Positions 1 through 64,000 of a stretch of 64,000 bases of DNA are shown here, piece by piece. Source of the stretch: Prosopocoilus inquinatus (lineage: Eukaryota > Arthropoda > Insecta > Coleoptera > Lucanidae); contig CM069877.1 of the NCBI GenBank assembly GCA_036172665.1, positions 28,235,001-28,299,000 on the forward strand, written 5' to 3'. Each line of letters begins with the position of its first letter. Position 1 is the stretch's first letter. A program made the translations under genes and the position numbers. The notes under the pieces were generated by a model. It was not told the origin of the DNA. It made no database searches and saw nothing but the letters and a program-made list of their open reading frames with translations.

Positions 1-215
1 ACGTAAACTACTCTGGGGAAAGTAATGATGTTGCAAAACAACTGTAACAGAAGACCAAAAAGGAACCTCCGACCCACCAGTGACTAAATTAAATCCGATA
101 AATAAAGAGATACATTTTTTGTATCCGATTGTTTGAAGCTCTACCTATGCCCCTAAAACCCTGAGGGCTCCGTCCCGACTTGGTTAAGGGCTACCCGTGA
201 CAAGGAGGAAGCCGG

Positions 216-1505
216 TACGTGGGCTGCTGGAAAAGTTTCTGGAAACTATGAAAAAATGCATATGAAATTTGGTAAACGGTATTGTTTTTCGAAGTACCAT
301 CGCCTTTGACGTCAATATACTTTTGCATACGCTCGGACCAATTTCTAAAGCAAGTTTTCCACTCTAAAGATGGTACCTCAGAAACCAGTGTCAGGAATGT
401 TTCAACCGCTGCTTCAGCCGACGAAAATCGCTCACCACGCATTTTATTTTTGATATTTGGGAACAAAAAGAAATCATTAGGTGATAAATCAGGTGAATAT
501 GGATAATGAGTCATTAATTCAACATTTTTGTTGGACAAAAAATCAATTGTTTGACGCGCTGAGTGAGAGCTGGCGTTGAGATGGAGAATAATTCGTCGAT
601 TTCGATTGTTTCTTCTTATTTGAGCGATGACTTCCGGAAAACAAATTGTAGTATACCAATCAGCATTCACGGTTTATCGATCCTCTAAAGCCACGGTTGC
701 TACATGTCCAGTTAAACCAAAGAAACAAGCAATCATTTGCTTCGCAGCACTGCGTGAACGGACAACTTTTGTTGGTTTTGGTTCATTTTGAAATACCCAA
801 ACGGTAGATTGTTGTTTACTTTCTGGCTCGTACGAATAGATCCACGTTTCGTCACCAGTAACGATGTTATAAAGTAAATTTGAACGACCTCCATTGAATT
901 TCTTGAGCATTTCTTCGCACCATTTGACACGACCCTGCTTTTGCGCTTCTGTTAAATTGTGTGGGATCCAACGACTGCAAAGCTTTCGTACGTTCAAATG
1001 ATCATGCAAAATCTGGTGTATTGCTTTCATGTCAATGCGTAAGGATGCTTGAATCTCACGGTATGTCACATGTCGATCTCGCTCAAGCATTTCACGCACA
1101 GCATCTACATTAGTGACAACAACAGATGTTGATGCACGACCTTCACGAAATTCGTCACTGAGAGAGGTACGTCCACGCTGGAATTCGGAAAACCATTTAT
1201 AAATACTGCTCTTTGATGGTGCTTCATCTCCAAAAGCCAAGTGAAGCCGATCGAGGCATTGTTTCGGCGTTAGACCACATTTGAAATCGTAAAAAATCAT
1301 GGCACGAAAATTTCCACGCGAAATTTCCATGTTTACACAAAATTACTTTTTCTCAAATGCTGTACAAACAAAACTAGTTCACTTGGATAGGAACTGTCAA
1401 TAGAATTATAGGCGAAAAACGTCAAATTTTTCAAATATGACAGTTGATAAACGCTGACAATTCTAGACCTACTAGATTTCAGAAAATTTTCCAGCAGCCC
1501 ACGTA
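216..1505 (-). mobile_element. mariner transposon, complete but dead
   Basis: Both ends are visible: 216-240 and 1481-1505 are inverted copies of about 25 bp (left arm reads TACGTGGGCTGCTGGAAAA) starting at TA, the mariner target dinucleotide. The 1.29 kb length is normal for a full mariner. It encodes one transposase on the minus strand with disabling changes (next entry). It lies just 3' of the last recognisable nicotinic receptor exon on the same strand, so it may sit in that gene's 3' end. The near-identical TIRs suggest a fairly recent insertion. Confidence 0.9.
242..1330 (-). pseudogene. mariner transposase, interrupted
   Basis: This is a DD34D mariner transposase, the cut-and-paste enzyme that acts on its own TIRs. 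The ATG at 1330 opens an N-terminal helix-turn-helix half (MEISRGNFRAMIFYDFK, then SKSSIYKWF). The mariner WIPHNLTEAQK signature and the first catalytic Asp in TGDETWIY, near residue 160, follow. A TAA at 674-676 breaks the frame after ALEDR; reading resumes in the same frame at TVNADWYTTICFPEV. The second catalytic Asp, normally in LHHDNAS, is missing: the sequence reads LHLNASSH, one residue short. The third acidic site is kept in YSPDLSPNDFFLF. The usual C-terminal end is degenerate after QKYIDVKGD, and the frame runs on to a stop at 191. One stop plus loss of a catalytic Asp make it inactive. The family assignment is secure, the subfamily is not. Confidence 0.92.
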
Positions 1506-1726
1506 AAGCGCCTTTTGTCGTGACAGTGTACTCGTCCACAACTAAAATGTATCTCCTAACGGTTGTCATTACAGAGTAAGCAGATAAGTTTAATTTTTTA
1601 AATTAAGTCTTTTTGGATGTTCCTTATATATTTGGTGCAAATGGTAATAATGAAATGCCCCACTTAAGGACTATATTATTAAACGTAAGAACTAGCACTA
1701 AAACAAAACTGAAATGTAAAACATAC

Positions 1727-1902
1727 CTTCAAGTTGTAATTCAAAAGGAGTACACTTTGTCCTACGCGACTTGCAAGCAAACTCGTGATTGTGCTCGAAA
1801 TCCACATGGGACTCTCCTCTGGTTTGTTAACTAGTCGTTTAAGAAGTGCTGTTAACACCAAGGCAAAAGCAGAAAGCATGAGCGAGTTTCGACCATAATC
1901 AA
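1727..1902 (-). CDS. nicotinic acetylcholine receptor subunit, M3 exon
   Basis: This exon encodes transmembrane helix M3 and the start of the cytoplasmic loop of a pentameric ligand-gated ion channel subunit. It begins after the acceptor TTTTCAG and ends AAG before the donor GTATGT. The peptide starts DYGRNSLMLSAFALVLTALL and continues LVNKPEESPMWISSTI, matching the usual M3 followed by the MA-helix start (typically HHRTPxxHxMPxWV). Phase joins cleanly to the preceding exon across a 53-bp intron. No stop is present. The next exon, which should carry the rest of the loop and M4, could not be placed with confidence; the mariner begins 222 bp further on. The HHR motif common after M3 is replaced by KRL, so the subunit is divergent. 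Confidence 0.8.
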
Positions 1903-1955
1903 CTGAAAATGGAGACCTTTTACAAACATATAACAATACTTTTTATCAGTTATAC

Positions 1956-2108
1956 TTATTAACGGGACTTCGTCTCCAAAATTCGGTAGAGACCAAGAGA
2001 TGAATTGGAGGTGCAACAAGTGAACGATCACGTTTACGCATGCCAGGCAAAACCGATCCATGCCGTCGGGATTCAAGCAAAACGTTAGTAAAGTTGTAAT
2101 CATTATGA
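1956..2108 (-). CDS. nicotinic acetylcholine receptor subunit, M1-M2 exon
   Basis: This exon starts after TTTTATAG and ends at A before a GTATAA donor. Spliced in phase to its neighbours it reads VIMITTLLTFCLNPDGMDRF, then CLACVNVIVHLLHLQFI and SWSLPNFGDEVPLI. That is the end of M1, the M1-M2 turn (normally LPPDSGEK) and the pore-lining M2 up to the conserved VPLI. The M2 helix is unusual: polar and His residues replace the typical LLSLTVFLLLV pore face. The channel, if made, would have atypical conduction or act as an accessory subunit. The 48-bp and 53-bp flanking introns are typical of insects. Confidence 0.83.
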
Positions 2109-2156
2109 CTATAAAACAAGAAATACTTTTTTGTCCAAAGGCTACTTTTTACCTAC

Positions 2157-2548
2157 CTAAAGCAGGCACTACCACTGTAGCAGCATGAAATCCGGGATGT
2201 CGTTTTAGATAGAAGACGTACTTCAAGGAAGGATATGTATTATTGGGGCAACATTTATAACGACCGACGTTTTTTATGGCTGAAATATTCAGAAGCTCCC
2301 ATTCCGCATTTGGTCGGTAATCATCCGTTAATACCGCACCCGATTGAAAGGTGAAATTCACCTCTTCGCCACTGTATACCCAGGAACCAAAACTGACCGA
2401 GCAGTTTTGCTTGTCGTAGGGGTACCAAAGGAGCTTCGCTCTGCAGTAAGCGGAACTTTTCACGGGTGGCACACACGTTACAACGCCAACGTTGGATATT
2501 AAGCAGGTCACTCCATTTAGAACAGAGGGATCATCCGATTGATCGTGC
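2157..2548 (-). CDS. nicotinic acetylcholine receptor subunit, Cys-loop and loop C exon
   Basis: This is the main extracellular ligand-binding exon. The acceptor is TTTTCCAG and the donor is G|GTAGGT. It contains the diagnostic Cys-loop, CRAKLLWYPYDKQNC (two Cys with 13 residues between), followed by FGSWVYSGEEVNF. The adjacent cysteine pair in YKCCPNNTYPSLKY sits in the agonist-binding loop C and marks an alpha-type subunit. The exon ends in the pre-M1 region, FYLKRHPGFHAATVVVPAL. NVTF-like and NIS glycosylation sites are seen. There is no frameshift or stop. The acetylcholine-binding aromatic of loop A/B is not obvious, so ligand specificity is uncertain. It resembles the divergent, non-core nAChR subunits that insects have in variable number. 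Confidence 0.9.
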
Positions 2549-2603
2549 CTGGAAAATATAATGAATTAAAAAATACCTACATGCTAATTAATTTCGTCTT
2601 TAC

Positions 2604-2713
2604 GCATTGTAAATGGATAAATCCGGAGTCCATATTTCAGAGCTGTGCAGAAAAATTGTGTCGACGTTGTCATAGTCTTTCTTGTCCCATTTTAAGTGTT
2701 CGTCTAGCCAGTG
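2604..2713 (-). CDS. nicotinic acetylcholine receptor subunit, loop D/A exon (110 bp)
   Basis: This exon is too short to stand out as an ORF. From the acceptor GATTTAG it reads HWLDEHLKWDKKDYDNVDTI, then FLHSSEIWTPDLSIYNA, ending AATGC before GTAAAG. This is the conserved segment W-x-D-x-x-L-x-W-(D/N)-x-x-x-(Y/F) ... IWxPDxxxYN found in every nAChR subunit. Its length of 110 bp equals the conserved exon that holds this segment across insect nAChR genes. It splices in phase (codon GC+G) across a 55-bp intron to the Cys-loop exon. Exons for the signal peptide and N-terminal helix were not located upstream; they may lie beyond a larger intron or be lost. Confidence 0.87.
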
Positions 2714-2813
2714 CTAAATCAGAATTTATTTTGTTCAATAGTTCAATAGTTTCCAGATACTTTTTCCAGATGTTAAAATTATTATTCTTTTCCATACAGC
2801 TTAGCTTAAGCTA

Positions 2814-3030
2814 AGTGCATATTATAAAAGCTATTTAGATAAATGAACGGTGTCTAAGTGGATAAATAAATGCAGTTTGAGGTGAGTAAATTGCCCAAAC
2901 AATGAGAATTTCAGTCACTTTTTACGTCATGGAAATGAAAAATTCCATTTTTTGTTTAATTTGTTGTCTCCAAAATTCAGGTTAATCGATTAGTAAATAA
3001 AGATTTTAGAAGGGTGAGCACATGGCGCGG
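2814..3030. other. stretch upstream of the nAChR exons, nothing assigned
   Basis: AT-rich sequence between the first recognised nAChR exon and the giant inverted repeat. The expected small exon before the 110-bp exon could not be found in a compatible phase. Confidence 0.4.
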
Positions 3031-5151
3031 TATATACCGGTTGTTTCAAATTGGGTGTGCACTTAAACCGTAAGAGATACAAATACGGTTAAATGGAAGA
3101 AAAGTTGCACGAATCAATGCCTAATTCGAATCCATTGACAGAATTATTTTTTTCTTATTTCTTCTTGAGATATTAATGAAAATGTAAAAAAGTTGAATTT
3201 CTTTTTTCCTCTGTATCTCTTCTATTATACATAATTTTGAAATTCTGATTTAACTTTCTAAAGGCACTTTTTGATTCTGCTTCGAATAGGAGAAACAGAA
3301 TTGAAGTAAAACGTTTCATCTTTCTGCTACCATCATTAGTTTCAATTTTTTTAATCCAACTTAAGTCTTTTTATTATTCTATTCGATAGAATCTTTTCTC
3401 CTGATTGCAATGGTATATCACACTTAATAGTTGATATTAATCTGAAGCTAAAATAATACAGATTTTTATATGAAAATTTTATTTAATACATAATTTCAAA
3501 TTTTTAGTTCATCTTCTTAGCTATAGTGTATATTATAATAAACTATTTAAAGTTTTTCTGTATCGTTATTTTATTAATGCACTGCACTTACGAAAATGAA
3601 TTTTTACTGAGAAATATTGGGTGATTCTAATATAACTTGCTAGACTAGTATCTCAGGTTTGGTATAGGAATTAAAAAGCCTAGTTTTTAATTTTGACTCG
3701 CACTGTTGGATTAAAAGAAAAAGTGAATACTAATTATACTAAAAATATTTAGATATTACTGAATAGTGTCTTTTACACAGACATTGGCAGCTAAAAACGA
3801 ATATTTTTGTGATAAATTTGAAAAATACTTTCTACAACAATGTATTTTTTTTATATCTTTAGCACTCGGTGGCTCTCAACACTTCACTATCTTTAATTTT
3901 CTTAAACATGGCTGAGTCCAAAAATGGTACAAAATTTTGTCATTTTGACGAGGTGATTACCAGTTGAAGTTTGGCATGTTATATCCGGACCACCCTGCAT
4001 AATTTAAACAGGATAAACTAGGCTTTGTATTTTGGACATTGAAATAGTGACAGCATTAAGATAAATAATAAGGGGGAACTAAGAAGGCGAATGTTATATT
4101 CTTGCAGAAATGTTTCGCGAATTCATATTCGACACGCTAGACAACACATAGGATTAACAACGAATATGTGTCTTGAAAACAGTGGATGACATTTGGAGGA
4201 TTTACTTTAATTTATTTATTTCACTTTATTTATTTCACAAATTCATGTTCTTCTTCTATAATTTTTGTTCAAGTTATTTATTTTATTCTTGTAATTTAAT
4301 ACGTTTATACTGCTGTTTATTTGGTTTGTGTTAACCATCTAATATCATATAGATAATATTTATTGATTTTTCCTCTTTCGACAATTGAATGTTAGCTGTT
4401 AATCCTTAACAAATAAAAAAAAGTAGTCAGGTATAAATTTACTTATTAAGAAAGAAAAACATAATGAAACTGTATCAGTTTTTTCTGTCATATTTTAACT
4501 TTACTTGAAAAAAAGGTATTAAGTATCAGACATCACCGAAATCACCAGAAAAAATGCTATCCAATTGAATAATAAAAAGAAGCTATTAATCAATAGCGAA
4601 ACGTTGAGTGTTTTCCCTTCATAATTTTATACGTTTCAAGTTTAAAAAAAATTTTACTTACAAAAATTTTTAATTATGTAGATATTAAATAAAAGTTTTA
4701 TATAAAATCTGAATTATTTAAGCTTCAAATTAATGTCAACTATTAAGTGTGATATATCATTGCAATCAGGAGAAAAAATGCTATCGAATAGAATAATAAA
4801 AAGATATAAGTTGTATTAAAAAAATAGAAACTGATTATGGTCGTGGAAAGACGAAACGTTTGACTTCAATTCTATTACTTCTATTCGAAGCAGAATGAAA
4901 AAGTGCCTGTAGAAAGTTAAATCAGAATTTCAAAATTATGTATAATAAAAGAGATACAAAGAGAAAAAGAAAATCGCTTTTTTTACATTTTTATTAATAT
5001 TTCAAGAAGAAATAATAAAAAAATCATTCTGTTAATAAATATGAGTTAGTCATTGATTCGTGCAACTTTTCTTCCATTTAACCAAATTTGTATATCTTAC
5101 GGTTTAGGAGATCCCTTCAGTGCACACCCAATTTGAAACAGCCGGTATATA
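3031..5151. mobile_element. giant inverted-repeat (fold-back) element, 2.1 kb
   Basis: The two ends mirror each other for about 475 bp: from TATATACCGG at 3031 towards 3510, and from 5151 backwards to about 4680. The arms share long blocks such as GTTTCAAATTGGGTGTGCAC and GAAGAAAAGTTGCACGAATC, with a few small indels. The 1.1 kb centre is AT-rich without a long ORF. A fragment of hammerhead family C lies at 4579-4662. Each arm has a decayed hammerhead-like motif (around 3305-3350 minus and 4830-4875 plus). No target duplication longer than TATATA was recognised. Confidence 0.85.
4579..4662 (+). repeat. hammerhead family C fragment
   Basis: The stretch AGCTAT...ATAGCGAAACGTTGAGTG plus TTTTCCCTTCAT matches the stem II, GAAA, stem III and downstream part of family C copies at 48.9-49.3 kb and 63.0-63.2 kb. 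The CUGANGA half is missing, so it cannot form a ribozyme. Confidence 0.7.
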
Positions 5152-5385
5152 CAGGCTGTCCATTTTTCGAGCTCAAGTATGGGAATTTCACTTATTTTGA
5201 GAGATACGAGGTCGGTTAAATTAGGCCAAAGTTGCGTATTTTCATGTTAATTAATAATCTGGAAAGCAATTTAAATTATTCGTTTTCGTTTTGAAGATAT
5301 TGCGAAAAAATTAAAATATTTCATTTTAGTTTTTATTTTTTCAATCGAAAACCGATAAAGCTAGACATTTATAATTTACACATTA
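5152..5385. other. unassigned AT-rich stretch
   Basis: It starts TACAGGCTGTCC, which looks like the end of a TA-inserting element, but no matching opposite end was found. Confidence 0.3.
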
Positions 5386-6092
5386 GGTATATTCGTTTTA
5401 GAAATGCTGGGTTTGCCACAATAGCGTCATCTTCAAGTAGCTGATGCCCATCTAGGTCAAGTTATGGTTGCATCAGAAATTGATCTAAAACGAATTGTTT
5501 GTGATGGGCAAGTTGTACCCAGAGAAAAGAAAAATGTTAAATCAGCATAATTTTCGTTTGGGTACGTTCAATGCATTTATTTAAAAGAAAAGCCATTATG
5601 TATTCTATTCAAGTAAAAAAGCGTTTGAATCAACAAGAAACTGCTTGAATTAATGTAAAGTGTGCATCTTTCAAATAAATAAATGCATCGACTATATTCA
5701 AACAAAGATTTTTCTCTGTGATGAACACCGACCTTGCTGAAAAATAATTAAATTAAGGTTAAGTAAACAATACTTTGGTGTTGACGCAACTAAACCCTAC
5801 TCTGGAGTAGGTGCACATTGCGTCAACACCAGCGTTGCCGCAGTGGCAATTAAAACGAATATGCCAATGTCAAATACAGCATGCCGAAAATCTAAAACGA
5901 ATACACAATTCGTTGACGCAGGTGACTTGTGGCAACCTAAGGTGCAGTTTTACAATTGCAGCTCAACTTTGAGCTGAGGTTTAAACCCTTAGCAACGATT
6001 ATTTCAACAATTGTTGTGAAGGATTTAAGCTTCGGCTCAAAGTTAAACCGTCATTGTAAAACTGGGCCTTAGTCATCTAAAACGAATATACC
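5386..6092. mobile_element. MITE flanked by TA, with two nested hairpins
   Basis: Terminal inverted repeats of about 18 bp (GGTATATTCGTTTTAGA) face each other at 5386 and 6092, each next to TA. Inside are two further perfect-stem hairpins: 5774-5829 (arms GGTGTTGACGCAA) and about 5941-6067 (arms of about 50 bp beginning GCAGTTTTACAATTG). No coding potential was seen. Confidence 0.75.
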
Positions 6093-6884
6093 TATTATTG
6101 AGGTACCTTTTTAAGTAGAATCTAAATCTGTCATTCCATTTCATAGATAAAAGATATAATAGATGTCAAAGCCAACGTTGTATACTATGTGGAGCAACAA
6201 AATGCCCGCCTCACGCGGCCTGGTGTGAATTAAAAAAAAGGCGCGTAATTTAAAAATATTTCTGCGTTAACGGTTTAAGGATTGTTCAAGAAATTAAATA
6301 ATCTAATAAATTGAGCTGCATTCTTGCGCAAGATACTAGTTTAGGGCTATTCGAGAAGAATGAACGGACAATTTGTGATTTTCTTTCTATAAATTATTAC
6401 CACGTTTGCTCGGATCGTTTTTTGCTCCGGTGCTTAATAAGGCCGCGCGGCCGTGATAGCCGAAAAAGTGCACTTTTCGCTTATCATTCTCTCTTACCTT
6501 ATTTTTATCACAAATTGTCCTGTTCGTTCGCCTGGAATGGCCGCAAACGAAATTTAAACGTTTAATTAAGGAAGAAATCGAATTAATACTTTGGCTTCTG
6601 ACAACCGATTCCAAACTTTTCAAAATCAATAAAAGGTAACCATGGTAACTTAAAAATATGCTAAGGATTACAGATTACTATAAATACAATGCCATCACTG
6701 CCATCCCAGCGACCTGGGGGGAATTATAATTTTTTTTCTTATGGGCGCCATACTGGATTCTCATATTTTTAAATAAAGATTTTTTCTACGATTCTAACAA
6801 TATATCACACATTACGGTTGATTTGACTGTTTGATCAAAATTTCTAATTTTTTATTTTTACGAGGTGGAAACAATAAAGACTTT
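6093..6884. other. unassigned stretch with one inverted repeat
   Basis: It contains an inverted pair at about 6353-6385 and 6507-6537 (GAACGGACAATTTGTGAT and its complement), probably a small MITE. The 80-residue ORFs across it lie inside that hairpin and look like chance frames. The right end (6873-6884) is the left target duplication of the next element. Confidence 0.4.
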
Positions 6885-7039
6885 AAAAATTTTTGTTGCA
6901 AATCGTTTTTGATTGCAGTGAAAACATCGAGCAGCCTCTGTACAGCTGTTTCAGCCCTGCTTGGGGCTTCGTCAGCAGAGACTTAGCTGGACATTCCCAC
7001 TGCAAATAAAAACGACTTGTCCAATTTATTCGCAAATAA
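6885..7039 (-). mobile_element. hammerhead family A element, short copy
   Basis: A 155-bp insertion flanked by imperfect 11-12 bp direct repeats (AATAAAGACTTT at 6873-6884 and AATAAAGATTT at 7040-7050). On the minus strand it starts in the TTGCGAATAAATTGG segment and ends with the family terminus before AAAATTTTT. It holds one intact ribozyme (next entry). Confidence 0.75.
6927..6991 (-). ncRNA. hammerhead ribozyme, family A copy 1
   Basis: Read on the minus strand: inner stem I CTCTG, core CTGACGA, stem II AGCCC/GGGCT closed by a six-base loop, core GAAA, minimal stem III A-CAG/CTG-T, cleavable nucleotide A17, then CAGAG pairing with CTCTG. The outer stem I block is partly mutated (TCCAGC against GCTCGA). 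All invariant core positions of a type I hammerhead are present. The predicted cut falls between 6941 and 6940. Confidence 0.8.
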
Positions 7040-7206
7040 AATAAAGATTTTGTCACTTATGTGGCGCTAGCTTAACCAACTGAAAATGCGGAAGAAATTC
7101 TGCACTCTTAAAAATCACTTTTTCATCACTCAATTTTTATAATATTCTTATTGCAAACAACCCCCACTTTAAGTGCCACCCAACCCAACCCAACCCAACA
7201 CCACTT

Positions 7207-7783
7207 TAACTAAATATTTGCAATTATTTGCTCTCTTGTAACTTTAAGAGCAAAATGGCAAAGGAAAATATTGTTCGGAATATTGAAATGCACTTAATAT
7301 CATATTTAGAACTTTAAATTTCGCAACCATTTTCTTTTAAAACGATAAAAATCTTCTGAAAAATGCACTTAATTTACTAACAAGTTAGCTATGACCGACC
7401 GATATTTAGATATTTGTATGCTTCAAAATTTGCAATTTTTGCACTTAGAAAAGTTTGGTTTCTCTTGCCGTTTCGTAATCTTTATAACGGAGTATTAAAA
7501 TACCCCGTTACGGAGTATTCTAACACTTCGTTACTCTCCGAAGAAATGCAAAAATTGAAAACTTTGAAGTTGTCACTTTCTATAAGTACTTAAATATTTT
7601 TCGGTCATTCTTAATAAACTGAGCGCATCTTTCAGAAGATTTTTGCCATTTTAAAAGAAACTGGCTGTGAAATTTAAAGTTTTAAATATTATGTTAGGTG
7701 CATTTTGATATTCCGAACAAGATTTTCCTTTGCCGTCTTGCTCTAAAATTTATAAGAGAGCCTATAATTGCAAGTACTTAATT
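7207..7783. mobile_element. long-TIR MITE, 0.58 kb
   Basis: About 180-bp arms mirror each other: TTGCAATTATTTGCTCTCTT at 7216 onwards, and its complement ending near 7780. Shared internal blocks include GAACAATATTTTCC on the complement and AATCTTCTGAAAAATGC. The short loop repeats CGGAGTATT. No ORF. Confidence 0.75.
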
Positions 7784-10335
7784 TTACATGCTATTTGGCT
7801 ATGTCTGAAGAACGATTCAACACAGTGTATATCTTTTAGGATGATTAGATAAAATTATTGTGGGCGGTGATTAATTAATCTGAAGGAAGTTGATGATTTC
7901 GTGATTTATTCCGGGTGACCTACCCGCCAGTTCGGCGGGTTTTCTTTCTTGTTCCCTGCTCTTAGTGAGTTGCGATATTGCGTTCGTTTCGTGGATGCTC
8001 CCCTGACCCCTGATATTTGAAGATCATTCGGTGAGGCTGATGTCACATTTCGCCGGATTGGCTAATTCTTTTCGATCTTTCTCTTTTATTATGTTTGTTT
8101 CTTTACTCGCGTTACCCCTAAATCGAGTCTGTAACGAATCATTTTAAAGTTACATTTTGGGATAACCACACGTTTTTTGTGCATTATGGTGAATTGTAAA
8201 CTATTTCCCTTGGCCACCAGGTGAGTTAATATTTTTGGGCCAAACCGTTTGATTCTCGGTGCTTTTGATCTCCGGTGTTTCTAATCCCCGGTGTGAAGTG
8301 CTGATCGCTCTTTTGCCCTTTCGGTCCTTCTGCTGCATAGCCCTCCTTGTAGGCGATCTGTTCTTTGGACTAGGAGATTTTCGGAAGAGTTTCGAACTTC
8401 GATAACCCCATTTAGCTGTCCGACGCGGGACGTGAAAAGGACGTGGAGGAGCCTAATTCGAGACTGACTCGGCACTGCGATAAGACAAGTCGGACCTTTT
8501 CCTAATTTTCTTACTTTTGCAGAATTATTTAATTGCGGACTAGCGCTCAGCTTTTGTTGATTAGATCAGACGTCTATTTGCGTAACAGATTGCTCCCCTT
8601 CTTGTTTTAGTTTATACTAGTCCCTTCAGGACCTTATTTTTTAGTGGACTTTTGCTAAGTTTTTTTAATTTTATTTGGACTAAACAAAATTTCAGATCTG
8701 ACTGATTGAATCTGGAGGTTGTAATTTGAACTTGTAAGTGATTTTACCGCATTTTAATTTGTACCAATCTCTGTGGCTTTAAGCCGATTTGTTTTATTGT
8801 TTGTATGAATTCTCATCCACCTCTGGGGCGGTTCATGTAAAATTATTACCAATCTTAATCTTACGGCGACATTTGTCCGTATTGATTTTGCTCTAGTTGT
8901 TTTGTAGCGCTTTGTTACGACGTTCAACTTCTTGATGTAATATTTCTATGTATGTATGTATGTTATTGACGAGACGCGTTTTTTTAATTTTCCCGCGGTA
9001 CCTTATATAAAAAAAAATTGAGTGGCGAATTTTGAAATAATTCTCGCGTATGGTTTGACGAATTCCAGTATCGTTCCATTGAAGCTGCCGGCGGCTCTGA
9101 AATTAGTCGACCCATAGCTAACTTTGTTACATGATCAGCAGGTAGGTAATAACACTTAAACTTTATGTGTAATTAGTGCGTAATCACATTCCGGTTATGA
9201 AACCCAGAACTCGGCGGAAAACGACGCGCGGGTAATTAAATTGGAACGTGAGCACGCAAGTATTCCGCATACTCAGAGTTAGCTCGCGACCGAGTTAAGT
9301 AAGCAGATTTTTATAAACAAATCGGTATAAATAGACCGACCCAATTTCGAAACTGTAGTTGATACAATTAAGCTATTAGTGTGATTCACAAAAAGGGCCT
9401 CGCCCTATGCCCACGATGGTCGTCGTCGATCCTTCTGGACCGTAACCGTCGCCGTTTTCCAACCCTGACGGACGTCGTCAGAGTTGTCCTGAACCTTTAA
9501 TCACGTTGGCGTTAGACCACTACGCAATATTCAATTTCTGTCATCACCAGTGTCAATTAATCGAACACCCTGAGAAACCGTCCGTAAGTCATACCGAAAC
9601 ACCTCAAGGTCACCAGCTACTTACTACAGCGGCGGAGTACATCCAACCTATATACCAATCAATATTCAGTAATTAAGATGCTCCGCGGCAGTAACATCTT
9701 AGAAAAGCGAGTTTAGAAACTGGGACTAACGATTTAAGCCCGCGAGGGTACATGTATACGTAATGTATATGGTACTTATAAGCAACATGTGGCAATATGA
9801 AGCACTATTGTCATATATTGACAGGTGTCGCAAAATGTCGCCCGATATTTATCCACATGGTCTAGCGATGTAATGACTAAGCAATTGATTGCCGTCAAAA
9901 TTGCCCGTGTAGAAATTATTAATTTTTTGACAAAAGTCTCACAAAGGCCCTGAAAAGGTAAATGATTTTTTTATAAAATGCAGAAACTTACCATTGGAAG
10001 CCACGTGTGGACGTCGATTGTGTTTGAAAATGCGTCCTGCAATATTGTAAAGGGGGTTAAATGTTTTTTTTTTCTTCAATTTTCAATAACTTGAACGAAC
10101 CAGGAATGATCCAAGGATAATACCAAAGATGTCATGAGTTTTTTAATTTATTTGTGTGTGTGTGTAAGGTGTATGTACTGAAGACGGCAGCTTAGCGTCG
10201 GTACATATTGGTTTTAAACTTGTACAGGTTGTGTCAGTGTCATTGTAACATGATAGCTCACTTGCGAGATGTCAAGTACTTGCGAAATAGCAGCCGCATT
10301 ATATACTGTATGTGTACTTTACCTTGAGACTCTAA
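7784..10335. other. 2.5 kb unassigned, less AT-rich
   Basis: No ORF above 65 codons makes sense here. A TATA-like motif followed by a plausible start (TATAAATAGACC at about 9328) occurs after CGCGGGTAATT-type sequence and could mark an LTR or a promoter. Simple repeats: TATG at about 8950 and TG at about 10155. The region is a candidate for a decayed retroelement or a 5' untranslated exon, but no protein match supports either. Confidence 0.35.
9322..9336 (+). promoter_or_regulatory. candidate TATA box
   Basis: GGTATAAATAG is a near-consensus TATA box in a relatively GC-rich setting. There is no downstream ORF to tie it to, so it may be an LTR promoter remnant. Confidence 0.3.
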
Positions 10336-10856
10336 AGGTAGCTTTACACGATGCCTCATTTCTTGCATCATGTTGCATGCGTTTATAACGCAATAAAATG
10401 CATGCATGGCTGCATGCGTAATTTTATAGCGCAGCAGGCGATTCTATGGGCATACTATGCATCCCCTTTTTAGTCATCTTTAGACGATGCCGCATTACTT
10501 TTATCTTGATGTAAACATGCGTTTATAGTGTAATGAAACGCGTGCCAGCTTGGTTGCGTTAATTCACAGCGAAGCTTTTTTTAAAGGCAAGGTGACGCGA
10601 TTGATTCCCAAGTTTGATGGGAATCCTTTGCGTTATTTTTGGATTTTTGTTAACCGTACCTTTGCATTCGTCGAACTACAAAGTCACAGACGTCATGGAG
10701 TGGTATAATAAAGAAACACTAAATTTCATCAAGTTATACAGACATGTTTATGGCGTTCCAGTGATATAAATTATAAAAGTGGAGAGTTGAGGGGCGATGA
10801 ATACCTGAATTAGAGGAAAAGTACAACATAATTTCAAAAATTACAACTTTGTTTCA

Positions 10857-10990
10857 TCTGCTCGAAAAACCGTTCATTGTACGATCACGAGCATGCGCAG
10901 TAAACAAATTGGTGTCGTGTTTACTGCGCATGTACTTTTGTTTAATGCGCATGCTCGTGATCTCACAGTGTACGGTTTCTCGACCAGTTG
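10857..10990. repeat. hairpin MITE, about 50-bp arms
   Basis: CTCGAAAAACCGT...GATCACGAGCATGCGCA is repeated inverted as TGCGCATGCTCGTGATC...ACGGTTTCTCGA. The two arms nearly abut. The 75-codon ORF across it is a by-product of the palindrome. Confidence 0.75.
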
Positions 10991-11149
10991 CAACAAAGCT
11001 TGTAGGAGTATTAAAAAAATCAAAAGTCTACGATCTTAGCTGCTTAAGGCGCGCCCTCAGGCGACTAGGGGTTTGACTTTATACTGTATAACGATTTATA
11101 GTAAATGGCCACTGTACTGCTGCCTAGTAAGCTATAATTCACAAAGAGA

Positions 11150-11370
11150 GCCGCCCTGCATGGAATGACTTATTATGTAGAAAACTGGCTTCAATTTGTC
11201 AATCCTAATGTATTTGCGATTATCCTTAGTCCAATCGTTTTGGTTTACAGTGGAATTCCCGAGCTACGCTTTTGCTGAAGAAGCCTCAAATGGGGTTGAA
11301 ACAGCTGCACAGAGGCTGCTCGGGGTTTCACTGCAATCGATGTCATCACAATTTTAAAAAGACTTGCAAC
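11150..11370 (+). mobile_element. hammerhead family A element, decayed and permuted copy
   Basis: The 3' segment (TGCATGG...GACTTATTATGTAG...CAATCCTAATG) is followed directly by the TTGCGA segment and the ribozyme on the same strand. This head-to-tail order is expected if the element can be copied from a circular or tandem template. No clear target duplication. Confidence 0.65.
11261..11322 (+). ncRNA. hammerhead ribozyme, family A copy 2, core broken
   Basis: CTGAAGA, stem II AGCCTC/GGGGTT, GAAA and CAG/CTG are present, but the nucleotides after stem III are CA instead of UC or UA, and inner stem I is mutated (CTTTTG). U16.1 is lost, so it should not cleave. Confidence 0.6.
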
Positions 11371-12234
11371 GACTTTTATAATTATGTGAAAGAAGAAAAT
11401 GATATAATTAAGAATGCAACTTGCAATTGCAACTTTCCATTCATTTTATTAGATTGCTTAAACTTTATTCATCTTTTTTAAGAGTAAAATAAACTATTAC
11501 CAGATCCACTTTTTTCTTATTTAATGCTTAAGCGTCTCATATTAATGCATGGGAATTATGGTAACTCTACAGATACGCAAACTTGCAGCAAAGAGTATGT
11601 GGGCTTGGCGAAATCAGAGGGCAAGGAAAATACTGACATCCAATCAGAGGCTTAGCTGCTGGAACTGTTTCCATGGCAACTGCATTCTATTTTCTTTGTA
11701 TCTGTGAGAAAATTCTTTGTCCATTTTCAAAGTTATGGTGCTTATATTTGATTAAGTTTTTAACAAGAAATACTTAGTAGTGTATTTTTATAGTGAACGT
11801 TCCCGCGACCTTTGAGTAAATGAAGAAGCATTAATTTTCCCCAGTTTTTATTAGCATTTATTCCAAATCTGATAATTTGCACTCAATCAATTTTTTTATT
11901 TTATTACGTTTTACAGACATAAGTTTGCTTTTTATTTCAACACAGCTAATTACGTTGCTTAATGTAAGTACATACCTTTAATAAATCTTTAAACACGTTT
12001 GCAGTGACATTTATAAATAAAATAAGGATAAACTTAAGTAGAAATAAGGTTTTTAAATCCAATGCTATTTATTTCATTCAGTAAACTAGTTTTAATAATT
12101 GCTAAAAAGGATTTTTCTATAAAAAAGACATAGATACTAATTTAAAAAGCCCGCTAATACTTGAAGTTTGCCTGACGAAAACCAGAGGCGCTAATCGTCA
12201 CTTTTGTTGCCAATGTTTAATACGGGATTTACTT

Positions 12235-12515
12235 GGTTGAATTCCTGGCTTCCGGTTGGGACCCCGTTTCTCGGATTTCTTCTACTGCCGACGTTTTGTT
12301 CTCCATTGCAGAAGTACTTCCCCAGGGCTACTGCTGCTGTTGCAGGTGATGGTGCTGCTGCTGTTGCAGGTGATGGTGCTGCTGCTGTTGGTGGTCTTGC
12401 TGCTGCTTCTTGTAAGTCGTTGAGATTGTAGTCTCAACGACTTAACGAGAACGAAATGTCGGCAGTAGAAGAAATCCGAGAAACGCGGTTCCAACCGGAA
12501 GCCAGAAATTCAACC
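12235..12515. repeat. long hairpin enclosing a CTG-rich 24-bp tandem repeat
   Basis: Arms of about 70 bp (12235-12302 and 12446-12515) include GGATTTCTTCTACTGCCGAC and its complement. A second, inner hairpin, TAAGTCGTTGAGA/TCTCAACGACTTA, occupies 12412-12443. Between them GGTGATGGTGCTGCTGCTGT-type units of 24 bp repeat about three times. Confidence 0.75.
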
Positions 12516-12749
12516 GTGGACGACGGCCGTGGAAGCCTTAAACAGGATTTACTTTTCTTTCTTTCATTTCGCTATATACAGTGAAATGAACTCTCCTATA
12601 AACACTTTGACGCATACTTAAGACGCATGCGTCCTTGCCTCCTATTGCATGCTATTATGTGCGTAGATGCATGCTATTGTATGCGTAGATGCAAGCAATT
12701 AGCGCTTGCGTTGTTGCACGAAATGAGGCATCGTGTAAAGCTAGCTTAA

Positions 12750-14841
12750 AAATGCTGACACCTGACAGCAATTCAAGTTGAAACTTTGCGACGCAACTGG
12801 ATTAATCTTCGAAAATCAATGCAAATCTCGGACACTTATTCCGAACTACTGTGTACTCTATGAAATTTCTGAACACAAATAAATATTTTTACACAATGAT
12901 GTTTTTGTTCTGATTTTCTCTTTATTTAAATTCAAATTAAATTATAGACAATATTTTATTTATTTTTTGTAATAGAGAAAACAATATTTAGAAAAAAAAG
13001 ACAAATATATATAATTTTGATTTGCATGACCTTTGTAAATACGCTTCTAACTGATCATATACTTATTCTGAATCACCCTATACTTTATGAAATTTCTGCA
13101 TACGCAAATAAATATTTTCAATAATACTTACATAATCAATAGACTTGAGTACCATTCGGACAGTAACTTTTGTCGCATTCTGATGGTTTACGACTGGTCT
13201 TATGGAGGCATCATAATCGATTAAGATATTGTCCTTTATACGTGAATGTGGATGGTTACTGGACTTGCCATGGAATTCGTAGTCGAAGGCAAAACCTTAA
13301 AATTCCATTTTGAAATTCAGGACGAAGAAGGTAATAATAAAACTTGTCGCGTAATTTTTTTTATTCAGGAACGTTTCTAATTTCTTTTGTTAATCAAGGC
13401 GTAGCAAAATAGAAATCAAACTTACCTCCATTTATTATGAAGAAAATTAAAAGGATAAAATTCATATGCATGTTGCGCTAGCCGAACACAAAGTAGGATT
13501 GTTTGTATTATAATTATTGTAACATAATACAATATCCGCCCCGAATTTCTTGAATTCATTCCGTGTTTAATTACGACCTAATTTTGATGATAACAAAGTC
13601 GCCATTAGACATGTCTACCGATGCTTTTTGAGGGGCGCAAAAGTACAGCGCAAATTTTTTTATTTTAATGTTTGTCATGTACCATTTAATTTCTTTGTTA
13701 TGTAAGGGAGGATCTAGTTGATTTTGTTTTAAATGGTTTCAATAAAAAAATATATACAATAAATTGCACTATTCTTAATCGAATTTAACGAAAAATTTCA
13801 TCATATCAGCATAGGTATTAGCTTAAAATAAATATACTAAATTGAGAATATTCACAGGAATATTGTTTTTTTAACTTTACCGTCCTTGGACAATATGAAG
13901 AAAAAAAATTTTTAATTAAGAACTGCAATATGTATAGGGTCAGTTTTATTAACGTAAACCCACATGTATTATTTTAGTTATCTAATATACCGGGTGCGTT
14001 ATTGATGTCGACTTTATCAATAATCCCTTAACTGTTAATTATAAAAAGGTATCGCCTGTAACTAGTTCTTACTAAATTATTTTCCCCTATACGGCGCGAA
14101 AGAACTTTTATGATTGTAAAAGCAACGTATAACAAATAATGGAATGGTGCTTCGATAATGAACGGGTTTTGAAGAGTTTGTTTCTCCGGCGAAGTGGTTG
14201 ATGAAAATATCTACAGATGATGAAGGCGAAATGGTTTGTCTTTCTGGTTCGGTAGTAACTTTTCAGAAGGCGGTCAAATCCAAGAGGATAGAGTTACCCA
14301 CATACTCTTCTTGGATGGCTACGTGTTCAGGTGAGATGAGTTACTGGAAGTTGCAGTCTTTGCGGGTACGAAGTTGCGGCAGACTCTTACTTGTATGGTT
14401 GACTATATGTAGAAACAGCATTAGCTGGTGTGTACGTGCAAAAGTGCGGGATTTCGCCTAACTACAATAATAGAGCGCTGGGCGAATGAATGTACACAAC
14501 AGAGTACTGCAAGTGGGTAGGTAACATTGGTAGGTAATACTTTAAGGTTAAGCGGGTATTGTACACCAAGTTCTTGGTAATACCGGTGTTCCCCGGTATT
14601 AGGTAACACTTGTTACCGGGACAGTCAAGTTCTAGGTAGATCACCTCTGGTAAAAATCTTTACATGGCACAGCCTTTCTCACAAAACAGTTGTAGAACTT
14701 ATTCCGTAAGAAATCGTAAGAAAGAGTATTAATTCTGTATCAGGTAAGTAAAGTTACCCGTTACCTGTACGTAGCAGGTAGGTATCGCGTCGCTCTACCT
14801 TGTTGTTTAAATCTATTAACCGGTAACTAGGTAGGTATACG
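12750..14841. other. 2.1 kb unassigned
   Basis: A diverged direct repeat of about 65 bp is present at 12832-12896 and 13058-13122 (both contain TATGAAATTTCTG). GGTAGGTAAT-like short repeats occupy 14515-14640. TACCGGGTGCGTT at about 13990 looks like a lone element end. The 87-codon ORF at 14198-14461 (plus) resembles no family I know. Confidence 0.35.
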
Positions 14842-15588
14842 TTGTTCACAAATTTAAAAAACCACCACATGTTGCATTATGTTGGTATAAAACATAAGTC
14901 CCCTATAGAACATTATCAAAATATTAAGTTGGCAATGTATTTGAAGTTTCATGTAAAAGTAATTTGTCATTTTAATTCTACTGTTACAGCATTTATATTC
15001 ATTTTAACAAGTCATTTCAATACCTGGAAAGCAGAGAAATATTTTAAACGTTAAAATCAAACAAGCACTCAACAAATGCTGTGTTGAAAGAAAAACTTGG
15101 CGCCAGATTTAAGCAACCGGCAAATACTTGAGTCTGATGGTTCGTAACTACTTCTTCCTGGTTCTAGAGACTGTTTATATGATTTCAATAGTTTCATGAT
15201 ATATTTTAACTTATGTTCTCGTTTTTTTCTCTGTGTAAATGTAAACATGTAATTACATATCTGCCTGCGTATTTCTACAAAAATTCGTACGTACCTGACA
15301 CAATCGATAATTACAGCTTGTCTATTATAAAATTCTTCACGAACGATATGGTAAAAAACATGAATCTGTCATAATTATTAAATTTAGAACCATAAATCTG
15401 TTCAGAACATATAACCTTGTCATTTATTTCAAACACTACTTGTCAACATGGCTTATCAGTTTGTCGTATAACCATATCGTTTATTTCAAACACTTGCCAA
15501 TTTTGTTACCAAATTTTTCTAGGACGCTGTTGCCGGTTGTATTTTTCACAAGGCAACATCGCTAGTGGTCTTTTAATTTGTGAACAAA
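14842..15588. mobile_element. MITE with GTTCACAAATT termini, long copy
   Basis: GTTGTTCACAAATTTAAAAA at the left end is inverted at the right end (TTTTAATTTGTGAACAA). Most of its terminal sequence matches a 0.3 kb copy at 41931-42226. A segment of about 0.4 kb in the middle is extra, probably a nested insertion. Confidence 0.7.
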
Positions 15589-16254
15589 TTATAATTGTGC
15601 AGTACTCTGGTACACAATAACCTGACTACAATCATAGAGCGCTGGGTTCGTGTGGTTTGTTAATGTCGGACTACAAGGGTGCTTCACATTGTTGAGTGAT
15701 TTGCCAATGTCGGTGCTGGCAAAAAACTGGTTTGAATCGGCTGTGTGCCGATTTTATATCCATCAGATGTAGTGGAGAATCGATAATTCTGCGTCATTGG
15801 ATGGATTGTCGTTCAAATTAGAGGCGATAGTAGCCAATCCTTATTTGACGTCATCCTGACCATTAGGTGTGTTAGTTTTACATTCGACTCAGATCAGTAA
15901 ATATCGTAAGTATACATTTTTAAATACATGGTTACTTCCACTGACATCGCGCAAATGTCAAATTAGACATTTAGCCATTACATACTAGCATTAGCATTCT
16001 AACCTAAATCTCTATTTGATTGATTGATGTAATTGATGTGAGGGAAGCTCACAAAAGTTTCCAAGGTTATTGAGTTCTGTGGTAAAAAGAACACACCTAT
16101 TTGGCTGCTCTTGACGCGTCGTTGCTATAGTAGCTGTCAAAGTGACATCTCTAAACTCTGTTAGCCTGACGTACTTGGCATGTGTCAGATTGACGTCTGT
16201 CACCTTAACGTCGCTCCTTCGGTTGCTAAGTGAAGGACGGAACCCTGCAAAGTC
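15589..16254. other. unassigned stretch
   Basis: No structure recognised apart from the left target duplication of the next element at its right edge. The 130-codon minus ORF ending at 16012 crosses into the ribozyme repeat and is not a gene. Confidence 0.35.
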
Positions 16255-16306
16255 AAATATCTTCAGAAAAATTTTGTGCAAATCGTTTTTGATTGCAGTG
16301 AAAACC

Positions 16307-16370
16307 TCGAGCAGCCTCTGGACAGCTGTTTCAGCCCTGCTTGGGGCTTCTCCAGCAGAAACGTAGCTCC
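16307..16370 (-). ncRNA. hammerhead ribozyme, family A copy 3, core mutated
   Basis: It has the same fold as the other copies, but the first core strand reads CTGGAGA, replacing the invariant A6 by G. Stem I, stem II and GAAA are kept. It is predicted inactive. Confidence 0.7.
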
Positions 16371-16625
16371 ACATTTCCACTGCAAACAAAAACGACTTGT
16401 CCAATTTATTCTCAATTGCGATGTAAGACTGATGAACAGATAAAATAGCGACATCTTACTATCGCCTTTTGACCTGACGTTGCAGTAGGATAGACAAATT
16501 GAAGCGGGATTTGCTCCTAATAAGTCCCCCAGCGATAGTAAGATGTCGCTACTTTATCTGTTCATCACTCTTACATCGCAATTGCGAATAAATTGGACAA
16601 GTCGTTTTTGTTTGCAGTGGAAATG

Positions 16626-16690
16626 TCGAGCTACGTCTCTGCTGAAGAAGCCCCAAGCAGGGCTGAAACAGCTGTCCAGAGGCTGCTCGA
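16626..16690 (+). ncRNA. hammerhead ribozyme, family A copy 4, intact
   Basis: The 65 nt read in order: outer stem I TCGAGC, internal loop TACGT, inner stem I CTCTG, core CTGAAGA, stem II AGCCC with loop CAAGCA and GGGCT, core GAAA, stem III CAG/CTG closed by A15.1-U16.1, C17, inner stem I CAGAG, loop GCT, outer stem I GCTCGA. Every conserved position of a type I hammerhead is met. The palindromic stem III with no loop is as short as those reported for Penelope and retrozyme hammerheads. Predicted cut: after C16676. Confidence 0.88.
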
Positions 16691-16900
16691 GGTTTTCACT
16701 GCAATCAAAAACGATTTGCACAAAATTTTTCTAAAAATTTTCATTATGCTTTGACAGCAAGCATGGCTGCCTTGCATGGGGGACTTATTAGGAGCAAATC
16801 CCGCTTCAATTTGTCTATCCTACTGCAATGTCAGGTCAAAAAGCGATAGTAAGATGTCGCTATTTTATCTGTTAAAATATCTTCCTTTTCAGCAACTATA

Positions 16901-17102
16901 GATGCTTTCTTTTGCTCACAAAATCGTGATCCAAACGTGTTTAGATTCAAAAACAAACGTTCTTTTCTTTGAATCTCTCTATTTTTAAAACTTGTTTGGA
17001 TTAAGTTATAGGTATTTATAAATGAACTATCAATCAAAAATGCAAGTCAGGTGTTTAATTGCAACAACTAAGAAATTCAGATCATCGTACAACAATTTCA
17101 AG
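16901..17102. repeat. dispersed 0.2 kb MITE fragment (GCTTTCTTTCGCTC family)
   Basis: GCTCACAAAATCGTGATCCAAACGTG and the following 150 bp recur at 18233-18391 and, complete with both inverted ends, at 41358-41592. Confidence 0.7.
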
Positions 17103-17394
17103 GTAATACTTACCGAATAAAAATGTGACCACTTCGCGTATCGACATCACGTCACGCTGAAAGTAAAATCACATAGAATCTGCACACCATATTTCGAAAC
17201 GGTCAAATTTACTCACGGCATAACGTCACGCCTGTGCCTGACTTACCTGGCATTTATCGTACCATGATAACGGATGACAATTATTTTAAGATACCCTGCT
17301 CCTTAATTCAGTTTTAAGTGTGTTGTTTATGGCTTAACGGCTTTATAATCTTAAAGAACTATGTAAAAATATAGTGGTTTTAAAGGTGCATTAT

Positions 17395-18100
17395 ACGTGT
17401 TGAATCCTTTGCAATATCTACCTGCGTTTATGGAATAGCTAGTGTTAAGTGTTGAAAAACCAAACTGTTTTTTCCAATAATGTGGCTTAGGTATATCATC
17501 ACAAAACTGGTCACAGATTGTATCTCCCGTAACATGATCGTCATTCGTCATAAATGTGTCTCAGATTTGTGAAATCTTGAAGAATAAAACCAAGATATCA
17601 CAGTTATCACGAATCATTTTTTTGAGAATCACATTGTAACATTCACTTAAATAAAAACGTCTTCCTTGGCGTCTAAAAGAAATATAATATTCTTTAATTA
17701 TATTTTGGGTAGTGCACTGAACATTATTAAAAACGACAACTAAATGTGTTTTTACATTTGATTGTGATATTGTGATGTCATCTTATCTTTAACACAAATT
17801 CTGTTTTTGCGATATCTACCTGCGTTGAGAAATAGTTAGTATTAATGGCTGAAAAGCGAAACGGTTACTTCTAATAATGTATTGTATAGCACAAAACTGG
17901 TCACAGGTCATATCTCCGGTAACATGATCGTTATAAATGTATTTCAGATTTGTGATATCTTGACGTATAAAATCAAGAAATTACAGTTATCACGAATCAT
18001 TTGTTTGGGAATTGCACTGTAAGTTTAACTTAAATAAGAACATATTTCTTTGTGTCTAAAATAAAAATAATATTCTTTAATTACATTATGTGTAGTACAT
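17395..18100. repeat. two tandem copies of a 398-bp repeat
   Basis: ATCTACCTGCGTT...GGTCACAG...TATCTCC(C/G)GTAACATGATCGT recurs with a period of 398 bp (17411 and 17809). Diverged copies occur at 25395-25690 and, permuted, at 30385-30660. It looks like a satellite-type or tandem-derived dispersed repeat. Confidence 0.7.
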
Positions 18101-18232
18101 TCAATATACAGCGAGTCGCTAAAGTTCCCGGAATTATATTTACACGAATTTTATTAATGTTCTCACAGTATTTTTCCAAAAACTGGTAGTTATTTTTTTT
18201 CAATTGTTTTTGTATTTTGAGTTAAGCGACTT

Positions 18233-18391
18233 GGTGTTTTCTTTCGCTCACAAAATCGTGAACCAAACGTGTTTTAATTCAAAAACAGAATTCTTTTTTT
18301 TTTTAATCTCTCCATTTTTAAAACTTGTTTGGATTGAATTATGGTTATTTACAAATGAACTGTCATTCAAAAATTCAAGTCAGGTGTTTTG
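18233..18391. repeat. MITE fragment, GCTTTCTTTCGCTC family
   Basis: Diverged copy of the repeat at 16901-17102 and 41358-41592; the right terminus is missing. Confidence 0.65.
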
Positions 18392-18401
18392 TTAACGTGT
18401 A

Positions 18402-19250
18402 AACGTGTTACAATCAGGGTTGCCGGTTCAGTACTATTGTACTGAATTCGGTCCAAATTTGAAAATTCAGTACGTCAGTACTACTTCTAAAAAAAATTAC
18501 CAGTTTCAGTACAAAATTTCAAATTCCGGTTGCGGGCCTTTTTTTTAGTTAGACAGCAAATAATAAAATTATCATTAAAAGTTAAATCCTGTTTTATTAT
18601 TACTTTCCTGAAACAGTTAGTATAACTTGCTATTTTTAATGAAGTTTACTTTGTGAGGTTATAAAGCGTCAAAAGCCGAGTTGTACGTCATTCTCATACA
18701 AAGAAATTAAAAAAATAAATAAATGGTACTCGTCTCGAAGCGTTATTTTTTTAAATTTGAAATAGCGTAGTGGAGACTAGTATAAGTTAATCAGTTTTAA
18801 AGGACAATTATACAAATGCATTATAATAATGATTTTTCTTATTATTATTATGGTGTCTTTTTTGTATTTTATACCTATTCGAATAGTTGTTTTTTAAAGT
18901 TCATTAATCAAAATCATTAGCTACTTTTTATCTATAACAAAAAATGTATTAAATTAAAAATTTGATATAATATTTTTTATTTAAAACATGAAACTAATAA
19001 TATACAAATAGTTTAATTTTGAATTTTCCGCTTTCAGTACGTTTTCTGCGTATTCAGTACATTTTTTTAGTACGCTTTTCAGAACAGTCGTGGCAATCCT
19101 GGTTACAATTATAGAATTGCACAGGACAGAAACGAAGACGGTCGACATTATTCGGACGATGAATTTTAAGAAATCTACCGTCTACGACGCCGTGAAACGA
19201 TTCAGGGAAACTAGTGGAACCAAGCCGCAACCGCGCTTAAAGTAAACACA
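18402..19250 (+). pseudogene. Tc1/mariner-type transposase HTH fragment, split by an hAT MITE
   Basis: Skipping 18415-19101 and one copy of its 8-bp duplication, the frame reads RVTIIELHRTETKTVDIIRT followed by MNFKKSTVYDAVKRFRETS. This is a helix-turn-helix DNA-binding half of an IS630/Tc1/mariner transposase (pattern TVYxxVKRFRET). Nothing of the catalytic domain follows; a repeated sequence begins at about 19264. It is a relic. Confidence 0.7.
18415..19101. mobile_element. hAT-like MITE with 8-bp duplication
   Basis: Termini CAGGGTTGCC and GGCAATCCTG are inverted, and the perfect 8-bp direct repeat GTTACAAT lies at 18407-18414 and 19102-19109. An 8-bp duplication with CAGNG-type ends is diagnostic of hAT. 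Subterminal CAGTAC repeats are frequent. No ORF. Confidence 0.9.
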
Positions 19251-19263
19251 ACAGTGTCTTTAA

Positions 19264-20206
19264 AACAAATACCGGAACGGTACGCAAAAAGAAAGCAAAC
19301 AGCGAACTCAAATTATATCAATACGCAAAGTGAAGCTACATGCCGTTTTCCGGTAGAAATATTCGAAAATAGAACAAAAATTAGGCCAACCTTATCCCTG
19401 CGCGTGTCGCACGTGGGTCGGAGTGTTAATCAGCTCCAAGGTGTCCGCCGGGACTCACGGGACCGTGCAGAAGCGGGGAATGGCCACCAAAATCATAGAC
19501 TGTTGCCGAAAGCGGCACAGAGGTAAGGATACCCCTTGACTAAAGCCTGTTAGGAAGAAAGATACGCGATAGAAAGTGTCGAAGCGATACAGAACAACCA
19601 ACGACTCACCTGTTCGCAGAACTCCTTGGAAGGGAACAGGCGTAGACAATACGAAAGTATTAATTTTCTTCACGTGCAACGGGTTTAAAACCAGCCAAGA
19701 AAAGCTGTTGATGAATTCCCCAACATCAATTTTTGGGCGAAAACACGCACAAAGACAAGCACATCAACGCGAAACGTGTTGTTGCACCGAGAAGAACGAG
19801 GACAATTCTGTTCTGACAAAATCGCTTCGCGCAGGCGAACGGAAAAAGATGGGGTTAAAACAAGAAGAGATAGGGTGCCTCCGCCAACCGTGATAGAATC
19901 TTACGTCAACGAGGACCAATGGGCTTAAAGACCAGGGTTCAATTTCTGTGTAGCTAACGTGGGAAAGAAATCGCTGATTTCACAATATGATGCAATAATG
20001 CGTAAATCAAAAAAGGCTAAATAAAGCATCTATGCGACCGGAGAATTTAACTTTCGCAACCCAAACTTTTCCTTATCCTAACTTTTACAGGAAAACAAAT
20101 CGGCGGAACGCAAAGAGTTCGCCGGGCGGTCTGCGAAAATTATTTCACGGGGAACAATATACAGGGTGATTCGGGGTCGGACAGAAATTGAACGGTAACA
20201 AATGCC
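19264..20206. repeat. 0.94 kb dispersed repeat, copy 1
   Basis: From GGAACGGTACGCAAAAA to AATTGAACGGTAAC this matches 27228-28126 at roughly 85-90 percent by eye, with small indels including a 28-bp block missing here. Both copies contain CTAAC plus a pyrimidine tract and CAG near the right end, resembling a 3' splice site, and TACAGGGTGATTCGGGG. Short ORFs are not conserved between copies, so it is probably non-coding. Type unknown. Confidence 0.75.
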
Positions 20207-21185
20207 AAACGAGCCGTGACCCGTTAGGGCTTGGGTCATGTAGTAGTCGACTTCTCCTCCTGGTCCATTTTTACAGGTCTTTTATGAAGACCCTGGCCCA
20301 GGCGTCGTAGGCTTCCCAGCGTTTTTGCCATTCTACGAACATCGCTTTCCTAGCTAAGAACTTCGCTTCCTGTCCTTCGATGTAGATCCTCCTGCGTTCT
20401 TCAACTTGCAGCCGTATAGGGGGTATCTCGGCGATCGCTAATGCTGCGTCTGTCGAAACTGTTCTGTATGCGGATGTCACTCTGATGGCCGCCAGTCTGA
20501 CCATTCTATCCCATCAACTCGTGATACTTGTATCTCAAGGCCTTCTCCCATATAGGGGCTGCGTATAGTATAATTGAGGAGACCACTGTTGCCGATTCCT
20601 GGGGGACGCCGCATTTTATTTCGGTGATCCTGCCGTCTGGAGCGACGATCTCTCTTTCTTCCAGGTATGACGAAAATTTAATTCTGCGTCTCCATGACGC
20701 AGAATTAAATGAGATTTTACGTCAAATGCCACCAGTATGGAATACTCTCTATTTTTATCAGCCTTGCTTCTGATTTGCTTGACGATCTCCCGAACTTCTT
20801 CGAGGGCAGTAAGCGTGGATTTCCCTTTCCGCAAATCGTGCTGGTTCTTGCTGATAACGTTTTTGTTATCCAGGTCTTCGATAAGTCTCTCCCTTATGAG
20901 TGTTTCTAGCACTTTCCCTGCACAGTCCAAAAGACATATGGGCCTGTACGTGACCTCTTCGCCATCCTTTTTTGGTTTCTCTGTACGTACCAACTTGGCA
21001 ATTTCCAGATGCGGGGGAAATTGCCATTTCTCCAGCAGCCGTTGTAAACCTTCAGGTAGGCCTCAGGGTTCGCGTCTATTGTTGCCTTAACAACCTCGGG
21101 CGGTATGCCGTCCGGTCTAGGGGCTTTCCCTTTTTTTATTCTGCTGACTGCCTTTTCCAGCTCCTCTTTGGTATCTAGCACTAAT
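20207..21185 (-). pseudogene. R1-type non-LTR retrotransposon ORF2 fragment
   Basis: Reading on the minus strand: RIKKGKAPRPDGIPPEVV (the LINE RT motif KAPGPDGIP), then after a frameshift YRPICLLDCAGKVLETLI and KGKSTLTALEEVREIV, then GVPQESA where GVPQGS is usual. The palm with the YxDD box is deleted: the sequence jumps to YAAPIWEKAL and RVTSAYRTVSTDAALAIAE, the post-RT C-terminal region of R1-like elements. It ends near TQALTGHGSF, against the 0.94 kb repeat. Frameshifts, stops and the deletion make it dead. Confidence 0.82.
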
Positions 21186-24100
21186 TTCAAATCCGGGTCA
21201 TTCTCCTGGTCTCATCGCAGTTCTTCGTCTTGCCATTTGTCGTCAACAATGGCTGTCCTCGCAGTCGTGGCTACTTTTTCGTCCAAACGACTACAGTCCT
21301 TACAGTCTTCGGCACAGGGTCTTCTCGACAAAGCATCGGCATTTCGATGGCTAGTTCCTGCCCGATCCTGAATTTCAAAATCGTACTCCTGAAGTCGCTC
21401 GATCCACCGTGCAACTTGCCCTTCTGGGTTCTTGAAACGGAGAAGCCATTTTAGAGCGGCACGGTCGGTCCTCAGGAGGAAGCGTCTACCATACAAGTAT
21501 TTGTAGAAATGTTCTATCGTTTTCGACGGTTAGCATATCCCTTCTTGTGACGCAATAGTTTCGTTCCGGCTTTGATAGGACTTTACTGAACTAGCCGATC
21601 ACCTTCTCTTGCCCCTCTTGTATCTGGTCCAGTACGCCACCAATCCCAACGTTGCTAGCATCTGTGTCCACGATAAACTTGCCTTCCGGGAGAGGATAAC
21701 TCAGAATAGGAGCACTAATCAAGTATTGCTTTAGTTGTTCAAAACCAATTTGACACTGTTGGTCCCATTCAAATGGACGATCTTCTTCAGTGAGTTTTGT
21801 CAACGGCTTAGCAATGTCTGCAAATCCAGGAACGTAGCGCCGATAGTAAGTGCACAGACCAAGGAAACTCCTTATTTGGTGTTTATTTCTGGGAGTTGGC
21901 CAGTCTTTTACCACCTGAATCTTCACAGGGCGATTCCATTTGCATTAACAATGTGCCCCAGGTAATTCACTTCCTTCTGGAACAGGTGGCACTTCTTGAG
22001 GCTAAGCTTTAGTCTACCTCCGCGAAGCCACTGGAACACTCCTTCCAGGTTCCTCAGGTGGTCGTCGAACGTTTTTCCCACGACAATTATGTCGTCAAGG
22101 TACACCATGCACGTTGTCCAGGACAGACCTTTCAGAACCGTCTCCATTAACCTCTCGAATGTCGCCGGAGCATTACATAACCCGAATGGTATCACTGTGA
22201 ATTGCTACAGATCCATACCAATGGAAAACGCCGGCTTTTCTCGATTTTTAGGCGCCAGCTCCACTTGCCAATATCCACTCTTTAAGTCCAAAGTTGAGAA
22301 GATTTTTGAGCCGGCCAGGGTGTCCAGGGTATCATCAATCCGTGGCTGGGGATAGCTGTCCTTCTTGGTGACGTTGTTGAGTAACCGGTAGTCTACACAG
22401 AACCTGGTGGACACATCCTTCTTCACAAGCACTACTGGTGACGGCCAAGGGCTGCTTGATGGTTCTATTACATTATCCTTTTCCATCTCGCGAATAATGC
22501 GTTCCGCTTCCTCACGCTTCGCCAACGGTAATCGCCTTGGAGCTTGACGGATAGGTCTTTCTTCTCCAGTCTCTGTTTTGTGTTTCACGACATCAGTTCT
22601 TCCCTTGGAACCATTTTCTACACTCGAATACATCTTGACAGCGGCCGATCAGATTCTTTGCTTTTGTCTTCTGATCTAGAGTCAATTCCTGGCTGTTGAC
22701 ATAACCATTTCCCATAATTTCGTTGGGACATTTGCTTCTGGCACGTTTGCTTCAAGTTGGCGGGAGATGGAGGACACCATGGTGCAGCTTCCCAAGATGG
22801 TTCCTTTCTTGATATTGACGGAGAAACAATTGACGTTCACCAGGCGGACAGGTACTTCCTTCCTCGCCGTCAACAACATTTTCCCAACGAGGACTCCTCT
22901 TCCAATCTTCTGATTATAAGTATTAGGTTCAACCATAATGACTTGCCCATCTTGAAAAACACCATCCTTGCGTCGACGATAACCTCAGTCCTGCTGGGTA
23001 ATACAACGTCTTCAGCGAGGACTACTCGAGCGGCCACGTCTACTCGTTGATGTAGAACCAACTCCTCATTATTGACCGCCATCACGCCACGCTTTAAATC
23101 CAATTGAAACCCGTGGGCACACATGACGTCCATGCCCAAAATTGCCTCGTCCTCTGTGTCTGCTACCAGTGCACGGTGTTTTATTGTAGTTGAACCAATG
23201 GTGATGATAACCTCTACTTCTCTGTGGACAGTTGCTGATGTTCCAGTTGCAGTTTTCAGTCTCCACTTGGTTGGCTCGGTGCGTCCAGATGACTTGATGA
23301 CGTCGGGTCTTAGGATGGTCTTCGTCGCACCCGTATCCAACAACATGGTGTGAGGAATGTCATCAATGGTAACATCCACGAAGACACTGCTGGTTAACTG
23401 CCGTAGGGATATTACTTGGTTGGCTTTCGTCTTTGGGGGCCTTTGAATACGGGTCGACGTTTGCCCCTCTGCACCGACCCGGCTTAGTTTAACTGTGGCT
23501 TCCTTGGATCCTGTCTGGGCTTTGGACATCGCCTGCAAACGTGTCCTTCCTCCTGGCCGCACCAGCGGGTTCTTCTGCTTGAAGACCTGTTCCACAATGC
23601 GGCGAACATCCTCGGCGGTGGTATATTCCCCGGGTCGCTCCTTTATAGCAGATCCCACCTTGGCGTTAGCGGATTCTTCCTCTTCTTCCTCTTGGAAGTC
23701 CATAGCCGCTCGCACCTTGACATGCCCTCTTGAGACTCGTCTCGTCGCTTCAAATTCCAAGGCATAAGCCAGTGCGTTTTTGGACGTCTTCGGATGGGTC
23801 ATTCTCAATGCCTGCTGGTTGTCTGGGTCACGGATTCCATCTATGAAGGTCTGCACCGTCAAACATTTGAGGAATTCAACAGGAGCTGTGGGATATGCCA
23901 ACTGGGCCAGACGCGCTACGTCCGCTTCGAATTCCTGAAGACTTTCTCCGGATTTCTGACAGCGATTCCTCAACTGCGCATGGCATACCTCGGTCAGATG
24001 GGCCTGTCCGTAACGCATTTCCATCCTATTCACCAGCTTGTCGAAGTTTTCATGTTCCTCTGGCGACATCGTCTGTAGTATATCGATAGCGTCCCCTCTC

Positions 24101-24966
24101 AATGCCACAATTAACGAAGTGGCTTTTTCGCTGGCCGTCCATTTGTTCGTCTTTGCTGCTGCTTCGAATTGTTTGAAGTAATTGGGCCAAGAAGACTTTC
24201 CATCGAACGTTGGTGGTTTTATTTTCAATTTCGAATTTTCTGCTGGTCCTTCCAAAATTGGGGTTTCATTATTTTCTAGTATTTCTACTGGTGGCTGATC
24301 CCCAAACACTCGCAACCTCGCCATGATTTGTTCCAGATTTTTGATTTTGTTATCCTGCTGGAATATTATTTCCTCCACATTACCTTGCAGGTTTCTTGTT
24401 TCTTCCGATATTTTTACCACTAGTTTATCTCCGAGTCCTTTCGTTTGTTCTAGAAATTCACCCTTCAAATTTCCGGACTGTTCTAGAAGTTTCTCGTCGA
24501 AATTTCTGGATTGCTCTCGAAATTTCTCGTCTAAGTCTCTAGATTGTTCCAACAATTTATTTTGTAATTTGTCGAAATTTCCAGATTGTTCCAGAAGCTT
24601 CTCCTCTAAATTTCTTGATTGTTCTCGAAGCTCGTCCTTGAAATTTCCAGATTGTTCTAGAAGTTTCTCCTCTTGTTCTTGAAGTTCTCGAAGCTTCTCT
24701 AAATTTCCAGACTGTTCTTGAAACTTCTCGTCCAAATTTCTGGATTGTTCTCGAAATTCATCCTTCAAGATTTTATTAAAATCGACGGGACCTCACGAAA
24801 TTTGGAAAAGGAACGTCTCTGGATCTTCACCAGCTGTCAACAAATCGCATCGGAGATGCTGTTGAAGTGCGCCTTTCAAACCACAGGTTTCTAACTCTCG
24901 TTCTTCCAATTCGGTTTTTAATTCGGCCACTTTTAAGTCTTTCAACAACACTTTTCTCGTAGCCAT
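21186..24966 (-). pseudogene. Ty3/Gypsy gag-pol, degraded and truncated
   Basis: From ATG 24966: MATRKVLLKDLKVAELKTEL is a SAP-like start, then a TGA at 24793-24795. A coiled-coil of repeated LLEQSGN(L/F) units follows (about 24770-24430), then a capsid domain (KIKPPTFDGKSSWPNYFKQF ... FIDGIRDPDNQQALR) and an aspartic protease with DTGAT near 23345. A frameshift follows near 22900. RT motifs are FSTLDLKSGYWQVEL, a TAG at 22205-22207, IPFGLCNAPATFERLM and MVYLDDIIVVG. After another frameshift come FLGLCTYYRRYVPGFADIAK and an RNase H start (FIVDTDASNVGIGG). The RNase H/tether end reads DALSRRPC. Integrase is absent: at about 21186 the reading frame passes into the LINE fragment. It cannot be active. 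Confidence 0.92.
24430..24770 (-). repeat. internal coiled-coil repeat of the Gypsy gag
   Basis: About ten units of 10-12 codons, each ending in (E/R)EQSxN(L/F), encode a continuous charged heptad-like helix. The DNA units resemble each other (TTTCxAGATTGTTC on the plus strand), so they arose by tandem duplication. Such a helix probably promotes gag multimerisation (inference). Confidence 0.75.
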
Positions 24967-25063
24967 TGTTTTTTTCCGATACTGTACTTATCTGCTAATC
25001 TGATTAAATTTAATTTACTTTGAATTGTTTATTTATTTGCATAAACCCGCACACCGACAACAC

Positions 25064-25381
25064 TGTTACGTTTCTAGGGTTTAAATTAGTTTATTTAATT
25101 GAATAAAACACTCGGTAACAACTTAACCGTAATTTAATAATGCTTAAAATCTAATTTATTTACACACTAAATCTAACTTCGACGATCGCTATTTAGAATT
25201 CGACTGACTGCTGAGTCCACCCCGGCCGATTTTATATTCTACGCTGCCTTCTCGTTTGTTCCATCGCTGGAAAATCTAGTTTGTTCGGTATAGGCCCCGG
25301 TGGCGTGGCAGCCAATTATGCATAACGAACTGACTTCTTGACATCTTCAGTTTGACGTAGTGAGCTGGGTGGCGCGACACA
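25064..25381 (-). repeat. 5' LTR of the Gypsy element
   Basis: On the minus strand it runs from TGTCGCGCCACCC (25381) to CTAGAAACGTAACA (25064), with TG...CA ends, and lies 98 bp upstream of the gag ATG. A TATA motif (GAATATAAAATCGG, 25225-25239) precedes the likely start, and AATAAA (about 25155) lies near the end. No matching 3' LTR is present in the window, agreeing with loss of the 3' half. Confidence 0.75.
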
Positions 25382-25394
25382 TTATTATTATTAT

Positions 25395-25690
25395 TAACCA
25401 AACGGTTCCTTCCAATAATGTAGCGTACGTTACAAAACTGGACGCAGGTCATATCTCCACCCTTATGTTATAAATGTGTTTTTCTTGTGTTCTTTACTTG
25501 TGAAATTTCGACGAATTAAAACAAGAAATTACAATTATCACCAATTATTTGTTTGGGAATTGCACTGTAAGTTTAACATCTTTCTTGGTGTCTAAAACAA
25601 AATAATAATTTTGTGTAGTGTATTGAACGTAATCAAAAACAACTAAATGTACTTTTATATTTAAGAGTGAAGTTATCTAATCTTTAACAG
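25395..25690. repeat. diverged copy of the 398-bp repeat
   Basis: CCAATAATGTAGCG...CAAAACTGG...GGTCATATCTCC matches 17450-17720 and 17870-18090. The Gypsy LTR adjoins it directly, so the retroelement probably inserted into this repeat. Confidence 0.6.
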
Positions 25691-25751
25691 AAATTTCAAA
25701 GCAAACTGTCTTCGATACTAACAAATGAAGAGCATTCACGCAAAACTTGAT

Positions 25752-26072
25752 AGTTTTAAAATTTTTTATTGCAAATCGTTTTTGATTGCAGTGAGAACCT
25801 CGAGCAGCCTCTGTACAGCTGTTTCAGCCCTGCTTGGGGCTTCTTCAGCAGAGACGTAGCTCGACATTCCTACTGCAAACAAAAACGATTTGTCCAATTT
25901 ATTCGCAAAAACGATTTGCAACAAATTTTTTTAAAACTTTCATTGTGCTTTGACAGCAAGCATGGCCGCCTTGCATGGGGGAGTTATTAGGAGGAAATCC
26001 GCTTCAGTTTGTCTATCCTACTGCAAGGTCAGGTCAAAAAGCGATCATAAGATGTCGCTGTTTTATCTGTTC
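25752..26072 (-). mobile_element. hammerhead family A element, 321-bp copy
   Basis: Flanked by the perfect 10-bp direct repeat AAAACTTGAT (25742-25751 and 26073-26082). The minus-strand half carries the ribozyme. At about 25908 it switches to the plus-strand 3' segment (GCTTTGACAGCAAGCATGGC ... GATGTCGCTGTTTTATC). Both family termini are therefore exactly placed. Confidence 0.9.
25800..25864 (-). ncRNA. hammerhead ribozyme, family A copy 5, intact
   Basis: It has the same 65-nt architecture as copy 4, with both stem I blocks complete (TCGAGC/GCTCGA and CTCTG/CAGAG), CTGAAGA, AGCCC/GGGCT, GAAA and CAG/CTG. The cleavable nucleotide is A (UA), which the NUH rule allows. Confidence 0.87.
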
Positions 26073-26283
26073 AAAACTTGATAAGTCAAAAATGACGAAC
26101 TTCGAGTTAGACATGGAATCAAGGGTTTATTATTGAGTTGAATCATCTGGTGAGGCCTAAGTCATTCATTTCTTGTGTAATATATCATAACATATCAGAA
26201 ATTAATCACAAAGCAACACAAAACCTGTGGCTGTAATCCAAATAAATAGTGAGAAAACCCCTCGACCACATTAATTCACTGAA

Positions 26284-26326
26284 AGCGAATACGTATTTCG
26301 GTAACGAAGTTACCATCTTCAGCGCT
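26284..26326 (-). ncRNA. hammerhead-like motif, family B, minus arm
   Basis: AGCG, CTGAAGA, an extra U, stem II GGTAAC/GTTACC with loop TTC, GAAA, stem III TAC/GTA with A-U closing, U17, then CGCT pairing with AGCG. Identical to the plus arm. Stem I is only 4 bp before mismatches. Confidence 0.6.
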
Positions 26327-26352
26327 AAACTGATATAATTGAATATCAGTTT

Positions 26353-26395
26353 AGCGCTGAAGATGGTAACTTCGTTACCGAAATACGTATTCGCT
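26353..26395 (+). ncRNA. hammerhead-like motif, family B, plus arm
   Basis: It has the same 43-nt motif as the minus arm. A single nucleotide (U) lies between A9 of CUGANGA and the first stem II pair. Predicted cut after U26391. Activity is uncertain because the NUH triplet is AUU and stem I is short. Confidence 0.6.
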
Positions 26396-26561
26396 TTCAG
26401 TGAATTAATGTGGTCGAGGGGTTTTCTCACTATTTATATCAGAAATTAATTAAGCAGGCCTTACCAGACAATGCAACTCAATAATAAACCCTTGGTTCAT
26501 GTCCAACTCCAAGTTCGCTATTTTTGACTTAACAAGTCTTGCGTGAATGCTCTTCAAATGT

Positions 26562-27227
26562 CAAAGAGCAGATGTATGAATTGTTGAAACCTAGTTCATT
26601 GGGGGTAGGTTAACAACATAACCAACAGATAATTTTTGCATGCTCCCTAGCTTCGGCTAATTATAGCTGGTTTACTTGATCCTCCGAATAGTTCACGATA
26701 CCGTTTAAAGGTTTCGTTTTCGACTCTTTTACTGCGTTGTTACTAACATCAGTTGATTTTATAGCAAAATATTTCTCTTTTATTTTTAAAGTCACTGTAA
26801 AAAATATGTGACTTGCTACCTACCTGTACAGGTATCACAAGTGATCGCCGTGACAGACGTTTCGGCGTCGCCGGCCAGCCTCAGTGGGATAGGGTGGGTT
26901 AAAAAAAAAATTAAATCTGAACTATCATACAGTACCAACAAAACAAAATAAAGGCGCCACTTAATTTGTTTTTGGCTATAGGGAACCGCGGGAAAAAATC
27001 AAGAAAACCACGACTCATCCAAGATACAATTAATATACAGTTTTATTGAACGCAAAACACAATCATGAAATAAACATAAATTCAATGCAACACAAAAAAA
27101 ATATCAAACCAGTATAAACTGAAACAAAATCGCAAATGCAACCTAAGTATGAGTTAAATCTAGCCGCAACAGCGCTGATTACATTTCTCATACATAAATG
27201 CGCTTAACATAGACGCATCGGTGACAT
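26562..27227. other. unassigned stretch
   Basis: No gene or clear repeat. CTGTACAGGTATCACAAGTG and a short GC-rich piece at about 26850-26890 are the only departures from AT-rich background. Confidence 0.35.
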
Positions 27228-28126
27228 TAAAATTAACAGGAACGGTACGCAAAAATGTCAAACGGCGAATCCAAATAAACTCAACGCGCACCGCGTAAAT
27301 ACACGCCTTTATCCGGCAGGAATGCTCGTAAAATAAAACAAGAATAACGAAAGGCAAGCAAACCTTATCCCTACGCTTTCCGAACGGCGGTCGGCGTGTT
27401 GGGCAGCTCCAAGGGGGTACGCCAAGACTCACGGGACCGTGCAGATGCGGTGAACGGCCACAAATACCGTGAACTCTTGACGAATGCGGCACAGAGGTAA
27501 GGGTACCCCTGAACTAAAGCCTGTTCGCAGAACTACTTGGAAGGGAACAGGCGTAGACAATACGAATGTATTAATTTTTCTCTCTGCACAACAGATTAAT
27601 CCAGCAATAAAGCTGTTGATGAACTCCCCAACATCAATTTTGGGCGAAAACACACACAAAAAAAAACATCAACGCGAGACGTGTTGTTGTACCGAGAAGT
27701 ACGGGGTCAATTCTGTTCTGAAAAATCGCTTCGCGCAGGCGAACGAAAAAGAGGTTAAAAAAAAAGAAGAGATAGGATGCCTCCGCCAACCGCGACAGAA
27801 TCTTACGTCAACGAGGACCAATGGGCTTAAATACCAGGGTTCAATTTCTATATAGCTTTCGTGGGAAAGAAATCGCCGATTTCACAATATGATGCAATAA
27901 TGCGTAAATCAAAAAGGCTAAATAAAGAATCTATGCGACCGAAAAATAAACTTTCAAAACCCAAATTTTCCTTATCCTAATTTTTACAGGAAAACAAATA
28001 ACACTGGGGAAATACTTTGAAAGCAAATCGGCGGAACGCAAAGAGTTCGCCGGGCGGTCTGCGAAAATATTTCACGGGGAGCAATATACAGGGTGATTCG
28101 GGGTCGGACAGAAATTGAACGGTAAC
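27228..28126. repeat. 0.9 kb dispersed repeat, copy 2
   Basis: Direct-orientation partner of 19264-20206, 8 kb away. It ends at the same GGTAAC, after which the flanks are unrelated, so the right boundary is a true element end. Confidence 0.75.
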
Positions 28127-29588
28127 AGACTCTTAATTTAAGGTCGTAGAAAAAGTATAATGTGCAAACTTGCGCGATACCTTCTTGTGCACTTGTGCAG
28201 TGTTTCTTCAACGACACTCATACAGAAAAATTAAATTCAATGGATGTATGGATTAATTAAGTTAGAAAATAAATCCAAAACATTGCAATAATTTTATTTT
28301 ATTATCGACTCTTTAACGTATAAATACAATAAAATACATTTGGTTCTCTAAAGAAATTCAGAAACTAAATAAATAACGTCGAATAAGTTACGATCCAGTC
28401 TACTGAAAAGGTATGTTTAATTAGTACATATAATAGCAGTAATATAATTAAAAATATTCTGCTAAAAATTAACTAACGCTTATTACTCGATATGCAACAA
28501 TACAAAAATATGTTAACGCTACCCTATTAGAATACTGTACAGACATAACAATTATCCAAAAACAAATATTAGATTTTTAATATCATTCAACGAATAATAA
28601 CATAAAAGAAAAACACAACAAATTAATATCATCACGCTGTTTCTACTCACAGCAACTACATTGATTTTTTTTTTGAGAACAGGAGAGAAATAAATAGGTC
28701 AGTACGTACTTGTTTCGCGATATACAAAGATTTTTTTATAGCTGAAAATTACTATTTAAATTTAAATGTTGATAGACTTTTGGCAATTAACAATTTATAG
28801 GCGCAGCAAATTTGAAATGGCCAAAGTAATTTCCAGGGTCGCATTTAAAATACTAGAACACACACACTGAAACTAACATTTACTAACATACATACAGACA
28901 TACTAGATTTCAGTCGCTGGTTTTTATCCATAAAATGGTTGCGCAAAAAGTGACTACCCGTTTACTACCCGTCCATCACTAAATACAGAAATTTATGTAT
29001 ATTCGACTCGTAAATCAGATCTTAGACGTATTTGTAATTTATGGATACAAACTCGCGTTTACATATTTTAATTTTTATTGTCTCTTGTTGCGATTGAATC
29101 TAACGTAAGTGTGTAAGTACGTCCTTCTCAGTCTTATTTTTACCAAAGAATGAATTTCAAATTCAATCAAGCAGACAGCGGTGAACATTCATTATATTTA
29201 TTATAATGTAAAATAAATAAATATTACTCTACGATATTATACACGTAATAATAGTTAGTACATAGGTGTGAACTTGGCTGACGAAGCCGCTCTTCTGTTA
29301 TATACCTACCAGGTCTACCTATACAATAACTAACTGTAAATAAAAAGTAGAATTTAGAGCTACAAGATAGCTAAACTGTTGCATGCAAGTATAACGCTTC
29401 CACAGATAAAAAAAAAACTCTTTACTTCCCTTCAAATATTTACAGCTTTACGTAAATCGAAATTTGTAAAACGTATCTTTGGTTTCAACTAATTAATTCT
29501 CTAGTTTTCCAACAACGAAAAATCAAAGGACTGGCTCTTCAATCTGCAACATTCAAACAAAACAGAACTTGAGAGTCTCGAACCATCG
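28127..29588. other. AT-rich 3' flank of follistatin
   Basis: No ORF. It lies downstream of the follistatin stop on the minus strand and should include its 3' untranslated region. A minus-strand AATAAA at 29197-29202 is one possible polyadenylation signal, about 390 nt after the stop. Confidence 0.4.
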
Positions 29589-30058
29589 TTACCTCCGACT
29601 CCTACTTACACATTTTCCCGAATGTTTCGTTTCAATGACATAGCCCTTGGAGCATGCATCCTGCATCATGTGACACCACGAGGGGTATGTGCTGTTGTTG
29701 GTGCCACAAATGGGTCCGCTCATGTGTCTCGGCTTGCACCGATGCATGCACGTGACGCATCGCGGCGTCCCCGTTTCTGGGTCACTCAGGCAGTTCTGGG
29801 TCTCCTTACATTTGATTGTGGTGCAGGTAGCTGATTTTTGGCAGGGACCTTTGTAAGCCAGCGGGATGGCTTTGCCTTTTCGACACGCCTTCTCCCTCAG
29901 GTGGCAAGTACTCGGGTATGTGAGACCATCGGCGGCGCACACTTGACGGCGTACAGGTGCTGCAGGACATCTTCTTGTACATTTGACACAGTGAGGGCTT
30001 AGATTTTGGTCCAGAAGGCAGTGCTTTCCTGACGGACAAGTAATTTTATCACAGGAAC
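29589..30058 (-). CDS. Fs: follistatin, terminal exon (two follistatin/Kazal modules)
   Basis: Follistatin is a secreted antagonist that binds activin/BMP-type ligands. The acceptor TTGTTGCAG precedes codon remainder GT, which with A from exon 43714-43941 gives Ser. Module 1: CDKITCPSGKHCLLDQN with CVKC, then a Kazal domain CPAAP...VCAADGLTYPSTC...GPC. Module 2: CTTIKCKETQNCLSDPETG with CVTC, then Kazal CKPRHMSGPICGTNNSTYPS with C...GKC. The cysteine spacing is intact. It ends VSRSRR and a stop at 29589-29591. The Kazal domains lack an obvious protease-inhibitory reactive loop, as usual in follistatins. The next exon is 13.7 kb upstream. Confidence 0.9.
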
Positions 30059-30384
30059 CTGCAACAATTAAGCAAACGATTATGTGGACTCCTTTATAGA
30101 CGATTGAACAACATCTACAAAACAACATATATCATTAATAACCAAAATTACAATAATATATCAATAATTTCCTCCGATACGTTCTAAATATGTATGTTAA
30201 TTATTAGATTCCTGTTAGATTTATTTGTAGAAATGAATTTTACCTCTATGTTAAGGCGATCATATTTACATATAAATAGTGCTCACCGGCGTAATGCCAA
30301 AAAACTAAGCGTAGATTTACAAATATTCCGTTTTGATTTCTGGTCGTCATACGATCGGTTACTAAATTCACCCTGTTAAGATAA

Positions 30385-30660
30385 CATTTCAATTATCACC
30401 AATCATTTGTTTGAGAATAGCACTGTGAAGTTAACTTAAATAAAAACACCTTCCTTTAATTACATTCTGTGTAGTACATCATCAAAAACAACAACTGAAT
30501 GTGTTTTTCCAATTGGCTGTGATGACATGTTACTGTTAATAGAAATTTTGTTTTTGCGTTGATGGAATAGTTAGTATTAATGACTGAAAAACCAAATGGT
30601 AGTAATTTACAAATGTTTTGGTTTTGGCTTCTGGTCGACATATAATCGGTTACTAAATTC
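30385..30660. repeat. permuted copy of the 398-bp repeat
   Basis: The TTATCACCAATCATTTGTTTG half comes first and the GATGGAATAGTTAGTATTAATG half second, the reverse of the order at 17.4-18.1 kb. That fits a tandem array ancestor. Confidence 0.6.
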
Positions 30661-31335
30661 ACCCTGTTAAGATAAATCAGTGGCAACAAATCGAATTATT
30701 TGAGTAACGTAAGTGTTACGATTTTTACGTGTACTTGACTTCTTTAGTCAGTGCGGTAGTACAGCAGTAAAAGATAGGTGAATGATCCGCGAAGAGCCTT
30801 CAGCGTAAGATGTAGATTTACGTTTATGCGTATATTTATGTTTTTTGCTTCAAATTGGCAAAAAGGTTACTCTCTCTCTTTCCAAAAAAACGGAACTTTT
30901 TATACATTCAGCGGGACGTGGGGAAGTCTTTTTATAAGAATGGACGAGACATCGTCAGAGAGAAGAATTTGTTATCCGGTACAACCGGAAGTTGAAAGAC
31001 TTGAGGCACAATGATACGGTTTAATTCTTGTATCGTATTCTGGAATTCTCCATTATATTGCTGTCCAGGATTTATAGCATAAAATTTTTAAGTATACATC
31101 GCGGGATTTCCAGATTTCTCGAATTGCAAATCTACCGGTGTTCTGATCACCCACCCTGCAAGCGTATCTTAGCGTACATTTGTTTGGTCACCGACTAAGC
31201 TCTGCTATTGTTACAGAAGAATTTGTTGTGCAATAATACAAGAGTTCTCGTGTATACGGCCAAACCCGGAATCTATGCTTAGAGTTCTGAAGCTTACCCG
31301 AAAAGACCGAGAAATCTTTTTTAGATACCTTTGTA
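30661..31335. other. unassigned intronic stretch
   Basis: CACCCACCCTGCAAG at about 31148 resembles an element end. No ORF makes sense. Confidence 0.3.
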
Positions 31336-32232
31336 AATTCTCTTATAGCGACGAATGTAATTAACATTGTCCTTTCCTTGCTTCGTTAGTTTTTTTTTTT
31401 ATTTTCTCGGAGATATCTTTCCTTTGGGCGCTCTTATTACTTTGAATTCTGTTACGGTTTAAAAGCTCGTTGCATTTACTCTCAACAGAATATTATAATT
31501 CACTGTATTTGTCTGGAAACGAAAATACGTTAATACATTTTTTGTTAATTAAATTCGTTGTTGCCTTCTTGACGTCGAGCTTAGCGGTCGTTGTCATGAT
31601 TATGGCTACCATCCCGTGCCTTTATTACAGTCGTAGTAAAATGTTATCGGCGAGGCCCCCTCACTCGCGAAAGCGTCAAACTTCGGTCAACGCTATCGTA
31701 CAATGGACTTCGGGCAGGTACGTTGTTCAATTATTTCTCCGAGGAAATGTAACAATCCAAACTGATATCTGCCTTACTCATAGCGATCGACATAGTGCAC
31801 AGTCGTGTACCATCCGGTGGGAAAAATGGATTTCTCAGATTCGGTTAAACCGTTCGGAAAGTTTGCTCAAAAGCAGTTCAGATGACACATAACGTTTAAG
31901 TAATTCCAGTTAAACTGTTTTATATAATTTTGCAATTCAATTTTGCACAAAGTCACGCAAACAACAAAATGCATGTCCGCCTTAACGTGTCAAACAGTAA
32001 AGTGGAAGACATAACGCGTTGGACGTGGTTGTGTAAGATCAATGAAAAGTCTTGGTTTCAAACGACGTAACGACGTCACTTCCGGAAAGAAATGTTGCCG
32101 TCTTGCTAAACCAACGTGATTGCCGAAATGTAACTAGACATTAAACCGATACAAGGTCTTTTTAAAACAAGGATGGAACGTAGAAGCAAATAAATATACA
32201 CTGTGTCCACGGATTGCGTTAACAATTTTTTT
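31336..32232. repeat. 0.9 kb dispersed repeat, pair member 1
   Basis: It matches 46921-47703 in direct orientation, with shared blocks such as TTTGAATTCTGTTACGGTTT, AAACTTCGGTCAA, GACGTCACTTCCGG and GTCCACGGATTG. The 140-codon plus ORF here (31470-31892) is broken in the other copy, so it is unlikely to be a gene. Class unknown. Confidence 0.7.
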
Positions 32233-34204
32233 TTATTGTGTTTTCGAAAATTCTTTATAAAAGTTTTTGCTTGTCTTAAAACTCCCAAAAATGTTGTCGG
32301 AAATAATAAATTTAGTTCAGAAAAATTGAAAACTCTGATTCGTTAATAAATTCCCAGTTGCTTTCGAGAACCACGGTTGGTATGTGTTTGATTCAGGAAA
32401 GTGTGGTAACATTGCGTCACCGGAACTGACGCCGTTTGATATGAAGGTATCTAAGTTCTGTGTTTTGATTGGCCGTCATTTTGGCTGGTCGATAATCGCC
32501 TCCGGCATCCTCAATCTTTATGCTTCGGCGTCATCATCGTTTCGACATATCAAGGTGAACACAAATGTGTGGTCTGTCGAGAATTTGGTGCACAATTGTG
32601 GTGCAAAATTCTAGAAATACAGTGTATCTGGAATTCTTTGAATCTAAAGTGTCAGCTGGTTTGTTTTAAGCAAATTCTTCCAGCGGACACATCGTTTCTG
32701 CATTGAAATATAGGTTGCATTTAAAAACAGAGGTAATTATGTTGCGATGTTAGGGTGAGCCATGTTTGTAATTGTTTTAACAGAGGAATCCGTTTTGTAA
32801 CCTTTACCTCGTTTTTTCTTTACCTTGCTTTTCTTTTCCGACTACTTTTTCTATCGATATCTACGATTGAGTACGTTGTTGAAGTTCTATTTTCCTGAAG
32901 TCGACGCTAAGAGCGTGTTCGTAAACTTTGTTACGAATTTTTCTTGCCGTGTACTTTCCTTCGTACGCGTTGTTTTGATTGCGGTTAGATGTCGCTAGGT
33001 GACGAGGCGGTCGCACAAGAGTTTGCAGTTTCGTCGGGGTGGCGAACGCGTTGAACGTTAAGCCAGCGACGGCTCGTGCATAACATATTTAGGTAGGCGG
33101 CGGACATACTCCCAGAGCGTTTGCTTTGTCTAACACGGATGAACAGAAGACAAACAATACACGGCGCATATCGGCCGCAATGGGGCAATTTTTACTGTGC
33201 TTGCTCTCAAGGAGAGTTCTTAGTCCTCCATTTTATGTATGCCTGCGTGCCATGTACATTTAACATTCACGATCGTTAATTATTTTTCGTTTTCCCTTTA
33301 TTTTAGCAACTGGTAAGTAGTATTATCACCCCCAAAGAGGCGTCGGATGTGTGCCCCGATTTATTCTGTCAAGCCATGTATAAATTGTGAAAGCGTTTCC
33401 TCCTTCGAGTCTCCGTTAAGAACAAAACAAGAGGAGAGTAAGGTATCACCGCCCAGATTTGTTTTCATCGCAGCCTTACCCGGATCATTTGTACATCGGT
33501 ATGCCAATGAAGAAGCGGGTCCTGTGGAGTTGTACTTTTCGAGGACAAACAAGGAACACTTTCCCGGCTGCGTTTCTTCAATTCTACTGGATTGCGTAAT
33601 CACCTTGCCCTTTTCCGTAACACCTTTGGTGTTTTCTCACGCCGTCTCACAGTGGTCGAAATGCTTAATCTAGCTGCGCAAAAATATAAAAGTAAGCAGA
33701 ACCGACTTAAAAAAGTTGTTTTTTTTATGTATGTAATATACTTTGGTAGTTACTAAGACGACATCATAAAATTTGTAGTTACAGTAAACGAAACGCTCAC
33801 GTTAGTTTTTTCTTAAGCCTGAAAGTTTGCGCCTTGTTTTTAAGATTCTATTGAAACTTGTGTTTTCCAGAACTGTGGATAATTCTCCAACAGGTAATAT
33901 GAACATTAAATAGCCATTATTTTAAATTTGAATGAAACTTTTATGTCAACTAACATACCGTTGAAGTTTATTATGTAGTAATCATTCATATCCGTTGATA
34001 TTCGAGTTGAAATGTACAACCACAACAAATATTTGTATTTAATTAATAAGAAAGTATGTGCAAGAAATTACAAACAAATATACAGTGTGAATAAAAAGGA
34101 AGATTGATGCGATGATAGAGCCGCTATTATAGGTTTTACAAAAAAATGTTTTAAATAAAAGACAAATGGCTACTTATTTGCCACAAACTGACGTTTTTAA
34201 TTTT
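32233..34204. other. unassigned intronic stretch
   Basis: The segment 32950-33200 is relatively GC- and CpG-rich. A 108-codon plus ORF (33347-33673) has no recognisable features. No transposase or domain was seen. Confidence 0.3.
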
Positions 34205-34207
34205 TCT

Positions 34208-34262
34208 TGTGACGTAATAATCTTCAATTGTGACGTCATAATCTTGGACTGTGACGTCATAA
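34208..34262. promoter_or_regulatory. tandem CRE-like sites
   Basis: TGACGTAA, TGACGTCA and TGACGTCA occur at 34210, 34231 and 34252, spaced exactly 21 bp apart within a triplicated unit TGTGACGTCATAATCTT. TGACGTCA is the palindromic site of CREB/ATF bZIP proteins. It lies inside the follistatin intron. Whether it is bound is unknown. Confidence 0.5.
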
Positions 34263-35261
34263 TCCGGAACTGTCATTCATGATTTTGTAAACTCGAAAAT
34301 GGATATAAGTGGTTATTACCTGTAGAGGAAAGCTTTGGAAAACAGAAATTGCAACAAAATCTTAAAAATAACACATTTTTGGGCTAGGAAATTCGTCTAT
34401 TGCTTTTTACATCTGCATTTAAAAGCCCTGGCCTTAGTTACTCAAATAACTAGAATTTTTTTCTTCGAGTCCATCTGGGATGAGGAAAACCGAATTTGAT
34501 AAAAATATATAAAAAATAAATCGTTAAAATCAAAAAAACTTTTATGCATTGAATTTTGCACAGCTAGCTTAGGCGTTTCGACCACTGTGCGTCTCCACTA
34601 AGTGATCATCGTTACGCAACTCCTTTCTATAACTTAGTTTTCGAGGCAACGACCTACCTGGCTTCTGTGAAACAGTAAGTTACGGATTGGCGCAGGCCTT
34701 TTCTTTATTATCCGGTTTGGGGCCAAAGGCGCTAAGCATTCCTCTTGTTACACTTTTTGATAACTTTCCTCTGTGTTTCTTGAGCTATAGTCTTTCACTC
34801 TCATCTAAATGATTTTAGATATCTTGCCTCTCATGTTATTCACTTCTATGTACTACCCAAGAAGACTTTACGAACCCAGTCCCAAGTAAACGGCCATCAA
34901 AAGTCATCGGCGTGCGATAATTTGTACGAGCGCCTTCATGTGAAGTTCGACGCTTCCACGAGTGGCGGCATTTGCTCACGACCGACAGTCGCCCTTAACG
35001 CACCCCTTTCTCTATCCGAGTTCTAGCTCGGAACAGCCGATTAACTCTCAGCGCAACTTGCCACCATATTTCGGTAAGTAACGTAATTGCATTAAGGTGA
35101 TAGCAAATTCCAATGGTTTCATGGCCGAAATACTCATCATATCCAAACAAAAGCAATAGATTACAACCAACTGCCAACAGCCCTACTTCAGACGTACTTC
35201 TGCATTATTCATTTGTTATCCGCTACCATCGCCACTTTGATTATATGTCACTCATTTTCCC
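34263..35261. other. unassigned intronic stretch
   Basis: No gene or repeat recognised. Confidence 0.35.
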
Positions 35262-35550
35262 CCAAAGTTAGTATATGAGAAGTTATCTCATACAATATCG
35301 GACGCATTCGACATTTGTCGCGTGGGTCTCACGTATACGTCACTCATCTATATTGAAGCTCCATTTAAAATCATCACAATAGTTGTGTTGTTATGGAAAC
35401 GACACCGACTGTGTTGACCAATTAAAATCGCCTTAGTATGGTCTGACGTCACCTGAGACCGCACGCACACCCCCACCAGTGCAACCAGGCGTTCGGCTAT
35501 ATGCATGTAAATTCAAGCGGATGAGATAATTTCTCATATACTAACTTTGG
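35262..35550. mobile_element. MITE, 0.29 kb
   Basis: CCAAAGTTAGTATATGAGAA and its inverted copy form the ends, with TTATCTCAT following on each side. TTTTCC occurs outside both ends and may be the target duplication. Confidence 0.75.
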
Positions 35551-36905
35551 TTTTCCTCTACAAAATCTCGGCGTCTGATCGCCTGATCATTCTAATAGGA
35601 TTGGAGTTTGCAGGCAGCAAATAATAAACGCACAGAATTCAAAAGAAAATATAAACATTCGTGGTAAAATAGAATAACATACGAATTGGAGTTTTGAATC
35701 TTCAATTTGAATGTGTTCTATTTTACTCAATTCCACAATAAATAGAAAACTTAACCAGGCGAAAACATGAGCTGGAACTTGACCGTTCCATTGCATCGTC
35801 ATCTGTGTCATCGTGTCAGAAACAGAAGTCTCTGAGTTGATGGAGACTTGCCAAGTTTAAAATTGCATCTGATGCGAACGGTTGCGTTACAATCCATTCT
35901 TGACGAAACTTCAGATCAAGGCATATACGACAAACTAGGGGAAGTCTTGGTATTAACAACGCAATTATTGAAACGGGTCCACAACAACAGAATTCCTCAT
36001 ATTAAACTACCCATTTTATTATTCGACAAAGTTATATAGTGGACTTGCACTAATGACGTTTTGCCGTCCAAATTTATAAATACTTAAAAGTTCCCATGTT
36101 TATCGAAGAACAAGAAACAGTTGTTGCCAAACTGTATTTTTCTATCGTCTCAAATAGTAAAATATTTAACTTGTTACTAAAAATCAATTTGAGTTTATTT
36201 TGCGTACAAATTAATTATCACTGGAATCCAGAAAAAAAGTAGGTATGATAAATATTACTTTTTGAGGCAAACTTTTTGAAACCACTCTTCATAAATTCTT
36301 GGACGCATGTAAGAAAATCTTCAGCTGTAGATATAACAGGAAATTCCTTGTTAATTTAAAAATGCTCAAATATTGGCTTCTGTAATTAGTTTACACCAAA
36401 ATTCCATTTAAATTTTTTAAAGTACTCTTCAAGATGAAATTGTCTAAAAAGTTTGAGAATTTTTCATATGCTAAGTTTTAAGATATAAAAAAAAAGATTC
36501 TGTAAGTAAATTAAATTTTTACCAAACTATCTGCACATCCTTGATCAATGATAGTCGAAACTGGACAGATAATTAATAAATCTAGTCGTTTTTGAAAAAG
36601 ATCGATAGAATATGATTTTCATGTAATTTATTTTAACATTTACTGATCAGGGCCGTGCTGATAGAATTTAATAGTATAAATAGAATTTCTTTTTTAAATA
36701 TCTTGAAATTGAGCGCGAATGAAAAATTCTCGAACTTCACACATAGATTCAACTTGAAGAACACTTTAAGAAACCTAAATGGAATTTTGCTGTAAAATAT
36801 ATAAATAGGGGAGCCAATATTCGAGCACCTTAAAATTAACATGGGATTTCCTACGTTGCATTTCAAAACGCAGCACCCTGCATATAATGTACAAACTCTA
36901 AGGAA
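35551..36905. other. unassigned intronic stretch
   Basis: AT-rich, with only short chance ORFs. Confidence 0.35.
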
Positions 36906-36918
36906 CATAAGGTTTTCT

Positions 36919-37412
36919 AGAAAAATTTTTGTGCAAATCGTTTTTGATTGCAGTGAGAACCTCGAGCAGCCTCTGGACAGCTGTTTCAGCCCTGCTTGGG
37001 GCTTCTTCAGCAGAAACGTAGCTCGACATTCCCACTGCAGACCAAAAACGACTTGCCCAATTTATTCGCAAATGCGATGTAAGAATGATGAACATATAAA
37101 ATAGCGACATCTTACTATCGCTTTTTGACCTAACATTGCAGTAGGATAGACAAATTGAAGCGGGATTTGCTCCTAATGAGTCCCCCATGCAAGGCGGCCA
37201 TGCTTGCTGTCAAAGCATAATGAAAGATTTTAGAAAACTGCAATCAAAAACGATTTGCACAAAATTTTTCTAAAATCTTTCATTATGCTTTGACAGCAAG
37301 CATGGCCGCCTTGCATGGGGGACTCATTAGGAGCAAATCCCGCTTCAATTTGTCTATCCTACTGCAATGTTAGGTCAAAAAGCGATAGTAAGATGTCGCT
37401 ATTTTATATGTT
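36919..37412. mobile_element. hammerhead family A element with 150-bp perfect hairpin
   Basis: Flanked by the 13-bp direct repeat CATAAGGTTTTCT (36906-36918 and 37413-37425). The ribozyme half is on the minus strand. 37088-37237 and 37266-37415 are uninterrupted inverted copies of 150 bp around a 28-bp spacer; the last bases of the right arm overlap the duplication. Confidence 0.9.
36962..37026 (-). ncRNA. hammerhead ribozyme, family A copy 6, intact
   Basis: All elements are kept: TCGAGC/GCTCGA, TTCTG against CAGAG (one U-G pair), CTGAAGA, AGCCC/GGGCT, GAAA, CAG/CTG and UC. Predicted cut at 36976/36975. Confidence 0.86.
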
Positions 37413-37638
37413 CATAAGGTTTTCTGTTGCAAAAGAACAACATGAGGACTGATACCAAACTATATTTTATTGAATATGACTAAACCAATTAATGAAAATT
37501 AATTTGATTTATTATAGTTTCAAACATAAATACCTTTTTGCTGAAAAAGTTCAAATAACAATTTTATGTGTAATCAAGTAGTTAATTTGTTGATGTGGTA
37601 GTTATAGCATTCCAGTGATGTTGAATATACCTGAAAAG

Positions 37639-37796
37639 TTTTAAGAAATTTTGTTGCAAATCGTTTTTGACAGCAAGCATGGCCACCTTGCATGGGGGGT
37701 GACTTATTATGTAGCAAACCCGCTTCAATTTCTTTATCCTTATGCAATGTTAGGTCAAAAAGCGATCGTAGGATGTCGCTCTTTTATCTATTCAAC
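37639..37796 (+). mobile_element. hammerhead family A element, ribozyme-less copy
   Basis: A 158-bp insertion flanked by ACCTGAAAAG (37629-37638 and 37797-37806). It has only the two termini: TTGCAAATCG on the left and the 3' segment ending GATGTCGCTCTTTTATC. The ribozyme has been deleted. Confidence 0.8.
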
Positions 37797-37849
37797 ACCT
37801 GAAAAGGTCTAAATTGGTTTGAATGTTTTCCTAATTCGCAATATCTCTT

Positions 37850-38690
37850 CTTTTAAGCATGTCCCGAAAATGCTCAATTGGATTTAAGTTTGATGACTAT
37901 GCAGGCCATGGTAAAACATCTATATTATGCGCTTACAACCACTGAGAAACGGTAGCAACAACATGAGGTCTTGCATTACGGTGAATCAAACAAAATTCTA
38001 CAAGCAGTTTCTCAGCTACGGGAAGGACAATAAGTTGCAGAATGTTATCCCGGTATTTATCTGCCGTTATAGATACTCCAATATAAACGAGCTCTGTTCT
38101 ACTGTCTATCATTATTTCTTCCATGTCAGGATCGTCTGCCTTGGACTTTTTTTTACCTCTTCAATATGTCTCAACCGTTCCTGAACCATCTCCAGAACCA
38201 AGTTCTTCTCATATCAAGAGAAAATTCAAATCGCAACTCGTCTGTGAAAAGAACAGAGCCCACTGTTGCTCATTCCAATATTCCTGCTTTGCACATCAAA
38301 CATTTCGAGCTTTTTGATTGCCACCAAAATTTCCGGACATCTTAATGGGCGACGGGAATGAAGATTGGCTTTATGCAATCTGTTTCTGAGAGTTTTATTT
38401 GAAACAATTATACCGTGTGTATTTTCTAAGGCGCTAACCAAAGGAGGGTTGAAGGGTTTCGTAATGCTCTTAGCGTCAAAGATCTATCTTGATGTGGTTT
38501 TCCCGAATTCTGTTCTTTTGGGTTGCCCGATTCTTGCTAACGTCGCCACAGTCGATGAATTCGAACTCCTTTTAACGTCTCCAAAGTTCTTGCAGCATTT
38601 ACTTGACTTTCACCACCTTCAATGATTCGAATTGTGCGAAACATTTCATCACGGCTTAAATGACATCTTTATTGAACACTTTGCGTCCAA
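37850..38690 (-). pseudogene. Tc1-family transposase, broken
   Basis: Minus-strand fragments in order: HTH remnants (MSFKP at about 38665, then VNAARTLETLKGVRIHRLW), NTHGIIVSNKTLRNRLHKAN followed by HSRRPLRCP, the second catalytic region CLIHRNARPHVVATVSQWL (the Asp of QDNARPH is lost), and DVLPWPA with SNLNPIEHF (DD34E region, Glu kept). Several frameshifts and stops separate them. It lies next to the ribozyme-less family A insertion. Confidence 0.82.
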
Positions 38691-39034
38691 TTACATTATA
38701 CCGGTACAAATTATGTAAAACGACGAAATTGTTGGCTTTTAAAAAATGGTATAAATCACCAATCGATTTAAACAACTGGAGTAAACATTATTCCATGGAG
38801 ACATAACTTAATATTGTTGACTAAGAGCAACTATGATCATTATATTTCAAATTTTATTCTAGAGGCAGTAAGTCTACAAATATAATGATTAAACTATCTG
38901 TTCCTTAGACATTATTGATATATTTCTTTCCTTGAAGTTTAGAAGATAAAATTGTCACATTTTCTTTGAGGAACTAATAATTAACAATACATAATAAATA
39001 AGCAACTGAAAGTTGGTGCAAAACTATTTAACGC

Positions 39035-39507
39035 CAGTATTCATAGTCCCGTCTTGAGTAACACTTAAGTTTAAAGTATAACTTACACTCCGATTTTGTT
39101 TCATAAAAAACTTGTCGGTTAATCTCGGCTAGTTTTCCAAACTGTAATATATCTAGTTAAGATAATACTGAATCGGGTTGAGACTTGCTATTTCGGGAAG
39201 TTTTGTTAGCAAATTTACACACGTGCAAACTTTGTGCTATTTATTTCGGGTTCGTTTGTTGTTATTTTATAAGCGTGTTTGTTAGTGATAATGACTACGA
39301 AAACTAAAATTGCGTACACTGCAACAGAGAAAATGTTATTTAGCCTGCCTTGCATGCCTTAATTGATAAGTGTAACTTAAGACATAGATGGAGCTGACTT
39401 TGAATGAAGTACTACTTAAGTTTTACTTAGTCAACTGTGAAATAAAATTTTTACAATAAGTCAGACTTAAGTTTCAAGTTGAGCTTAAGACTTGTCTATG
39501 AATACTG
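39035..39507. mobile_element. MITE, 0.47 kb
   Basis: CAGTATTCATAG with GTCTT occurs at the left end and, inverted (AAGACTTGTCTATGAATACTG), at the right end. Internal TTAAGTTT repeats. No ORF. Confidence 0.7.
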
Positions 39508-40028
39508 ACGTAAGACACCCAGTGTGGCTCCTACCTGAAAGAAATTAGAGAATTAAGGCCCGTCTAATGGACGTGTTTTCGTCCGAAATGTGTAGTCGTC
39601 AGCGGAAGAACAATCCTATTTTCATATCATTGAAAGTTCACGATAAATCACTATCGTGAACTGGATGCATTGTCGTCCGCATTAATTCACCAAAAATGGG
39701 AAGAGACAATAGCAAATTTGTAAAATCGCACGTGTAATAACACAAATAAAAATGAATATCGGCCACCCTGCATAATTTTTTATAGTATGTCTTAGCAGGC
39801 CGACAAAAATCATGGAAACAAACCATGAAGAGTTTCTTGAACTAATATTATATTAGCAAAAAGTAATGCGTTTCTAGAATTCAATCACAATATTCATTCA
39901 TTCTGACGAATGAATTAGGATGAAAACACATTTAGTGGACGACAAGCTATAAAGTAAGGATCGTTGAAAATCTGCGGATACGGATATTCGTATCTACATC
40001 CGTGGGTTCCTTGTATCTAGGTCCGCGC

Positions 40029-41167
40029 CTGGGTTGGAAAGTTTAAAACAAACTGTTTAAAACATAGTGTTTAAAACATCGAATTAAAAACATACCATCT
40101 GTTTCAAACTAAATGTTTTAAACATGTTTTTTTTTTGCTAATGTTTTAAATTCATTTTTTAGTTTTAAGCTAAAAAAGAACACCTTTGCTATAAGTGTTT
40201 TATTTTTGCAACGTAATACTGTGTAACCAGAAGCTAATTGTTTAGGGTCGGTATTTCACTCACAGATTAACTTTAAACTTTAGTTTATTCCCATATCAAT
40301 TGTTTTAATAATTGTAGATAATGAGTGGCTGAGCTGATGACGTGATGACTACACTGTAGCTCTGATTTGAACTAAATTTGAATTGCATTAGATTGATTAT
40401 AATCAATTAATTAATTATTACTGATTACTAGAATAATACTTATATTGTAAAATTTTAAAATACCTTTTCAATATTTAACCTTTTATTATTTCATAAAGTT
40501 TTGGAACATACTGGGTCCTCCGCTTCCCTGTTCATACTATGGGCTACGGGATGAGTTATTATGTAGCAAACTGGCTTGAATTTGTCAATCTTAATGCAAT
40601 GTTAGGTCAAAAAGTGATCGTAGGATGTCGCTGTTTAAACTATTTATAACGTTATCGTTTCATTTGTCTTCATTGAATTTCTACAGTGTCCCAAGGCCGT
40701 ATATTCGCCCTTCTAGAATTTTTAGGTTTGTTTAAAATTTGAAAACGATAAATTAAACAAAAATTTAATTTGAATTTTCAGACATACACCTACTGGACTT
40801 TTGGTTTCGCCGGAAGTAATATCAACTTTGTTTTTTTAAATGGAACACCCTACATGTTTTTACATATTTGAAATTTTTGTTTTCCAGTATTGAAAGCCAC
40901 GAGACATGTATTTTAGTTCTAATGCGATCCAGGAAATTTGAAAAAATACTTCGTATGTATTTGTAATCTAACATTACAAACGTTTCATCTTTCTTTTAAT
41001 TAGAGATCAAATTTTAACAAATTCTTCTTTATAACAAATATCAAATAATAATAATAATATGTATCTTTTTATGTAAGCTGTAAGGGCAATTTAAACAAAA
41101 AAACTGTTTAAAATAAAAAAAACAAGCGTTTTGTTCTTTAAAAAAAAACTGTTTTTTTCCAACCCTG
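40029..41167. mobile_element. hAT-like element, 1.1 kb, 8-bp duplication
   Basis: CTGGGTTGGAAA and TTTCCAACCCTG form the ends, flanked by the perfect 8-bp repeat GTCCGCGC at 40021-40028 and 41168-41175. The left subterminal region repeats GTTTAAAACA. A family A fragment lies inside at 40550-40640. No transposase. Confidence 0.88.
40550..40640 (+). repeat. hammerhead family A fragment, 3' segment only
   Basis: GAGTTATTATGTAGCAAACTGG through GTTAGGTCAAAAAGTGATCG to GGATGTCGCTGTTTA. No ribozyme. Confidence 0.7.
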
Positions 41168-41357
41168 GTCCGCGCATACTGAGCAGTGTTGCCAGTAGTA
41201 TTAAAATAAAAGTACTAAAAAGATAATGAAAAAAGTACTGACTTATGGCGAATAGTACTGTTTAAATTAATTTTGTTTTTATACTAGGTTATTCCTTAAT
41301 AAAATTTCATATTCTGACCCGCTCAATTATGCAAGCCAATGCATGAATTTTGATATA

Positions 41358-41592
41358 AGGTGCTTTCTTTCGCTCACAAAATCGTGATTCAAACGTGTTT
41401 TGATTCAAAAACAAACATTCTTTTCTTTGAATCTCTCTATTTTTTAAAACTTGTTTGAATTGAATCATTGTTATTTACAAATGAACTGTTAATCAAAAAT
41501 TCAAGTCAGGTGTTTTGCTGCAACAACTGCGAAATTCAGGTCCAAACTATTCGAAACACGATTCAAACTTTTAAGCGAAAGAAAGCACCTTT
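41358..41592. mobile_element. MITE, complete copy of the GCTTTCTTTCGCTC family
   Basis: AGGTGCTTTCTTTCGCT is at the left end and its complement AGCGAAAGAAAGCACCT at the right. This 235-bp copy defines the family whose fragments lie at 16901 and 18233. Confidence 0.8.
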
Positions 41593-41930
41593 AATTGTGG
41601 ATATAATTTCATTAAAGTGCATGATTTGGATACTCAAATGACAAGTAGTAAAAAATTAGCAAACCTTGAAATGTACCTCAGCCACAGCATGAGTTCTGCT
41701 CTCGGCTTCCTTGTACGGGAAACAAATTTAAATTTGAAGGCACAGAAGCCCTTAATAATTCGCTCAAAGTGCAAAAGTTTGTAAGTTTAAAGCAGTATAT
41801 TTCGTGAGAACAAAAAGACGATTTTTTTCCTTATGACTTCGTTCTATTATTATGAATTCTCGGTTTTACTGGATCAAATAATGACATAGGATTATGCCAC
41901 CACGTGGAAACCATAAAATACAGTATAATT

Positions 41931-42226
41931 TGTTCACAAATTAAAAGACCACCTGTGGTGTTGCTTTGTGAAAAATACAACCGGCAACAATGACCTAGTT
42001 AAAAATTTGGTAACAAATTTGACAACTGTTTGAAATATACGATAAGGTTATACGTTCGGAACAAAATTCCTGGTTCTAAATTTAATAATTATGATAGATT
42101 CATGGTTTACTTTGACATAAAACTTCAAATACCTTGCCAACTTAATATTTTGATAATGTTCAATAGGGGACTTATGTGTTATACCAACATAATGCAACAG
42201 GTGGTGGTTTTTTAATTTGTGAACAA
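41931..42226. mobile_element. MITE, 0.3 kb, GTTCACAAATT family
   Basis: TGTTCACAAATTAAAAGACCACC and its inverted copy form the ends. The interior matches 14842-15588 in reverse orientation. Confidence 0.75.
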
Positions 42227-42768
42227 CGTATAATAGCAATATAAGTATACGGTATTTTATCATAAAAGAAAAAAGGGTACGTTCAGCATTTGACATACTC
42301 ACGACCTTTTGCACTTTGACATTTTAAAAAACAGATCTATGATTAAAAAAAATAAAATAATTGTTGTCTGACAGATAACAAAAAGAAGAGATGCCGAAGG
42401 CTAGGTCGCATTCAGAAATTGTGTTGCGACAGCACTTTGGACGTTTAAAATGGAAAGCAAAATGCACAAAAACATTTACATGAGAGAGAAAGAATATTAC
42501 TCAGAGCGCGCTCTCTTTTATTCCTGAACGGACCCCTGAGCTTATGTTGTAGCTAAGGTACGTTTCAAGATTCGCCAAAAATTCATATTCAATTGTACTG
42601 TATTAAAATTTTTAAATTCATACTCCTATAACGGTGTAACACTTGTTTTACAAATTTGAAAGAAAGCAAAAGGATCAAGTCAAAAACTACTGTTTTAGTC
42701 AAAGTAGCACTGAAACACTCATTAACACCCAAAAGTACTGAAAACAGTACATTTGTACTGACACTGAT

Positions 42769-43351
42769 CAGTGTTGCCAACAGAATAAAATGGAAAATGT
42801 CAAATTCCCACTTTGAAAATCACTAGAAATCACCAAATTGAGACAGCGTTGATATGAAAAATCTCCAAACTTTTATACTGAATACAAGACAGTATTTGTA
42901 ATCTAAATTAAACAATTTGTGAGTTAAAAAAGTTAAATAGAATTTAGATTTTAGAATTTTGAGACGTCTGGAGACATTGCACAAAGTCGAGCTGTTTAAC
43001 AATGTTCTTTTAAAGGAACAAATATTTAAAAATGCTTTTAATGAATCAGCTTACTTTTTGTATTAAGTTTCTTAATTGCCAACTCACACTAACATTTTAT
43101 ACAGTGAAAAAGGAGAGGGAAATTTTGCCATGTTAACTACCTACCTTAATATTAGAATAATTACTACTGAATATGTACTTGAACTTTTTTTCTTTTTTAA
43201 CTAATTTATGTCAATTTGGATTTTTCGTAAAAGTCGCACAACACTTTAGGATTCACCGGTTTTGAGACACGTCGCAAATCATGTCAGAAAGTCGCAACCA
43301 CTTGAAAAATTCACCAGATCTGGTGAAAAAATCACCGAGTTGGCAACACTG
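42769..43351. mobile_element. hAT-like MITE
   Basis: CAGTGTTGCCAACAG at the left and GAGTTGGCAACACTG at the right, flanked by ACACTGAT and ACGCTGAT (7 of 8 bases equal). It has inserted at the end of the preceding element. Confidence 0.8.
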
Positions 43352-43713
43352 ACGCTGATACTGCGGATCTTACATTTTGTAGACACCAAATAAGGTGAAC
43401 GGAACAGCTTAAAAATGCATCGAATCGTTTTTCTCCGCAAATATCGGCGGATATCCGCGGATACGGTCACGGATACGAATATTCGGAACATCACTACTTT
43501 AAAGAGATGGGTGAATGGATTGATTTACCAAACTAGTTCACTTGACGCGAACTAAGTCTATCCATAGAATGATAAATTGAGTTTTGGTTTTATGTAAATA
43601 ATAAATTAGTAATTGATGCAACAGAAAAAAGAAATTATTGATTGTATTACTGGTTTTCCTTAACGGGTTCTTAGTGTTAATTTCTACAAATAATGACGAT
43701 CCGTTCCACTTAC

Positions 43714-43941
43714 TCTGACAAGCGCCGTAGTATGCAACGGTTAAATTAGTGGATCGGCGCCTGCACGCCCTCTTTCTGAGGCGGCAGAGGTTTTTGTAGG
43801 TGCGTCCGTCGGTGCCGCAGACGGGGCCCTTGCTGTGACTCTTCTTAGCATCCTTGCACTTAGGCGAGCAGATGCATTTGGGACGACCTCGACGCAGGAC
43901 ACATACCTTATCGGTACCGCACTCGACACCGTTACAAGTAT
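43714..43941 (-). CDS. Fs: follistatin, internal exon (follistatin/Kazal module)
   Basis: The acceptor GTTGCAG and donor A|GTAAGT bound 228 bp. With the G carried from the upstream exon it reads DTCNGVECGTDKVCVLRRGR, PKCICSPKCKD, then VCGTDGRTYKNLCRLRKRAC and TVAYYGACQ, which is one FOLN subdomain and one Kazal subdomain with all cysteines. NLT is a possible glycosylation site. This frame differs from the longest ORF over the region (43741-44118), which is an out-of-phase shadow. Confidence 0.9.
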
Positions 43942-44446
43942 CTGCAACAGAGACGAATGAATTCGTGGCGTAGGCGTTGACACTTTAGAAAGTTCGATGC
44001 AGCGGCGAATAAAAATCGCATAAAGTACATTGAACGTTTGCTGGCACGAAACTGCTTTTGTGCGGACATTGCTGCTGGTGCCAGTTATTATATTACATTG
44101 TCGCAATAACTCCGCCACTGCAACTTACACAATACATTTTAACATTAATTTGTAATTAAGTGTAGTCTCCTTTGGAAAAAAGGAATTTCCAGAAATAGAA
44201 TTTTATTAAAAGTTTTGTGATTTCACAACCGTGATTAAACAGACAAAACAATTACGACTAATTAATTATATTAAAGCTATTAAAACAGTAATCTACAATG
44301 TTTCAACTGCAGCTCCGAAAGAAGATGCTTGTGATTCGTTCGAAATACAAATCTAATCTCATCGACTTTAGTTTAGAAAGGAGTATTTATAATTTCTTAA
44401 TTAATGAGTGGGAGTAAGAAAAAGCGATGCGGCTACGAGGCGGCGC

Positions 44447-45807
44447 CAGAGATATAGAGGAGGGGAGAATTCGCTTCGACGAGTGCGCATCCAAATTTAC
44501 GACAAATCTATGGAAGCCGCCATTTTGACGTTCGTATATTAAATACGACCGCCGCAGGTGTTTTATATACGGTGTTATACGGTATATCAGAGCGCGTTGT
44601 GGTTATGAGTTTATGACATGTTGTTTTTCAGTGGTGTTGTTTTGTATTATAATCTGTGAGTTTTGTGTGGTTTTTATATTTTATGGGACTATTCGATAAT
44701 TTATATCTACTACAAGATGTCTTGTTCTGTACCAGGATTTTCAAACATTCGAAGATTTAAGCCGGAAGGTATTTTTTTTCACACGTAAGTTGTTATTTGT
44801 ACCCATGCAGCAGGGATTGTTTAAAAGCATGTACTAAAGAATCATTATTGGTACAATTGTTTCAGATTTCCTCGAGGTGAATTAGTGAGAAAGTGGTTGC
44901 AAGTTCTCGAAAAAGATATTGAACGTGAGTTTGGACAAGAAACAAATTCATTTGTTCTCAACATTTTAGTGCCGAAGATTTTATTGCTAAAGGTCATCAA
45001 AGCCTTCTTTTAGTCAGATGCAGTACCGTTTGTTACAAGCAGTAGTCAATAAAATCAGCGAACAAACCAATCCATAATTACAGGTGAGATTTAAATCTAA
45101 AAATGAAATACAGTGTTTTCAGTTTATTATAATTTTTAGTGTACGTCCGGAGAAAATAAAAATTAAATATACGATTGTAAAAAAGAAACATCTCCAGAAC
45201 CAACAAAAATTGTACCAGGCCAAGAGAATTTATTTAGCTTTTTAAGTACAAATTCTGTTTTCTCAGTAATTGTACAAATTCTGTTTTCTCCGCAATTGTA
45301 CATTTAATATACAATAGGTTAATTGTGTATGTACTGAATATAGGTAGATTTTTATGTTATATTACCTTTGTAGTTCATTTTGTTAATGATTTATTACTAA
45401 TATTAAAATTCAATAAATACTGCAAATCTATTTTTTTCTATGGTGAGTAATTTTAAACGGTATATTTATCAGACCTCGCATTAAAATAACTATTATTTCA
45501 CATACACTGGCACATATTTTAACTTTAAATTTCCGTAATGTAATATTAATTCACGGTTGTTTTATTGTACTGTAACTTTTTTTTTCTGATATGTTTCTTA
45601 CGAAATCTAATTTTTTATAATGCAAATCAAGTCTGTCGATAAGGTGTACTTTTATTTCTGTCTAAATGTCATTAGTGCGTCTACTTAATTTTAACAGGCA
45701 AATTCTTTTATTTAAATTTCCCGCAAAAGAGAGCGTCAAAATGGCGATATTCAATCTTGGTTAATTCGCGCTGGTCGACGCGAATTCTCCCCTCCTCTAT
45801 ATCTCTG
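44447..45807 (+). mobile_element. P-element-like transposon with perfect 8-bp duplication
   Basis: CAGAGATATAGAGGAGGGG and its inverted copy are the ends (about 27 bp matching). GGCGGCGC stands directly outside both (44439-44446 and 45808-45815). An 8-bp duplication plus a THAP-type exon (next entry) point to the P superfamily. At 1.36 kb it is internally deleted and non-autonomous. Confidence 0.85.
44717..45050 (+). pseudogene. THAP-domain transposase start, degenerate
   Basis: Exon 1 from ATG 44717 reads MSCSVPGFSNIRRFKPEGIF and ends CACAC|GTAAGT (44784). After TTTCAG at 44865 it continues FPRGELVRKWLQVLEKDIE, and in another frame ICSQHFSAEDFIAKGHQ. This is the C2CH zinc-binding THAP fold used by P transposases to bind DNA. 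The second Cys of the first pair is replaced by Phe (VPGF for VPGC), and a frameshift separates the C-x2-H half. No catalytic domain follows. Confidence 0.8.
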
Positions 45808-45971
45808 GGCGGCGCGCATTATGTTTGGGTCGTAAGCTCAGCGATAAATACTAGCCTAATAAATCAAACGGGATTTCCAATTTCGTTATTAGGGCGTATA
45901 TTAAACACATCGTATATTATCTCGGGGAAATAATTCAAGTTTGTTTACATTCGCCCTAAAATGATACTATA

Positions 45972-46866
45972 CAGGGTATTTGCGAAATAAGTGCAAAATT
46001 TTTAACGACAGTACGCTGACATCACAAATAACACGAAAAAAAACCAAAAAATTCTTATAACAAAAAGAACATACCTTTATTCGTCCCTTATTCGGCGCTC
46101 CTGAAATAACGAAAAAAAAAAACTTACGGAACTTGCTTCTCTCATCGTAGATCGTAGTAAACATCGCGGGATTGACTAATACGCAAGACACACTCACCGA
46201 ATATCATCTGTGTGGAGAATCACATTCAAACAAACGTTCACTATTAGTCATTTAGAAATGTTTATAGCAATTGTTCGACGTGGTCTTCATTATTAGCGAC
46301 ACACAAACGAGCTCGGCGAAAAAGTGATTCTTGTGTTCGCGTGAATGTCAGAATTAGCGCAAATACTGTCGACAGCATTATGATTACACTCCTCTAAAAT
46401 GCTGTTCTCTCGCTGTTCTTAAATTGCGGCTTTTTAATAAGTAATAATACTATGTACATAGGAATCATATTTAGCTTTAACTTGTTCAATCACTTTTACA
46501 AACTAAATTGTTGATCTCAAAGAATACGAAGCAATAAATTGTGTGTCATAGTCATAAGAAATGAAGCAAATTCTTTCGCTCAGCTGTAATGCGTCTTATT
46601 ACGACGTTAAAAACAATACCTTTATTGGCCTTTCGAGTTTGGCAAAGTTCACTGCTCGATTGTACTTCTGTTTTTTGTTCCAATAAAATTTCCTTTTCTT
46701 GAGCTACCTCAAAGACATAGACGTACGACTATTTCTTGCCCGATTTTCAACTGCGATTTTCTCGAAATGTGTAAAACTTTTGTTAAAGACATGTAAGTTC
46801 AATCGTTACCATTTGTGGTGATGTATTGCAGGTTTAAATATCTGCACTTATTTCACAAACACCAGG
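45972..46866. mobile_element. TA-flanked MITE, 0.9 kb
   Basis: CAGGGTATTTGCGAAATAAG at the left and the inverse of CCTGGTGTTTGTGAAATAAG at the right, each next to TA. A further copy of the right terminus lies at 47726-47763, so two related elements may be joined. Confidence 0.65.
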
Positions 46867-46920
46867 TATTGCTGTCGTGGAATCATAGCATCACATTTTT
46901 GAGTATACGTAATCCGTATT

Positions 46921-47703
46921 AAATTCTTTTATAGCACGAATGTAATTAACGTTTTCCTTTCGTCGCTTCGTTAGGCTTTTTCTCTCTTGGAGAGATCTTT
47001 CCTTTGGACATTCTTATTGCTTTGAATTCTGTTACGGTTTAAAATCTCTGCAGTAAAATATCAACGGTGAGAAAACTTCCCTTGTGATCAAACTTCGGTC
47101 AATACTATCGTGCAATGGTCTTTGAACAGCTATGTTGTTCAATTATTTCCCAGAGGAAATGGAACAACCCAAAATGAGATCTGCCTTACTCACAGCGATT
47201 CACAGAGTGTACAGTCGTACACCATCCGTTGGGGAAAACGGATTTCTCGCATTTTTACATAGATTTGGTTAATCCGCTCGGAAAGTTCAGAGAATACGTA
47301 GTGTTTAAGTAATTCCAGTTAACCTGTTTTATAGAATTTTGCAACAAGCAACAAAACGCGTGTTCGCCTTAACGTGTCAAACGGTAAACTGTGGCCGAAA
47401 ATGGATGCCGCGGAGGCCGGAATCGACTCTCTGCAAGCCAATATGACGAGCCAATCGGAAGACATAATGCGATGGACGTGGTTGCATAAGACCAATAAAA
47501 AGACTTGGTTTCAAACGGCGTAACGACGTCACTTCCGGGAAGAAATGTTGCCATTCTACTAAACCAAGCACATGCAAAACGTGGTTGCCGAAATGTAACT
47601 GGAGGTTAACCCGTTAAAAGGTCTCTTTATGGAAGACAATGATGGAACATAAAAGGAAATAAATATATATTGTATCCACGGATTGGCTTCACAATATGAT
47701 TTT
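46921..47703. repeat. 0.8 kb dispersed repeat, pair member 2
   Basis: Direct-orientation partner of 31336-32232, 15.6 kb away in the neighbouring intron. Confidence 0.7.
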
Positions 47704-47884
47704 TTTTTCAATAGCGGCGTTTAGAGGTTTAAATTTCTGCACTTATTTCACAAACACCCGGTATATTTGAATAAGTAGTACACGAGTACCAAGTAGCCAT
47801 TATAAAACAAAGTGTAACTAAATACAGATATGCATACTCAAAAAGGTAAGAGTAGAATATTAAATTAATCACAAACTTAGGGCA

Positions 47885-47978
47885 GGTTTACACGAGGTCA
47901 CATGATTTTAGTACTTGCTTCGTGTAAACACGTGTTTTAGAACTAAAATACATGTTTATACAAGGCAAGTACTAAAAT
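47885..47978. repeat. hairpin repeat
   Basis: ATTTTAGTACTTGC...GTGTAAACACGTGTTTTAG pairs with CTAAAATACATGTTTATAC...GCAAGTACTAAAAT. The arms are about 40 bp and nearly contiguous. Confidence 0.65.
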
Positions 47979-48800
47979 CCAGCGCTGGATTCAGTAAGTT
48001 TAAGTATTAATAGAATCTGGAACATAATTGAAGACCACACGGGAATAAAGAGCACATCAAAGTCCAATTTCGGAAACAGATTTATAGCAAACAATCACTA
48101 ACAACGTCTGTAAATACCTGTGTTTACAGAGAAACAATAGGGTTTGTAAATCTCAGATTGCGATTTCCGTAAAATATGAAATTTATGGCTCTGCTTTCCC
48201 TCTTCTTTTTAATTGAGTATTATCAAGAATACTTACATTAAAGCTGTAAAGGCTCGGATATAACGAGTGTCTAAATAAAAAAAAAAAACTGGCCAAGTAG
48301 GCGGGCGGAAGCCGCAATGTTACCCCTAATTTCTGTACACAGTTAAGGATAATAATTTTTGCATAGCAAATGCAACTTCCAATATTCCCCACTTGTGCAG
48401 CAATCTGAAAGGGAATAATGCTTCAGTAGTGCGGCAGTGTACAAGTGAGTGTTAGCCTCCTAGTGTCCTCTTGACCTAATTAGGTACGCGTCCTGTTCCT
48501 AGTTGAAAGATTGTTTATTTTAAAATTTGTTCAATCAATTTCCTCAGTTTGTAATTAATTTTAATCGTAACCGATTTTTCTTAATTAATTTAATTGAATT
48601 TTTGTGTTTCAAGAAAGTCCGCGTTGGTGAGTTGACAGAAAAATCTATTTTGGATATAAAAAAAGCTATTTTCTAACATACGTTTCTTTTGTAATGTACA
48701 GAATATTCGCTTTTTTCTCCAAACCATTTTTTTCTATTTAACGTTATAAATTCAGGGATATTTATTTGTTTGTTTTGAAATCTTGAATTTTTGTTTATTT
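47979..48800. other. unassigned intronic stretch
   Basis: AT-rich, with no repeat or gene recognised. Confidence 0.35.
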
Positions 48801-48971
48801 TGTAAACTTTTCAATTTTTGGATAATTCTTGCTCGTGAGAATTGCAGAGAATATGAACCAAAAAAAAACTTTTTAAAACGAGCTAAAAGAGTAATTTATT
48901 GACTTACTTGACGTTTCGCAAATATAATTATTTGTAATTGAAGTTTGTTCTTGTCCGATGAAAATTGTAAG

Positions 48972-49257
48972 TACAAAGTTTTTTTAATCTTGAACCGGAC
49001 AAAAATATGAAGGGAAAACACTCAACGTTTCGCTATAGATTTATAGCTTCGTCAGGAGTGAAAAAAGTAAATAAACAATGGTAACATGATTATTAACATG
49101 ATTTTAAACTAAAATACGAGTTGTTCAGAATAAAGAAAAAAGTAACTAGAACTAAATTAAAACTAATTTTTTTTTTATAAGCTATAAATCTATAGCGAAA
49201 CGTTGAGTCAAAATCTGCATATTTTTGTCCGGTTCGAGATTAAAAAAACTTTGTACT
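48972..49257. repeat. hammerhead family C fold-back
   Basis: About 75-bp arms (AAGTACAAAGTTTTTTTAAT ... CGCTATAGATTTATAGC, and its inverse) surround a loop of about 130 bp. The left arm has the full ribozyme motif; the right arm lacks the CUGACGA strand. Confidence 0.8.
49019..49060 (-). ncRNA. hammerhead ribozyme motif, family C
   Basis: Minus strand: CACTC, CTGACGA, one extra A, stem II GCTATA/TATAGC with loop AATC, GAAA, two-pair stem III AC/GT, U17, then GAGTG pairing fully with CACTC. The extra A sits between A9 and the first stem II pair, the position where a natural viroid hammerhead (chrysanthemum chlorotic mottle viroid, plus strand) also has an added A. Confidence 0.72.
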
Positions 49258-49569
49258 TATAATTATTTGCTTTATCAAAAGTGAATAACGGAAAATATAA
49301 ACAATTTAGCCTACTATTTTTTTTTAATTAATTTTGAAGAGATTGTTAATGGTAAAAAAAATTATTAGCAAAGATATAACTTGTAAACCAAGAATTTCAT
49401 TACTGATGCGGCCAGGCCCGTCTTAGTTAGGGAAATCCTGGTAAAACCTAACTAGAGTATGCAAATAAATTGTTGTAACAAAAATTACAACAATTCTAAC
49501 AATAATAAACCACTAAAATAACATAATAATATAGTTTCTCTAATAAATAAACAGGGAAGTTTCCGATTA

Positions 49570-50330
49570 TTATGTCTCATTTAATGAACTTAGAAAACTA
49601 CAAAATATATCGTTCAAATTTGCAAAATCTGTTCTTTTATTAATTGAATTATTACACATTTTTATTTTACACATTTCAATAAATCTACGTTTAAACGTGT
49701 TAGACTCCTGATAAAGAATTTTAGCATTTTCAAAATCAAAAATATGTTTAGTTAAAAGTGAATGTTCTACTAACATTGAATGACTCTCATTCTTTTTTTG
49801 GATATAATATTTATGCTGATCTAACCTTTTTTTAAATTTTGGTTAGTTTCACCTATATAAGCTGAGTTACAACTTTGACAATTTACCTGATAAACTACAT
49901 TTGGAGTTTGAAATTTAGGTGTTTTTGTTTTTAAATTAGTAAAAATAATGTTAAAATTATCTATAATATATATAAGATTTACTGGCTAAATGTAAATTAA
50001 ATGTTTATAAGAATCATGTAAAGGTTCTATATAAGGTAATGATATGTATTTATTTCCTTTTTTTGTGAAATGTTAGATATATTCACATTTTTTAAATGCT
50101 TTAAATGATTGTTTATTACTGAGTCAATAAGCTTTTCAGGGTAAGAATTTTGAATAAGAATTAAATTTAAATTTTCAGTTATAAATAATTTCTCTGAAAG
50201 TAATGCTGCACGCTCAGTTAAACTAATATTAGTTGAAATTTTGTGACTTTGTGGTTGATAGGAATGAAAGTTAATATATCTACCTGACCATGTAGGTTTA
50301 TGATACCTATTTGTTACTTTTGATAAAGCA
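49570..50330 (-). pseudogene. Penelope-like RT end plus GIY-YIG endonuclease, broken
   Basis: Minus-strand reading, across at least one stop and frame changes: YHKPTWSGRYINFHSYQPQS (matches the Penelope RT motif YRKPTxTxRYLNFxSxHP), LTERAALLSEKLF, QNSYPEKLIDSVINNHL, TKKGNKYISLPYIEPLHDS, then VVYQVNCQSCNSAYIGETNQ (the GIY-YIG start with the CxxC of Penelope enzymes) and LVEHSLLTKHIFDFENAKI followed by NSINKRTDFANLNDIF. The catalytic Arg region is LKKRLDQH. The RT palm is missing. The reverse transcriptase extends a nicked target; the GIY-YIG domain makes the nick. This copy is dead. Confidence 0.87.
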
Positions 50331-50362
50331 AATACTTATATTTGCGAAACGTCAACTCAAGT
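50321..50362 (+). ncRNA. degenerate hammerhead motif at the Penelope terminus
   Basis: TTGATAA (for CTGANGA), extra A, stem II GCAAAT/ATTTGC, GAAA, AC/GT, C17, then stem I AA...AAGT against ACTT...TT. Two core positions are changed, so it is likely inactive, but the layout matches family C. Confidence 0.5.
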
Positions 50363-50533
50363 CAATAAATTTCTCTTTTAGTTCGTTTTTAAAAGCTTTT
50401 TTAATTGTTCATATTCTCTGTAAACTTTTCGGTTATTATTTCAAAATTTGAAATTATTTTTTTCTATAATTGTATTGCGAACTAGATTTTACATTTTTAA
50501 ATACGTTGTTATATTTAAATAGTTATATATATA

Positions 50534-51733
50534 CAGTGTGTCCCAGATTGATTAGGCTACTATGTGTAATTTTCTTATTACCGAAGATAGAGATTTGGTT
50601 AACTAGGCAATATTTTGCAGTTTCTTGTGCAAATTCAGATGTCGTTGAAAAAATTTGAAAATTCCGAATAGTTGCGATATTATTGCAGAAAAACTGAAAA
50701 TCGCTATTTTCTTTAATGGCTAATAACTTCGTAATCATAAGAAATATGAAAAACTGTTTGATATAAGAGTTACTAGGTTTGATAAAATACAGTCGAAAGT
50801 TAAGTCAAAAAAATTCAAGATGGCGGCTTTCAAGATATTGATAGCAACTTTCTTATTTTAAATGGACGCCATATTGGATTTTTATACGATTAAATAGAAT
50901 TTTCTTTTCTCTTTTCAACCATGTATAATAACTTATACCTAAATAAAAAAATATTAAAGAAGTAAGCCAGGAAAAATAAAAGTTGCTTTTACTTGTAAAA
51001 CAAAGGAAAGTTATAATAAATACTCACAGTATCTGGTCATTAGTTAAATAATTAATGAAACACAACTGACATCGTTTTGTGGCACTCTTGGCACACCTTG
51101 CAGGATATTTCGATTAATACTATGAAATGCTTGTATAACTGCTTCACGTAATTCTGCATTGTTGTTACCATTTAGAATACTATCATATTTTTATTTTTTA
51201 CTGTGCTCCAGAAATACAAGTCGAGGGGTGTTAAATCCCGGGATTAGGGTGGCCACTGGTTAACTGTATTTGTAACTGTTACTATTCAAACGATAGTTTA
51301 TTTGTGGGCAAAGTAAAAAATAAAAATATGTCTATTTCAGCTATAAAAAGAAAAAATTACGTGAAACAGAGGTGCAAACATTTTTCTAGTACTAATCGAA
51401 ATATTTAAAATAAGAAAGTTCCTATCAATATCTTGAAAGCCGCCATCTTGAATTTTATTTTGATCTAACTTTCGACTGTATTTTATCAAACCTAGTAACT
51501 TTTATATCAAACTTTTTTCATATTTCTTATAATTACGAAGTTATTAGCCATTAACGAAAATAGCGATTTTCAATTTTTCTGTGATGACATCGGAACTATT
51601 CGCAATTTTCAAATTTTCTCAACGGCATCTGAATTAGCACAAAAAACTGCAAAATATTGCCCATTTAACCAAATCTCTATCTTCGCTAATAAGGAAGTTA
51701 CCCATGTTAGCTTACTCAATCTGGGACACACTG
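50534..51733. mobile_element. Tc1/mariner-type element with about 330-bp inverted arms
   Basis: CAGTGTGTCCCAGATTGA and its inverted copy are the ends, each next to TA. The arms continue for about 330 bp (shared blocks TTCAAGATGGCGGCTTTCAA and GTAGCC-free AT stretches). The centre holds a transposase relic. Confidence 0.85.
51060..51265 (-). pseudogene. Tc1/mariner-superfamily transposase relic
   Basis: Minus-strand frame: WPP, stop, SRDLTPLDLYFWSTVKNKNM. This is the third catalytic motif W-P-(P/A)-R-S-P-D-L-(T/N)-P-x-D-(F/Y)-F-(L)-W. Only about 60 residues remain. Confidence 0.7.
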
Positions 51734-51739
51734 TAGGTA

Positions 51740-52666
51740 CAAGGTGACTACGCGAGAATTCCTACCCCCATTAACTCTTTTATTTTTGATTTTAGGAAAA
51801 ATGCTTAATACAAAACTTATAGGGACTAATTCAAAGTTTCTCTGTGTGGTCACAGAAAAACAATTGATGGTCGAATAAACGAGATATGAACTAAACTTAA
51901 GTTTTTTTAAATGGCACACCCAGTATTTTATTACATTTTTCGATTCAAAATAAAATTCTAATGGGACTACATGTATAATAAAACTAATAATGTAGAAGGT
52001 GTCTATAAAATAATTCCTGTTTAATTTTTCTTATTTTTTATTTTAAAAAGAAAAAGGATAAAAAAAGTTGTAGAATTTATTTCAGTACTGCTACAGATAC
52101 TCACAACAGACAATTGAGCGTCGGATACCCAAAGAAATAAACGAAGTTTTGGTTTTAAATAAAATAACATTGAATAAAATTTTACCTTTAACATATTAAA
52201 TGGATTTACATGTTTTCTAAAAATTAACTTTTTAACTAGACACGAAAAATATTTCGGAAAAATTGAATTTAAAAAAATGACTAAAAATTTAACGTAAAAC
52301 ATATTCAAAGCATCTTCAATTTTTTTAAGCAAAGTGTAAATCTTTTTAAAATGTTTTGATTCACATCTCTTAGTATAAAATAATCATTATTCCAGTTTTC
52401 TATTTCTAAAATTCAAAAATAAAATAAATTAAATAGGAATTATGTTATAGACACCTTCTACATTCTTGGTTTTATTATATACGTAATCCCAGTAGAATTT
52501 AATTTAGAATCGAATATCGTAATAATATACAGGGTGTTCCATTTAAAGAAACTCAAGTTTAGTTTATATCTCGTTTATCCGATCATCAATTTTGTATTAA
52601 ACATTTTTTCCTGAAATCAAAAATAAAGAAGTTAAATGGGGTAGGAATTCTCGCGTAGTCACCCTG
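51740..52666. mobile_element. long-TIR MITE, copy 1
   Basis: AAGGTGACTACGCGAGAATTCC at the left is inverted at the right, with TA outside both ends. The arms match for over 300 bp. It is a paralogue of 57685-58848, and it abuts the previous element. Confidence 0.85.
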
Positions 52667-54300
52667 TACATAGATTCTATTCATTGCTATGAGAATTTAG
52701 GGAGAATTTGGTACTCAAGTATGTAACTAAATTTTAGGCAGTGTTGCAATGTTTTCTTTTCATCGCGAACTCACGCTTAAAAATTACGTGATAATTTCAA
52801 CTATAATTTTGTTGTTGCATTGTTTATGCTATCGTAACTTACTATTTAGTCAGAAAACTTGACACCTATAGTTATATAAACCGTTTTAGAAATTTAATTG
52901 TGCTTGTGACAAATAAAACAAATTAGTTCTAGGTGTTTAGTTGCATAAAATAAAAATTAGTTATTTCTGCCTTTTTGTAAGCTGTCATTACTTTTTCATT
53001 GTTAAGAAATATCAAAATTAGTTTTCGCAACTTTTATTTTGTTGCTGAAAACAAAAGTCATCACGAATATTACACTGTTTCCACAACTAACACACCATCA
53101 GCTGAGACTATATTCACTAAAAAATTAGTTGTGACATCAAAAATTTAATTGGGATTTTTAAGCGTGCATCTACAGCAGTGACGTTCAAACATTTTGGCAT
53201 TGCGACCCCGCATGGGACAACGAGGTAACATGCCGACCCAAAAAGAAAATAACCAATAATCTAATTCTAATTGCTCAAAATCTAGGACTAGGTAATCCGT
53301 CTAGACTAGAATTAAATGAAATTTCACGTTTTAAAAACTATTGTTTTTTCTCAAAAAATCCAAGATCCCAAGATAATTTTTCGCGATCCCGTTTGGGGTA
53401 CTATACTCACTATATGTTACACCACTCTAACCTAAAAGTAATTTTCAGTTCAGTTCAGTAGTTTGTGACAATTCAAATCAGATTGACCAGTTTTGACAAG
53501 TTTCAACGTGAAATTTCCACTTTTATCTACAGAATTGTTATAAATGACTCATTGGATATTGAAGATATATTCCATCTTTTTCAGACTGTAAAATTAGCAA
53601 ATTTCCGTTTGCTAATTGTCAATTGTTTTCGTTTATTTCCTCCAGTGGATGCAATTGCCGCATGTGGGAAATCAATCAGTTAATTGTAAATATTTCACAC
53701 ACTTGGCAATTTCATCACAAAATTTCTAGCTAGGGCACTGTTGCCAGTTCAATTTTTCAATGGTCTTTTAATTTGTTAACAGATATACATATCTATCGAA
53801 TAATTTAAATGTGAAAAACTGAATGAAATTTATTTCAAACAACAAAAACTGCAATTATTTTGAATGTTATTATTTCATGCAATAATTTATTTTATTTTAA
53901 ATCCGTAAAAAGTATTAGAATAAAAAAACTTATAGAGCCTGCCCTACACTACAATAAGCCTCCCCTGAATATTTAGTCTTCCTGCGGCCCTGTATACAAG
54001 ATGGTAAAATTATATTTTATCGATAAGTGAATTGATTTTCACGAGTTGATAATTAAATTTTACTGTCCTGTGTAATATTCTATTTCTTTTATAAAGACAA
54101 AATTTAAATAATTTATTTTTTTTATTAAAATAAATAAATAAAATCGCGTTGGATGATCATGATTCCAGTAACTAGTGCGGGTTGTTGCTATGGTTAATAC
54201 GAAAATTGTTACTTTATCTACCATTGCTGTTAAAATTTCCTTTTATCGAAAGTCTTAAGTTCGACAAAACACACTTTAAAGTTCGCTTTGGAAAAAGAAT
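52667..54300. other. unassigned intronic stretch
   Basis: AT-rich. 53700-53790 (CTAGGGCACTGTTGCCAG...GGTCTTTTAATTTGTTAACA) matches the end of the GTTCACAAATT MITE family. Confidence 0.4.
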
Positions 54301-54630
54301 TATTTGAGATATTTTCGCAAGTAAAATTTATTCTATTTGAAGTCCAAGGAGAGCAAAAACCAGATAGAGAGAGGAAAGGGCAAATCATTTTTGACAGTTA
54401 TTCTGAAAATACAGGTAAGACGCCATTCCAGCAGCCGTAGGAAACATATTGGAAAATCGATTTCCGGCTTTCCATTCCAAAGCCAAGACGCTACTAACAA
54501 AGATAATCGAGATTCAACTTTGTACGGATTGTTTAAAAGACAAAAGGGGATTAAAAGAAGGTTCCCAACCCTCGTTCGCATATTTTTACAATACGAGTAA
54601 TAATGCACAGGTTCTTTCAAAGTTATTAGT

Positions 54631-55200
54631 CGTACGCTTATAAAAAGGATGCCTAGGTTTGGATCAGTTCGATTTACTTTTAGCGTCTCAAAGGAGTACA
54701 TGGTTCCACGCCGCGCTGATTCGGGACTTGAGTCAAAGTGAACTAAAGATAGACTTTCTACTTATAACGTATAGCCAGGGAAAAGAATTCATGCCACTTA
54801 GTATTGTGTGGACGCGTGGATTTTACGTCGAATGTATTATTTACTCCTGCCACCTTTCCACCGCCTCCAATACGATGTTATTCAGGGAGAGGTGATTTGA
54901 ATTCGTACGCTTATAACTAAGGTGCCTATGTTTGGTTCATTTCGATTTACTTTTAGTGCTTCAAAAGAGTTATGGTTACACGTCGCGGCGCATAGAAAAG
55001 GTGTACAATTCGGGGATTAGACTCAAAGTGAACTATACATAGACTTTCTGCTAATAACGTATAACCAGGGAAAAGAACTCAGTCTACTTAATTCTTGACG
55101 CTCTTACGCTGAATGTATTATTTATTTTTGCCACCTTTCCGCGGTCTTCGACGCAATGCGTCGATTTGTTATAGAGGGGGAGGGGAAGGAATGCAATGCA
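54631..55200. repeat. diverged tandem duplication, 273-bp period
   Basis: CGTACGCTTATAA, TCAAAGTGAACTA, ATAACGTATA(G/A)CCAGGG and TGAATGTATTATTTA recur in order at 54631-54903 and 54904-55200. Identity is around 75 percent by eye. ORFs in the first unit are not conserved in the second. Confidence 0.7.
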
Positions 55201-55541
55201 ACCGTGGGCGAGGCTGATACACTCCGAGTACTAAATTTTTGTACTGCTCCTGGCTCGAATTCTTTTCCCTGCATATAATCATCGTACTTCTTGCACTCTG
55301 GGTGGTAAGTCCGTGTAGATGGGTTAACGTTTAAAGTTCACACCACGAATTTATCAGCATCTTCTTGCCAAATATGTATAGTTTACGAAAGATACTCGAT
55401 TCTTGAAGCGTATCAGTTGTGACACTCTTAAGATTTGATATTTTTGATGGTAGCAAGTTCCTGTATTTTCTTGACGCGTCTTTTAAAAGAAAATCGGTGT
55501 TCCTTGATTGAATACATTTATTTGGTATAAAACAAACTCAC

Positions 55542-55730
55542 CTTTGCATGGTTTACATTCGACTCCGCCTCCGAGCACCCTCCAGAAAAAGAGGGTGCCC
55601 GAATCGTGTTGCTCCGCGGACCACGCAGTGGCAGTTCCGTGGGTCGAGCAGCAGTCTTCTCGGGTCGTGTTTTCGCTTAGTAATTCGACGCACCTTTCGT
55701 TTCGAACCATCGTAGTCCAGCAAGTTCCGG
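55542..55730 (-). CDS. Fs: follistatin, N-terminal TB-type domain exon
   Basis: The acceptor TTTACAG and donor AAAG|GTGAGT bound 189 bp. It reads GTCWTTMVRNERCVELLSEN, TTREDCCSTHGTATAWS and TLFFWRVLGGGVECKPCK. The triple features CW, CC and FFW...GGVxCxPCK are those of the follistatin N-terminal (TB-like) domain that contacts the ligand. Phase 1 at the 3' end fits DTCNGVECG in the next exon. The signal-peptide exon is not in sight and may lie beyond 55.8 kb or outside the window. Confidence 0.9.
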
Positions 55731-56440
55731 CTGTAAAGCAAAAAAAATTTTATTGCATTTGTTTTCTGTTAATTAATGCCCACAATTTTCCGACGACATA
55801 TTTTAAAGCGTTTGCTGCCAGTCGGTTAGATTGGAATGAGGTTCTCAAGCATTTTCTGTATAGCTATTTCGGCGCTAAAAGGGGGCCTTATCAATAAAAG
55901 AGTAGCTTGAAAACTCCTCTGCAATCTCATCAACTCGCGTGACTTGCGCAGACTACAGCTGACGTAGCGACATCGTGCGACCGTAGTTTAGGGTCAAAAT
56001 TATGGCTGCACGATATCGCGACTTAAGCTCTAATAAAACACACATTAGTTTAAAGAGTTCATAATTAATGCAGTTCTCCGACGAGCGCTTTGTCGGTTAA
56101 GTAGAGAAACGTCTATGACTCACTTGATCGCAAAATCATAACACAGTGTTTGGCTCTACACTCGCAGTGCATAAAATGTAGTTACTCTGACCATGACCGG
56201 AAGTTTATTTAAGAACGCAACGAAATTGAATAATATTATCCTTGGTCTTTCATTCATTTATGAATATTTCTGTTTTTCGGTTAAATCAGTTAAAAGTGAA
56301 TTGGGGACAGAAAAGAAGAAAAGCAGTTAACGAAAAAAAGGACAACAGCGAATATAGGTAGTCTTGTTATTTCTTTTTGTGAAACTTCTTTATTTCAATA
56401 GAACTCGTGGAAAATTGTGGAATTTGTTTTGTTTGGAATA
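55731..56440. other. upstream of the follistatin TB exon, unassigned
   Basis: Presumed first intron. No signal-peptide exon recognised. Confidence 0.4.
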
Positions 56441-57600
56441 ATGTTTTCGAAAATTATATACAGTTAAGTCAAAATGTTTCTTCACATTTTAAATAATTTT
56501 GTTTATAACACTAAAAAAAATAAAAAATTGGAAGGTCAACATAACGCGATTGAACCCATCAAAAAATTGGTGATGTCAACCTAAGGAGAGAGTTAACAAA
56601 CACTAAAAAAAAATTGAAGATTGTAAAACGAAATAAATGTAAAAACTTAAACAAAAAATGTTAAAAAAATAAAAGTTGTAATACACGGAAACAAAAAAAA
56701 AAGTTAAAGCTGTAATAATTAGCTTCAAGGTCAGTACATCCCAACTAAACCGAACCCAGGTGAAGCGAAACCAAGGAAAGAAAATATCACAAACATTTAA
56801 AAAAATTAAAAATTGTAGTTGTTACAAGGTCAACACAACCTCACTAAAGTGAACCTAAGTGGAGCCAACTCAAGGACACAATTAACAAACAAAATTAAAA
56901 ATTGTAAGAAACTTCGAAAAAATATTATTTGTCGATGATATGGCTGTGAGTTTACCGAACGCCATCTGTGGGTTAACATCCGAATTAAAAGATTATTTCC
57001 AGAGACCTTCGAATATGAAAATTTTTTTAAAAAGTTTCAAGGTCAACCCAACTCAAGTAAGTGAAACCAAAGTAAACCCAACCCAATGAAACAGTTTTTT
57101 TTTTAAATTAAAAAAAGCAGGGGAATTATAAAAACTCGAAAAAAAGAGAAATAAAGGTTTATTAAAACTCGAAAAACAATTAAAAATGTAAAAATTAACA
57201 AGAAAACGTTAAAAATTAAAATTAAAAAATTAAATAAAAAGCCTCAAATCCAACTCAAGTAAACTGAATTCAGGGAGAGAATAAAAAAATGGATTTTTAA
57301 AAATTAAAATTAAAAAAAAAGAAATGAATAAAAAATAAATAAAGGGCTTCAAGATCAATTCAAGCTAAAAAAGGCAAACCTAAGTAAACTCAAGCTAACC
57401 AAAGAGTTCTTACAAAATTAAAAAAAATGATAGTTAAAACTGGAAAAACAATTAAAATGGTAAAAATAAGAAAACAAAATTGTCAAAAATTAAATAAGAA
57501 GCCTCAAGTTCAATCCAAGTAAATATGAACTCAGGAAGAGAATTAAAAAATGAAATTAAAAAAAAAAATGTTAAAAATTGAATAACTCTGAGTTTGTCGA
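56440..57600. repeat. degenerate A-rich minisatellite
   Basis: Units mixing (AAATTAAAAA)n with CAAGGTCAACxxAACxCAAxT and AAxTGAACCxAGG recur irregularly throughout. The plus strand is strongly purine-biased. No ORF. Confidence 0.6.
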
Positions 57601-58304
57601 ACACCATCTGTCTCACGCTTGTAAGAATTTAGTGTAGTACAAAAGTCAAAGCAGCGTTTACTTGTTTACTTCAAAACAAACGTACAGTGTGACTACACGA
57701 GAATTCCTACCCCCTTTAACTCTTTTATTTTTGATTTCAGGAAAAACTGTTTAATACAAAACTTATAGGGACTAATTCTGTGTTCCCACAAAAAAGACAA
57801 TTAATGGTTGGATAAACGTGATATAAACAAAACTTAAGTTTTTTTAAATGGAACACCCTGTATATTATTACGATTTTCGATTCTAAATTACATTCTACTG
57901 GGACTAGTATATAATAAAACCAATAATATAGAAGGTGTCAATAAAATATTTCCTATTTAATTTATTCTGTTTTTGAATTTTAGAAATAGAAAATTTGAAT
58001 AATGATCCTTTTATACTAAGAGATGTGACTCAAAACATGTTAAAAAGATTTACACCTCCTGTAAAAAAAATATGTTTTGCATTAAATTCATTTTTTAAAG
58101 TTTTTTCGTTTCTAGTTAAAAAGTTGAATTTAAAAAACATGTAAATCATTTTAATATGTTAATGGTAAAATTTTATTTAATGTTATTTTATTTAAAACCA
58201 AAACTTCGTTTGTTTTTTTGAGCAACCGACGCTCAATTGTTTGTTGTGAATATCTGTAGCAGTTAAATAGTGAGAAAACCCCTCGACCACATTAATTCAC
58301 TGAA

Positions 58305-58347
58305 AGCGAATACGTATTTCGGTAACGAAGTTACCATCTTCAGCGCT
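58305..58347 (-). ncRNA. hammerhead-like motif, family B, minus arm
   Basis: Identical to 26284-26326: CTGAAGA, bulged U, GGTAAC/GTTACC, GAAA, TAC/GTA. Confidence 0.6.
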
Positions 58348-58363
58348 AAACTGATGTCAGTTT

Positions 58364-58406
58364 AGCGCTGAAGATGGTAACTTCGTTACCGAAATACGTA
58401 TTCGCT
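58364..58406 (+). ncRNA. hammerhead-like motif, family B, plus arm
   Basis: Identical to 26353-26395. The two motifs in one transcript would pair with each other as a long hairpin, competing with ribozyme folding. Confidence 0.6.
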
Positions 58407-58848
58407 TTCAGTGAATTAATGTGGTCGAGGGGTTTTCTCACTATTTATTTGGATTACAGCCACAGGTTTTGTGTTGCTTTGTGATTATCTGTAGCAGTAC
58501 TGAAATAAATTCTACAACTTCTTTTATCTTTTCTTCTGTCTAAAATCAACAATAAAAAAAAAATTAAGCAGGAATTATTTTATAGACACCTTCTACGTTA
58601 TAAGTTTTATTATACATGTAGTCCCATTAGAATTTTATTTCGAATCGAAAAACGTAATAATATACAGGATGTTCCTTTTAAAAAGTTTTGTTTAGTTTAT
58701 ATCTCGTTTATCAAACAATCAATTGTTTTTCTGTGAGCATGTAGAGAAACTTTGAATTAGACCCTTTAAGTTTTGTATTTTGTAATTTTTTCCTAAAATC
58801 AAAAATAAAAGAGCTAAAAGGGGTAGGAATTCTCGCGTAGTCACCCTG

Positions 58849-59591
58849 TACTTACATATGTAAACATTTTTCAGGTCGAGGCGGAAATAATTTTTTGAAA
58901 CAAGTTCAACAATTGTGTTAAAAATATCTACAACTCCCTTTTACCCATAACTGTGGAGAATTTCACTTTGCCATTTCTCTCTGTTCAGTTTGTTGAAGGA
59001 ATTGTGTAATACATAATACGTTTCCGAAGTTCTATTCAGAATGAGATAACTGATAATCGGAAATATGTTTAGCTAGAAAGAAAAAGTTTCACCGTCTGTG
59101 AACACCTGCAGAAATACGGTGAGATCACGTTGTTTATACACTAGCGATTATTACTGATCAACCGGTATTGTGGTCGATAAACATGGACAATTAATTATAA
59201 TTACGAGACTCGGCGAATAATTAGCGGCCGCGTTCAGCACGTGCGTCGTAAACTTTAGAAAATGTGCAATGATTTCGCTTAATTACCGCAGGACGTCTGG
59301 TCGCAGGTCGCTAAGCACGCTGCTTTTTATTTTGCGAAATGCAGTCAGGTATGATAGCGACCGGCCAATTCTATCTGCATTGCTGCGTTTGCCTTGCCGT
59401 AATTATTTCAGTTTCCGGTTACGCACTTACATGTTAATCCGATTTTTCTTCTTGGCGTTAAAATATAGAACGGAGGTTCCTGTTCTTACCTGGAATTGAA
59501 TTTTCTGCGGACGGTTCAGGAACTCGCGCAAAATAGTTTCATTTCCACTTCACCTTCAGACGTATTTTATATTATGCAACAAAACAAAGTA
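58849..59591. other. unassigned stretch
   Basis: Includes a somewhat GC-rich piece at 59200-59420 with a 76-codon ORF that resembles nothing known. Confidence 0.35.
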
Positions 59592-59744
59592 TACCGGGTG
59601 GAAAGTTTCAAACCCGAACATAACAAACTTGCATTGAAAAGTACGTTTCTGTAGATTACTGCTCTCCATTTAAACGCACAAAAATAGTAGTGGTCTCGAA
59701 GGAAAGAGAAAATTATCGCCAATTTTGTCATGCTAAAATTTATT

Positions 59745-60105
59745 AACATATAAAATAGCGACATCTTACTATCGCTTTTTGACCTAACATTGCAGTAGGA
59801 TAGACAAATTGAAGCGGGATTTGCTCCTAATGAGTCCCCCATGCAAGGCGGCCATGCTTGCTGTCAATTTGTCTATCCTACTGCAATGTTAGGTCAAAAA
59901 GCGATAGTAAGATGTCGCTATTTTATATGTTCATCATTCTCACATCGCATTTGCGAATAAATTGGGCAAGTCGTTTTTGGTCTGCAATGGGAATGTCTAA
60001 ATGAGCTACGTTTCTGCTGAAGAAGCCCCAAGCAGGGCTGAAACAGCTGTCCAGAGGCTGCTCGAGGTTCTCACTGCAATCAAAAACAATTTGCACAAAA
60101 TTTTT
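59745..60105 (+). mobile_element. hammerhead family A element, 361-bp copy
   Basis: Flanked by the perfect 12-bp direct repeat CTAAAATTTATT (59733-59744 and 60106-60117). The left part is a hairpin (68-bp perfect arms, 59745-59812 and 59864-59931), followed by the ribozyme on the plus strand and the terminus CAAAATTTTT. Confidence 0.9.
60003..60065 (+). ncRNA. hammerhead ribozyme, family A copy 7, intact core
   Basis: GAGC/GCTC outer stem, TTCTG/CAGAG inner stem, CTGAAGA, AGCCC/GGGCT, GAAA, CAG/CTG, UC. Predicted cut after C60051. Confidence 0.85.
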
Positions 60106-60237
60106 CTAAAATTTATTGTTAAATGTCAATATATTCGCGATAAAAAATAAACTTTTAAATTTTGAATAAATTTAGTTTCCTTAGAAACTGAAAATATTTA
60201 CAATTGAAAATAATTTATACGTCACTCAATAAGAATC

Positions 60238-60993
60238 ATGAATAATTACACAGATCAAGAAAGGATTTTTATTTTGAAGACCTTTTATAGTGGCGTTGGA
60301 ATTCGGAAAGTACGAGATTTATTCTCTGTGAAATTCAATGACAGACCAATACCTTCTCTATCGACAATACACGCAGTAATAAAACGCGTTGAAGAAACAG
60401 GTAGCACACTTCCGAAAAAAGAGGTGGTATCTAAAAATATTATTTTAATCAATAATAAGTACTCCTATGAATACTTATTAGGCGCTCGAAGGAGAAATAA
60501 CGCTCAACTAGAAGAAATGGTTCTAGCAATGACGAATGCTGGACCAACTTTCAGTAGTAGGTACATAGGAAATTTAACATCCACATCGTATTTGGACCTT
60601 CTACTTAACGATATTGGTCCTGCTTTAGAAGAAGTTGCACGCGCTGATCAAGAGATTTGGTTTCAGTATGACGGGTGTCCTGCGCATTTTGGTGTGGAAA
60701 TAAGAAACTATCTAGATGCTGCTTTTCCTGACCATTGGATTGGACGTGGTGGAAGCATAAATTGGCCAGCCAGATCTCCTGATTTGGCACCGTGTGATTT
60801 CTTCTTGTGGGGCCATATCAAAAGCAAAATTTATAAAAATAGACATGAAAATCTGGATTCACTATGAGAATATATTAATGCAGAATGTCGTTCTATCACT
60901 GATAGACAATTATCCAATGTCCGAAATTGTTTTTATAATCGTTTAGGCTATTGTTTAGTACAAAGTGGTGGTTTATTTGAGGACCTGCTATAA
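60238..60993 (+). pseudogene. Tc1/mariner-superfamily transposase with internal deletion
   Basis: From ATG 60238: MNNYTDQERIFILKTFYSG begins an N-terminal helix-turn-helix (LSTIHAVIKRVEETGS). The usual linker and first catalytic Asp are deleted; the frame goes straight to NNAQLEEMVLAMTNAGPTF. It keeps the second Asp, EIWFQYDGCPAHFGVEIRNY, and the third motif INWPARSPDLAPCDFFLWGH. A TGA at 60865-60867 interrupts it; the original end is GGLFEDLL and TAA at 60991-60993. The intact family protein would be longer by about 100 residues. Dead. Confidence 0.85.
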
Positions 60994-62065
60994 AATATAA
61001 TTTATTAAGAACAATTTTAAATTCCAACGTTAAGTTTTAAAATTTTTATCATATGAATAATGTATAATTTTTAAATTACATATTTAGTTTAGTTTAGTTT
61101 ATTGTGTGTTAAACATAAAATAACAAATAAAATAACAAATAAACTTAATGAATAGTTAATAAGTTCATGCCTATATTAATTAATTAATGAGTGAGTTAAT
61201 AACATTAACATTATAAGTAGTTAATAACATATTAACAACATATTAACATAAATTAATTGAAGAAAAATAATTAAATAAGGAAAAAAGAAAAATAGAAAAA
61301 TAATTAAACATATCATATTTGTTTTTTTCATTTTCTATTTTTTTTATGTTCAATAGAGTGTTCAGTTCATTTAACTATTCGTTACTTTTCGACTGTCTAA
61401 AGGGTATACCTACAACTAGCCAGAGTACTGTTTCACAATTTCACTCTTCTCAAAGGAAAACGGAAGCCAGTAAAATAATTCATTAACATCTTTGAGAATG
61501 CACTAATTTCAATCAATATCTTATTAAAAATAATAATAATAATAATAATAAAAACAAAATAATAAGCTGTTTGTGGTTTCAGAAAGAAGATCAAAGATGA
61601 ATTGCATTTTAAATTTTATTACGGAACTGGCTCTGAAGCATGTAAGAGAATATAATTTAGGCAACAAAGATTGAAAGAAGGCATTTTTTATGATCAATTT
61701 ATGATTTATTTGTAAAAATACTGCTATACTTTCTCACTTGCATATTATTATTTTCTCTATTCATTGCAAGTTTGCCGTACTCGGGTTTGAAATTGTCGTT
61801 TCAGGTGACGTATAAATTATTTTCGTTAATTGAAGATTGTTGGCGTTTCTAAGGAAATGAAATTTTCATTTGAAATTTAAAAATTTAATTTTATCACTAA
61901 AATATTAACATTCAGCAATCATTTGAACATGATAATATTGGTCGTAATTTTCTCTTTCCTTTAAGGCCTTTACCATTTTTGTATCTTTACATGGCGAGCA
62001 GTAATCTACAGAAACGTACTTTTCAATGCATGTTTCTATGTTCGGGTTTGAAACTTTCCACCCGG

Positions 62066-63007
62066 TATGTGCAACAAACTAGACAAAATTAAGTCGAGGA
62101 ATATGCTAAGAGCGTCACATCAAAGTGTACCATATGTGTTGCAGACATTTTTTTTTATCTAGCGATTATTGCTTATCATTTCTTTATGACAGTGATGCAA
62201 TTTATTGTTATGACGAACAGTTCGAAACTATTCCATGGATTTGTAAATATCGTATAGAATAATATCAACAACATTTTTTATGTACGTTTACAGTTGAAAC
62301 TTAAAAGTTTAATGCCCGATTTCTTCATTTCCAGATAAATTTATCTATCAGATAATATCCTTAGAAACCGATGAGAAGTTAGCAATAACATTCCAGCAAT
62401 AAAATTATGAAATTTCAAAACACTGCCACCGCTAAAATAACGATCACAGATCAATAATATTTAATCTATTACAAAGAGTATAATGTGTAGATTCCCCTCA
62501 TATGAAGAAATTGAAAAAAATATTTGATATTAAGTTAACTATGACTATTTTAACGAGCATAAGTCATTTTTCATATATTGTACCAAAACAATTGCTTTCA
62601 CTGAAAATTTTCACGTAGTCATAAAGTAAACATACATATCTATTTAATAATGCCTTTAGAAAGTTTTAGCCGGTTGATTTAAAGTAATTAGAAAATTAAT
62701 TAAATATGGCATTCCCAGCAATAAAATAATATTAAATTTGAACGTCCATATCTTTTCACGCAGTATTCGCATAAACATTCTGTTTGTAGAATATGAAAGC
62801 ACAGATCGAAATCTATCGTTTAAACCACCCTCTGAGTTTTAGCCGGTTGATTTGAAGTAATTAGAAATTAATAAATTGCGACCTTTGCAACAATAAAAAA
62901 ATAACCACATTGCGCTTTGTGAATTATGGCCATGGTTTGAACTTTGCATTGAGTATACAGGGTGTTCAAAGTTTTTGTTATACGCACACAACAACGTTAT
63001 TATGGAA
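62066..63007. repeat. degenerate tandem repeat of about 175 bp and flank
   Basis: GTTTTAGCCGGTTGATTT(A/G)AAGTAATTAGAAA recurs at 62662 and 62835 (period 173), and CCAGCAATAAAAT-type blocks at about 62391, 62716 and 62893. The rest of the stretch is AT-rich without features. Confidence 0.55.
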
Positions 63008-63205
63008 AGTACAAAGTTTATTTAATCTCAAACCGGACAGAAAAATGAAGGGAAACACACTCAACGTTTCGCTATAGATTTATAGCTTCGACGAAGCTAT
63101 AAATCTATAGCGAAACGTTGAGTGTGTTTCCCTTCATTTTTCTGTCCGGTTTGAGATTAAATAAACTTTGTACTTACTATTTTCATCGGACAAGAACAAA
63201 CTTCA
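63008..63205. mobile_element. hammerhead family C fold-back, separate insertion
   Basis: Flanked by GTTATTATGGAA (62996-63007 and 63206-63217). 63007-63175 is an uninterrupted palindrome of 169 bp centred on 63091. Both arms have the stem II, GAAA and stem III strand but lack CTG of CUGACGA, so neither is a complete ribozyme. A 30-bp tail (ATTTTCATCGGACAAGAAC) matches the Penelope element at about 48945. Confidence 0.88.
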
Positions 63206-63335
63206 GTTATTATGGAAGGTACGAAATCGTTCAAATTGGCAAAAATATACTGCTTTTACTCAAAATTAGTAATTAAGCATTGTCCATGCGTAAGCTGACC
63301 GGATCAGTCAGATTACGATGAAATTCTCGATATGT

Positions 63336-63388
63336 TCTTCTTCTGATGAGGCCCTAATTAGGGCCGAAATCGCTATGAGAACCCTGTT
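63336..63388 (+). ncRNA. possible decayed hammerhead, fourth type
   Basis: CTGATGA, perfect stem II GGCCC/GGGCC around TAATTA, then GAAA occur in correct order and spacing. Stem III would be AUCG/CUAU with a mismatch, and the cleavage nucleotide would be G, which is not allowed. Probably a dead relic. Confidence 0.4.
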
Positions 63389-63590
63389 GCAATTTAGCTG
63401 AATTGTAACACATTTTTAATGATTTTTTTAATGATGAGTACAAATATCGCAATAATTCCTTTATTATTCGTTCTGAGATTAAATAGTAAAGAGTACTTTA
63501 TATTTAGAATTTACTATTCTTTCGTTTCACAACAAAAAATACGGAATATTTCATTAAAGAAAAGTTTACATATGAAGATATTATGAGAAC

Positions 63591-63813
63591 GCGATGCGTA
63601 ATTGTTCATTATTGCTGATGATTTGAACGATTTCCTACCTTAATAAAAATGAAGTTATTGTATGCATACAGTGTTTTCCAAAAGAAACGGATAAATTCTA
63701 TTGCGATGCGTAATTGTTCATTATTGCTGATGATTTGAACGATTTCCTACCTTAATAATAATGAAGTTATTGTATGTATACAGTGTTTCCCAAAAGAAAC
63801 GGATAAATTCTAT
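63591..63813. repeat. recent tandem duplication, 112 bp
   Basis: GCGATGCGTAATTGTTCATT starts both units (63591 and 63703). The two differ at only a few positions. Confidence 0.9.
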
Positions 63814-64000
63814 AAAATGGTTAAGAAAAAGAAGAATTCTCAGGTCGATTTTTATTATTAAATCATCATTTGAGGGTGTAATTTTCAATCCCCCATCTCT
63901 CAACCCCTAAGCTATAACAACCCCAACCTTAAAAATTCAAATAGCAAAGTACCCCTTGTGATACCTCGTTAAATAGCATTTTTAATGCTGAAAATTTGTT
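63814..64000. other. right edge, unassigned
   Basis: No gene recognised; the 60-codon minus ORF overlaps the duplication. Confidence 0.4.

Follow-up and report, generated by a model that had tools for sequence, protein, structure and literature searches.

A candidate retrozyme of Prosopocoilus inquinatus with a hammerhead-like motif and unlike insertion ends, and its possible mobilisation by a Penelope-like element

The 64-kb stretch of DNA analysed here (the window) contains dispersed copies of a short hairpin with the outline of a type I hammerhead ribozyme. This raises two questions: whether the motif is a hammerhead, and how the repeat that carries it inserts into the genome.

The hammerhead motif in the window

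The preliminary description had claimed seven copies in the window, five of them with an intact core. All seven were present, with 84-100% identity to the copy at 16626, and the five intact cores (16642+, 60017+, 37010-, 25848- and 6975-) were borne out. The copies occurred on both strands, had a common nested hairpin and contained the stems originally given for them. A strict motif scan of the window returned precisely the five intact copies, and 100 Markov-1 random windows gave 2 hits. Two copies absent from the preliminary description, J (55894-) and K (63343+), were recovered by a six-copy profile, which matched 55929-55802 (J, E 6e-10) and 63338-63376 (K, E 0.0013). The copies were as follows.

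6933..6982, minus strand: hammerhead copy A; intact core, N7 is C, H17 is A
11268..11317, plus strand: hammerhead copy B; diverged, U16.1 changed to C (11275+)
16313..16362, minus strand: hammerhead copy C; core broken, A6 changed to G (16355-)
16635..16684, plus strand: hammerhead copy D; intact core, H17 is C
25806..25855, minus strand: hammerhead copy E; intact core, H17 is A
36968..37017, minus strand: hammerhead copy F; intact core
60010..60059, plus strand: hammerhead copy G; intact core
55851..55901, minus strand: older hammerhead copy J; C3 changed to T and G8 to A, stem III ATAGCTAT
63336..63379, plus strand: older hammerhead copy K (Rz2 type); canonical CTGATGAGGCCC/GGGCCGAAA

Five of the seven previously described copies had all the features of a type I hammerhead (CUGANGA...GAAA, U16.1, H17 and three stems, open at stem I). 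Copy D read CTGAAGA-AGCCC/GGGCT-GAAA-ACAGCTGT. Its stem III had been described as very short and loopless; it was indeed very short, but in place of a loopless stem we found the 8-nt palindrome ACAGCTGT, which could fold back on itself as 2 bp closed by an AGCU loop or pair between two molecules over all 8 bp. The stem II pair 10.1-11.1 was A-U in the main family, the canonical hammerhead pair at this position being G-C. Copy K read CTGATGA-GGCCC/GGGCC-GAAA. Its core differed from that of D solely at N7, a free position in hammerheads, and its 10.1-11.1 pair was G-C instead of A-U, both sides having changed. K was found without requiring the core, as was J with its two core changes; a deletion seems to have removed the 3' side of stem I in K.

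Comparison with Rfam, proposed earlier as a check on the motif, gave a mixed result, with sub-threshold matches to RF00163 and RF00008 on short stretches and none at gathering level. A scan returned no hammerhead at the gathering threshold, and even with the limit relaxed to E=10 none appeared anywhere in the window. Among short stretches, the best match was that of RF00163 to 16636-16682 (25.8 bits against a gathering threshold of 34, E 1.1e-4); RF00163 also matched 6935-6981 below threshold (20.3 bits, E 0.0066), RF00008 matched 63325-63375 with its pairs broken (19.8 bits, E 0.037), and HH9 matched 25794-25864 at chance level (13.4 bits, E 0.66). The short stretch 55820-55940 had no Rfam match up to E=1. 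In this window, a very large hammerhead family escapes the Rfam thresholds. A covariance model built from the nine copies, which match it by construction, recovered all nine, the lowest of them with 50 bits, while the best match beyond them reached 13.2 bits.

Copies of one repeat are not independent, so the independent evidence for the fold lies in both-sided pair changes between subfamilies. In the nine window copies (8 distinct), none of which was selected by its core, 96.8% of 93 stem cells paired, with 4 both-sided changes, and pairing fell to 26-51% when the partner was slid; the number of further pair types in these nine was no better than in shuffles (259/500). Across 25 motifs from four lineages (the main family, J, Rz2 and the Penelope type described below), 332/350 stem cells paired with 30 both-sided changes, against 35-49% paired and 0-8 both-sided changes in the slid control. 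Fifteen of these 25 motifs were Rz2 rows picked by a pattern that fixes the core and stem II. They represent 15 of the 22 rows of the Rz2 list; those dropped were L110, both L112 rows (one being a main-family copy), L117 at 631, both L120 rows and L122 at 710. K was omitted from the set because of its stem-I deletion. Identity was 97% in the core and 75% in the flanks (11/12 rows Rz2), figures in which core and stem II were selected and therefore carry no evidential weight.

Stem III was palindromic in each lineage, with differing letters and length: ACAGCTGT in the main family, ATAGCTAT in J and ATACGTAT in the Penelope type, whose motif also has an extra U after A9. In Rz2 the commonest form, ATAGCGCTAT, is a 10-nt palindrome, and perfect palindromes were present in 7/18 rows. 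The main-family stem III was palindromic in 103/108, a count that is largely selected, as the search pattern fixes AGCT and the last T. The lowest-energy monomer fold concealed C3-U4-G5 (-30.1 against -19.5 kcal/mol); a consensus of a known family, partly filled in for this analysis, gave no hammerhead fold either.

Taken together, the motif is very probably a genuine hammerhead relative. Its very short, palindrome-closed stem III resembles that of the satellite hammerheads of newt and axolotl, which according to excerpts of PMC7229834 perform poorly as monomers and improve when they dimerise; the beetle motif differs from those, as the same excerpts present them, in sequence, in host, in the A-U at 10.1-11.1 of the main family and in the 10-nt palindrome of Rz2.

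The 312-nt unit and a co-resident Penelope-like element

The genome searched was an assembly of 649,647,856 bases in 173 contigs. A pattern combining the core, stem II and AGCT gave 7,785 + 7,780 = 15,565 matches genome-wide, the Rz2 pattern 109 and the exact Penelope-type motif 741; each reversed pattern gave 0. An exact-pattern scan of viral contigs also returned 0 matches. The published P. inquinatus assembly is given as 649.73 Mb in 174 scaffolds with a GC content of 35.67%, and its annotation as including six ribozymes and 42% unclassified repeats (PMC11271282, in excerpt).

Direct repeats at 311-312 bp were found in the genome match list and in the fetched loci. One of these, the 531-nt tandem L012, has no inverted partner, and its unit measured 312 nt from predicted cut site to predicted cut site, with a GC content of 0.429. 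The 312-nt ring had no stop-free run of more than 103 aa, so the repeat does not itself encode a protein with reverse transcriptase (RT) and GIY-YIG domains. Folded as a circle, the unit reached -112.1 kcal/mol, whereas 60 dinucleotide shuffles averaged -75.1 (z -6.0). It is thus a non-coding tandem unit within the ~150-450 bp of metazoan non-LTR retrozymes, with a type I hammerhead. Such retrozymes are described in the excerpted text of PMC7229834 as tandem elements of ~170-400 nt with GC <50%, no LTR and, when present, target site duplications (TSDs) of >4 bp; one sentence of that text names insects as carriers. Both the hammerhead and the retrozyme are further members of already known kinds.

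The Rz2 type also forms an array of its own. L122 (contig C7, 50480600-50482900) is a satellite-like Rz2-type tandem array with seven matches whose spacing alternates between 185 bp and about 286-292 bp. As a reference ring for Rz2, the 335-bp unit taken from L120 was rejected as unrepresentative, other Rz2 loci aligning to it in short pieces, mostly round the hammerhead; because of this short-piece alignment, the L120 ring gave no readout of Rz2 insertion ends.

A search of the genome for GIY-YIG domains matched all 150 scored of 2,232 candidates, many of them as -/+ pairs in long open frames. At L103 there were two inverted 788-aa frames, and the one tested carried RVT_1 (322-514) and GIY-YIG (688-770). 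The Penelope-like element has its own hammerhead-like motif in its pseudo-LTR, and two fragments of it lie in the window.

26203..26442: Penelope-type pseudo-LTR fragment; hammerhead-like motifs on both strands (26357+, 26322-)
58264..58488: Penelope-type pseudo-LTR fragment; hammerhead-like motifs on both strands (58368+, 58343-)

These fragments at 26.3 and 58.3 kb account for the MIR161 matches of the Rfam search, in which the sub-threshold microRNA-family matches sit on long inverted repeats. The preliminary description had assigned the type I hammerhead, with its dimer-type stem III, to mobile repeats of the retrozyme or Penelope kind; the palindromic stem III, the direct tandems, the TSDs and the co-resident Penelope-like element agree with this.

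The ends of the Penelope-like element were analysed at 25 loci (5 by eye and 20 more) picked as close -/+ pairs. At all five loci read by eye, one end stopped at ...TCTCACTATTTA and the other ~40 nt further on, between TSDs of 12, 12, 15, 12 and 12 bp. Of the 20 further pairs, 19 were resolvable at both ends, and each of the 19 had one end with the tail and one without, one no-tail end being counted as such at a measured 34 against a preset limit of 33. The tail was on the left in 10 and on the right in 9, TSDs were 11-16 bp, and the TSD score was passed by 19/19 pairs compared with 1/342 mismatched pairs. The tail was therefore on exactly one side in 24/24 resolvable pairs. BLAST of the retrozyme unit against the Penelope-like element at five loci revealed no similarity, the hits at L105 and L106 lying outside the element; a short stretch (TCGAGG..TCTCACT) looks alike in the two by eye.

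Insertion ends and a proposed route of insertion

Ring mapping of 88 pieces (80 fetched loci and 8 window stretches) yielded 96 units. All 80 loci lay within the first 6 Mb of contig C1; they were picked for an intact or near-intact hammerhead, 75 from the core/stem-II/AGCT match list and 5 from another genome pattern list. Twenty were picked mostly for two close matches, which inflates the two-ended share and not the choice between like and unlike ends. Most sampled insertions were head-to-head inverted pairs between 12-13-bp duplications, an architecture absent from the preliminary description. The insertions in the window were as follows, with the strand given where one applies.

6881..7039, minus strand: insertion A; one-ended, 5'-truncated, flanked by an 8-bp repeat, AATAAAGA
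16265..16874: insertion CD; inverted pair carrying two hammerheads, 10-bp AAATATCTTC at 16255-16264 and 16875-16884 (missed by the automatic TSD search)
25753..26071: insertion E; ring ends 53 / 199, 12-bp TSD (25741-25752, 26072-26083)
36919..37412: insertion F; ring ends 60 / 200, 13-bp TSD (36906-36918, 37413-37425)
37639..37796: insertion H, same family without a hammerhead; ring ends 67 / 202, 10-bp TSD
59745..60105: insertion G; ring ends 208 / 61, 12-bp TSD, inside the transposon-like element 59591-62068

Two outward sense-3' ends were present in 73 of the 96 units, the remaining 23 having one outward 3' end or less clear ends. The two ends were unlike, one at ring 50-80 and the other at ring 188-230, in 66/73 two-ended insertions, the two possible orders being represented by 35 and 31. 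Like ends comprised one 200/200 unit and zero 60/60, and six units had one end outside both ring intervals (at 104, 186, 49, 175, 181 and 160). If each end were an independent even choice, at least 66 unlike units among the 67 that fit the intervals would have a probability of 5e-19. Arms primed at 60 nearly always reach the hammerhead (83/85 measured 50 nt or more and could thus take in the predicted cut site), so sampling by hammerhead favours 60/60 insertions and does not hide them. A TSD was scored in 65/73 two-ended insertions (8/73 had none scored), against 3/73 in a control with a misplaced right end. Its length was 12 bp in 36 and 13 bp in 16 (52/65), longer than the 4 bp that TSDs of metazoan retrozymes exceed.

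The inner junctions were head to head, and 59/74 abutted or overlapped by 1-11 nt. Only 3 near-identical pairs were found among 63 junctions, which indicates that nearly every insertion formed its own junction; a foldback master copied as a unit was rejected for this reason. The two arms start at different ring positions and are not mirror arms. Arms longer than one unit made up 22/148, the arm in L026 reaching 737 nt, and since they exceed one unit, their templates were circular or multimeric. Inner ends showed no enrichment at the predicted cut site (2/148), and 121/171 cDNA segments passed through that site; together these fit a circular, multimeric or uncleaved template. Insertion ends away from the predicted cut site can be compared with the lizard Penelope element, whose hammerhead mutants were still able to insert in vitro (PMC11167929). 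Both start sites (~60 and ~200) fell in unpaired A/U-rich stretches of the predicted circular fold.

The unit and its tandems, the hammerhead shape with its both-sided changes, the unlike ends, the TSDs, the scattered junctions and the Penelope-like ORF with its motif are read from the sequence itself. They could be joined by the following route, whose order of steps we infer. The repeat would be a non-autonomous 312-nt non-coding retrozyme with a palindromic stem III suited to action as a dimer. Its transcripts, predicted to self-cleave and circularise, would be circles or head-to-tail multimers, and the co-resident Penelope-like element may mobilise them in trans. The enzyme would cut the target in a staggered fashion, leaving 3' overhangs of ~12 nt. 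Both target 3' ends would prime on the element RNA, presumably one shared molecule, with one at ring ~60 and the other at ring ~200. The inner ends of the two antisense cDNAs would then be connected, in most cases through microhomology, giving a head-to-head pair between 12-13-bp TSDs. The autonomous element would follow an identical route with start sites ~40 nt apart, leaving a tail on exactly one side. Since BLAST at five loci gave no match of the unit to the Penelope-like element, the case for trans mobilisation is one of common architecture.

The unlike-end rule, which can be counted (66/73 for the retrozyme, 24/24 for the Penelope-like element), points to a two-sided mechanism, and we regard target-primed reverse transcription from both sides, each with its own fixed start site on the RNA, as likely. 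The whole chain, a non-autonomous metazoan retrozyme trans-mobilised by a Penelope-like element through two-sided priming, is probable, somewhat less firmly so. A broader proposal is close to evenly balanced and is made tentatively: that Penelope-like enzymes prime from two strands on a single, probably circular, ribozyme-processed RNA with two obligatory unlike start sites, one per strand. If true, one mechanism would cover the inversion of the pseudo-LTRs, the restriction of the tail to one side, a TSD length that hardly varies and the head-to-tail units. Retrozymes would then be RNAs that use the Penelope mechanism through a start-site pair of their own. The later steps of Penelope-like transposition are yet to be validated according to PMC11167929, and the unlike-end rule common to the Penelope-like element and the retrozyme was not found stated in the mostly open-access literature searched.

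The closest competitor to a single shared RNA is a pair of template RNAs, one per target strand, on an asymmetric enzyme dimer. Some arms pass the other start site and continue round the ring (22/148 exceed one unit), which is awkward on one common circle and sits better with two RNAs, and a dimer is also the predicted form of the lizard enzyme (PMC11167929); a single RNA with each of its sites used once is, however, the simplest account of the unlike-end rule. We consider two templates quite possible, though on the whole we lean away from them.

It is also conceivable, though we think it unlikely, that the hairpin is kept as an RNA recognition signal for the Penelope-like enzyme, the ribozyme being vestigial or unused in transposition. 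The inner ends away from the predicted cut site, the segments that cross it (121/171), the A-U at 10.1-11.1 and the monomer fold that conceals the core would all suit such a signal, as would the lizard hammerhead, which requires protein for cleavage and is dispensable for insertion in vitro, mutants still inserting (PMC11167929). Against this, the core letters of K stayed fixed while stems II and III changed both-sidedly and N7 varied, the stem III palindrome has different letters in each lineage, and the head-to-tail units suggest a circular or multimeric RNA.

Snap-back self-priming, in place of priming by both target strands, has been proposed for rotifer Penelope elements, whose inverted repeats have junction palindromes (PMC3846280, in excerpt), and the copies here are likewise head-to-head; it should, by our reasoning, give mirror arms with like outer ends, whereas the ends were unlike in 66/73 and 24/24 and the arms begin at different ring positions, and we rejected it as highly improbable. 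A foldback DNA transposon or MITE with a loop that is hammerhead-like by chance would account for the strong inverted repeats, the sub-threshold microRNA-family matches and the lack of a hammerhead at the Rfam threshold, but is scarcely credible and was rejected because the ends (ring ~60 and ring ~200) differ in sequence and are thus not terminal inverted repeats, direct 312-bp tandems exist, most insertions have their own junction and pairs changed on both sides.

The beetle repeat and the co-resident element can also be set beside known systems. The beetle repeat is like the metazoan retrozymes of PMC7229834, as excerpted, in its non-coding tandem unit, type I hammerhead, predicted self-paired circle and the presence of a Penelope-like element in the genome. 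It is unlike them, in that they are described there as plain tandems and the beetle copies are mostly head-to-head with two fixed unlike ends; in addition, the beetle circles are predicted ones. The beetle Penelope-like element resembles published ones (PMC11167929, PMC3846280 and PMC7761336, in the portions available) in having RT and GIY-YIG in one ORF, a hammerhead-like motif in the pseudo-LTR, head-to-head copies, a tail, a TSD and two starts. In the excerpted account of the rotifer elements, pseudo-LTRs are head-to-head and the tail is optional on one of them (PMC3846280), whereas in the beetle it was on exactly one side in 24/24. The lizard enzyme cuts and extends both strands, and two internal start sites bracket its tail; in vitro, the start sites were identical on both strands, with no strand difference (PMC11167929). 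The beetle retrozyme differs from Penelope elements in being itself non-coding and in having start sites 140 nt apart.

Other features of the window

The transposon-like element at 59591-62068 has inverted ends and a DUF4817 ORF; it is split by insertion G, the flanks of which align with the other end of the element. A palindromic repeat lies at 63007-63175, and a related pattern, CTGACGAAGCTATAAATCTATAGCGAAA, recurs in a genome pattern list. The CTGACGAAGCTATAAATCTATAGCGAAA family is hammerhead-like, but an unpaired A adjoins A9, and it was taken as another foldback repeat. A 112-bp unit is present at 63591-63813 in two head-to-tail copies that match at 97%. Additionally, the regions 191-1342, 2149-2565, 20616-22648, 29589-30131 and 43538-43984 contain Mos1-type transposase pieces, two reverse-transcriptase ORFs, a ligand-gated-channel exon and two Kazal-domain ORFs. 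One of the Kazal-domain ORFs is closest to scarab beetle follistatins (Oryctes 75% and Onthophagus 71% identity).
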